Positions 1 through 39,976 of a DNA stretch of 39,976 bases are shown here, piece after piece. Where the stretch lies: positions 1 through 39,976 of the IMG/VR virus record IMGVR_UViG_3300043434_000338; one strand, given 5' to 3'. Both the position numbers and the translations under genes were made by a program. Source of the stretch: a virus. Under the pieces are notes generated by a model. It ran no database searches and was not told the origin of the DNA. It saw nothing but the letters and a program-made list of their open reading frames with translations. Position 1 is the stretch's first letter. Each line of letters starts with the position of its first letter.

Positions 1-2959
1 CACTTGTTCCTGATGTTCCTGATGTTCCTGAGGTACCGTTAGAACCTGGTGTTCCATTTATACCCGAAGAACCATTAGTACCCGAAGAACCACTTGTCCC
101 TGATGTTCCACTTGTCCCGTTAGAACCTGGCGTTCCATTTATACCAGAAGAACCACTTGTTCCTGAAGTTCCGCTAGTCCCTGATGTTCCAGCCTTACCT
201 GAAGTTCCACTTGAACCATTAGTGCCTGAAGTACCATTTACACCTGATGAGCCACTAGTTCCTGAAGAACCGTCAGTTCCATTTATACCGTCAACACCTG
301 AAGAACCTGAAGTTCCACTTGAACCATTTGTCCCTGATGAACCACTTGTTCCTGAAGAACCATTTGTTCCTGAAGTTCCGCTTGTTCCTGATGTACCAGC
401 CTTACCTGAAGTTCCACTTGAACCATTTGTCCCTGATGAACCACTTGTTCCTGATGTTCCATTTATTCCTGAAGAACCTGATGTACCACTAGTCCCTGAA
501 GAACCTGATGTACCACTTGTTCCTGATGTTCCATTTATTCCTGAAGAACCTGATGTACCACTAGTCCCTGAAGAACCTGATGTACCACTTGTTCCTGATG
601 TTCCGTTTATTCCTGAAGAACCGCTAGTTCCTGATGTACCACTTGTTCCTGACGTACCCGCTTTACCTGAAGTCCCACTTGAACCGTTAGTTCCTGAAGA
701 ACCATTTGTTCCACTAGTACCTGACGTACCTGAAGAACCATTAGTACCTGAAGAACCATTAGTTCCACTTGTTCCTGAAGAACCGTTAGTTCCACTTGTT
801 CCTGATACTCCTGACGAACCACTAGTTCCTGACGAACCGTTAGTGCCCGATGAACCACTTGTTCCTGAAGTTCCGCTAGTCCCTGATGTTCCAGATTTAC
901 CTGAAGTACCACTTGAACCGTCAGTACCCGATGAACCGCTAGTTCCTGAAGAACCATCAGTCCCATTTATACCATCAACCCCTGATGAACCTGAAGTACC
1001 ACTAGTTCCTGATACTCCTGACGAACCTGAAGTTCCACTTGAACCGTTTGTTCCTGAAGTTCCGCTAGTCCCTGAAGTTCCCGCTTTACCTGATGTTCCA
1101 CTAGAACCATTTGTTCCTGACGAACCACTTGTACCTGACGTACCACTCGAACCGCTAGTTCCCGAAGAACCGTTTGTTCCTGAAGTACCACTAGAACCAT
1201 TAGTTCCAGAAGTTCCACTTGTTCCTGATACACCCGATGAACCACTTGTTCCTGACGTACCACTCGAACCGTTGGTACCACTTGAACCACTAGTACCCGA
1301 AGAACCGTTTGTTCCTGAAGTACCACTCGAACCGTTAGTACCTGATGAACCTGAAGTTCCACTAGTACCTGACGAACCTGAAGTTCCGCTAGTACCTGAA
1401 GTACCATTTATACCTGATGAACCGCTAGTTCCTGAAGAACCATCCGTTCCATTTATACCATCCACACCTGAAGAACCATTAGTACCTGATGAACCACTAG
1501 TCCCTGAAGAACCGTTTGTTCCTGAAGTACCGCTAGTTCCTGAAGTTCCCGCTTTACCTGACGTACCGCTTGAACCATTTGTTCCTGATGAACCATTTGT
1601 TCCTGATGAACCATTTGTTCCACTTGAACCACTAGTACCTGAAGTTCCTGAAGTACCGCTAGAACCATTTGTACCTGATGTTCCACTAGAACCATTTGTA
1701 CCTGACGTACCGCTAGTTCCTGAAGTTCCACTAGTACCCGAAACTCCTGAAGAACCTGATGTCCCACTTGTTCCTGAAACCCCTGAAGAACCGCTAGTCC
1801 CTGAAGACCCCGATGTTCCACTAGAACCGTTTGTACCTGACGTACCACTCGAACCATTTGTTCCTGAAGTTCCACTAGTACCCGAAACTCCTGAAGAACC
1901 TGATGTCCCACTTGTTCCTGAAACCCCTGAAGAACCGTCAGTACCATTTATACCATCAACACCTGATGAACCTGAAGTTCCACTTGAACCATTTGTCCCT
2001 GAAGTACCACTTGTTCCTGAAGACCCGTTTGTCCCTGAAGAACCATTTGTACCTGATGTTCCACTTGTCCCTGAAGAACCATTAGTACCACTTGTCCCTG
2101 AAGAACCATTAGTACCCGAAGAACCTGAAGTTCCACTTGTTCCTGATGAACCTGAAGTCCCACTTGAACCATTTGTTCCTGATGTTCCACTAGAACCATT
2201 TGTTCCTGATGTTCCACTTGTTCCTGAAGAACCTGAAGTCCCACTTGAACCTGATGTTCCGCTAGTTCCTGACGAACCGTTAGTACCTGACGAACCACTT
2301 GTACCTGAAGTACCGCTAGTTCCCGACACACCTGAAGAACCCGAAGTTCCACTAGTCCCTGAAACACCACTCGTACCTGAAGTACCATTTATACCTGATG
2401 AACCGCTAGTTCCTGAAGAACCATCCGTTCCATTTATACCATCCACACCTGAAGAACCTGAGGTTCCACTTGAACCATTTGTTCCTGAAGTACCTGATGT
2501 ACCACTAGAACCATTCGTACCTGAAGTTCCGCTTGTTCCTGAAGACCCATTCGTTCCTGATGAACCTGAAGTCCCTGAAGTTCCGCTTGTTCCTGATACA
2601 CCTGAAGTTCCGCTTGTTCCTGACGAACCACTTGTACCTGATGAACCACTTGTTCCACTCGACCCGTTTGTACCTGAGGTTCCACTTGTTCCTGAAGTAC
2701 CATTAACACCTGAAGAACCACTTGTACCTGAAGAACCCGAAGTTCCTGAAGAACCACTTGTTCCCGATGTTCCGCTAGTACCCGATACTCCTGATGAACC
2801 TGAAGTACCACTAGAACCATTGGTACCACTAGAACCGTTAGTACCTGAAGTTCCACTTGTTCCTGAAGAACCTGATGTTCCTGAAGAACCACTCGCACCT
2901 GAAGTACCACTTGTTCCTGAAGAACCGCTAGTACCAGATGAGCCTGAAGTTCCACCACC
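1..2959 (-). repeat. Collagen-like block A (distal, Lys-bearing)
   Basis: About 329 Gly-X-Y triplets in 9-base units, dominated by GTS and GSS. Lysine triplets (GKA or GKS) occur at 191-199, 398-406, 659-667, 893-901, 1082-1090 and 1550-1558. GVDGINGTDG motifs begin at 278, 962, 1448, 1943 and 2429, with spacings of 684, 486, 495 and 486, all multiples of 9. Near the left edge, roughly 33-70 and 119-155, a proline-containing variant GINGTPGSNG appears twice. I saw no GES triplets here. Confidence 0.9.
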
Positions 2960-5900
2960 AACGATTAAATAAGCCGAGAAATAACTTGTTGACCTATTAG
3001 AACCACCCTCAAGATTTCTACTTGTTGGGTCTCCATTATAACCCGTAAATTCAACATAATCAGTAGTCCCATTAAAATAAATTATTTTATTATTACCTTG
3101 TGAAACACCTGCAGATGTTGTTGTTTGATTTTGCCAAATGAATGTTTGATTCCCATTTTTACGGATTTGTGAATTATATTGATTGTTCGCTACCGTAGCT
3201 GTTTGCCAAAAAACTTCAAGTGTCACATTGTAGTAACCCGCTATTGTTGGTGTAAATCTATAAGTTGATACATCCCACCAATTATTAGGGTCAAAATCAT
3301 CAATAAATTGAATTATAGTATCAACATTTGAAGGAATTGATTGATTTGTCGATAAATAACCTTGTACAACATAGTCAGATGCAACCAATCCCGTTGGTGA
3401 GGTACCACTTGAACCTGAAGTCCCTGAGGAACCTGACGTTCCACTTGTTCCTGAAGAACCATTAGTTCCCGAAGTACCACTTGTACCTGAAGAACCATTA
3501 GTTCCTGATGAACCACTAGTTCCCGCAGAACCTGAAGTCCCACTTGAACCGTCGGTTCCATTTATACCATCAACTCCCGATGAACCACTAGTTCCCGCAG
3601 AACCTGAAGTCCCACTTGAACCATTTGTCCCTGAAGTTCCACTCGTACCTGATGTACCGTCACCTCCTGATGCACCATCTAAATTTGTTTCCCAAGTACA
3701 GTAATTACCTGAACCGTCAATTTCAGTTATCTGTAATGTTAAAGAACCTGTAGACGGATTATATGAAATCACATCACCGTGAAAGTGATTTGAATTGTCG
3801 TACGCAACAATTAAATGTTGGGCAATAGTATATGATAAACCTACACTTGTAGTTATTGTTATGTTAGTACCAACAACTAATGTCGATAAATCAATACAAT
3901 CTGTTGAATTTCCTATATAATCGGCACTTACCCCAGATGAACCTGAAGTTCCCGATGAACCGCTGGTTCCTGATGTTCCGCTAGTTCCTGATGTTCCGCT
4001 CGAACCTGAAGTTCCTGAAGAACCACTTGTTCCTGAAGAACCTGATGTACCACTTGAACCATTAGTTCCTGAGGTTCCACTTGTTCCTGAAGACCCACTT
4101 GTTCCTGAAGACCCATCAGTACCGCTTGAACCGCTAGTTCCACTCGAACCATCCGTTCCATTTATACCATCAACACCAGATGAACCACTTGTTCCCGCAG
4201 AACCTGATTCACCGCTAGTACCTGAAGAACCGTTTGTTCCTGACGTACCACTAGTACCTGAAGAACCACTTGTTCCTGAAGTACCACTTGAACCGTCAGT
4301 TCCCGAAGAGCCGCTTGTCCCACTCGAACCATCTGTCCCTGAAGTACCACTAGTACCTGAAGAACCATTTGTACCACTTGAACCGCTAGTCCCACTTGAA
4401 CCATTTGTTCCTGACGTACCGCTAGTTCCACTTGACCCATCAGTTCCTGAAGAACCGCTAACACCCGAAGAACCATCTGTACCATTTATACCATCAACAC
4501 CAGAAGAACCGCTAGTCCCACTCGAACCTGATTCTCCCGACGAACCTGAAGTCCCTGAAGAACCGTCAGTCCCTGAAGTACCACTTGACCCATCAGTTCC
4601 TGATGTACCACTTTCTCCAGAAGAACCATCAGTACCCGAAGAACCTGATGTCCCACTAGAACCGTCAGTTCCTGATGAACCACTTGTCCCTGAAGAACCA
4701 TTAGTACCTGAAGTACCTGAAGAACCACTTGTTCCAGCAGAACCTGATTCTCCTGACGAACCTGATGTTCCTGAAGAACCGTCAGTCCCATTTATACCAT
4801 CAACGCCTGAAGACCCTGAAGTCCCCGATGTTCCACTCTCTCCTGAAGAACCACTTGTTCCGCTTGAACCTGAAGTCCCTGATGTACCGCTCGAACCTGA
4901 AGTTCCTGAAGAACCGCTTGTTCCACTTGAACCTGAAGTTCCTGATGTACCTGAAGTTCCTGAAGTGCCACTAGTACCTGAAGAACCATTTGTCCCTGAA
5001 GTACCACTTGTTCCAGATGTACCTGAAGAACCGTTTGTTCCTGAAGTACCACTAGTTCCCGATTCTCCCGATGAACCGCTAGTTCCTGAAGAACCATCCG
5101 TTCCATTTATACCGTCAACTCCTGAAGAGCCACTTGTTCCTGATGTACCTGATTCTCCGCTACTTCCCGAAGTACCGCTTGAACCATCAGTACCATTAAC
5201 TCCACTTAATCCTGAAGAACCGCTAGTACCCGATGTACCACTTTCACCTGAAGTCCCTGAAGAACCACTAGTCCCCGAAGAACCATTTGTTCCTGAAGAA
5301 CCATTTGTTCCTGAAGAACCATTTGTTCCTGAAGTTCCTGATGTTCCACTAGTTCCCGATTCTCCTGATGAACCTGATGTTCCTGAAGAACCATCCGTTC
5401 CATTTATACCGTCAACTCCTGAAGACCCACTCGTTCCAGATGAACCTGATTCTCCACTACTTCCCGAAGTACCTGATGAACCGTTAACACCTGATGAACC
5501 GCTAGTCCCCGAAGAACCGTCAGTACCTGAAGAACCATTTGTACCAGATGAACCATCAGTACCCGATGAACCATCAGTACCTGAAGTACCGCTTGAACCT
5601 GATGTTCCTGAAGAACCGTTAGTTCCCGAAGTACCACTTGTACCTGAAGAACCATTAGTACCTGAAGTACCACTAATACCTGATGAACCTGATGTTCCAC
5701 TTGAACCATCTGTTCCATTTATACCATCAACACCTGAAGACCCTGAAGTCCCTGATGTACCACTTTCTCCCGATGAACCCGATGTTCCTGATGAACCGTC
5801 AATACCTGATGTTCCTGATGAACCGTCAATACCTGATGTTCCTGATGAACCGTCAATACCTGATGTTCCTGAAGTACCTGAAATACCACTAGTACCCGAC

Positions 5901-6949
5901 GTACCACTTGAACCTGAAGTCCCTGAAGAACCGTTAGTCCCTGAAGTACCACTTGTCCCTGAAGTACCACTTGTCCCTGAAGAACCATCCGTCCCTGAAG
6001 AACCATCCGTCCCTGACGTTCCTGAAATACCACTAGTTCCCGATGAACCTGAAGTTCCCGATGTACCGCTCGAACCATTTGTACCTGAAGTTCCACTTGA
6101 ACCTGAAGTTCCTGAAGAACCACTAGTACCTGATGAACCATTAATCCCCGACGAACCTGATGTCCCTGAAGAACCACTAGTACCTGATGTACCTGAATTA
6201 GTCGCAGTAATACCCGTTATTATAATGGTATCACCAATATTATTATATAAATGAATCTCAGATGATGCAGAAAAATAAGTACCACCCGTAACATTTATGT
6301 CAGTCATTCCTGTAATACTAACTGTATTACCTGAATTATCGTATAATTCAATATAGTTGTTGATACCCGAAGCACCTGTAAAGAAAGTTCCTCCCGTGAT
6401 GTAGGTATCATTTAAATCGGCTATTCTCCAACGAGCGTCGTTATGAGTAACACCTCCAACGCCTTCAATAGTTGACGCAGTCCAAGCGTTAAGGAATAAC
6501 TCTCCTTGGGGGGTGTCATTAAAACACATATAACCTGTCGAGACTTCCGTTAGAGAGCCCGCGGTTTCCGCATTGTTAAAAAGTGTAGTATAATCAGGTA
6601 TTACATATTGATATGTTAAATCAGTTTCGTGAACATAAACTAACATACCCAATCTTCTTCTACCTGAAGATATACCGTCATTATATAATCTTATTTCATT
6701 AGATGTTCCATATGGGACATTATAACTGAAATTAATTGGGATACTATTACCTGAATACTCAACGGCACCACCATTAATTAAAACGTCATTAGGTATTGTC
6801 CAAATTAAATCTGAAAGGTTGTAAACTTCCATATATCCACCGATACTGTCTACACTGAAATTAGTACCTTCAACGTTAGCTCTATCTACGGATATTGGAC
6901 CGAAAACAACATTAGCAGAAACTGGATTTTTATAATCAAAACTCATCAT
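1..6949 (-). CDS. Giant collagen-like tail fibre protein, 3' end outside the window
   Basis: An uninterrupted minus-strand frame runs from an ATG-ATG pair at 6949/6946 to the left edge, at least 2316 codons with no stop seen. I translated the N-terminal 250 residues and both non-repeat insertions. Repeat landmarks spread along the gene all fall in one register, so I see no frameshift. Residues 1-250 form a non-repeat head with two similar beta-type units (ITGGTFF... and VTGGTYF..., each followed by a LYxNxG segment), probably the attachment or trimerisation part. The rest is about 610 Gly-X-Y triplets, mostly GTS and GSS, interrupted twice by small folded modules. Collagen-like Gly-Ser/Thr-Ser shafts are known in phage fibres, where they form long trimeric rods. 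It starts 13 bases after the preceding gene and is probably co-transcribed. The C-terminal receptor-binding tip is not visible. Phage collagen-like fibre is secure; the exact position on the virion is inferred. Confidence 0.9.
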   Translation of the reverse strand, partial: MMSFDYKNPVSANVVFGPISVDRANVEGTNFSVDSIGGYMEVYNLSDLIWTIPNDVLINGGAVEYSGNSIPINFSYNVPYGTSNEIRLYNDGISSGRRRLGMLVYVHETDLTYQYVIPDYTTLFNNAETAGSLTEVSTGYMCFNDTPQGELFLNAWTASTIEGVGGVTHNDARWRIADLNDTYITGGTFFTGASGINNYIELYDNSGNTVSITGMTDINVTGGTYFSASSEIHLYNNIGDTIIITGITATNSGTSGTSGSSGTSGSSGINGSSGTSGSSGTSGSSGTSGTNGSSGTSGTSGSSGTSGISGTSGTDGSSGTDGSSGTSGTSGTSGTSGTNGSSGTSGSSGTSGTSGISGTSGTSGIDGSSGTSGIDGSSGTSGIDGSSGTSGSSGESGTSGTSGSSGVDGINGTDGSSGTSGSSGISGTSGTNGSSGTSGTSGTNGSSGTSGSSGTSGTDGSSGTDGSSGTNGSSGTDGSSGTSGSSGVNGSSGTSGSSGESGSSGTSGSSGVDGINGTDGSSGTSGSSGESGTSGTSGTSGTNGSSGTNGSSGTNGSSGTSGSSGTSGESGTSGTSGSSGLSGVNGTDGSSGTSGSSGESGTSGTSGSSGVDGINGTDGSSGTSGSSGESGTSGTSGTNGSSGTSGTSGTSGTNGSSGTSGTSGTSGTSGTSGSSGTSGSSGTSGSSGTSGTSGSSGTSGSSGESGTSGTSGSSGVDGINGTDGSSGTSGSSGESGSAGTSGSSGTSGTNGSSGTSGSSGTDGSSGTSGSSGTDGSSGESGTSGTDGSSGTSGTDGSSGTSGSSGESGSSGTSGSSGVDGINGTDGSSGVSGSSGTDGSSGTSGTSGTNGSSGTSGSSGTNGSSGTSGTSGTDGSSGTSGSSGTDGSSGTSGTSGSSGTSGTSGTNGSSGTSGESGSAGTSGSSGVDGINGTDGSSGTSGSSGTDGSSGTSGSSGTSGTSGTNGSSGTSGSSGTSGSSGTSGSSGTSGTSGTSGTSGSSGTSGSSGVSADYIGNSTDCIDLSTLVVGTNITITTSVGLSYTIAQHLIVAYDNSNHFHGDVISYNPSTGSLTLQITEIDGSGNYCTWETNLDGASGGDGTSGTSGTSGTNGSSGTSGSAGTSGSSGVDGINGTDGSSGTSGSAGTSGSSGTNGSSGTSGTSGTNGSSGTSGTSGSSGTSGSSGTSPTGLVASDYVVQGYLSTNQSIPSNVDTIIQFIDDFDPNNWWDVSTYRFTPTIAGYYNVTLEVFWQTATVANNQYNSQIRKNGNQTFIWQNQTTTSAGVSQGNNKIIYFNGTTDYVEFTGYNGDPTSRNLEGGSNRSTSYFSAYLIVGGGTSGSSGTSGSSGTSGTSGASGSSGTSGSSGTSGTSGTNGSSGTNGSSGTSGSSGVSGTSGTSGTSGSSGTSGSSGTSGSSGVNGTSGTSGTSGTNGSSGTSGSSGTSGSSGTSGTSGVSGTSGTSGTSGSSGTNGSSGTSGTSGTNGSSGTSGTSGTNGSSGTSGSSGVDGINGTDGSSGTSGSSGINGTSGTSGVSGTSGTSGSSGVSGTSGTSGTSGSSGTNGSSGTSGTSGSSGTSGSSGTSGTSGTNGSSGTSGTNGSSGTSGSSGTSGTSGSSGTNGSSGTSGTNGSSGTSGTSGTNGSSGTNGSSGTSGTSGTNGSSGTSGSSGVDGINGTDGSSGVSGTSGTSGSSGVSGTSGTSGTNGSSGTSGTNGSSGTSGSSGTSGSSGVSGTSGTSGSSGVSGTSGTSGTSGTSGTNGSSGTSGTNGSSGTSGTSGTSGSSGTNGSSGTNGSSGTNGSSGTSGKAGTSGTSGTSGTNGSSGTSGSSGTNGSSGVDGINGTDGSSGTSGSSGINGTSGTSGTSGSSGTSGTSGSSGTNGSSGTSGTNGSSGTSGSSGTNGSSGTSGTSGSSGVSGTSGTSGTNGSSGTSGTNGSSGTSGSSGTSGTSGSSGTNGSSGTSGKAGTSGTSGTSGTNGSSGTSGSSGVSGTSGTSGSSGVDGINGTDGSSGTSGSSGTDGSSGTSGKSGTSGTSGTSGTSGSSGTNGSSGTSGSSGVSGTSGTNGSSGTSGTNGSSGTNGSSGTSGTSGTNGSSGTNGSSGTSGKAGTSGTSGTSGTSGSSGINGTSGTSGTSGSSGTSGTSGSSGINGTSGTSGTSGSSGTSGTSGSSGINGTSGTSGSSGTNGSSGTSGKAGTSGTSGTSGTNGSSGTSGSSGTNGSSGTSGSSGVDGINGTDGSSGTSGSSGVNGTSGTNGSSGTSGKAGTSGTSGTSGTSGSSGINGTPGSNGTSGTSGTSGSSGTNGSSGINGTPGSNGTSGTSGTSGTS
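2960..3403 (-). other. Non-collagen module between shaft blocks A and B
   Basis: About 148 residues of ordinary, non-repeat sequence inside the fibre frame. The translated stretch includes VVQGYLSTNQSI, a WWDV segment, AGYYNVTLEVFWQ and FNGTTDYVEFTGYNGD, ending in GGGTSG where the collagen repeats resume. The alternating hydrophobic pattern and aromatic residues suggest a small beta-sandwich domain, probably a branch or kink point in the shaft. No family is recognised with confidence. Confidence 0.7.
3404..3675 (-). repeat. Collagen-like block B (short)
   Basis: About 30 Gly-X-Y triplets between the two folded modules, with one GVDGINGTDG motif starting at 3557. It contains GTAG-type and GSS/GTS triplets and runs out through GASGGDGTSG, the usual boundary of the neighbouring module. 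Confidence 0.85.
3676..3931 (-). other. Non-collagen module between shaft blocks B and C
   Basis: About 85 residues reading SADYIGNSTDCIDL, TITTSVGLSYTIAQHL, VAYDNSNHFHGDVISY, NPSTGSLTLQITEI, then GSGNYCTWETNLDGASG. As I recall, modules with this FxGxVxSYNPxTGxL pattern followed by a WxxNLDGASG exit into collagen repeats occur in other phage fibre proteins. It is probably a small beta domain that caps and re-registers the collagen trimer. Two cysteines are present. Confidence 0.7.
3932..6193 (-). repeat. Collagen-like block C (proximal, Glu-bearing)
   Basis: About 251 Gly-X-Y triplets following the N-terminal head. GVDGINGTDG motifs begin at 4157, 4481, 4787, 5102, 5399 and 5714, with spacings of 324, 306, 315, 297 and 315, all multiples of 9. 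Acidic GES triplets recur between about 4200 and 5770 (near 4205, 4530, 4617, 4747, 4839, 5060, 5152, 5229, 5357, 5448 and 5763). The lysine triplets of block A are not seen here. Confidence 0.9.
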
Positions 6950-6962
6950 ATTATTAAATATC

Positions 6963-7898
6963 TTACGGTATTAAACTTCCTCCTCGGAAATATAAATTAT
7001 TATTAAAATTCTTTATTTTAAAGTCACCAATTGTATATGTCGAATACACTCTATAAGTACCTGCAGGTATTGCAGTACCTGTATAATTAACAATGAAACT
7101 AGAGTATGTACTATTCATAGTAAAGTAAGTTAAAGAACCTGGGCTATTTGATTCACCAATTGTCGCATATTTTTGTCCATTTGTCGCCCCTGTTGGAACA
7201 AACCAAGTATACCAACAAGACTCATTAGGGTCCATAACTGTATTAGGGACTTCGTGAGTTAAGAATCTATACGCAACTATTGGATTACCTTCAGAATCGA
7301 ATCCTCCCGAAGATGTTGGTACTTGTTCACTTCTAATTGATGGTACACCTAAACTACCCCATCCTGTATAATTTAAGTAAGCATTCATCTGATTATTAAA
7401 TGTTGATGAGGCAACCGAAGGGGAATTAATATTATAACCTCTAAACGCACTTCCTTGAGATACCATCCAAGTGTTAAATGAAGTTCTTGCACTATATGGT
7501 TCAATAGTTAAATAAGCGTAGAATGAAGGTGTTGCGGTTGGTGTCGGTGTTGGTGTTTGAGTCGGAGTTTGGGTCGGTGTTGGTGTTGGAGTCGGAGTAC
7601 CTGTAGGTTCTGGTGTTGGAGTTGGTGGTGGAGTTGCAGTAGGTGTTGGAGTTGCGGTAGGTGTAGGGGTAGGTGTAGGTTCGGTACAAGGTGCGATTAT
7701 AAATGTTTCACAATTAAGTGAGTCAATAACTTTAATCATAACCGCAGGGGCACTATTATACATTGCAGGTAAAACCACAGTATACGGCATTGTTGTTGTG
7801 GACCCAACATAGCTACAACTAGCACCAAGCACATTACACACATATACTTGATATGGTGATGTTCCTGTTATACTTGTAATAGTTATTGATGACCCCAC
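6963..7898 (-). CDS. Thr/Pro-linker virion protein with SprB-like N-terminal module
   Basis: 311 residues starting at GTG 7898, the only start available because an in-frame TAA lies two codons upstream. Residues 1-72 (ITSITGTSPYQVYVC then SLNC) resemble a truncated SprB-type beta repeat like those of the upstream gene. Residues 73-124 are a Thr-Pro-rich linker. Residues 125-311 form a distinct domain of unknown fold, rich in Tyr, Ser and Asn, containing EVPNTVMDPNESCWYTWF and IPAGTYRVYSTYTIGDF. The architecture suggests an adhesin or fibre-tip subunit. It lies between the SprB-repeat fibre gene and the collagen fibre gene, with a candidate promoter motif 36 bases upstream. Function in host binding is inferred from position and architecture only. 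Confidence 0.75.
   Translation of the reverse strand: MGSSITITSITGTSPYQVYVCNVLGASCSYVGSTTTMPYTVVLPAMYNSAPAVMIKVIDSLNCETFIIAPCTEPTPTPTPTATPTPTATPPPTPTPEPTGTPTPTPTPTQTPTQTPTPTPTATPSFYAYLTIEPYSARTSFNTWMVSQGSAFRGYNINSPSVASSTFNNQMNAYLNYTGWGSLGVPSIRSEQVPTSSGGFDSEGNPIVAYRFLTHEVPNTVMDPNESCWYTWFVPTGATNGQKYATIGESNSPGSLTYFTMNSTYSSFIVNYTGTAIPAGTYRVYSTYTIGDFKIKNFNNNLYFRGGSLIP
7527..7682 (-). repeat. Thr-Pro-rich linker repeat
   Basis: 52 residues of [18 protein letters not shown] low-complexity sequence (residues 73-124 of the host gene), built from 6-base units. It is probably an extended flexible spacer between two folded domains. Confidence 0.9.
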
Positions 7899-7934
7899 AA
7901 ATTATGTTACGTTTTTTTTTATGATTAACTCATT

Positions 7935-7944
7935 TTATAAATAT
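7935..7944 (-). promoter_or_regulatory. Candidate phage promoter motif ATATTTATAA
   Basis: Minus-strand ATATTTATAA, 36 bases before the GTG at 7898, in the longest gene-free gap (7899-8029, 131 bases). It matches the NTATTTATNA motif found upstream of five other genes. Nothing else is recognisable in this gap apart from a run of nine A on the minus strand. Promoter function is inferred from recurrence and position. Confidence 0.4.
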
Positions 7945-8029
7945 TAACGAAACCTTTTTATTATTGTAGGTTGTAATAATATTTGTAAGAGTTTTTAAAA
8001 GAATGGGAATACCACGTTATTACACGCTT

Positions 8030-10663
8030 TTAAATACAACATTGTACAGGTATTGTTGACCCACAAGTAGCCGCAGTTACATTGTATTGTTCAGGGCCAT
8101 TTGTTAATGATAAAACTTGGTAAGCACAAGTAACACAAGGAACTCTGTCTAAATTAACAAATTCTCCAATACTTAACTGATTTATATATCTAACTACATA
8201 AACATCACCACCAATTGCCCCTGTTTCACAATCAATAACCTCTTGAACGTTGTAATAGTAATATGTTTCCGTTGGTGTAGGTGTTTGAGTTGGAGTTGTC
8301 GTAGGTGTTGGGGTCGGTGTTTGAGTTGGAGTTGCCGTAGGTGTTTGAGTCGGTGTTGGACTCGGTGTAGGTGTTGGAGTTACCGTAGGAGTTTGAGTTG
8401 GTGTAGGAGTTTGAGTTGGCGTAGGTGTTTGAGTCGGCGTTGGAGTTACCGTAGGAGTTTGAGTCGGTATAGGAGTTTGAGTCGGTGTTGGGGTTTGAGT
8501 TGGCGTAGGTGTTGGCGTAGGTGTTGAGTAATCGTCACAACAGAATCCATAATCTATCATTAATCTAATTATAACGTCCTTATCCGATAAGGCCTTTAAA
8601 CAATCAGTACTTAACTGAATTGTATTTGATTCGGTATTAATTATGATAGAACCAATACCAGGTATACTATCTAATAGATTTCGTAACGCGGTAACGTATT
8701 GGGTATCTGTTGGGTAATCCAAAATTCCAACTGAATTATAAAATTCACTAGTATAACCTGTACCCCCAACATCTAACAATATAGTAAATGTTGCGGCGGT
8801 TAATGAACATCCCGTTTCTCCCGAAGTTAGAACTTCATAACCATCATTTAACATTTGTCTTAAACCTTGTTCAGTACCACTATTCTCAATAAATTCACTA
8901 TCACAGACATTAAATAATGAATATGTCGAATTATTAGAACTACAACTTACTGAAATTGTCTTGTTTGCAACACATCCGTCAGAATCGGTTAAAATTAAAC
9001 TATACGTTCCCGCAGTCAATCCCGTTATAAACATACCCGTTTGAGAACCAACATTTGAGGACCAACCAAAAGTATATGGTGGTTTACCTCCTGTAATTAA
9101 GGCAGTAACTGTACCCTCATTACCGTTCCCACAAGAAGTACTAGTTAAAGTAAACGCGGTCTTGGTCGATGATGGAATAATAAAACTTGTTTTTATTGTA
9201 CACGATTCACTATCAGGGTCCGCATCACTAACTAATGCGTTATAAAAACCTGCAGGTAGATTGGTAAATGTTGCCGTTTGGCTTGTACTATTTGCAATTA
9301 TTTGACTACCGACCTGGTAGGTGTAAATACCTGGAGTGTCCACATAAACAGTAACCGACCCATTTTGATTTCCACAGGTAGTTGCAATTGGGTTCACGTT
9401 AACCGCATATGGTTGTACGTTCTCAATAACCACTGTTTTAGTGTAAGTACAAATCCCACCCTGAGTTGTCATTGTTACGGTATAAGTACCTGAACTTAAA
9501 TTATTAAAAACCGCACTAGGAGATGTGTTCTGAGTATTAAGTACAGTACCGTTAGAATCTAATAATTCAAAAATATATGGCGTTTGTCCACCCCCACCTG
9601 ATATAGTTATTGACCCACTACCGTTTGAACAGGTTGAGTTTTTAACAACTACGTTAGTTGATGTGAATGAGTTAGGTGTTAAAATAGTAGTACTACCTGA
9701 AACAACACATAGTGATGCGTCTGTAACTATAACGGTGTATGTCCCCGCAACTAAGTTATTATATGTATAAGTTCTACTTCCATCAATATCATTTTCACCA
9801 TTTGAAAATTGATAATAAAATGGTGGTGTACCACCAGATAAATTAACAATAATTTGTCCATTATTATCAAAACAAGTTGGGGATGTGTTAACAAAGTTAA
9901 TAATCCCTAATCTAGTTGCCGCGGATACCACAACACTTTTAGTTATTGAACAATTATTGGCATCTGTAACAGTAACGGAATACGACCCACCTGACAAACC
10001 TGTTAATGAGGGTTGATTTATCGGGCTACTACTCCACTGATATGTGTAAGGAGAGGTACCAGTTAAACCTGTCACATATATCGCACCAGTATTACCTTGG
10101 GTACACGCGGAATCATCAATAGTATATAAACCAAATGTGAATTTACCTGAATCAGTAATAACACAAGTGCCTGTAGAACCTGAACAACCACCATCGTCTG
10201 TGGCAATAACATAATAAATACCCGATGGTAATGAATCAAAAATTTGAACGTCATCAGCAATTGAAGTACTGATAAGGGTACTATTTAATCCCGACAACTG
10301 ATATAAGTCGTAAGTTACTGGATAATTTTGTGTTGTAGCAGTTACGGATAACATACCATTACTTCCTTCACAACTCGCTTCAGTTACTGTCTCTAAACTA
10401 AGACATAGTCCTGTCGAAATCCAAAGATTTACATAAATCTCATCATTTGGCGGGGTATTTGAGTCATTTATTCTTATTTGATATAAACCTCCACTAAGTC
10501 CTGTTCTAGTTGAGTCGTCACCATCGTACACTAAAGTATCAACACCTAAATTTGGGTTATACCAATCGATAGTATATGGTTCGACACCGTCAATAGGGAA
10601 TATTTGGATTGAACCATCACCCAAACCATTACAGTCCCCATTTACAATTGCATTATAAAACAT
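8030..10663 (-). CDS. Fibre/adhesin protein with tandem SprB-type repeats
   Basis: 877 residues. About seven tandem beta repeats of 75-95 residues fill roughly residues 1-570. Each has an early Cys, a [15 protein letters not shown] segment, then LxxGxYxVxVTDxxxC. This is the SprB repeat pattern known from the Flavobacterium gliding adhesin SprB and other Bacteroidota surface proteins. Next come a unique domain with Cys pairs, an 88-residue Thr-Pro-rich linker (about residues 713-800) and a 77-residue Cys-rich C-terminus with CVTC and QCCI. The ATG at 10663 overlaps the preceding stop codon as TAATG. No signal peptide is visible, consistent with a virion protein and not a secreted one. It is probably a tail fibre that contacts the host surface. 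The repeat assignment is by pattern; binding function is inferred. Confidence 0.82.
8264..8528 (-). repeat. Thr-Pro-rich linker repeat
   Basis: About 88 residues of [14 protein letters not shown] and TPSPTP units separating the unique domain from the Cys-rich C-terminus. The same kind of linker occurs in the next gene at 7527-7682, so the two proteins share modular design. Confidence 0.9.
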
Positions 10664-13647
10664 TAATTACACTTAATTGAAAAGTTTATTCCGACATTTA
10701 ACTCAAATGTCTTATCATTAAATTTAGGGTCACATCCTAAATTATAAATAACAAATTTACTTTCACTCGTACTTTCGTCCAACGTAAATCCAAGACCTTG
10801 TTCTAATAGTATGTCAGGTAAATATGTAGTTATCGTATTTAACCATTGTGCTGGTGATGGCACATCTCCTATTCCAAACCCGTTATAAAACATAACTTTC
10901 ATTATTTGATTACCACCTAATTTAACATCAACATACCAATCAGACACGATTGACTGTTCAGAACAAGTGGTAAATGTTTCACCTATGGATATCAAATAGT
11001 TATTGATTGTTTGGTATAGTACATCACCGAATGAAGTAACAGTACTTTGTCCATTATCCCAAGGATATACATAACAAGTAACTTTTTCCTCACTACAATT
11101 ATATGGGAATATATTACCATTAATACTACAAGGGTCACAAGGTAAAGGTACAATTTCACAACCTCTTTGTAATCTATACACGAATTTTTGTCTATGGAAG
11201 ATTGAGTTTTCAAACTTAGACCCCGCCATCCATAAAGTGGATGCTGGTATCATTTGTTCAACTAATCTCACCCAATAATCACCTAAACCATTAATATAAT
11301 TAATCATTGTCTGATAATTAAAATTATCGTTAGGGATATTAACCGCAGATTCGGATTGTTGATATTTCCACCAAATAGATTGTAACGTAGGGTATCCCCC
11401 TGTTTTACCATCAGAAATAAACTGTCTATTTCGAGTATTAATCATATTACTCCAAAACGTTTGAGCGAATTCAAAAAAGGTCTTCTTACTTGGTTTAGGA
11501 TTGATAAACGTCCAATCAACTCCTCCAGGTTGTGGATATGGTGTTGTTAGACCTGTACTAGGAATTGGGTAGTCGTATTTAGTCGACATTGTCCAAACAT
11601 CATATAACAATCCTTGGGCGGGGTTCATAAATAAATCAATGTTCTTAACATTAATTACTAACTTCTCATTATTAACAAAGTAATATGCGTTATAATTTGA
11701 CCTACCACCACTAACCCTTAATCCAACGTCATTAATTGGCCAACTCTTTTTATTATCAATAGTTCTAACTATTTTAAAACCTTCACTCATATATGGGAAA
11801 GTTCTATATCTTTCTAAATATTTTTGACCGTAAGTGAACGGTTCAAAGTATGTTTGAATATTAAAATTTTGCCCCGTAAATACACTAGTCGTCCTATTAA
11901 CCTGTTGAATACTTTGGTGACTCTCAACCAATTCAAACCAACCAGCGCCTTTTTGAAAGAAATAATTTTCATTATTCGATAATGAAGAAGGATAACCTTC
12001 AGAATCTATAGGATAGTCATCAAGTGTTGCATTGGCATCTTCAATATTTTTTTGACTTGTAAACCCTGTGTATTTAATACCTTTAATTGAGAAAGTGGTC
12101 CCACTATCATATGATGGTAAGTCCTGTGAATAAGTTCCACCTGAAATATAGGAATATTGTCTTTCAAAATCCCCCATATTAATCTTCTGTCCCGCAACAT
12201 AAATATTCTCATTAAATTCAACTAACGCTTCAGGAGCCCCAACCAATCTAAGCATAAATTCAATAGATTTTCGAGTACCTTTAGACTTGAATAAGTAAGC
12301 GGCATTCAATATTAAATTTCTATAAAATTGATAATTCAACTCTGTTGGAGTATTGGCTCTTGAGAAACCAGGGTATTGTATTTTACTATCATTACCAAAT
12401 ACAGATTCTAAGAAACTATCGTTAGTGATTGGTGAAACATTAATTTTCCAACCGACTGTCTCCGCAAGGTTTTTAAGTAGTTGGGAAGGAATGTCGTTAC
12501 CAACATTATAATTTACGGAATTCATAAACGACAAGGTGTCAATGAATTTTTTAACCTCATCAAAACTTCTACCATATACGTTCAATATTTTCTGAACTTT
12601 TTGGTCTTCCGTGTCAAAATCTTTAAAGGCTTGTGTTGTTAAAAATCTAGTAACTAAATTAGTTCTAAATGAGTCAAACGAATCTGCAATATCACTAACA
12701 GTTGCTAAGTAAAAATCAAAAGCCTCGGTTGCAATATCTAAATTCCAAACACCATTTAATGGCCAAGTTACTCTTTGGTTATCCGTAAACAGTAAACCAT
12801 CTTCCGTTTGTCTTGGAACTTGAAAAACCGCAGTATACTGAGGAACTATCAATCTATTTAATAAAAATTTCTCAACCTCATCAAATGGTTCCAATAATGA
12901 CTTATCGGTATAAAAACTATTGGGTCTAATAACTAAGTACTCTGTACTTGTTGTATTATCACCAAATGGTTTACCAAGAATTGTCACAGTTAAAATACCA
13001 CTATATAAACTTTGGGTTGGTTGGATGTAAACTACAGGATATTCTTTATCCCCAATAAATAACGAATATTTTGTGTATTCAGTCGTTAAATTTCTTAATG
13101 GTGAAACTTGATATTCTAATAATGAAATATTTCTTGTTGAATTTATACTAAAATCAACCCCAAATGGGTTTCTTGTTTTAGCAATATTAATGTCAAATGT
13201 CGTATGGTTTTCAAGTATATCATAAACCGCGTTAGTTGCCGTATTACCTGTAGATGAATCGTAATTTATTGGTGATACCTCTAAAGCACCTGGAAAAAAG
13301 TTTATAATTTTTTGTATGGATGTTGACATCCTTTTAGATAAAGGTCCGTATAGAGTAAATCTTGAAACCTCCGATAAATCAAAATTAGGATAAACTCTAA
13401 AATCTTTAGCAATAATTGCTTTAGATTCTAAAATATTACCAATGTTTAAACTATCCAAAGATATCGGTTCTGAAAACGCACCAATATTAAAGTTTCTATT
13501 AACTTTCTCAACTACCGATGTTGTGAATTCAAAATTACCCTGCGTCAAACCTCCACCGTCAACAATTTGTAAACCTACAATGTTGTCGGAGAAAGTTCCA
13601 GCTCCGCTAGAGGGTCTCGGGGGATATCTATAAAATCTTTTTGCCAT
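10663..13647 (-). CDS. P2 gpI-like tail/baseplate protein, enlarged
   Basis: 994 residues. Around residues 380-480 it has [11 protein letters not shown] and, further on, [20 protein letters not shown] followed by a proposed fold end at APEALVEF. This is the pattern I associate with the phage tail protein I family (P2 gpI, baseplate periphery), although this protein is several times longer than P2 gpI. The N-terminal third (starting [12 protein letters not shown]) and the C-terminal third, which has a Cys cluster ([11 protein letters not shown] then NCSEEKVTC), are not recognised. It lies downstream of gp25- and gp6-like genes and directly upstream of a fibre gene, the same relative order as W-J-I-H in P2, which supports the call. 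Start and stop overlap neighbours as TAATG at both ends, suggesting translational coupling. Confidence 0.6.
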
Positions 13648-14555
13648 TATGTTGTAATACTTGTGAAGTTTTTACTGAAATCAATATTATTACCTCTATC
13701 TTGTCTAACCTCAAATAACAATTTATTGTATTCATCTCTAATTTCGTAAAGATTGTACTGTCTGTATATATTATTTTCAGTGTCGTAGATTGTGTAGATA
13801 CCGTCGTCAATAGACTTAGTTTGATTACCGTAAAGAGCTATCGCCAATGTATTGAAATCGTGTTCAGCAACTTCGATATCAATCGTTATTGGGTTAAAAA
13901 AAGTATTACTGATAATGATATTTTGACCAGGCTGACCAATGAATGGTGTTGCGTTTGGTTTATTAGTAGGTGCAGATGAAGGTGTCAACGTACAAAACAT
14001 TAAATTAGTAACACCATCAACATAACGATATCTAATCGCTTTTTGAGATGTGTTTGTTAAGTTTTGAGTTACAGGTTGACAATAAAAATTAGAGGTGATT
14101 ACTCTAAAGAAGTTAGGTATCTTAGTACCATCATCATTTAAGTATTCAATTCTAAAACCAACTAAACCTTGTGCAGTAAATTTATTTTTAAATTGAGCAG
14201 GAACATTATCTAAATTAATTACAATACCTTTAATGTTTGGTAACGCTGATAATACACCACAATCATTAATCTGTGTTCTTATTTGAGCAGGTCTAAGATA
14301 TAAGGTATATATTCCAAGTTTATTAAATTCATTTGCGGGTAATTTTAAATTATATAACCCACCAAGAATTTCAATGTCGGCATTACCACCTGTACTTGCA
14401 TTATTGAAGTAAGGTCTTAATATTGTTTTAGCATCCAACGATTTTAATATAAAGTTGTCCGTCGCGTCTCTTGAAGGTGTATAATTTAAAATAATATCAA
14501 CATCTTCGGGTGATACATCAGACGGTCTTATCGTTCCATATGTTCCTATTGCCAT
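13647..14555 (-). CDS. Unrecognised virion protein (302 aa)
   Basis: 302 residues starting MAIGTYGTIRPSDV. It has no signal peptide or membrane segment and shows a mixed beta-rich composition with motifs such as YTLYLRPAQIRTQI and TLAIALYGNQTKSIDDGIYTI. The C-terminus contains an acidic/basic segment (EIRDEYNKLLFEVRQ). It begins after a 47-base gap that holds a candidate promoter motif, has an A-rich leader with no Shine-Dalgarno sequence, and ends in a TAATG overlap with the gpI-like gene. Its place in the baseplate operon suggests a wedge or fibre-attachment component, but no family is recognised. Confidence 0.7.
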   Translation of the reverse strand: MAIGTYGTIRPSDVSPEDVDIILNYTPSRDATDNFILKSLDAKTILRPYFNNASTGGNADIEILGGLYNLKLPANEFNKLGIYTLYLRPAQIRTQINDCGVLSALPNIKGIVINLDNVPAQFKNKFTAQGLVGFRIEYLNDDGTKIPNFFRVITSNFYCQPVTQNLTNTSQKAIRYRYVDGVTNLMFCTLTPSSAPTNKPNATPFIGQPGQNIIISNTFFNPITIDIEVAEHDFNTLAIALYGNQTKSIDDGIYTIYDTENNIYRQYNLYEIRDEYNKLLFEVRQDRGNNIDFSKNFTSITT

Positions 14556-14574
14556 TTTGTTTTATTTTGTTTTT

Positions 14575-14584
14575 TAATAAATAG
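14575..14584 (-). promoter_or_regulatory. Candidate phage promoter motif CTATTTATTA
   Basis: Minus-strand CTATTTATTA lying 19 bases upstream of the ATG at 14555, in a 47-base gap inside the structural operon. It matches the NTATTTATNA motif seen before five other genes. It could provide an internal promoter for the gpI-like and fibre genes. Confidence 0.4.
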
Positions 14585-14602
14585 TTTATTAGTCTTTTTT
14601 GA

Positions 14603-15715
14603 TTATAGATTTTCTTGTTTTATAAAATTAAAAAATCCATATCCATAGTTTTCAAGGTCTCCAATGTTATCAACCTCACCCAATCTTTCAATTCGTTCTA
14701 AAGCACTGTTCTTCCCTCGTTCAATAAAAACGTCGGACTGAACTTCTGGTTGATAGACGATATTCATTAATGACTCATCTTTCACAATCGGTTCTTGAAC
14801 CATCCATTCAGGAATCAAACCACTACTATAGGTTAAGTACGATGTTGTTCCATCAATAAAATCAAGATACTGAGTATCTTGTATTGTATAACCCGTATAT
14901 GTTGGTGTCATCGCACTTATCACACCAAAAAACTGATTATTTTTATCCTTTATAATTTTATTAAGAACATAAGGGTTTTTACCATAAGATTGTAGTTCAG
15001 TTATTCTAGACTCCGTATTACCCGTAATTAAGAAAGGTGTAGAGGTATAGTTACTTGAGACTTGGGAAACTATGTTGTTCTCGGAATCACCTGTAAAAAT
15101 ATAATCATAGGATATTGGAGTAGCACTCCAAGAACCAACGTTTGATGTAAAATAAGCGGTGCCCTTAGGATTATCTATTGTAGTACCTGTAAATGGAACC
15201 ACCACAGTTTTTTTAACGGTATTAACACCCCAAGGATTTTTTTGTGTTAAAGTTATTGTATACGTCCCATTATTAATATAATCGTGATAAATGTAATTTG
15301 GTGATAACGTTGTGATTGTTTGACCACTTACACCATCACCCCAATCAACTTCAAATGTTGAAAACTTTAAATAATTTTTAAACTTTTGGTCTGACGTATT
15401 ATAGAAATAATATCTCTTAGGTGAAACTGTTTGAGCCGAGAAAACAAAATTCTTCACAACATCAGATTGTAGTAAGTTACCATCAAATATTGAATATAAC
15501 CCGACATCAACTGCGGTCTCGGTTATCATAATAGGAATTGTTAACCCCGTTAATAATGAATCTCCATTAGTCCCTCCCGAAAGAACTTGACTCATACCTG
15601 AATAAACATATGTACACCCACTCGAGTATGTATCACCACTTGGGTAACATATGTTGAATATATCACCCCCAATAACTTCAGGTGAAATTTTAATATAATA
15701 TCTATCTTCGTTCAT
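14603..15715 (-). CDS. Virion protein with PKD-like domain (370 aa)
   Basis: 370 residues. A PKD-type beta domain is visible at about residues 115-175: FEVDWGDGVSGQTITTLSP leads to YIYHDYINNGTYTITLTQ and KKTVVVP, carrying the typical WGDG, YxHxYxxxGTYTITLT pattern. PKD domains are extracellular Ig-like folds that mediate protein or sugar contacts. The C-terminus has a distinctive segment, QSDVFIERGKNSALERIERL, followed by GEVDNIGDLENYGYGFF, which looks like a conserved virion assembly motif, although I cannot name the family. The ATG overlaps the previous stop as TAATG at 15715. It is followed by a 47-base gap with a promoter candidate. Probable role: baseplate or fibre scaffold. Confidence 0.72.
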   Translation of the reverse strand: MNEDRYYIKISPEVIGGDIFNICYPSGDTYSSGCTYVYSGMSQVLSGGTNGDSLLTGLTIPIMITETAVDVGLYSIFDGNLLQSDVVKNFVFSAQTVSPKRYYFYNTSDQKFKNYLKFSTFEVDWGDGVSGQTITTLSPNYIYHDYINNGTYTITLTQKNPWGVNTVKKTVVVPFTGTTIDNPKGTAYFTSNVGSWSATPISYDYIFTGDSENNIVSQVSSNYTSTPFLITGNTESRITELQSYGKNPYVLNKIIKDKNNQFFGVISAMTPTYTGYTIQDTQYLDFIDGTTSYLTYSSGLIPEWMVQEPIVKDESLMNIVYQPEVQSDVFIERGKNSALERIERLGEVDNIGDLENYGYGFFNFIKQENL

Positions 15716-16527
15716 TATGGGTTAATATATTCATACCATTTTATCGGATTTGACTCCTGACCTGCAAGAGTTTGTCCTCCACTTGAAATATCGTAGATTT
15801 TATACGTGTAAGTATTATAATCTAAAATGACCTTATAATAGAAATATCTATCCTGTGGGAAATTAAACTTATCGCCAATCAAACTTGATTGGGGTCGATT
15901 CATCATCTTAACAAAATACCCGTTTTTCGCATCAAAAAATTTGGCAGTCATATAAAATGTTGTGATATTTAAAAAATCTCGTTTTTTTAACCAGTAAATA
16001 AACATACCTTCTTGGTCCCCTAAATAATCCAATTTGAATATTGGAGTTTTAATATTCTTAGTCTCATATCCAACTGTTGCTGCAGTTGTTGCTCCCTGTT
16101 GTGTTGGAATTATTATTGTCACATAATTTGTTTGGGTTTTTAAATCCGTACTATCATACAAATCCAATTTAAAAAATGAATTTTTAAAAGGATTTGAATA
16201 CATATAAACTTCATTCGTTGAGAACCCTTGTACAACATACGAAGGTTCCCATATAGTTGTACTGACATTAGCCCCGTTAGGCACAAAATTAAATGAGTAA
16301 TTAACATCCGTTTTCAACACATTATTTGTAGGGTCGACAATACCCGCAGGTGCGAATCTGGCAACTTCAAAATCTTTATCTCCATTTAAGATTTCAGTAA
16401 TGGCGTTTCTTTCAAACGCAACTAAAGAATCCGACCTGTCGGTCAAATCCCAAGTCATTTGTACAGGTATCACTAATTCTTTATCAGTATCAGTAGGTAA
16501 CGATATTTTATATTTATTCACAATCAT
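15715..16527 (-). CDS. Unrecognised virion protein (270 aa)
   Basis: 270 residues beginning MIVNKYKISLPTDTDKELVI. It has no signal peptide, no membrane segment and no recognisable catalytic motif, and is rich in aromatic residues (FIYWLKKRDFLNITTFYMTA and YYKVILDYNTYTYKIYD). A beta-rich structural protein is the simplest reading. The start lies inside the 3' end of the upstream 600-residue gene (14-base overlap), and the stop overlaps the next start as TAATG, so it is translated within a tightly coupled baseplate operon. Function unknown. Confidence 0.7.
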   Translation of the reverse strand: MIVNKYKISLPTDTDKELVIPVQMTWDLTDRSDSLVAFERNAITEILNGDKDFEVARFAPAGIVDPTNNVLKTDVNYSFNFVPNGANVSTTIWEPSYVVQGFSTNEVYMYSNPFKNSFFKLDLYDSTDLKTQTNYVTIIIPTQQGATTAATVGYETKNIKTPIFKLDYLGDQEGMFIYWLKKRDFLNITTFYMTAKFFDAKNGYFVKMMNRPQSSLIGDKFNFPQDRYFYYKVILDYNTYTYKIYDISSGGQTLAGQESNPIKWYEYINP

Positions 16528-18316
16528 CTATATCTGGGTCTGAAATTGCATATAATTGTTCAGGGACATTTCCTTCAGGAAATAATCTGAATATTATTTT
16601 TCTTGATGGATAATGAGAGCCATTTAAGAATGGGTAATCCACACCCAATCCATTACCATCTATATAACCATAAGTATATAAGTCTCTCCATCTTAACGTT
16701 TGATAGTATTCTGAGAAGTACGCATAATCAGGAACTCCTTCTATCGTTTTAACGTCCCCCTCTTCAATATAATCAGAATACACTTTTAGTGTAATCGAAT
16801 TATGTGGTTGGTAATAATACCCTGGAGGGTTATTAGGACTACACGAAAAATTAAATGGGTCAGCATTTAAAATACATCCGACTTTAAATAAATTATCATT
16901 AAAAACAATCTTATGATATAGAGGTGATATAACTCTTTCTTTTTGTTCGAATCGATTAAACTCACAATAATCCCCATCAATAATATCACCTTCTTTTAAG
17001 TCATTGTTATAATAAAAATTGAAGGTATTACTACCAATAGTTTTACTATACGTACCTGTACTAATATTGGTTTTATTTCTTGATTTATTTGACGCTGCCC
17101 AATATGGGTTAACGTCTGATGTGATATTAAACCCAAATCCTTCTCGAATAGCGGGAAAATTTGGCACACTAGTATCGAGTGGCTTATTCATCCACCCAAA
17201 ATATCCTTTATTTATAATTGTTATGAATAATTCACTTAATGGTCTATTCTGATTATCAACATAAGGTGCAATGTTAATGTCTTTACTAAAAGAAATTAAA
17301 TACGATTGATTACCTTCTTTTTGAGTAATTCTCGCGGTATGGTCAGGGGTTAATGAACTATATTCGTACTGTCTGACGTTATCAAAAGGATTGTATTCAA
17401 ATCCCGCTTTAGTTAATATAGTATCACTTACATTTGTAAGTATTCTATGTTTTCTAACATAATATTCTGATTTAGTTTCACCTGAGTTATAAATGTCGAC
17501 TATTCTTTTAAAAGTACCTTTAGTATCATTTGTAAATGTAACACCAGTAAATCCGTAATTATAAAGATTAAAAATATATTCACCCGAACCAAACCCTGAT
17601 TGACCTAAAGAATAAACTTGGAAAACCTTACTACCTCCATATCCCAACCATCCAGGGATGTTTATTTCAACATATTCCCCTTCAGATAGATTGTGTTTAA
17701 CGGGACAGACAAATGAAATTAAATCTTGCCCTGACTCGGTGTATGGGTTTTGAATATAAAAAGGAATACCATCACCAGCAGCCCATCCATTAGTCCCACC
17801 ATCCTCTTCATAATACTCTAATCTTTTAGTATAATCGTTTTGATATGCGTAACTAATATATTGGGTCCAATTATATGTTGTCGCACTTTTATTTACAAAA
17901 TATATGTGTGGTTGAACCGTACCTGATGTTGTAGTATATCCTGGAACTTTGTTATCGGTTCGTATAAAATCAAATTCGTTATATAGTGGATACCCTGTCC
18001 ACATAGTGGTATTAAATGAACTTAGTTGATTGGCGTAGTACATATTATACGTGAACGGTTTATAGTCAAGTAAACCAGTACTTCCACTATACACGTTATA
18101 AAACATAAAATCCATATTAGCACTAAGTCTAAAAGTGGATGACGCCTGTCTTTCGTCGTCAAACACTTGAGCTAAACTGATTCGATTATTCCTATCAAAC
18201 TCATCAATTTCTTTTTGAGTATTTTCCAGAGGTACTTTAATACCTAAATCCGTATCAATTGCGGTCTTATATCTTTTAGACCCTAATACTATTCTTGTTT
18301 CAATTTGATTACTCAT
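16514..18316 (-). CDS. Unrecognised virion protein (600 aa)
   Basis: 600 residues starting MSNQIETRIVLGSKRYKTAI. The N-terminal 60 residues look helical and charged; the rest is rich in Tyr, Asn, Gly and Phe, typical of beta-structured tail proteins. A segment at about residues 215-240 (HNLSEGEYVEINIPGWLGYG) resembles the short SH3-like or OB-like modules of tail spikes, but this is only an impression. There is no signal peptide or membrane helix. It overlaps the preceding 1630-residue gene by 8 bases and the following gene by 14 bases. A structural role in the baseplate or its fibres is inferred from the operon. Confidence 0.7.
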   Translation of the reverse strand: MSNQIETRIVLGSKRYKTAIDTDLGIKVPLENTQKEIDEFDRNNRISLAQVFDDERQASSTFRLSANMDFMFYNVYSGSTGLLDYKPFTYNMYYANQLSSFNTTMWTGYPLYNEFDFIRTDNKVPGYTTTSGTVQPHIYFVNKSATTYNWTQYISYAYQNDYTKRLEYYEEDGGTNGWAAGDGIPFYIQNPYTESGQDLISFVCPVKHNLSEGEYVEINIPGWLGYGGSKVFQVYSLGQSGFGSGEYIFNLYNYGFTGVTFTNDTKGTFKRIVDIYNSGETKSEYYVRKHRILTNVSDTILTKAGFEYNPFDNVRQYEYSSLTPDHTARITQKEGNQSYLISFSKDINIAPYVDNQNRPLSELFITIINKGYFGWMNKPLDTSVPNFPAIREGFGFNITSDVNPYWAASNKSRNKTNISTGTYSKTIGSNTFNFYYNNDLKEGDIIDGDYCEFNRFEQKERVISPLYHKIVFNDNLFKVGCILNADPFNFSCSPNNPPGYYYQPHNSITLKVYSDYIEEGDVKTIEGVPDYAYFSEYYQTLRWRDLYTYGYIDGNGLGVDYPFLNGSHYPSRKIIFRLFPEGNVPEQLYAISDPDIDDCE

Positions 18317-21300
18317 TTAAACCTGTAGTTCCTAAGAACTTATTTGAAAATCTGTTTATGGCAGTATTACCTTTTCTTAATCCAAAATAGAAATACCAAG
18401 GAGCACCTCCTAATATAGTCTTACCTTGAATTGTTGGTGCCGAATAATTGTAAGTTATTGACGCCATATCATTCGAATTACTTGCAAATAAATAACCACG
18501 AGCGTTATATTCATTAACCGAAGCGTTCCATACAGGATATGGACTACCAGGTATTTGTGTTGGTAATCTATCCATTTGTTGATACTTAACCGCCACAATA
18601 CTCGAAGGGTCAGGAGATGTAGCCCAATTATTAGTTTGTGTACCAAAGATTGTGTTACCCGAATTTAATCTCCACATATAATGAGGTGTAAGTTGTGATT
18701 TAGTTGAGGTATAATCGTAAGCAAAATCATTAGTTAATGGGTTCCATCTAATTGTTCTAACAGGTGAGATAAAATCTCTAACTTGTATTGATTCCGTACT
18801 TGAGGTAAACATAATACCCATCATAATACTATTTGAACTAGTCCCCGCCGCGATTACAGACGCCCCTCCAGGGGATGAAGGTGATGTAGTATAAAAGGAT
18901 GTGTCCAACGGAACCACACCAATTTGGGAGTTAACCGCCACTGATTGTGCGAAATCAGCATCAACCTTTCTACCACTTCTTGAAAATAATCGAGTAATTT
19001 GGTTACCAAAGAAGTTAGCTAAGAAACTAGAATCAAGTAATCTCATAATACCAAATAGATTAACCATATCTGAAGTATCATTATATGAAGTTTCAGAGAA
19101 CTCTTTCATATTATACCCATCAAATTGACCGTTTAAAATAATCTCTTTCATAAATGAATCTCTAGGTCCTAAATTAATAAGAGTTGTTGGGTATTTTAAA
19201 TTAGTATCATTAGCTCCTTTACCATCATCCCCTCTTGATTTAAATCCAATAAAGTTACTACCATCCCAAGGTGTACTTCTATAATAAAACGTATTTGTTG
19301 TTGGGTGTAGGAAAATAATATCTCGACAATACTCCCGACCATTAACTTTATTCTTACTATTATAATAGGTATTAATTTTGAACGGATATGCAAATAATAC
19401 ACCGTTAATCCAATTATTATTAAAGACCTGACTTAAAACTCCTTGACATAATGCAAAGAAGAACTTGAATCTAAGGATATATTCCCCAAAATTTTCAAGG
19501 TCTTTACCCATTCCAGCAATTGGCCCGAAAATATCATTAATGTCACCACAACGAGGACAAAAACGATAACAACCGTTATCAGTCACCGCATCATCGTTCT
19601 TACACGCAGGGTCAACAGTGATATTTAAACCACTGGTACCCTGGTCGTAACATTTTAATGAAACCATTTTAGTACAAGTAAATGTATTTAAAGCACTATT
19701 ACTTTCAAACGCGTTGTCATTAGGTTCAAATGTGTCAGCATACGACGCGTTTGATTGTCCAGCACCTGCAACAATAATACCATTAGTCGAGAAGGTATAT
19801 ACGGTCAACGCAGGATTTTGTTGTAAGAAATAGGTGTTATTACCATTAGTTGTTTGAAAATCAGAAGTAGGTAATCTATCACTTCTCATAACATTATTCT
19901 TATAATAAGACATACTTAAAGTACTACCCGTATTATACCCTGGACTATAATAATATGATTTTAAATTGTTAGGGTATGATGTTGATGGGGTAAACACATA
20001 CGCTCCTCCGTCAACAAATTCACTAGGGTTATATTTTCTTGGGGTTAGTGTACCACTATACAAAGCCTGACTTGATAACGATTTAAGTAAACGTCTAGGT
20101 GATGATATTGTATTATCAATCTTAGATGGGCTCAAAACCGTAGCTGGTGGTGATGGTACAAATACCGACGGAATCACTTTAGTATTATCTAAACTAGAAT
20201 AAAACGTATGAGTATTAGTCGTGTACCCCGTATAATAATATGACGATGAATTTGCGGGTTCAAAGAATTGAGAACTAAAATATAAATCAAATCCATTGTT
20301 AGGAGTGTTGTTATTCATACCAGGACCAAAATCGTGGTCAAACATATTCAACGGTGATGATGATGCAGGTAGCGTCGAATTCTTAATTGGAACGTTAACT
20401 TTATAATCCCCGATAACTAAACAATCTGGTTGGTTAATTGATGTGTACCCAAAAACTCGACTCAGGTCAAATTTAGTTTGAACACTAAATGAATTAGGGT
20501 CAACACCTCTTTGGATTATTAATACCTTACTGTCTTGTGATATAAAATCAATAGGTGTCACAGTTACCGTGTCACTAAAAATTCCCGTAAAACTAGTAAT
20601 AGTTGAAGTACTTTCAATAATATCCCCAAAACTATTCGCGAAACGAGTTGCAGGTACTAAACTTCTAAACTGAGCAATGGTCATTCCCGTTATTACTTGG
20701 AAATACTCAATATCTGACGGATATGTGTAATATATTGTTTTACTAACATTAGTGTTATACATAGTAGGTGTCGAATATGAAAATGGTATATTCGACAATG
20801 GGTTAGTCGGACTTGCGTAAGTACCACTTAACGTAGTTGGTATTGTCGTAGTACCCGTTAACTGAGTACTTCCAATACTATTAACCGTTGCACCTGTAAA
20901 GTTAGGGTCTTTAGATGAATATGGACTTGAAAATGAGAACATCTTACCCGCACTAAGGGTAGTCGCTTTACTAACTAAAATCGCAATTACATTATCAAAA
21001 TGTCCCGCAGTAGGACCGTTAGAAGTTGGTTCGTATGTCACTTTCACCTGATTAGCACCATTGTAGTAAGAACCTTTAGTATTAAATAAATTAATCCTCT
21101 CACCAAACGGTAAATCATAACATTCCATAAAACCTGAAGAAGTATTTATTCTCCCGACACCTCCCGCAGTCATATTGGTACCATTAACAAATGTACCCCC
21201 TAATAATTGTTTGATAATAGGGACATCTGATGGTGACCAAAAAAGTGTATTACTGAAAATATTATTAAATACCGATGGGTTGTCCAACTTACCAAAGGCA

Positions 21301-23201
21301 GTCGGTATGTTAAATGATGTTATAAATTGACTTTGGTTTTGTTGTGCCTGACCCGTGGTTTGATTAGCCCCACCTGTTGTAGGGTCACTACCATTACCGT
21401 CTGACCCATCACAACTACAAGCTTCACAGTCAGGATAAGTTAACATTGGCATATCCAATGGTTTAATTGGTAGTTTTGGGTCGTCACAATCAATACCCAA
21501 AGAACGACAAATCCATCCAAAAGGATAGAAACTAATTGCAACAATACTAAATCCAATACCACAAATACCACAAAGTACTGTTTGAATAATTAGATATATT
21601 AGATTTATAAGAAACGCAATAATATCATAGGCGATAAGGACGGGTAACATTAAGAACCCAATAATTGAAATTAGAATATTCAATATTATCCATAATAATG
21701 ATGTATGGAAAACCCCGTCATTCGCAGGAAATTTATTTACACTATCTTCACAGGTATCATCATCAATTCTTTTAATTGCTAAGAACTTTTCTTTACCACC
21801 AGCAACCTTATAGTTGTCGATTAAACCCGAAACAGTATAAACTTTATTATAATCGAATTCATAAAATCTATCTTCACAATTAATATAGGATAATAATTCA
21901 GGGTTTGTTATATCAACACTACCTGTAGTATACCCTGACCAACCTAAATCAAACGCATATGATGTTAACGCGTCATTATAATCCCCAAGACCACCTCGTA
22001 ATGGGTCAGACCCATAAAACTCCCATCCTTTTTCTTTAATGTTTGGGACTAAGAAATAACCTCTTTTAAAATCTTCCGCAATACTCTTACTTTGTTGCCA
22101 TTTAATTTTAAACCTGTATTTAGCTTTAGTTGGGATACCGACTTTAGGGTCGTTTGAAATAACCTGTTCCCCATATTCATTTGTAGATATGTAGTTATTA
22201 TTCATTGGTAGGTCAAACATCCACACACCATTACCGTCAATAACTTTACCACCATTAGGTAGTTTAGCTTGTTCGAGTATTGGTAACCCGTCAGAGTCGT
22301 TAAAGATTGTTTGGGTAATAGCCAAAATCTCACCAGGTCCTGTGGTCATTTGACACTGATTTCCTGTTTCTTTTCTCGAAACACAATTTTGTTTAATGGC
22401 AATAGAGTTTGAGGTACTAACTAATGACCCCATAAAAATTGCGGTAGGTTTAATATCAATGTTAGCCTCGTTGGTAATGTCAAAATCTGTTCTTGTAATA
22501 CCTATTTGACATATCTCAGGTTCACCCCAAAATGGTGCAACCTCAATACTCTTATTAATAACAACAACCTGAGGTAATGAATTAAAGTTCGATGATGAAT
22601 TAAATTTATTCCCATCAAATTGTTCTTCAGTTGCAAGTCCCATTCTAACCAAATCCTGAGGTCCTAACGAAAAAGGACCAATATCAGATAGGTCAACATT
22701 CATCACTATAGTATGACTACCAACAGGTACCCCATAAATTAAGTAATCACCACTGTCATTCGTTTGAACGGTATATTTGTAATACTTGTCATATAATTGA
22801 ACAACCGTTTGGTCAACTAAGTTATCTTTTCGAGAAGGGAATGTCCCTGTGGCAACGTGATTACTATAAGAAGGAAGATATGGTAATAGATTAAATTTGT
22901 ACCCATCCTCATTAGTATCTAAAACCGATTTATAAGGATATATTGATTTAATGACAGGGTTTTTTAAGTCCTCGTCAGTTACAGGTATGAAGATTGATAA
23001 CTTAGCGTTTGGTATTCCATAACCATTGTTTGCAAAAACTCTACCAGCAATAACCCCATAATCTGAGCACATTCTTAAGTAGACATCACCTTGCCTAATT
23101 TTTAATGATAATATTTCAAGTTGTTCAAAATCTTGGTCAACTTGAACTACTAAGTTTTGGTCTTTGCCTGGATTAGCTTTAATTCTATACGAATTCCCCA
23201 T
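18309..23201 (-). CDS. Giant baseplate-operon protein with membrane-segment cluster (1630 aa)
   Basis: 1630 residues, directly after gp6. Residues about 48-170 look like a carboxypeptidase-regulatory/SpaA-type beta domain with an insertion (GVIAGRVFANNGYGIPNAKL near the start, TNDSGDYLIYGVPVGSHTI near the end). Residues 501-563 are strongly hydrophobic and could form about three membrane helices (LLWIILNILISIIGFLMLP; VLIAYDIIAFLINLIYLIIQ; VLCGICGIGFSIVAISF). They are followed by a Cys-rich stretch (DCEACSCDG) and a Gly/Asn/Thr-rich linker. A CPRCG pair near residue 1213, with CYRF before it, suggests a zinc-ribbon-like element. The rest is Ser/Thr/Asn-rich beta-type sequence. Membrane segments are unexpected in a virion protein. 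It could be a membrane-penetrating tail component or an infected-cell membrane protein. The leader contains AAAGGA, one of the few Shine-Dalgarno-like sequences here. Function unknown. Confidence 0.75.
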   Translation of the reverse strand: MGNSYRIKANPGKDQNLVVQVDQDFEQLEILSLKIRQGDVYLRMCSDYGVIAGRVFANNGYGIPNAKLSIFIPVTDEDLKNPVIKSIYPYKSVLDTNEDGYKFNLLPYLPSYSNHVATGTFPSRKDNLVDQTVVQLYDKYYKYTVQTNDSGDYLIYGVPVGSHTIVMNVDLSDIGPFSLGPQDLVRMGLATEEQFDGNKFNSSSNFNSLPQVVVINKSIEVAPFWGEPEICQIGITRTDFDITNEANIDIKPTAIFMGSLVSTSNSIAIKQNCVSRKETGNQCQMTTGPGEILAITQTIFNDSDGLPILEQAKLPNGGKVIDGNGVWMFDLPMNNNYISTNEYGEQVISNDPKVGIPTKAKYRFKIKWQQSKSIAEDFKRGYFLVPNIKEKGWEFYGSDPLRGGLGDYNDALTSYAFDLGWSGYTTGSVDITNPELLSYINCEDRFYEFDYNKVYTVSGLIDNYKVAGGKEKFLAIKRIDDDTCEDSVNKFPANDGVFHTSLLWIILNILISIIGFLMLPVLIAYDIIAFLINLIYLIIQTVLCGICGIGFSIVAISFYPFGWICRSLGIDCDDPKLPIKPLDMPMLTYPDCEACSCDGSDGNGSDPTTGGANQTTGQAQQNQSQFITSFNIPTAFGKLDNPSVFNNIFSNTLFWSPSDVPIIKQLLGGTFVNGTNMTAGGVGRINTSSGFMECYDLPFGERINLFNTKGSYYNGANQVKVTYEPTSNGPTAGHFDNVIAILVSKATTLSAGKMFSFSSPYSSKDPNFTGATVNSIGSTQLTGTTTIPTTLSGTYASPTNPLSNIPFSYSTPTMYNTNVSKTIYYTYPSDIEYFQVITGMTIAQFRSLVPATRFANSFGDIIESTSTITSFTGIFSDTVTVTPIDFISQDSKVLIIQRGVDPNSFSVQTKFDLSRVFGYTSINQPDCLVIGDYKVNVPIKNSTLPASSSPLNMFDHDFGPGMNNNTPNNGFDLYFSSQFFEPANSSSYYYTGYTTNTHTFYSSLDNTKVIPSVFVPSPPATVLSPSKIDNTISSPRRLLKSLSSQALYSGTLTPRKYNPSEFVDGGAYVFTPSTSYPNNLKSYYYSPGYNTGSTLSMSYYKNNVMRSDRLPTSDFQTTNGNNTYFLQQNPALTVYTFSTNGIIVAGAGQSNASYADTFEPNDNAFESNSALNTFTCTKMVSLKCYDQGTSGLNITVDPACKNDDAVTDNGCYRFCPRCGDINDIFGPIAGMGKDLENFGEYILRFKFFFALCQGVLSQVFNNNWINGVLFAYPFKINTYYNSKNKVNGREYCRDIIFLHPTTNTFYYRSTPWDGSNFIGFKSRGDDGKGANDTNLKYPTTLINLGPRDSFMKEIILNGQFDGYNMKEFSETSYNDTSDMVNLFGIMRLLDSSFLANFFGNQITRLFSRSGRKVDADFAQSVAVNSQIGVVPLDTSFYTTSPSSPGGASVIAAGTSSNSIMMGIMFTSSTESIQVRDFISPVRTIRWNPLTNDFAYDYTSTKSQLTPHYMWRLNSGNTIFGTQTNNWATSPDPSSIVAVKYQQMDRLPTQIPGSPYPVWNASVNEYNARGYLFASNSNDMASITYNYSAPTIQGKTILGGAPWYFYFGLRKGNTAINRFSNKFLGTTGLNE

Positions 23202-23215
23202 TATATTCCTTTAAT

Positions 23216-23225
23216 CGATAAATAG
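23216..23225 (-). promoter_or_regulatory. Candidate phage promoter motif CTATTTATCG
   Basis: Minus-strand CTATTTATCG, 14 bases before the ATG at 23201, in the 118-base gap after the gp6-like gene. It is one of six NTATTTATNA sites placed just upstream of genes. The short distance would leave a very short leader if this is a -10 element. Confidence 0.4.
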
Positions 23226-23257
23226 TTGATAGACTGTTTTTCAAGTCTGTGCACTGG

Positions 23258-23298
23258 TTTTTATGTTTAGAAAAAACAAGTTACTCTAAACATAAAAA
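23258..23298. repeat. AT-rich 14-bp perfect hairpin
   Basis: The arms TTTTTATGTTTAGA (23258-23271) and TCTAAACATAAAAA (23285-23298) are perfect inverted copies with a 13-base loop, in the gap between the gp6-like gene and the 1630-residue gene. No T-run follows on the minus strand, so it does not fit an intrinsic terminator. It may be an RNA processing or stability element. Confidence 0.6.
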
Positions 23299-23319
23299 GA
23301 TAATGTAATAAATAAATCC

Positions 23320-25161
23320 TTAGCTAATTGATACGGTTTGGAAATTCTTAACCTTAACCGTAATATCCTTATTTGGATATCTAATTTGATAGATTTGAGT
23401 TGGGAGTGCAAAGATAGTATTGTCGGTAGGTTCTATCTGTTTTGTAGAAGAATCCGCGTATTTCATTGAAGTTTCTGAAGATGAATATTCTCCCCCAACT
23501 TTATTAAACACTTTTAATTCAGTTAACGATATCACTCCATTCTCAGATTGAATTATTTTATTAATTTCAGATATATTAACGTTACCCCCTAATTGTCTTG
23601 TTGACGGATTAAAATAATCCGAAATCTTATTAATTATCGTACCAACAACAACCCCTTGATTTTGACTTGCATCCAACACAACTGACGCCTCAACGGCTAA
23701 ATCAATTACATCCGCAGTTTCAATTGAAATGTAGTCGTTTATCATACGATAGTTTGAAAGATACTCAGCAAGATTATTTAATAACGTATTTGAAACTATA
23801 GATGTTAAAGCACCTGAAGTATCGTATGACAATATCTTAACTCTAATTTTATTATCTTCCTCAACAACAGAGACTTTAGCAGGTGCACCAAATTGTCCTG
23901 GCATTTTTCTAATCAAAGCTTCATAATCATTAATCGTAACTGCTCTATTTTGTGCCGAGAAGTTAAACGATACAAAATTTCTTATTTCTTCTAACGTAGG
24001 TAATCCCGCTCCCCCAATTGCCGCAGTTACGTTAGTACATCTTAATGAATTAACCACCGCAGTATTTGTCGATTCTGAAGGTCCGTTTACAAAGAACGAA
24101 ACCGTACCAATCTGATTGATAGTATTAACTCCGATATTGGTACCTAATCCACCACCAATTCTATATTGTACAAAGATTGTGGTGTTTGCTTTTAACGTAC
24201 TACCTAATGAAAAATTATTTAAATAATTCTGCATCGGTAAAGTCTCAATTCCACTTCTCGCAAATTCCCTCAATTGGTCTTCCGCCGATGTGTTACCCCC
24301 ACCAAACGTCATCTTTAAAAATCCTTCAGGTGTGTATTCAGTTATAAATCTGTCATTAGTAACAACCCATTGTCCAACTTTAACTCCAGGTAAATCAGTT
24401 GGTTTCGTCGAATCCTCGATGAATACCCTATCTTGAGCTAAGGCATCAACTTCATACCATTTCCCAGCAGGTGATAAAAACTCAGACACCGTAGGTACGT
24501 TAGCGTAGTTAGTACCATCTTTCTGTATAACTGATGTAACACCTAACACATTCTTTTCTGGTAAGAACAACTCAAAAAACGGTCTAACGTCATTGGCGGT
24601 TATAACTTGTTTGAATACTTTGGTAATACCATTAACTACTAATTCTCTTTTAGTTATTGTATAACTAATTAAATTGTTGTTACCATCGAAGTTAGGTATT
24701 TTAAGTCGGTTTGGGAAACCTTGTGAGTTATATGGTGATGAAAAATCAATATCGTATACGTTTTCAAAAATTTGTCCCACACCCGTAACTTGACTTCCTC
24801 TTCTTAATATACCTTCATATCTCTCATCATCCTTATCACCATTTGCAGGTACCGTAATTGAGAAGTCGACTAAAGCAACTGAAGGTCTTTGACCTGGAAG
24901 TTTTAATCCATAAGTTCTCGCGATGTTAAATATTGAAGATTTTTGTTGGGCGTATTGTAAAACTGTTTCTTGAACACTTCTATCAATATGGAAGTGTAAG
25001 TTGTCAGATACGGCAGCATTTAAATCTAATAAAGCCGAGAAAATAGACGCGTCGTTAAAATTATCTATTAACTCAGGATAATAGGTTTTTGTGAAATTTA
25101 TTAATTCCGTTCTAACTTCTTGGAAGTCCCTTACGGTATAGGATATTCTTTTTTCTGCCAT
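23320..25161 (-). CDS. 6: gp6-like (baseplate J family) baseplate wedge protein
   Basis: 613 residues, close to T4 gp6 (660). The N-terminus reads YTVRDFQEVRTELINFTKTY, followed by DASIFSALLDLNAAVSDNL and ERYEGILRRGSQVTG. This is the arrangement of T4 gp6 and the P2 gpJ-like baseplate family, whose dimers form the inner ring of the baseplate around the hub. Residues near 400-450 (NFSAQNRAVTINDYEALIRK, then MPGQFGAPAKVSVVEEDNKI) match the typical NRAVTxxDYexl-ark-pgv region of J-family proteins. It starts 5 bases after the gp25 stop, the usual W-J pairing, and no membrane or signal sequence is present. Wedge assignment is strong; structural detail is from the family. Confidence 0.9.
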   Translation of the reverse strand: MAEKRISYTVRDFQEVRTELINFTKTYYPELIDNFNDASIFSALLDLNAAVSDNLHFHIDRSVQETVLQYAQQKSSIFNIARTYGLKLPGQRPSVALVDFSITVPANGDKDDERYEGILRRGSQVTGVGQIFENVYDIDFSSPYNSQGFPNRLKIPNFDGNNNLISYTITKRELVVNGITKVFKQVITANDVRPFFELFLPEKNVLGVTSVIQKDGTNYANVPTVSEFLSPAGKWYEVDALAQDRVFIEDSTKPTDLPGVKVGQWVVTNDRFITEYTPEGFLKMTFGGGNTSAEDQLREFARSGIETLPMQNYLNNFSLGSTLKANTTIFVQYRIGGGLGTNIGVNTINQIGTVSFFVNGPSESTNTAVVNSLRCTNVTAAIGGAGLPTLEEIRNFVSFNFSAQNRAVTINDYEALIRKMPGQFGAPAKVSVVEEDNKIRVKILSYDTSGALTSIVSNTLLNNLAEYLSNYRMINDYISIETADVIDLAVEASVVLDASQNQGVVVGTIINKISDYFNPSTRQLGGNVNISEINKIIQSENGVISLTELKVFNKVGGEYSSSETSMKYADSSTKQIEPTDNTIFALPTQIYQIRYPNKDITVKVKNFQTVSIS

Positions 25162-25166
25162 ATTAA

Positions 25167-25625
25167 TTAAATATTTAAGATTACGAAATCTTTACTACTA
25201 AAGACATCGTCGGTTATTACGTAATCTATTTTAACCTTAGCGGTGTATTCATCGGCACCCATACCTGGCATATTATACTCAGTAGTATTACTACCTGAAC
25301 TTACACCACCACTTTCTGTCTCTTCACTAACATAAGCTTTGACACTAATACTAGTAATTCTTAATTGAGGTAAATACTTTTCACACGACTCTCGAATCTC
25401 AGATTCAATACTGTTAAATGTTGGAGTATCTAGTGGTTCGAAAATATACTCATATAATCGAGTTCCAAAATCTGGCAAAAAATATCTAGACCCTTTTCTT
25501 GTAAGAAGTAGGTGAATTAAATCTGTCCTTATCTCATCGTTAGCAGTTTGAGTTAATTTCAGATAGTCTCCTTCAGTAGAACTGTTGAAGGGGAATGCAA
25601 TCCCATATGTTTTACCATTTGCCAT
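25167..25625 (-). CDS. 25: gp25/GPW-family baseplate wedge protein
   Basis: 152 residues, slightly longer than T4 gp25 (132). It carries the family signature: YLKLTQTANDEIRTDLIHLL followed by LTRKGSRYFLPDFGTRLYEY and a central IFEPLD, with the later YLPQLRITSISVKA strand. gp25 lies at the inner baseplate and helps nucleate sheath assembly; its lysozyme-like activity reported for T4 is not supported by any motif here. An insertion of Ser/Gly/Glu residues (about 103-120) lies before the last strands. It is the first gene after the terminator of the DNA-metabolism block and follows a candidate promoter motif 28 bases upstream, so it probably opens the structural operon. The upstream region is AT-rich with no Shine-Dalgarno sequence. 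Confidence 0.93.
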   Translation of the reverse strand: MANGKTYGIAFPFNSSTEGDYLKLTQTANDEIRTDLIHLLLTRKGSRYFLPDFGTRLYEYIFEPLDTPTFNSIESEIRESCEKYLPQLRITSISVKAYVSEETESGGVSSGSNTTEYNMPGMGADEYTAKVKIDYVITDDVFSSKDFVILNI

Positions 25626-25653
25626 ATCAATAAATATATGTCGTGATTATTTC

Positions 25654-25663
25654 TTATAAATAG
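25654..25663 (-). promoter_or_regulatory. Candidate phage promoter motif CTATTTATAA
   Basis: Minus-strand CTATTTATAA, 28 bases before gp25 and about 9 bases downstream of the T-run of the nrdA terminator. Lying directly after a terminator and before a new functional block makes this the best-placed of the six NTATTTATNA sites. Confidence 0.5.
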
Positions 25664-25671
25664 TGTAAAAT

Positions 25672-25697
25672 AAAAAATCCCGACATAGTGTCGGGAT
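25672..25697 (-). terminator. Intrinsic terminator after nrdA
   Basis: On the minus strand, ATCCCGACA and TGTCGGGAT form a perfect 9-bp GC-rich stem with a 3-base loop (25677-25697). It is followed directly by TTTTTTATTTT. It lies 20 bases after the nrdA stop and closes the DNA-metabolism transcript. Confidence 0.9.
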
Positions 25698-25717
25698 AAT
25701 TGTCGTTATATTTTAAA

Positions 25718-28150
25718 TTAAGATGAACATCCAAAACATTCAATCTCAATACCCTCAGGTTTTGGTGGTAGATTCATATGACTATAATCTACTTTAGGTA
25801 CCTCAACATTTTTCTTAGGCGATTCCATTTTTGAAATATCCATAGCCAAATGTTTTGCTCCTGTTGAAATCGCCTTTGTTCTAACATAATAACAAAGTGT
25901 TTTCAAACCTTTCTTCCAAGAGTGGAAGTGTGATGAAGATATCTTAGATAATGTTGGGTTTGACATATAGATATTCATTGATTGTGATTGGTCAATGAAT
26001 GGTGCTCTGTCAGCCGCCATATCAATAAGTTCCTTTTGTGAGATTTCCCAAATAGTTTTATATTTCGGAATTAAGTGTTCAATTCTCTTAACTTTTTTAT
26101 TGTAATTTTTATCTTCAGTGTCTAAGTAAGCGTTGAAGTTAATTTTTTGGATTGACCCTTCGTTGAAGATGATTTCATTTTTTAGGTCCTCACACCAAAT
26201 TCCAATTTTTTCAAAGTCGTTAATCAAGTACTTGTTAACAATCATAATTTCACCACCAACAACTCTTCTATTGAATAAAGCCGAGTGAGCTGGTTCTGTC
26301 ATTTCAAACGAACCTGTAATCTTAGCTGAAGACGCAACAGGCATTTGAGCCGTGAATAATGAGTTACAAACACCGTATTTTTTAACATCATTTTTTAATG
26401 ATTCCCAATCAAACATACCTGATAAGTCAGACTCTTCTAATCCCCACATATCAAATTGGAAATTTCCTTTAGACATAGGTGAACCGTTAAAGAATTTGTA
26501 AGGTTTTCTGTTTTCTGTTTTACATAGGTCGTTACTTTCAGTAATTGCCGCAAAATAAATTGTCTCAAAAATTTGTTTGTTAAGGTTTTTAGCATCTTCA
26601 GACGTAAAGATATAATCCATTAAGTAGAATACATCCGCTAATCCTTGTGTCCCAATTGCAATCGCTCTTTGTTCTAAACCACCTTTATGTCCTTTATCTG
26701 TAGAGTAGTTGTTTTTATCTACAACGTTGTTTAACGCTCTAACAACTTTTCTAACCTCACTGTATAATAATTTAAAATCAAATTTACCATCAACAATAAA
26801 GTTTTTCAATACCATAGAAGATAATGTACATATCGCGGTTGTCTCCTCATCAGTAAACTGATAAATCTCATTACATAAATTAGATTGTTTGATTACCCCA
26901 ATATTTTGGTGATTAGTTTTTCTATTTGCATTATCTTTAGAACATAAATAAGGTACTCCTGTTTCAACTTGCGATTCAATAATTTTATTCCAAATTGTTT
27001 GTGCAGATACTTTTTTACCAATACCTAACTCAACTGCTTTACGATAATTTTCTTCGTACTCGTCACCATAACATTCTTGTAATGGTTTAATACCTGCTTT
27101 AATAATATCATTTGGACAGAACAAATACCAATCATCGTTATTTTCTACCGCCTTCATAAAGTTGTCAGGAATCCATAATGCGGTAAATAAATCACGAGCT
27201 CTTAATTCCTCAGCACCAGTATTCTTTTTAATCTCAAGTAAATCTATAATATCCTTATGCCAAGGTTCTAAATAGATTGCCGCACTACCAGGTCTTCTAC
27301 CTTGTTGATTAAAGAATCTTAAACCTTCGTTTACAATTTTCAAATATTTCAATAATCCTCCCGCAAATCCTCCTGAAGAATTGATTCTACTTTCTTTACT
27401 ACGAATATTAGATAAACATAACCCAATACCTGCAGCGTCAGACGAATACGTTGATATGTCGTTGAAAGTATTTAATAATCCGTTTCTTGAATCTGAATCG
27501 TTATAATGTAACACACAAGACGCTAACTGAGGAGTTTTAGTCCCTGAGTTAATCATAATTGGTGTTGCTGGTGAAATAAGTTGGGTTGATAGTGAGTTGT
27601 AATACTCAACGGCCTCTTCAAAAGTGTTAGTAACCCATAACGCAACCCTCATATACATATGTTGAGGTCTTTCAATTACTTTACCTTGTGGTGTTTTTAA
27701 CAAATACATTTCAATTAACGACCTCCAAGCAAAGTAATCAAAGTTGTAATCATTTTCGTGATTAATAACCGAATCAATATTACTTGCTCCGTAAGATTCC
27801 ACAATCTCCATCAATCTATCATTTACCACACCTTCTATGTGTAATGTGTGCATAGTATTTGAAAAACTTTCAGAAGTTTCTTTATGGTATGAAGATATTG
27901 CAACTGACGAAGCTAATCTTGAGTAGTCGTGATGACTACCTGTATAAGCTGCAGCAATTTCATAAATAAGTTTATCCAACTCTTTAGTTGTGATTAAACC
28001 CTCAGTTGGTACTGAGGTAATCACCTTAATAAAGATTTCATCTGAATTAACGTTAAGTCCTTTAGACGCTCTTTTAATTCTTTGATATATTTTTTGTGGG
28101 TTAAACGACGCGTCGTCTCCACTTCTCTTTTTTATTCTTAATGACATCAT
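25718..28150 (-). CDS. nrdA: Ribonucleotide reductase class Ia, large subunit
   Basis: 810 residues. It reduces ribonucleoside diphosphates to deoxy forms together with NrdB. Visible elements: an N-terminal ATP-cone (residues about 3-95, starting LRIKKRSGDDASFNPQKIY), active-site Cys212 (QLASCVLHY) and Cys441 (AICTLSS), the finger-loop motif SNLCNEI with Asn424, Cys426 and Glu428, the radical-transfer pair Tyr754-Tyr755 (CYYVRTKA), and the C-terminal CFGC pair (Cys805, Cys808) that re-reduces the active site. All key residues are present, so it should be active and, with the ATP-cone, allosterically regulated by ATP/dATP. ATG-ATG at 28150/28147 makes the exact start ambiguous by one residue. 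It follows nrdB by 18 bases and ends at a strong terminator. Confidence 0.97.
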   Translation of the reverse strand: MMSLRIKKRSGDDASFNPQKIYQRIKRASKGLNVNSDEIFIKVITSVPTEGLITTKELDKLIYEIAAAYTGSHHDYSRLASSVAISSYHKETSESFSNTMHTLHIEGVVNDRLMEIVESYGASNIDSVINHENDYNFDYFAWRSLIEMYLLKTPQGKVIERPQHMYMRVALWVTNTFEEAVEYYNSLSTQLISPATPIMINSGTKTPQLASCVLHYNDSDSRNGLLNTFNDISTYSSDAAGIGLCLSNIRSKESRINSSGGFAGGLLKYLKIVNEGLRFFNQQGRRPGSAAIYLEPWHKDIIDLLEIKKNTGAEELRARDLFTALWIPDNFMKAVENNDDWYLFCPNDIIKAGIKPLQECYGDEYEENYRKAVELGIGKKVSAQTIWNKIIESQVETGVPYLCSKDNANRKTNHQNIGVIKQSNLCNEIYQFTDEETTAICTLSSMVLKNFIVDGKFDFKLLYSEVRKVVRALNNVVDKNNYSTDKGHKGGLEQRAIAIGTQGLADVFYLMDYIFTSEDAKNLNKQIFETIYFAAITESNDLCKTENRKPYKFFNGSPMSKGNFQFDMWGLEESDLSGMFDWESLKNDVKKYGVCNSLFTAQMPVASSAKITGSFEMTEPAHSALFNRRVVGGEIMIVNKYLINDFEKIGIWCEDLKNEIIFNEGSIQKINFNAYLDTEDKNYNKKVKRIEHLIPKYKTIWEISQKELIDMAADRAPFIDQSQSMNIYMSNPTLSKISSSHFHSWKKGLKTLCYYVRTKAISTGAKHLAMDISKMESPKKNVEVPKVDYSHMNLPPKPEGIEIECFGCSS

Positions 28151-28168
28151 ATTTCTCTTTTTTATATA

Positions 28169-29116
28169 TTAAAAATCATCGGTAAATGAAAGTGATTCAC
28201 CTAACTTTGCTTTTTGGTATTCAACAGTTCTTGATTCGAAAAAATTACCTTTTGTTTCAACGGCAATTTGTTCCATAAACTTAAATGGTTGTTCAACGTT
28301 AAATTCTTTTTTACAACCAAGTTTAATTAATAAACCGTCAGTTACAAATTCAAGATATTGTTTCATTAAATTTGAGTTCATACCGATAAGTGAAACTGGT
28401 AATGATTCAATAATGAATTCTTTTTCAATCTCTAATGCGGATAATAATATTTCTCTGATTCTTTTCTCACTTGGTTTATTTTCAATGTGATTATTCAATA
28501 AATGAATTGCAAAGTCACAATGTAAATTCTCATCTTTAAAGATAAGTGAATTAGCATTACATAAACCTTGCATTATTCCTCTTGATTTCAACCAAAAGAT
28601 TGAACAGAATGAACCCGAGAAGAAGATACCTTCAACCGCCGCAAACGCGATTAATCTTTCCTCAAAGGTTGAATTTTCAATCCAATCCAAAGCCCATTTT
28701 GCTTTCTTTTGTACCGCAGGTAATTTATCAATTGCGTGGAAACACTCATCTTTTTCTTCAGGACTTGAGACGTAAGTGTCAATAAGAAGAGAATACATTA
28801 ATGAGTGAATGTTCTCCATCATAAGTTGAAACCCGTAGAAGAATTTTGCTTCAGGGTATTGAACTTCTTTAAGGAAATTTTCCGCCAAATTTTCATTTAC
28901 AATTCCGTCAGACGCCGCAAAAAATGATAATATATTTTTAATGAAGTATTTTTCATTATCCGATAAATTTTCCCAATCACGAATGTCGTTTGTCAAGTCA
29001 ATTTCTTCGGCCGTCCAAAACGCCGCCTGATGTTGTTTGTAAAACTCCCAAATATCATTGTGTTCAATAGGGAAGATAACGAACCTGTTGGGATTTTCTA
29101 CCAATATTTTTTCCAT
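28169..29116 (-). CDS. nrdB: Ribonucleotide reductase class Ia, small (radical) subunit
   Basis: 315 residues, the di-iron tyrosyl-radical partner of NrdA. All iron ligands can be placed: Asp40 (WTAEEIDL), Glu101 and His104 (MENIHS), Glu162 (AVEGIFF), Glu196 and His199 (KDENLHCDF). Tyr108 in HSLMYSLL corresponds to the radical tyrosine of mouse R2. The pattern with [17 protein letters not shown] and [16 protein letters not shown] is the eukaryote-like branch, which is also common in Bacteroidota, and differs from E. coli NrdB. The C-terminal LSFTDDF tail is the usual docking peptide for NrdA. It lies between the helicase gene (22-base gap) and nrdA (18-base gap), so all three are probably co-transcribed. 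Confidence 0.96.
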
Positions 29117-29138
29117 AGTAATTTTAATTTAATTTTTG

Positions 29139-30533
29139 TTAAGACTGTTTTTGTTTTTGTTGTTGCTCTCTTTCTTTTCTTTTCTCAAGAAGTTCTTTAA
29201 CTCTATCTCTTTTTTGTTCCTCTTTTTGTTCTTCAAATCCTAAGAATGTTACTGAACTTTCAGTATCAATTTCAATAAGTTCATTATCAAATTTACAGTT
29301 TTCGAATACAACACCATCGGAACCAATACGAGATTTAGTAATTGCGATAGTAGCAAGTTTCATTTCTTTTTGTTGTAAAGTTTTAGCCACGGAAATGATA
29401 ACGTGTCCAACTTGTGCTTTCTTAATAGAACCACCCATTTGGTCGGTGGTAACCACTTCTGATGAAATCGAGGAACGGTTTCCTTGTGTTGCGGTCCATC
29501 CAACAATGTTCAACTCGTGACACATTGCTTCAAAACCTCTCATAACTGAACCTTCACTTTTCCATTCATCTCCAAGATTTTTGTCAGGTACTACACAATC
29601 AATATAATCTAAAAGAATCATATCAATTTTATTTCCCTCAGCAATCATTTTCCTAACTTGGTTTTTGATTTGCATCATAGTTAGAGTATCAGAAGGTAAT
29701 TTTTTAAGAGTTAACTTGTTCGGCATAGATTCTTTAATTGCCGTAACTTTCTCCATTACTTCTTCTTTCTTATTTGCCATATCATCAGGGGCAATTCCTG
29801 TCCAAAGTGTAAAATGTTTTCTTTGAATAATCTTTGGGTTATCTTCAAAGAATATTTGTAATACGTTATAACCTAAGTTAAATCCGTGATTAGCTATTTT
29901 TGTTAATAGTGTAGATTTACCTACACCTGTTGGTGCCAAAATTACACCGATTTCCCCTTTGGCCAAACCACCTTTAAGTAGTTTGTCTATACCTGGGATT
30001 CCCATAGGTACTGGATGTCTGTAATCATCATTTAAAACATCGTCTAAATTGTGAAAAACATCCTCAGTCCCTTTATCAACCTCCCCGACTTGTAAGGCTT
30101 TACTAACCATTTCTTCTAATGTGTCGTAGTTTTCAAACTCACCCCCATCAATGATTTTTTGAGCCTTTGTCATCACTTTCTGTAACTCTTGTTGTTTACA
30201 GAATTTTAATGCCTTTTCCTGAACATAAGTACTACCCTCAAGAGGTGCCTCAGCAACTTTATTAATCGTGTCTAATACCATTCTGGCAGCTAATTCCTGT
30301 TGGAATTCTGACTTGGCAATCTGACCTAATGTTTCAAAAGATGGACTTGATTCGTACTTTTTATAGTATTCTTTAATCATCTGAATTATGATTTTAAAAT
30401 ACTTGTTTTCAAAATAATTTAGTTCAATAACATCAATAATTGAGCGAGCGAATTCTTTATCTAAGATAGTTTGATTAAGAAGTTGTAATTGGAAAGTTTC
30501 CCCTAAATAATTAAAATTTTTGCCTGAATTCAT
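29139..30533 (-). CDS. 41: Replicative DNA helicase, DnaB/T4 gp41 family
   Basis: 464 residues, near T4 gp41 (475). It unwinds DNA ahead of the fork as a ring hexamer. Walker A is APTGVGKST (residues 200-208), the catalytic Glu is in FFED (Glu231), Walker B is MILLDYID (Asp310), and the sensor motif is TATQGNRSS (Gln351). A C-terminal TKSRIGSDG segment carries the likely arginine finger. Residues 1-150 form the helical N-terminal domain typical of the family. The last 30 residues are highly charged (KRDRVKELLEKRKEREQQQK), possibly a contact for primase or a loader, neither of which is in the window. A candidate promoter motif lies 22 bases upstream. Confidence 0.95.
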   Translation of the reverse strand: MNSGKNFNYLGETFQLQLLNQTILDKEFARSIIDVIELNYFENKYFKIIIQMIKEYYKKYESSPSFETLGQIAKSEFQQELAARMVLDTINKVAEAPLEGSTYVQEKALKFCKQQELQKVMTKAQKIIDGGEFENYDTLEEMVSKALQVGEVDKGTEDVFHNLDDVLNDDYRHPVPMGIPGIDKLLKGGLAKGEIGVILAPTGVGKSTLLTKIANHGFNLGYNVLQIFFEDNPKIIQRKHFTLWTGIAPDDMANKKEEVMEKVTAIKESMPNKLTLKKLPSDTLTMMQIKNQVRKMIAEGNKIDMILLDYIDCVVPDKNLGDEWKSEGSVMRGFEAMCHELNIVGWTATQGNRSSISSEVVTTDQMGGSIKKAQVGHVIISVAKTLQQKEMKLATIAITKSRIGSDGVVFENCKFDNELIEIDTESSVTFLGFEEQKEEQKRDRVKELLEKRKEREQQQKQKQS

Positions 30534-30555
30534 ACTCTATATTTGTTTGTGTAAT

Positions 30556-30565
30556 TGATAAATAC
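30556..30565 (-). promoter_or_regulatory. Candidate phage promoter motif GTATTTATCA
   Basis: Minus-strand GTATTTATCA, 22 bases before the helicase ATG at 30533 and abutting the stop codon of the preceding gene. It is one of the six NTATTTATNA sites and could boost helicase-nrdB-nrdA expression. Confidence 0.4.
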
Positions 30566-31020
30566 TATACTGAAAGCGGAAGGCCTATATATTCATAAGT
30601 TAAATTTTCACCTGAAAAAATGTCAGTTAAACCCTTAAGTACAGTTTTTAGGTACGGACGTACGTCTACGGTGTATCTTATTTTTGGCGGGTATAATTTT
30701 GCATTGAATTGTCTATGACAAAGTGTCTCATCACCAACCTTAATAAATAAATTAAAGTGTTCTTCACCGTCAGTCATTGAGGTGTTTAAAACGTTCTCAT
30801 CTTCCATAATTTGATTGATATTATCAATCATATATGAAACTGTTCTGTTTTTCAAATCTAACTCTAAATCCTCTTTAACATCTTTAATAAACTCGTACAA
30901 CTCTAACGAATTTTTTGCCGATGAATTAAATCCTTTTACATTGTAAAATCTTTGTACAATGATTCTGTCGTTTAACGTAAGTAAAAACTCCATTTTCGTT
31001 AAGTCTTGCTCTTTTGTCAT
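30565..31020 (-). CDS. Unrecognised small protein in the replication block (151 aa)
   Basis: 151 residues starting MTKEQDLTKMEFLLTLNDRI. It alternates beta-type segments (DRIIVQRFYNVKGF, EEHFNLFIKVGDETLCHRQF) with a charged helix (LELYEFIKDVKEDLELDLK), has no membrane segment or recognised motif, and ends at GLPLSV. It starts 3 bases after the exonuclease gene's stop would be read in the opposite order of transcription, i.e. exonuclease, then a tight junction, then this gene, so the two are co-translated. Position between exonuclease and helicase suggests a replication or recombination accessory role, but this is inference only. Confidence 0.75.
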   Translation of the reverse strand: MTKEQDLTKMEFLLTLNDRIIVQRFYNVKGFNSSAKNSLELYEFIKDVKEDLELDLKNRTVSYMIDNINQIMEDENVLNTSMTDGEEHFNLFIKVGDETLCHRQFNAKLYPPKIRYTVDVRPYLKTVLKGLTDIFSGENLTYEYIGLPLSV

Positions 31021-31023
31021 AAT

Positions 31024-32034
31024 TTAATTTTTGTTTGTTTTATAATTTCTTTTTTCTTTTCGGGTTAGTTTCATAAAAGGTCTGATGAAGTTAACCCAAG
31101 CATCATCAGTTTTTGGTAGGTATTTAAAGAATCCGTTCTCCATCATCATCTTTATTAAGTTTTTATACCCCCTACCATCGGGGTCTAAACTCTCTCTATA
31201 ATAAAGTTCAACTAACTCTTTCGCTTCATCAGTTATTAAAGGATTAGACAAATCTACGATTTTTTCATTAATTACAAAAAATTCATTCCCATATACACCA
31301 GTTTTAGTCTTACCTGTAAGTAGATTATTTAACGCAGTGTTGTTTTTGTCCGTTTCAAATAACTTTTCAGCCTTAGTTAAAATATCGGAAACATTTACCG
31401 TATTTTCAAGTAGCTCAGGAAATAATTTAACCAAAGTTTTCTCACCTAAGTAATAGATACCGTCTATGTTATCCGATTTATCACCAGATAATATCTTATA
31501 GGTTTTAATGTTTTGATGTGGGAATTCATAGTGATATATCTTAATCTTATCACCATTCTGATACATCGTCTTAGTGTTTGGGGAATAGATAGAGACACGT
31601 TCTGAGATTAACTGTGTTAAGTCTCTATCACCTGAAAATATTGTCTTATTTTCATCAGGAGACACCTGACAATAATAAGCGATTAAATCATCAGCTTCAT
31701 TATTGTCAATGTCTATCTGTCTTACAAACATTTCTTCCAAATATTGTTTAACTCGTTCTTTCTGTTTAGTGAAAGAATCTTCCTTATACACATTAGGTTC
31801 AGAATGTCTGTTTTCTTTATATTGTGGGTATATTAGTTTTCTCGCGGATGAACTACTCTCACCATCCCAAAATACTACAACTTTATCATAGTTGTATTCT
31901 TCTATGAACTTACGTAGAGTATTAATGAAATGCCATATCCCACCAACGTGTTCTCCTTTATGGTAAAAATCTTTTACCCCGTGAAATCCTATTTTTAGTA
32001 AATTATTACCGTCAACTAATAATGTTTTAGTCAC
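31024..32034 (-). CDS. rnh: 5'-3' exonuclease, T4 RNase H/FEN-like
   Basis: 336 residues, slightly longer than T4 RNase H (305). It removes RNA primers and 5' flaps during lagging-strand maturation. The metal-binding acidic residues of the FEN/PIN fold are in order: Asp8 (LLVDGNN), Asp57 (VFWDGE), Glu113, Asp115 and Asp116 (NEADDLIAYY), Asp136 and Asp138 (SGDRDLTQL), Asp185 and Asp188 (GDKSDNIDGI). The helix-hairpin-helix region follows (GIYYLGEKTLVKLFPELL). The start is GTG at 32034 (GTG ACT AAA), which puts the conserved Asp near the N-terminus as in the family. It follows uvsX by 18 bases. The Lys/Arg-rich C-terminus (LTRKEKRNYKTNK) may contact gp32 or DNA, as in T4. Confidence 0.93.
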   Translation of the reverse strand: MTKTLLVDGNNLLKIGFHGVKDFYHKGEHVGGIWHFINTLRKFIEEYNYDKVVVFWDGESSSSARKLIYPQYKENRHSEPNVYKEDSFTKQKERVKQYLEEMFVRQIDIDNNEADDLIAYYCQVSPDENKTIFSGDRDLTQLISERVSIYSPNTKTMYQNGDKIKIYHYEFPHQNIKTYKILSGDKSDNIDGIYYLGEKTLVKLFPELLENTVNVSDILTKAEKLFETDKNNTALNNLLTGKTKTGVYGNEFFVINEKIVDLSNPLITDEAKELVELYYRESLDPDGRGYKNLIKMMMENGFFKYLPKTDDAWVNFIRPFMKLTRKEKRNYKTNKN

Positions 32035-32052
32035 TTAGTTTTGTTTATATTG

Positions 32053-33054
32053 TTACGACTCTTTTTCTTCTCTTAAATCAAAATCACCATCGGTTCCGAT
32101 AATCTCTTTCCAATAGTCAGCATATTCTTTTTTGTATTTCTCAATAGATGCCTTCTCTTCTGACGCTTCTTTACCTGCAATAAATCCGTGTGGTGTTACA
32201 ATGATTTTACCATCCTCATAACCAAGACCATTGATGTGGTTTTTCATTACAGATACTTTAGTTCTTGACGCGAATTTGATTGTTCTCTTGTCTTTTGTTG
32301 CAGTAATTTTTGTAGTTCCAGCCCCTTTTTGATTTCCAAATAAGAAAACTAATGATGAGTTTAACCAAATCGCCTCTCCACCTTTAGCTTTAATTTTAGG
32401 TTGTCCAAATGGATTATCAGGTAATTCAACCCAAGGTTGATTAACAATGATTAAAGTATTTTCATACTTAGAATCAGCTTTACGAGAACCTGAAATACGT
32501 TGGTTGATACCCATACCTATTTTGTCGGCTAACGTTGAGGCGTTGTGTTGTTTACCGCCTTTACCTTCGTAAGTCATTTTACAAGGAACTGAACCAACTG
32601 AATCCCACATAAAACATAAACTATAATCTAACTCACCTTTCTCTTGGGCGTCCAACAATGAATTAATATAATCCGTAATTTGTTCAATATAGTCAAAGTT
32701 ATTGTTGAAGATGTAAAACCCATCCCAATCCAATTCCCCTGTTGTTTCATCAACAACTTCTTCACATTCAAAACCCATAAGTTTTGCGTGTTCAAAAGAC
32801 CATTTTTGTTCTGTAATAATGAACACAGGTAAAATACCTTTTTTCTGAGCATCAACCGCGGTTTTAACCAACGCAGTTGTTTTTCCCGTATCCGAGTGAC
32901 CTAAAAACATATTCAAGTGACCTATAGCAGGCCCTGGTAATCCTACCGCGTCCAAAAAGTCAGTACCCAAATCAAAAAATCTTTGTGGTTTGTATTTTGC
33001 CGATGTTGAGAACTTATCCTTGATTGATTTAAAATCGTTTTTTTTGATTGCCAT
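32053..33054 (-). CDS. uvsX: UvsX/RecA-family recombinase
   Basis: 333 residues, shorter than T4 UvsX (391). It polymerises on ssDNA to drive strand exchange and recombination-dependent replication. Walker A is GHSDTGKTT (residues 52-60), the first Glu after it lies in ITEQKW (Glu83), and Walker B is SLCFMWDSVG (Asp152). The L1/L2-type region includes GINQRISGSRKADSKYENTL and a NQPWVELPDNPFG segment. The C-terminus is acidic (FDLREEKES), like many RecA proteins. The ATG follows the A-rich leader that is usual here. It lies 87 bases after gp32 across a hairpin, and 18 bases before the exonuclease gene. The adjacent gp32-uvsX pair fits cooperative action on ssDNA. Confidence 0.95.
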   Translation of the reverse strand: MAIKKNDFKSIKDKFSTSAKYKPQRFFDLGTDFLDAVGLPGPAIGHLNMFLGHSDTGKTTALVKTAVDAQKKGILPVFIITEQKWSFEHAKLMGFECEEVVDETTGELDWDGFYIFNNNFDYIEQITDYINSLLDAQEKGELDYSLCFMWDSVGSVPCKMTYEGKGGKQHNASTLADKIGMGINQRISGSRKADSKYENTLIIVNQPWVELPDNPFGQPKIKAKGGEAIWLNSSLVFLFGNQKGAGTTKITATKDKRTIKFASRTKVSVMKNHINGLGYEDGKIIVTPHGFIAGKEASEEKASIEKYKKEYADYWKEIIGTDGDFDLREEKES

Positions 33055-33094
33055 ATGTGTCTATGTTATTGTTTCTTTTTATTTAAAATGTAAA

Positions 33095-33131
33095 GAACTT
33101 GGACACCTTGTCTGAGTAGATGTCCAAGTTC
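33095..33131 (-). terminator. 11-bp hairpin after gp32, possible weak terminator
   Basis: GAACTTGGACA (33095-33105) and TGTCCAAGTTC (33121-33131) are perfect inverted copies with a 15-base loop, starting 10 bases after the gp32 stop. On the minus strand CTTTACATTTT follows, a broken T-run. It could partly terminate gp32 transcripts or protect their 3' end, allowing more gp32 than UvsX. Confidence 0.55.
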
Positions 33132-33141
33132 AGTCGTATTC

Positions 33142-33993
33142 TTAGAATGGCATATCCTCATCAGGTTGTGCATTCTCTTGTGGGTCTTTGTATGAAGAAG
33201 CACTTGTTCCTCCACCCATACTCATTTCTTCAGATGAACTATCACCATAAACATAACCACCTTTTTCAGAATCCCAACGTGGAGTTTCTCCTCGAGCAAT
33301 TGCCTCTAAATAGTCAGTTGGTTTTTTAGAATAAACATCTCTCCAAGTTAATTCATCATTAACCCAAGCTTCTAATTGAGTCTTGTCTTCGTGTAATGGT
33401 TGTGCATCATCATACATAATTGTTTGGATGATTGTATAATCCTTACCTTTTGGAGTTTTTGCTTTAGCTAATTCGATAATCAAATCACGACCGTTTTCTG
33501 CGTTAGTGATATCTCCTTTATTTCTCCAAATTGGAATAATTTTGTCTAACACACCTTCGTTTTTGTAGTTGTGTTTGAAACGCCAGAATTTAACACCATC
33601 TTCAGGTTTATCTCTGTCGATTACTTTGACAATGTAGAATTTTCTTGATTTGTAATTTTTAGCAAGTTCTTTGTCAGACTCTTTACCTGTTGAGGTAAGT
33701 TCTTCATAAACTTCGTTCAAAGGTGAACGTTCGTTATCGTTTTTAGAAGGGTCATATAGTTTGTTCCATTGACCACCTACTTGCACTTCGTGGAACCAAG
33801 CCTCAACAAACGGTGAACTACCATCTTTTGTTGGGAGGATACGAATACGTTTTTGAGCAGAGTTTTGTCCTTGTGGAAGAATTGCCGCGAAGTATTTCTT
33901 CATACGTTCGTCCATAGACATTTTGTTGGAGTTACCTCCTGACTGTTGTGATTTCTCGTACTGAGCTAAGACAGAATCTAGTGTTGACATCAT
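33142..33993 (-). CDS. 32: gp32-like single-stranded DNA-binding protein
   Basis: 283 residues, near T4 gp32 (301). It coats ssDNA during replication, recombination and repair. The N-terminal region has a helical segment and basic patch (DERMKKYFAAILPQGQNSAQ, KRIRILP), equivalent to the cooperativity and start of the OB fold. The core includes EAWFHEVQVGGQWNKLYDP and RKFYIVKVIDRDKPEDG, then FWRFKHNY, with the family's aromatic and basic DNA contacts. The C-terminus is Ser/Gly-rich and ends in a strongly acidic tip, DEDMPF. There is no cysteine at all, so the zinc site of T4 gp32 is absent. ATG-ATG at 33993/33990 leaves the start ambiguous by one residue. It heads the recombination genes and is followed by an 11-bp hairpin. 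Confidence 0.9.
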   Translation of the reverse strand: MMSTLDSVLAQYEKSQQSGGNSNKMSMDERMKKYFAAILPQGQNSAQKRIRILPTKDGSSPFVEAWFHEVQVGGQWNKLYDPSKNDNERSPLNEVYEELTSTGKESDKELAKNYKSRKFYIVKVIDRDKPEDGVKFWRFKHNYKNEGVLDKIIPIWRNKGDITNAENGRDLIIELAKAKTPKGKDYTIIQTIMYDDAQPLHEDKTQLEAWVNDELTWRDVYSKKPTDYLEAIARGETPRWDSEKGGYVYGDSSSEEMSMGGGTSASSYKDPQENAQPDEDMPF

Positions 33994-34061
33994 AATAATT
34001 GTTTTTAAAATTTTAAGTTATTTGTAACCTAATAATAAACCCAATTACCTACTTTGTCAAA

Positions 34062-34748
34062 TTAAAATCCGAAATTCTTTTTAGGTTCCATAGTGAATGA
34101 ATTTTTAATATCCGCAGATGAGAAGTTCTCCACATCATCACTTGTTAAAATATATTCATTCTTACCTGATTTTTCCATATCAGGTTCTTTATCGATAAAG
34201 AAATCTGTCAATTTTTGATTAAAAGGTCCCGAATCTAAACTTCTAAGTTCTAATTTTTCTTGTGGAGTCTTTTCTCTGTATTTTTCAATTTTCTCTTCCA
34301 TAGAGTTAATCTTACTCATTAATTGGTCCATTTCACCTAACTTAGATTCTAAGTTGTCTAAGTGACCAAATAACTTATCAAAATACTCATCTTGTTTTTG
34401 ACCCATATCTTTTTGGGTAGTTACTAAATCTGTGATATCTAACTCTTCACTATCAGTATCTTCCATACCCTCTTCACCTTCAGGATTTCCCTCGTCGTCA
34501 ATTTTTTCAACATCAGGGTCTGTTTCAGTGTCAATAGGTTGTGCCTCTCCTTCCACAGGAGTTTCACCTCCAACAGGAGCGTCTCCAACAGGAGCGTCTC
34601 CAACAGGAGCATCTCCAACAGGTGCATCACCACCTGGTAATGGTGGTGCGTCTCCAACAGGTGGCTCAGGTAATTCTTGTTCTAAGATATATTTGTTAAT
34701 TGAATTATATCTTTTAATCTCTTCTATAATTTTCTTATCGATTCCCAT
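34062..34748 (-). CDS. Acidic coiled-coil protein with GDAPV repeats (228 aa)
   Basis: 228 residues. Residues 1-25 are a basic/hydrophobic helix (GIDKKIIEEIKRYNSINKYI). Residues about 28-60 are a Pro/Gly/Ala stretch with GDAPV repeated four times in tandem, plus a fifth GDAP nearby. Residues 65-105 are very acidic. Residues 108-160 are a probable coiled coil (YFDKLFGHLDNLESKLGEMD, then QLMSKINSMEEKIEKYREK). The C-terminus includes a charged segment ending in PKKNFGF. No enzyme motif is visible. The acidic linker plus coiled coil suggests a scaffold, core or adaptor protein, but I cannot name a family. It begins 4 bases after the preceding 74-residue gene. Confidence 0.75.
   Translation of the reverse strand: MGIDKKIIEEIKRYNSINKYILEQELPEPPVGDAPPLPGGDAPVGDAPVGDAPVGDAPVGGETPVEGEAQPIDTETDPDVEKIDDEGNPEGEEGMEDTDSEELDITDLVTTQKDMGQKQDEYFDKLFGHLDNLESKLGEMDQLMSKINSMEEKIEKYREKTPQEKLELRSLDSGPFNQKLTDFFIDKEPDMEKSGKNEYILTSDDVENFSSADIKNSFTMEPKKNFGF
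34565..34632 (-). repeat. 15-bp tandem repeat encoding GDAPV
   Basis: Four to five near-identical 15-base copies (plus strand TCCAACAGGAGCGTC with small changes) encode the GDAPV repeat in the acidic coiled-coil protein. Copy number could change by slippage without shifting the frame. Confidence 0.8.
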
Positions 34749-34752
34749 ATTC

Positions 34753-34977
34753 TTATCCGTTTAATAATTGTTTAACACCTGTTAGTGTTTCAACTTGAAC
34801 TTTTTTATTTTTAGACATCATATGGTCAACTCTTTCAATTAGACCATCCTTCATTCTAACAGTATAACATTCGTTAGTGTCTAAATCACATACTTGTTTA
34901 GTACCATCACCCATATCTTTTTCTGTGGTTCTGGTTTTTTTACCTAAGTAATTATCTAATATTAAATTTGCGTCCAT
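34753..34977 (-). CDS. Small unrecognised protein (74 aa)
   Basis: 74 residues starting MDANLILDNYLGKKTRTTEK and ending KKVQVETLTGVKQLLNG. It has two Cys residues seven apart (QVCDLDTNECYTV) that could bind a metal or pair, a short beta hairpin around them, and a charged helix. No known family is recognised. It has an A-rich leader, a candidate promoter motif 13 bases upstream, and a 4-base gap before the acidic coiled-coil gene, so these two small genes and the gp32 block may form one transcript. Coding status is supported by the tight packing. Confidence 0.7.
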   Translation of the reverse strand: MDANLILDNYLGKKTRTTEKDMGDGTKQVCDLDTNECYTVRMKDGLIERVDHMMSKNKKVQVETLTGVKQLLNG

Positions 34978-34990
34978 AATCTTATTTTTA

Positions 34991-35000
34991 TTATAAATAT
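34991..35000 (-). promoter_or_regulatory. Candidate phage promoter motif ATATTTATAA
   Basis: Minus-strand ATATTTATAA, 13 bases before the ATG at 34977 in the 40-base gap after the hub gene. It is one of six NTATTTATNA sites and is placed to start the block leading to gp32. Confidence 0.4.
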
Positions 35001-35017
35001 TGCGGTTATTGTAAATG

Positions 35018-38000
35018 TTATTGTGTGAATGGTTGGCTAACCAAATCTATTTTAGTTGAATTTAACGCCCCGTTAGGGTAATATTCTACGTTTAACGTAT
35101 AAGTTCCAGGGTTTCTACCATTAACTGTACAAGTTTGAGCTCCTGAACCTGAAGTACAAAAATGAGTAACAATACCTGTAGAATCTTTAAATCGAGCAGT
35201 TCCCACATTCTTAAAATCAAAATTAGGGTCTACAATCTGCAATACTTTAAACTTACCATTATTTTGTTGTAAATTATAAAATCCATAATTATTACCTTGT
35301 AATGTGTCAAACTCGCCTAAATAATTAATAGTAACAGGAGGTGGTGGTGGAGTTAACAAACCTAAAGTTGTTGCCAACTTCATCGCTTCAGTTACTTTAT
35401 ACACTAAGTTATCATACTCAGTCTTTTTATCTGTTTTGAATTTTTCAAAATCGGGAATACCCATAGTACCCTTATTCCATCGTCTAACCCAACTTTCAGT
35501 TAATGATTCCGCGTCCATCGTTGACAATGACGATACAGGACCCCATTTTGCACCAAGTAATTTATACACATTATTAATATCACTAAATTCCGCATATGGA
35601 TATGAATAACCATCTTTAGATAAGACACATAGATATTTGTTTGGGGTAAAGAATTTAGGTAATTCCCCTGGCCAATCATAATTTAATTTAACCCCCGCAA
35701 AGTTATTATTGAATGTATAAAACTGATTGTCTTTAAACGACTCTAAATAAATCGTCACAAATGACATCATTTTAGTAATATCCAAATTATCCCCACTTGA
35801 GATATTATAATTAATACCGTCAATTACTTGTTTAGGGCTTAATGAAGACTGTTCAGGATTAGACCCGATATATTTGTTGTATTTAGGGTCTAACTTAGTT
35901 GAACAATTTTGAGAATCATCAATCTTACCTGTATTTGTTACCGTAGCATTATTGGTACTTGGGGCCGCGGTCGAACTTGTTGTTGTAACACTATTAGGAT
36001 TTGAATTAGCGGTAGAATTACTCTTAGCATCCGTATTAACTTTTTGTTTAACCTGTTGATATAAATCAAGGAATAACTTTTTAGTTAAAGTTTGGATGTA
36101 GTTCTCCATTTTCGGTAATGCAAACACCTGTTGTCTAATACCTGTAAATGTTGTTTCAAACCTTCCTGGTGATATACTGTGATTAACATCCATAATATAA
36201 TAAGGACCATTAAACATAGGTACGTGTCTTACGTTAAAATACATTGTTGGTTGTATCATAACATTACCCAACATATTAACTCTACACTGATATGACCTAC
36301 TCTTATAAAAATTCCATAATGAAACGTTTTGAGTGGCAGTTTGTTTACCATTCGATTGGTTAATCAAATTATCCATCTGAAGTAATGATTCCGATGTTTG
36401 TTTACCACTATCCTGAGATACGTCAAAATAGTAAAATATATTTTGATTTCTAATTCCAATATCAACATTAAAACCAACAACTCTATTAGATAACCCCCAA
36501 TCGGTCTTACCTTCTAACTTATCAGTCAATGGGTTGTCACTACTTCTTCTTAAATCAAATGAATCTGATTTAAATCTGTTATTTTCATTTTTATCGTTTT
36601 CTAAATGCTTACTTGGTTCTGCGGCATATATACAAACTAATTTTGGTGATGAAGCTCGAGTATCCACATTTAGGTAAGTACCAAATAAAGTATTACCAAA
36701 TTCCAAACTACCCTCAATTTTAGGTACACTGTTTTTTTCAACTTCCTGTACATTATAATAGTTAACATACGCAGGGTGCATCATACAAACAAAATGATGA
36801 ATATCCAATAACGACTCAAGATAGAAATACACAGACGCACTAGGATTAATTGTTTTTAATAAATTTCTAACCTTAAATGGGTCAATTAAAACCTCATCAG
36901 CAATGTTTCTGTTACCTCTATCTAATAGAAGTACATCTTCTAAGAAAGTTGTCTGAGTATAATCATACCCCGCAACCCAAGTATCATTTAAGGCTTTAAA
37001 ACTCTCCCACAACTCAACTTTAGTTTGTTCCCCTTGTAACGCAGTATCCATAGGTTTTTCAGGTATAATGTCAACGTTTGGTAGTCCAAACCTAACTTTC
37101 TGAAATACCGAATTTAATAAAGTATCACTAAATTTTTTATTATCGTTCAAATATTGATTTAACAACGCAATAAATTTACCACGATTCATTGTTGGGTCTA
37201 ATTTCTTTTGAGTCGCATAAATCTTAATTAAAGGGGCTAATGTTTGTACTGACTCAGGAATGAACTCAACATTCATATCAATAAAGAAATCGGTAACAAC
37301 ACTACCCGTACTAGTATATTTAACTCCATCCTCAGTTGAAAACCCGACATATGTTTCTAACGCTTTCCAACTTTCAGGGTTTGCGGATTTGTAAACTGAA
37401 AGTGTTGTTCCTGTAACCCCTGATTTAGGTAACGAACCTTCAACATAATAATTAAACGATATCTTATCTTCAATGAATACGTTAGTTGCAAAACTATCAA
37501 ATAATCTTCTATTATAATCACCAGGATTACCATATTTTAATACAACATCAAATTCCAAGAAATTTTTAATAGTATTGTTAACTTTAATAAATTGTTCTTT
37601 TTTTAATGCGTTAGTTTGATTTGAAGAACTGGTTGATGATGGAGTAACTATGTTAACTGACATCATATCTTTTAATAAAAGTTGGAAGTTTTTATTAATA
37701 CCGTTCGGGTCCAAATATAATTTATCAATTTGAACTCTAGTTGTTACTAAGTCACCAACTTGTTTAGTCTCATATTCGTACATAGATTTTGAGAACTTCA
37801 AGAACTCATTTTCTAGCATATCTAAAATCTCTCTATTAAAGACTGAGAACATTTCTTCATTGGAGGTGTAGGCACTATATTTACCTAACGTAAACGCTAA
37901 TTGGTCTGGAGACCCACTTAGTATTGTTTTAAGGTGTTGTGTAGGTTGTGGTTTATCAACCTCAAACAAATCAAAATACCCATAATTTGGTAACGCCCAA

Positions 38001-39976
38001 AAACTTCTAACCGAACCATTAAAAATTGCAGGATTTGAAATAACGTTTAATATTAACTTCTGCCCACTATTATCAAAACATTCTGAACTAATTTGATTTG
38101 TTACACTACCAAAAGAAGGTACAATATATTCAATTTGATTCTTTTTATCCAATAATGTACAGTTCCAAGGTTTAATTGATAGGATATCCGTTAAATCAGA
38201 ATCATTATATCCCGAATATTTGTTAATTATTGCGTCAGAAACAGGTTTTAACGTAAAACCGTTAATTGAATTATCTAACTGAGTTTGAATTCCACTATTA
38301 GTGTAACTATCAAAAAGATTATAACCTCTATAGAATAAATTAAATTTATCAATCACCTTAGGATAGAATCCTAAATTTAACTGGGTTACGGTTCCTCCTA
38401 CAACAGGAGTTACACTTTGTAAAACAATGTCAGTAGTTGTCGTATCACCAGGGATTGTTAACGTATACGTTCTTTCAGGGTCACTTACAGTCGGGTCATA
38501 GTTACTTGCGGCATCAAAATCAGTCCAAACCGTATCTAAAATATCAACACCGTTTTCAACCCAATTTTTATATCTATGCCAAATAGAACCGTACTTTAAA
38601 ACCCAAGCGTATGGGACTTTATGAATAGCCCCAAATTTTTTAAATACCGCGAAAATATAATCTAAATCGGTGGCAACACCATTCGAATATGATTTATATT
38701 TTTCTCTAAGAGTTGCTATAGGTAAACTGTTCAATAACAAATAAGACGCATTAACGTATGGATATGTATTACCTGACAACCAGTTATCAACCCCTTGTAA
38801 AACTGAGTTTACAAACATAGGTGTATTCATCATAGAAGTTGTTTGTTGTGCAGAAACATTACCACTATAATTTACATAATTAACTTGTCCTTCAGTTACT
38901 TGTTGTGTATTTGCGAAGTCGTCACCAGCTCTTTGAGAATAAAAACTTTGTAACCCCAATCCATCCTGTGTAGGAATGTTAGGTTTTAAATAATTAAAAC
39001 TACTAACAGGTCTATTATCACTAGTGGTCGTACTACTATCAAAATTTGCAACCATTTTTTTATCTTCGTTCAACACATAAACCTTACTAGTGTTATATAT
39101 GTCTCTAATCGAACCAGAAGTTTTACCATTCGCCAAATTTTGAGAATACCACCCTTCCATATTATAAGGTAATGTGTCTAAAAAATTAGTACTATTAGTT
39201 ACATTACTCTTTAAATAACTCTTAAACTTATCAATATTGGTAGGTTGTGGGTCAACATTTTGATATCCCGAACTAATAACGGTGTTATCTAAAATAACAA
39301 ATTGACTTTCAACCTCCTGTTGAATGTATGTCGTTACAAATTCGTCTCTAATAAATTTTTGCCAACTTTCTCCAAGACCATCATTTGATATACTAGCCAA
39401 GAATGGTACGTAATTACTCGAATTAAAACCATATCTTTTTAGTTTTTCAATTAAGAATGGGGCGTCTTGTAATAACGATTTACTAATATTGATAAACTCC
39501 GATTCCGCAATAACATCAAGAATTTCATTTTCGGCATTAGGTCTCATAAACCTTTGATAATTCGCAGGTAAAAAGATTCTTTCCCAAATTTCATACATAA
39601 ATTTAGACTCTTGTTTGTTCGAAAAGAATGTATTTGTAGTTGGGAAATCTATCGCGTTTAACGAAACTCTATTAACAAGATTGGACGCCGAAGTACTTGA
39701 TTGTGTATCAGCACTAGGTACTATAGTAACAGTCTTACCCTTAATAAATTCTTCCACAAATTCAACTTCAGGCCACACATCATAGAGATACCCTTTAGTT
39801 TTAGAAATAACTTTAGGGTCACCAGGATATGCAATTTCAAACTTCTCACCTTTATCATTATTAGTTTCAATAAAATATTGAGGCCAAGGATATACAGGAA
39901 TCAGGTTACCGTCAGTAGTCGCCACGGATTGTTTAGCATCAACGGAAGTTGCTGATTTATCGTTACTTAATACCGC
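35018..39976 (-). CDS. Giant baseplate hub protein with putative C-terminal peptidoglycan hydrolase, 5' end outside the window
   Basis: At least 1652 residues. The frame stays open from the right edge through a GTG at 39925, so the true start is probably outside. A segment near 36130-36215 (GPYYIMDVNHSISPGRFETT, then FTGIRQQ) resembles the closing strands of late-control-D/T4 gp27-like hub proteins (yxVxxVxHxIsxGxxxTxl). Next come a Ser/Thr/Asn-rich linker and a domain (about 35450-35830) with MMSFVTIYLESFKDNQ and FYTFNNNFAGVKLNYDW, which resembles glucosaminidase/FlgJ-type lysozymes (catalytic Glu in ALES, then NNxFGIK); Glu at 35741-35743 is the candidate catalytic residue. A TPPPPP hinge leads to a C-terminal beta domain with two Cys. 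The large N-terminal part is not recognised. T4 splits hub and lysozyme roles between gp27 and gp5; here they appear fused. Hub call moderate, enzyme call tentative. Confidence 0.65.
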   Translation of the reverse strand, partial: AVLSNDKSATSVDAKQSVATTDGNLIPVYPWPQYFIETNNDKGEKFEIAYPGDPKVISKTKGYLYDVWPEVEFVEEFIKGKTVTIVPSADTQSSTSASNLVNRVSLNAIDFPTTNTFFSNKQESKFMYEIWERIFLPANYQRFMRPNAENEILDVIAESEFINISKSLLQDAPFLIEKLKRYGFNSSNYVPFLASISNDGLGESWQKFIRDEFVTTYIQQEVESQFVILDNTVISSGYQNVDPQPTNIDKFKSYLKSNVTNSTNFLDTLPYNMEGWYSQNLANGKTSGSIRDIYNTSKVYVLNEDKKMVANFDSSTTTSDNRPVSSFNYLKPNIPTQDGLGLQSFYSQRAGDDFANTQQVTEGQVNYVNYSGNVSAQQTTSMMNTPMFVNSVLQGVDNWLSGNTYPYVNASYLLLNSLPIATLREKYKSYSNGVATDLDYIFAVFKKFGAIHKVPYAWVLKYGSIWHRYKNWVENGVDILDTVWTDFDAASNYDPTVSDPERTYTLTIPGDTTTTDIVLQSVTPVVGGTVTQLNLGFYPKVIDKFNLFYRGYNLFDSYTNSGIQTQLDNSINGFTLKPVSDAIINKYSGYNDSDLTDILSIKPWNCTLLDKKNQIEYIVPSFGSVTNQISSECFDNSGQKLILNVISNPAIFNGSVRSFWALPNYGYFDLFEVDKPQPTQHLKTILSGSPDQLAFTLGKYSAYTSNEEMFSVFNREILDMLENEFLKFSKSMYEYETKQVGDLVTTRVQIDKLYLDPNGINKNFQLLLKDMMSVNIVTPSSTSSSNQTNALKKEQFIKVNNTIKNFLEFDVVLKYGNPGDYNRRLFDSFATNVFIEDKISFNYYVEGSLPKSGVTGTTLSVYKSANPESWKALETYVGFSTEDGVKYTSTGSVVTDFFIDMNVEFIPESVQTLAPLIKIYATQKKLDPTMNRGKFIALLNQYLNDNKKFSDTLLNSVFQKVRFGLPNVDIIPEKPMDTALQGEQTKVELWESFKALNDTWVAGYDYTQTTFLEDVLLLDRGNRNIADEVLIDPFKVRNLLKTINPSASVYFYLESLLDIHHFVCMMHPAYVNYYNVQEVEKNSVPKIEGSLEFGNTLFGTYLNVDTRASSPKLVCIYAAEPSKHLENDKNENNRFKSDSFDLRRSSDNPLTDKLEGKTDWGLSNRVVGFNVDIGIRNQNIFYYFDVSQDSGKQTSESLLQMDNLINQSNGKQTATQNVSLWNFYKSRSYQCRVNMLGNVMIQPTMYFNVRHVPMFNGPYYIMDVNHSISPGRFETTFTGIRQQVFALPKMENYIQTLTKKLFLDLYQQVKQKVNTDAKSNSTANSNPNSVTTTSSTAAPSTNNATVTNTGKIDDSQNCSTKLDPKYNKYIGSNPEQSSLSPKQVIDGINYNISSGDNLDITKMMSFVTIYLESFKDNQFYTFNNNFAGVKLNYDWPGELPKFFTPNKYLCVLSKDGYSYPYAEFSDINNVYKLLGAKWGPVSSLSTMDAESLTESWVRRWNKGTMGIPDFEKFKTDKKTEYDNLVYKVTEAMKLATTLGLLTPPPPPVTINYLGEFDTLQGNNYGFYNLQQNNGKFKVLQIVDPNFDFKNVGTARFKDSTGIVTHFCTSGSGAQTCTVNGRNPGTYTLNVEYYPNGALNSTKIDLVSQPFTQ

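Follow-up and report, generated by a model that had tools for sequence, protein, structure and literature searches.

Phage collagen-like fibres are already known, and their Gly-X-Y shafts are usually treated as featureless spacers. EPclA and EPclB, encoded by prophages of E. coli O157, are trimeric collagen-like proteins that have been proposed to be side-tail fibres (PMC3368898). The fibre described here resembles them in being phage-encoded and in having a Gly-X-Y shaft flanked by an N-terminal virion domain and a C-terminal domain. The collagen stretches listed for EPclA and EPclB, which accompany PCoil and PfC domains, have tens of triplets or fewer (PMC3368898), whereas our fibre has about 640 triplets, rich in GTS and GSS, and differs further in its C1q-fold insert, its anchor and a charge gradient along the shaft. 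In the 735-kb uncultured phage LR756501, a GTS shaft of 778 triplets likewise passes from acid to base, on a different anchor and in a much larger genome. The novelty lies in the length-dependent, one-way charge gradient, of which we found no description in the literature searched.

The window, meaning the whole stretch of DNA analysed (39,976 bases), is a complete IMG/VR virus record. Its long open reading frames lie nearly all on the minus strand and include ribonucleotide reductase, a DnaB-like helicase, a UvsX-like recombinase, a single-strand binding protein and baseplate wedge proteins. Because of this gene content, we take the window to be a fragment of a T4-like myovirus. A host in Bacteroidota is plausible, given the SprB repeats in a protein encoded beside the fibre and the published link between Far-T4 phages and aquatic Bacteroidetes (PMC7198788). 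The fibre open reading frame (6949..2, minus strand) starts with ATG and is open at the record end. It matches the Pfam Collagen family (PF01391, E=6e-247) and contains 611 triplets in long uninterrupted Gly-X-Y repeats, the mark of collagen-like tail or side fibres, so that it almost certainly encodes a phage fibre. The features of the gene and its neighbours are as follows:

6194..6949, minus strand: N-terminal domain of 252 aa, the presumed virion anchor, with the motif DGISSGRRRLGMLVYVHETD; common to at least 80 IMG/VR loci at 43-100% identity.
3926..6193, minus strand: shaft block C (proximal), 252 triplets with 11 GES, 29 Asp and no Lys or Arg, from translation, counting and PF01391.
3677..3925, minus strand: small non-collagen insert of 83 aa that breaks the G-X-Y pattern; no Pfam family above cut-off.
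3398..3676, minus strand: shaft block B, 31 triplets with 3 Asp and no Glu or Lys, from translation and counting.
2954..3397, minus strand: C1q-fold domain within the shaft, 148 aa, a likely trimerisation or hinge module, from AF2 and Foldseek, with 27 relatives.
2..2953, minus strand: shaft block A (distal), 328 triplets in the window with 5 GKA, 1 GKS, 11 Asp and no Glu; it runs past the window end.
6963..7898, minus strand: 311-aa protein with Thr-Pro repeats, upstream of the fibre gene (phrog_15511); relatives in 74 loci, adjoining the N-terminal domain.
8030..10663, minus strand: 877-aa protein with SprB repeats and a Hoc-like and Thr-Pro region (PF13573, E=3e-25; phrog_2973); relatives in 90 loci.

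Our best explanation is that the gene encodes, for a T4-like phage, a trimeric collagen-like fibre of very great length, composed of an anchor, three Gly-X-Y blocks, a small domain, a C1q-fold domain and a C-terminal tip; taken jointly with the polarised-tether function proposed below, we give this explanation just short of even confidence. Like gp34-gp37 of T4, it is a very long multi-domain fibre gene (or genes) near baseplate genes; the T4 fibres are not collagen-like, and no family match of our fibre to gp34-gp37 was found. The two Thr-Pro repeat proteins (6963-7898 and 8030-10663) form a conserved cluster with the collagen-like fibre gene across 74-90 related loci. Two plus-strand open frames, 3-2972 (989 aa) and 4965-6254 (429 aa), run antisense to the G-X-Y repeats; they are not likely to be genes and look like a codon artefact of the repeat.

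In the IMG/VR loci the N-terminal domain usually runs straight into a G-X-Y shaft. Its AF2 model (pLDDT 72) had no fold match in the PDB, and the domain was found neither in bacterial genomes nor in named phages; the tip likewise had no relative in named phages, and the two presumed end modules, anchor and tip, matched no family or fold. The insert in the shaft scores below the gathering threshold of the C1q domain family PF00386 (14 bits against a cut-off of 23.7, E=0.059). Its AF2 model (pLDDT 91) has a jelly-roll matching C1q/TNF structures: Foldseek aligned it with C1QL3 (E=3.5e-9, TM 0.73-0.86), and the collagen X NC1 trimer was also matched. Both of these members of the C1q/TNF superfamily join a collagen-like repeat to a C1q-fold domain, as our fibre does, whereas here the fold lies inside the shaft, below the Pfam cut-off and at about 19% identity. 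The modelled C1q fold supports a trimer.

Relatives of this insert were found in 27 loci (L093-L119), nearly all of them embedded in G-X-Y repeats of varied kinds (GTS, GPT, GAT, GPQ). In L096 the insert is 94% identical and the surrounding shaft differs in sequence and charge. The flanking modules are therefore far more stable than the shaft sequence. The C1q-fold module (2954-3397 in the window; L093-L119) recurs across very different shafts, as a mobile domain would, and scores under the Pfam threshold for C1q.

A first-pass annotation, made from the sequence alone, had described about 610 triplets, nearly all GTS or GSS, with Glu triplets proximal, Lys triplets distal and GVDGINGTDG motifs throughout. 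Translation and counting of the three blocks bore this out. GTS and GSS make up 72% of the 611 triplets, and GVDGINGTDG occurs in 12 copies, present in all blocks. Block C is the N-terminal one; the 11 GES triplets are confined to its positions 5770-4213, and the five GKA and one GKS to positions 1558-199 of block A. Block C has no Lys or Arg and block A no Glu. The zoning of Glu and Lys thus stood, and the charge description needed correction in that Asp supplies most of the negative charge (29 in C, 3 in B, 11 in A) and block A is still net -5 within the window, being net positive only in its last part. Per 100 triplets, net charge is about -16 over the first two fifths of the shaft and +2 over the last fifth. 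The distribution of Glu by block is far from even (Fisher p=9e-5), that of Lys less so (p=0.04, or p=0.02 with the full gene), and the placement of all Glu ahead of all Lys has p=1.3e-5 with exchangeable triplets and 0.005 counting whole repeat units. The distal Lys residues are scattered over about 200 triplets, with no tight cluster.

The zonation of the window, taken alone, would be an ordinary outcome of repeat turnover. Local tandem duplication would enrich each stretch in its own triplet variants, and the direction of the pattern would be chance. Several observations agree with such neutral zonation: uncharged rare triplets (GTN, GVS, GTP, GSN) are zoned too, segregation of Glu from Lys is no stronger than that of uncharged pairs in 14 clusters (p=0.15), and copy-number variants separate the near-identical phages L011 and L010. 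Against it, synonymous-codon sharing between GES contexts (0.42-0.46) is near the value expected from codon usage (0.40-0.41) and no higher than in other similar windows (0.48), which means that most of these contexts did not arise by recent copying. On these grounds we rejected recent duplication as a full account of the zoning. Across 1-6193 the repeats persist at the amino-acid level although synonymous codons are near random, leaving a DNA repeat much weaker than the protein repeat, which may limit repeat loss through recombination.

The first-pass annotation had also proposed that the segregated charges could set chain register. Charged triplets stabilise collagen helices in general, and interchain salt bridges might accordingly fix register or stabilise the triple helix. 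In the window shaft, however, Lys and Glu both occupy X (Asp occupies Y) and are never near each other, their zones lying more than 280 triplets apart. The axial K/R-G-D/E pair is absent here and from the L011 shaft, and L309 and L280 alone contain it among the long shafts listed. Salt bridges are thus unlikely to set the register; the canonical axial-motif version of the idea is effectively refuted, and we give the idea as a whole very little credence.

The whole gene could be read in three near-identical relatives, L009, L010 and L011 (2578, 2578 and 2617 aa). Their distal block has 351-364 triplets with 8 Lys and is followed by a C-terminal tip of about 190 aa; two more GKA than in the window lie near the end of this last block. 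The full genes keep the pattern, and Lys in block C or Glu in block A, either of which would have contradicted it, was seen neither in the window nor in these relatives. Shaft length is not fixed even among close phages, as L011 has 13 additional triplets around the GINGTPGSNG repeats. The GKS site of the window, L010 and L011 is GKA in L009, which means that Lys is conserved while the neighbouring residue changes.

Beyond this clade the exact pattern fades. In the 81 loci that share the N-terminal domain, the charge is usually Asp, and Glu occurs in some; Lys is restricted to the window clade and L044 (one GPK), and L055 and L088 have one Arg each, in a set where most shafts are cut by contig ends and distal charge may escape notice. 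We rejected conservation of the exact pattern across this family, since the relatives, most of them with truncated shafts, are nearly without Lys or Arg. L013 and L081, with the same anchor, have Asp only or hardly any charge, from which it follows that polarity is not essential to the family.

We then compared the direction of charge in long phage collagen shafts generally. IMG/VR was scanned for short G-X-Y patterns with Lys or Glu, in an order-neutral way, and two named phage records, one of 735 kb, were added, giving about 300 distinct viral collagen-like shafts in all. Shafts went into one conservative cluster when their flanking domains shared 50% identity or more over 50 aa, or their DNA 85% or more over 400 bases. 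With a cut-off of 500 triplets, which was chosen post hoc with the data already seen, and with the window clade left out, net charge increases towards the C terminus in all 24 charged shafts and in 11 of 11 conservative clusters (p=0.001). A circular-shift null, in which shafts are rotated and reversed and local zonation is retained, gave p<0.0001 with one shaft per cluster. At this length Asp and Glu are proximal in 11 of 11 strict and 20 of 20 medium clusters, and Lys or Arg distal in 7 of 7 strict and 12 of 13 medium clusters. Uncharged residues have no comparable bias, alanine coming nearest in the strict set (p=0.07).

The effect depends on length: none at 150-250 triplets (11 versus 11), weak at 250-500 and complete at 500 or more. 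Over all lengths, flank clusters with acid before base number 21 against 10 (p=0.07), a weak excess, and those with Glu before Lys or Arg 18 against 7 (p=0.04). In binned counts, Glu or Asp falls and Lys climbs along L159, L200, L177, L188, L210, L123 and L225; three of these (L188, L200, L210) pass from net negative to net positive. L244, L331, L277 and L344 start acidic and fade to neutral without becoming basic. The anchors of polar shafts L011, L100, L123/L188, L200, L225, L390 and L186 are unlike in sequence.

Fresh data were less uniform. The first fresh set, at 400 or more triplets, gave three shafts for the rule and one against, L355 (694 triplets), which is opposite by acid/base order; its net charge still climbs, the first fifth having -2.9 and the last -1.4 per 100 triplets, order and net-charge slope being different measures of which L355 fails the former. 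A fresh GSS-type scan yielded only shafts of at most 313 triplets, and these had no polarity. The bacterial control provided a single long Lys-bearing shaft (L451), without polarity (0.47). Basic residues come first in L355, L335, L221, L181 and L105; these shafts are mostly short, and among long ones the clearest exception in acid/base order is L355.

A directional charge rule in very long phage collagen shafts is, in our assessment, very probably real. The polarity, for which the first reading could name no described phage fibre, is not unique to the window fibre; compared with related phage fibres, the direction recurs in long shafts and the exact pattern is lost in close homologues, mostly truncated. 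Because the direction recurs on different anchors, the charge order is probably meaningful, and the polarity of the window fibre is real and probably not chance. Neutral zonation predicts random direction, which the 24 of 24 shafts and 11 of 11 clusters contradict; it is already disfavoured, and we consider it quite improbable.

Two other accounts of the gradient can be weighed on the same shafts. It might reflect a mutational or base-composition gradient without selection on charge, as Glu to Lys and Asp to Asn are both G-to-A changes, and in the window GTD drops and GTN climbs from block C to block A. In an earlier shaft set, however, Gly third base, AGY serine and Thr third-base purine had no directional bias (p>=0.17), and Asn, which also seemed biased in the all-length sign test, was not significant either; this account is very improbable. 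Alternatively, an acidic proximal and a basic distal fibre gene may have been joined, in which case the gradient would be left over from two-part fibres of the gp34-gp37 kind. Immediately downstream of the fibre gene, L009-L011 do encode a second collagen-like protein with a net positive shaft. Yet the downstream gene is the more positive in only 22 of 35 adjacent collagen gene pairs (p=0.18), and the gradients of L159, L200 and L177 are graded rather than two-step, which makes fusion quite unlikely. Old shared ancestry of the shaft, moved onto different anchors by recombination, is a further consideration, as saturated codons may hide kinship between clusters; even then, the gradient would still have been maintained.

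The explanation we prefer, tentatively and at somewhat less than even confidence, is that the gradient turns the fibre into an electrostatically polarised tether. Repulsion between the acidic root and the cell, nearby fibres and the acidic surfaces of the virion itself would make the fibre stand off. Until the tip meets its receptor, the neutral-to-basic far end would exert a weak, non-specific pull towards polyanionic surface polymers (LPS, capsule, exopolysaccharide). Repeats would lengthen and shorten by local duplication, with selection on charge maintaining direction. Binding of polyanions by a basic collagen shaft has a precedent in the collagen-like domain of MSR1/SR-A, whose lysine clusters are reported to bind polyanionic ligands (PMC9618966). 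In both proteins a basic stretch belongs to a trimeric collagen shaft, which makes MSR1/SR-A a candidate functional analogue, with no claim of homology; MSR1/SR-A is an animal receptor with reported binding, whereas by this analogy the distal shaft of our fibre may bind polyanions. Counted against the tether are the same-anchor homologues with Asp only or nearly no charge, L013 and L081, and the many long shafts that never become basic.

These observations also bear on fold-back or lateral packing, in which acidic proximal and basic distal halves would pair, within one fibre or between neighbours, and hold the fibres retracted on tail or capsid until triggered. Opposite charges do lie on opposite halves, with non-collagen domains between them as possible hinges, and the gradients of L188, L200 and L210, crossing from net negative to net positive, would suit such pairing. 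L244, L331 and L277, however, have an acidic half and no basic half, and most shafts could not zip in this manner; we regard packing as unlikely. As a general rule, a virion-to-tip rise in net charge kept by selection amid repeat turnover, which orients the fibre and promotes capture of polyanionic cell surfaces, is in our estimate evenly balanced between right and wrong.

That the direction recurs suggests that a design rule is at work, not chance. A one-way gradient found on different anchors, and only in the longest shafts, suggests a role of the shaft in adsorption or fibre packing. It would provide a sequence rule for which end of a fibre meets the cell, a testable physical model of surface search by very long fibres and a natural template for polar collagen materials.

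The region beyond the fibre gene in the relatives adds some minor observations. In L009-L011 the fibre gene is followed immediately by the second collagen-like gene (17891-19735, plus strand, in L011; 17774-19528, plus strand, in L010) and then, on the other strand, by an oxygenase gene. The second collagen-like protein is proline-richer (GINGTPGSNG, GPTGSPGPPG), has GKA and GRA triplets in its net positive shaft, and varies in length among these near-identical phages. The oxygenase, at 19563-20084 on the minus strand of L010 and cut there by the contig end, belongs to the 2OG-Fe(II) family (phrog_61, PF13640), with weak PDB similarity to PKHD-type and prolyl 4-hydroxylases. Against the initial statement that the fibre has no hydroxyproline-type proline support, its GTS/GSS-rich, proline-poor shaft does have two GTP triplets in the window and six in the full L011 shaft, and this oxygenase lies near the genes in relatives. 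As it adjoins the proline-richer collagen-like gene, proline hydroxylation of phage collagens is conceivable.

Follow-up and report, generated by a model that had tools for sequence, protein, structure and literature searches.

Many Bacteroidota surface proteins contain SprB repeats, and the repeats do not by themselves mark a gliding adhesin. Members of this family (Pfam PF13573), among them SprB of Flavobacterium johnsoniae and GhpA, the grappling hook of Aureispira (PDB 9flp), form tandem Ig-like chains, and their bacterial arrays vary widely in repeat number. Tandem Ig-like domains of a different, Bacteroidota-associated family, the BACON repeats, are likewise found in a crAssphage structural protein (PMC6949934), and Ig-like profiles recur in Hoc-like decoration proteins (phrog_2973 and others) and in Ig-like phage adhesins (PMC13370021). 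The Far-T4 phages, a group that includes Rhodothermus phage RM378 and contigs from Lake Pavin, are reported to be common across aquatic habitats, and little is known of their hosts or of the machinery by which they contact them (PMC4360716, PMC7198788); RM378 is the Far-T4 isolate, and a marine Far-T4 phage was predicted to infect Bacteroidetes (PMC7198788). We found no report of SprB repeats in phage structural proteins in the open-licence literature.

Here we describe a stretch of viral DNA of 39,976 nucleotides (IMG/VR record IMGVR_UViG_3300043434_000338; hereafter the window) that encodes such repeats. Its SprB-type protein is of the same repeat family as the bacterial proteins by profile and is predicted to form a similar Ig-like tandem chain, but it differs from them in having exactly seven non-interchangeable repeats, no sorting domain above cut-off, and a domain (X) common to a second protein encoded in the baseplate cluster. 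For the crAssphage BACON repeats, neither a paralogous domain pair of this kind nor a constant baseplate-gene neighbor is described in the available portion of PMC6949934. Although similar to Hoc-like proteins and Ig-like adhesins in profile, the protein differs from these in genome position, in its seven fixed copies and in domain X. The phages that encode it resemble Far-T4 phages in the capsid protein of a 192-kb relative and, for LR756508, Microcystis phage Mel-JY01 and Flavobacterium phage immuto, in gp6, but SprB repeats were found nowhere in the records of these three phages or of RM378.

Results

The seven-repeat protein and its predicted fold

The gene of interest (8030..10663, minus strand) encodes 877 aa, and its start codon shares 1 nt with the preceding stop codon (TAATG). 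The initial annotation, made from the sequence alone, had proposed seven tandem SprB-type repeats with an Ig-like fold in a phage fibre protein, and our analysis confirmed the repeats and supports the fold; the outcome that it named as a refutation, a missing SprB hit together with an unrelated predicted fold, did not occur. PF13573 matched the ORF with 87.9 bits (gathering threshold 28; E 3.2e-25) over 5 stretches, and a scan of the whole 39,976-base record confined SprB to this ORF; the same profile scan found none in 14 control genomes. With borders set by hand and by a profile built from the repeats themselves, seven repeats of 77-88 aa each span residues 1-584 (nt 10663-8912, minus strand): repeat 1 (10409..10663, residues 1-85), repeat 2 (10145..10408, residues 86-173), repeat 3 (9914..10144, residues 174-250), repeat 4 (9671..9913, residues 251-331), repeat 5 (9416..9670, residues 332-416), repeat 6 (9164..9415, residues 417-500) and repeat 7 (8912..9163, residues 501-584). 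Repeats 2-7 each possess a conserved Cys pair, and repeat 1 a single conserved Cys. The ORF opens directly in repeat 1, which by the repeat profile begins at residue 3 and would thus leave no room for an N-terminal signal peptide. Pfam matches to Y_Y_Y and GBD_IRG7_N overlap repeat 5 and were taken as Ig-like cross-matches. Likewise, matches to the type IX sorting domains TIGR04183 (17.9 bits against a cut-off of 23; residues 353-413, inside repeat 5) and PF18962 (18.1 bits) were rejected as internal and below cut-off, and TIGR04131 did not match the protein.

Three further parts of the ORF had gone unmentioned in the initial annotation, all on the minus strand: domain X (8528..8902, about residues 588-712), with a helix-strand-strand-helix-three-strand order and a Cys pair at 619/709; a Thr/Pro-rich linker (8270..8524, residues 714-798), which is absent from the common family form of about 711 aa; and a Cys-rich C-terminal module of 79 aa (8033..8269, residues 799-877), a variable accessory part. 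Modules of this kind, about 75 residues long and Cys-rich on T/P linkers, occur at the N- or C-terminus of the protein (L028 11952-14420, L024 11955-15170 and window 8033-8269). Judged by sequence, the module looks like a swapped accessory part, perhaps with a receptor-binding role.

An AlphaFold2 monomer model of residues 1-732, built with 39 sequences (mean pLDDT 83.9), predicts consecutive beta-sandwich domains (pLDDT about 80-94) followed by a mixed alpha/beta domain; its pTM of 0.37 does not fix how the domains are placed relative to one another, which is what a flexible chain would give. GhpA was the best match in the PDB by both routes, at E 3.9e-6 with the family profile and at E 9.9e-19 with Foldseek, where pieces of GhpA came ahead of other tandem Ig-like chains. 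The PDB matches of the family profile also include a putative phage neck-whisker protein (9occ, E 2.2e-5) and the phage decoration proteins 5lxk/8zvi.

Gene neighborhood in the window

The upstream partner gene (10663..13647, minus strand) encodes a conserved protein of 994 aa belonging to the baseplate cluster. On the same strand lie genes for a gp6-like baseplate wedge protein (Baseplate_J; 23320..25161) and the baseplate wedge protein gp25 (25167..25625), which bears out the phage tail setting given in the initial annotation, and farther upstream are those for ribonucleotide reductase and for DnaB-like helicase, UvsX-like and gp32-like proteins. Together these genes indicate a T4-type phage. 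Gliding genes (spr/gld) were not seen in this record.

Other ORFs of the window were also noted. A 370-aa baseplate-cluster protein (14603-15715, minus strand) gave a weak PKD-domain match of 19.1 bits, below cut-off. Downstream of the seven-repeat gene, a 311-aa ORF (6963-7898, minus strand) combines an SprB-like N-terminal stretch (GTSPYQVYVCN), a T/P-rich linker resembling that of the seven-repeat protein and a C-terminal domain; its start is GTG, with a stop codon two codons upstream. It is followed by an open-ended ORF of at least 2316 aa (2-6949, minus strand), which consists largely of collagen-like GTSG/SSGTSG repeats with a few folded inserts and runs off the record. Similar collagen-like ORFs lie 3' of the seven-repeat gene in several relatives, and the long ORFs on the opposite strand (3-2972, 4965-6254) arise as by-products of the GTSG repeats.

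Domain X and the 994-aa partner protein

The C-terminal domain of the 994-aa protein (X'; 10666..11046, minus strand, residues 868-994) is homologous to domain X. In a single hhalign comparison X and X' aligned with a probability of 97.2% (E 2.9e-11), whereas 14 control blocks of the two proteins reached at most 2.6%; run against the 994-aa homologues one at a time, the X profile picks out the C-terminus in most. The models of X and X' have the same element order (H-E-E-H-E-E-E), and both contain the Cys pair. By profile and model comparison, then, X duplicates the C-terminal end of the 994-aa protein. In 53 of 75 loci the seven-repeat gene starts on the final base of the preceding gene's stop codon. 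Mean identity is 41-54% for the seven-repeat protein compared to 63.5% for the 994-aa core, a greater variability that would be expected of an exposed part.

Pfam, PHROG, PDB profile and Foldseek searches with the 994-aa protein gave no match over threshold, and the model of this protein is poor except at residues about 103-330 and 873-990. Distant relatives of 1265-1404 aa occur in immuto, Mel-JY01 and LR756508 (E 5e-4, 8e-9 and 7e-3, respectively), but they align only to other parts of the protein, the C-terminus excluded, and domain X was absent from these three phages in the stretch examined. Since X and the SprB repeats are missing together from these three records, X, X' and the seven-repeat protein look like one joint innovation.

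Repeat number is constant across the family

Searching with the 994-aa protein yielded 30 viral contigs, and every complete next gene in these first loci encoded seven repeats. A search of IMG/VR with the repeat region found at least 481 contigs with the family; among the best 80 of these relatives, all complete arrays held seven repeats, followed by X and preceded by a 994-aa homologue. Because this sample had been picked by the repeats, we drew another in a second search that used only the 994-aa protein, with a diverged member in the lead. Among the best 80 of at least 576 relatives, all 66 complete downstream genes encoded exactly seven repeats plus an X of about 120 aa, and the remaining loci were cut by a contig end. 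These 66 genes number 46 clusters when grouped at 95% identity, 34 when grouped at 80% and 15 when grouped at 60%, and it is these cluster counts rather than contig counts that give the sample size; the relatives are all uncultured contigs. The bacterial SprB ORFs found held 3-36 repeats, some being cut by locus ends.

The commonest form of the family, about 711 aa long, consists of the repeats and X only. Extra modules are at the C-terminus in the window (the T/P linker and Cys-rich module), and similar-looking modules are at the N-terminus in some other phages. Two contigs of 317 kb (L262) and 321 kb (L263) carry both genes, extending the family to jumbo-phage sizes.

Among 50,697 phage records, clear SprB-type arrays were present in two metagenomic huge phages only, and in no isolated phage; a third case, a 4-kb fecal fragment, was weak. 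In the huge phage LR756502.1 (642 kb; L041 10714-15726), a protein of 1670 aa holds about 14 SprB-type repeats; neither domain X nor a 994-aa neighbor was found in the stretch examined. LR745206.1 (635 kb) matches part of this protein.

Individuality and ancestry of the repeats

Between nine diverged phages, the best hit of a repeat carried the same repeat number in 470 of 504 cases. Tandem copying within one phage was rejected, as same-index scores between phages greatly exceeded those of different repeats within a phage. The initial annotation had suggested a phylogeny against bacterial SprB repeats; in that comparison the phage repeats form index clades apart from the bacterial repeats. In this tree of 306 rows (84 phage, 210 bacterial and 12 huge-phage repeats) and 74 columns, repeats 2, 4 and 7 each form one clade, repeats 1, 3 and 5 need two changes, and repeat 6 needs five; 8 phage/host changes occur overall. 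For the four of the window's seven repeats that were listed, the nearest rows are same-index repeats of other phages. That the array keeps seven repeats, in the same order and in index clades, across highly diverged phages marks it as old and locked. These comparisons exclude recent capture for this phage: the array has long belonged to phages rather than having been taken lately from a bacterial gliding adhesin. The phage repeats likely descend from Bacteroidota repeats at depth, a view drawn from a tree of 74 columns only.

Lineage and probable host

The window record is incomplete and shows no recognised capsid gene; gp23 in particular was not seen. Among annotated phages, the gp23 of the 192-kb relative comes closest to those of LR756508, Mel-JY01, immuto and RM378, and the gp6 of the window matches LR756508, Mel-JY01 and immuto. 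Based on sequence, the capsid matches of the larger relative would place the group near the Far-T4 phages, and immuto would count as Far-T4-like by its capsid and gp6 matches.

The link to Bacteroidota drawn in the initial annotation held up, in that immuto is among the nearest isolates by capsid and 78 of 79 cellular loci found with repeat 3 lie in genomes labelled Bacteroidota or members thereof, the other being labelled 'uncultured bacterium'. A peptide-pattern scan of bacterial genomes, which detects close relatives only, found no relative of the window's repeats, and a search of 395 genomes of a Bacteroidota genome's phylum, run without a positive control, gave no match to the 994-aa protein. 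The host phylum is probably Bacteroidota; we do not state this more firmly because one near phage infects a cyanobacterium.

Discussion

We regard it as rather probable that the seven-repeat protein is a baseplate-docked, fixed-length Ig-like virion arm of Far-T4-like phages. The occurrence of seven repeats plus X in 66 of 66 complete genes, the index clades, the homology of X and X', the synteny and the setting in a baseplate cluster support this reading. Repeats, number, order, synteny and duplication of X are observations and the fold is a model, while virion location, docking, oligomeric state, ligand and host are what we infer. The gene is probably co-translated with that of the 994-aa baseplate-cluster protein, and X probably packs against its paralogue X', fixing the arm to the baseplate, though paralogy does not prove binding. 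If each domain spans about 4 nm, as is usual for Ig domains, the seven would add up to a rod whose length is constant at roughly 25-30 nm; to judge by the conserved Cys pairs, disulfides probably stiffen it after release from the cell. Such a rod would hold the parts that contact the receptor at a defined distance from the baseplate; these may be the Cys-rich module that the T/P linker joins to the chain in the window, and separate downstream genes or an N-terminal module elsewhere. Because the core is extended at one end in some phages and at the other in others, either end may point outward. Against the arm reading we count the Hoc-like naming in PHROG and, for the 994-aa protein, the lack of a match above threshold and the poor model. 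A wider claim is tentative, and we offer it as a possibility: that these proteins represent a new class of tail appendage, a seven-domain 'ruler' arm anchored by X/X' that arose once in a large Far-T4-like branch from Bacteroidota-type adhesin repeats and was held at seven while bacterial arrays vary.

The main rival to the arm reading is that the SprB-type repeats are themselves adhesive, binding glycans weakly on the host surface, capsule or particles, as Hoc- or BACON-like proteins might, with seven copies providing avidity. The nearest solved proteins, GhpA and the putative neck-whisker protein, are consistent with this, and PMC6949934 and PMC13370021 tie tandem Ig-like repeats of phages to carbohydrate binding and epithelial adherence. 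Yet avidity needs no exact seven, as the range among bacterial ORFs illustrates, and the phage repeats are individually specialised with no ligand site identified; we consider the proposal unlikely as a replacement for a docked arm, although it is compatible with one and both may hold. Less likely still is a Hoc-like head or neck decoration protein. PHROG profiles would favor it, with phrog_2973 matching at E 1.6e-13 and Hoc-like profiles matching 20 of 39 family members, as would 5lxk/8zvi and 9occ in the PDB. These PHROG matches cover part of the repeats, however, and may reflect Ig-like similarity alone, whereas a baseplate-cluster gene adjoins in all loci and a domain is common to both products.

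The initial annotation had raised a connection with gliding, in which the phage could mimic a host adhesin, bind the adhesin's partners or carry captured host repeats. Beyond the SprB family itself and the likely Bacteroidota host, nothing we found speaks for a mimic of a gliding adhesin that binds or rides the gliding/type IX machinery: a sorting domain above cut-off and, in this record of a virus with gp25, gp6, gp32-like, ribonucleotide reductase and UvsX-like proteins, the gliding genes were not seen, SprB repeats are not particular to gliding, and the phage index clades stand apart from bacterial repeats. We consider it very improbable. Recent capture of host repeats by this phage, to which only the repeat family in common with Bacteroidota would point, is the least credible of these explanations and is contradicted by the presence of the same array in phages whose proteins are only 32-52% identical, by the same-index neighbors of the window's repeats in the tree, and by the result of the bacterial peptide-pattern scan within its range of close relatives.

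Present in no fewer than 481 contigs and linked to a baseplate-cluster gene, the putative arm is a signature protein that may serve as a marker for this Far-T4-like branch. Its Bacteroidota-typical repeat type yields a testable guess at the host and makes the protein a concrete candidate for a host-contact arm, and its array, locked at seven, provides a clear case of repeat number held constant against the usual drift in copy number.
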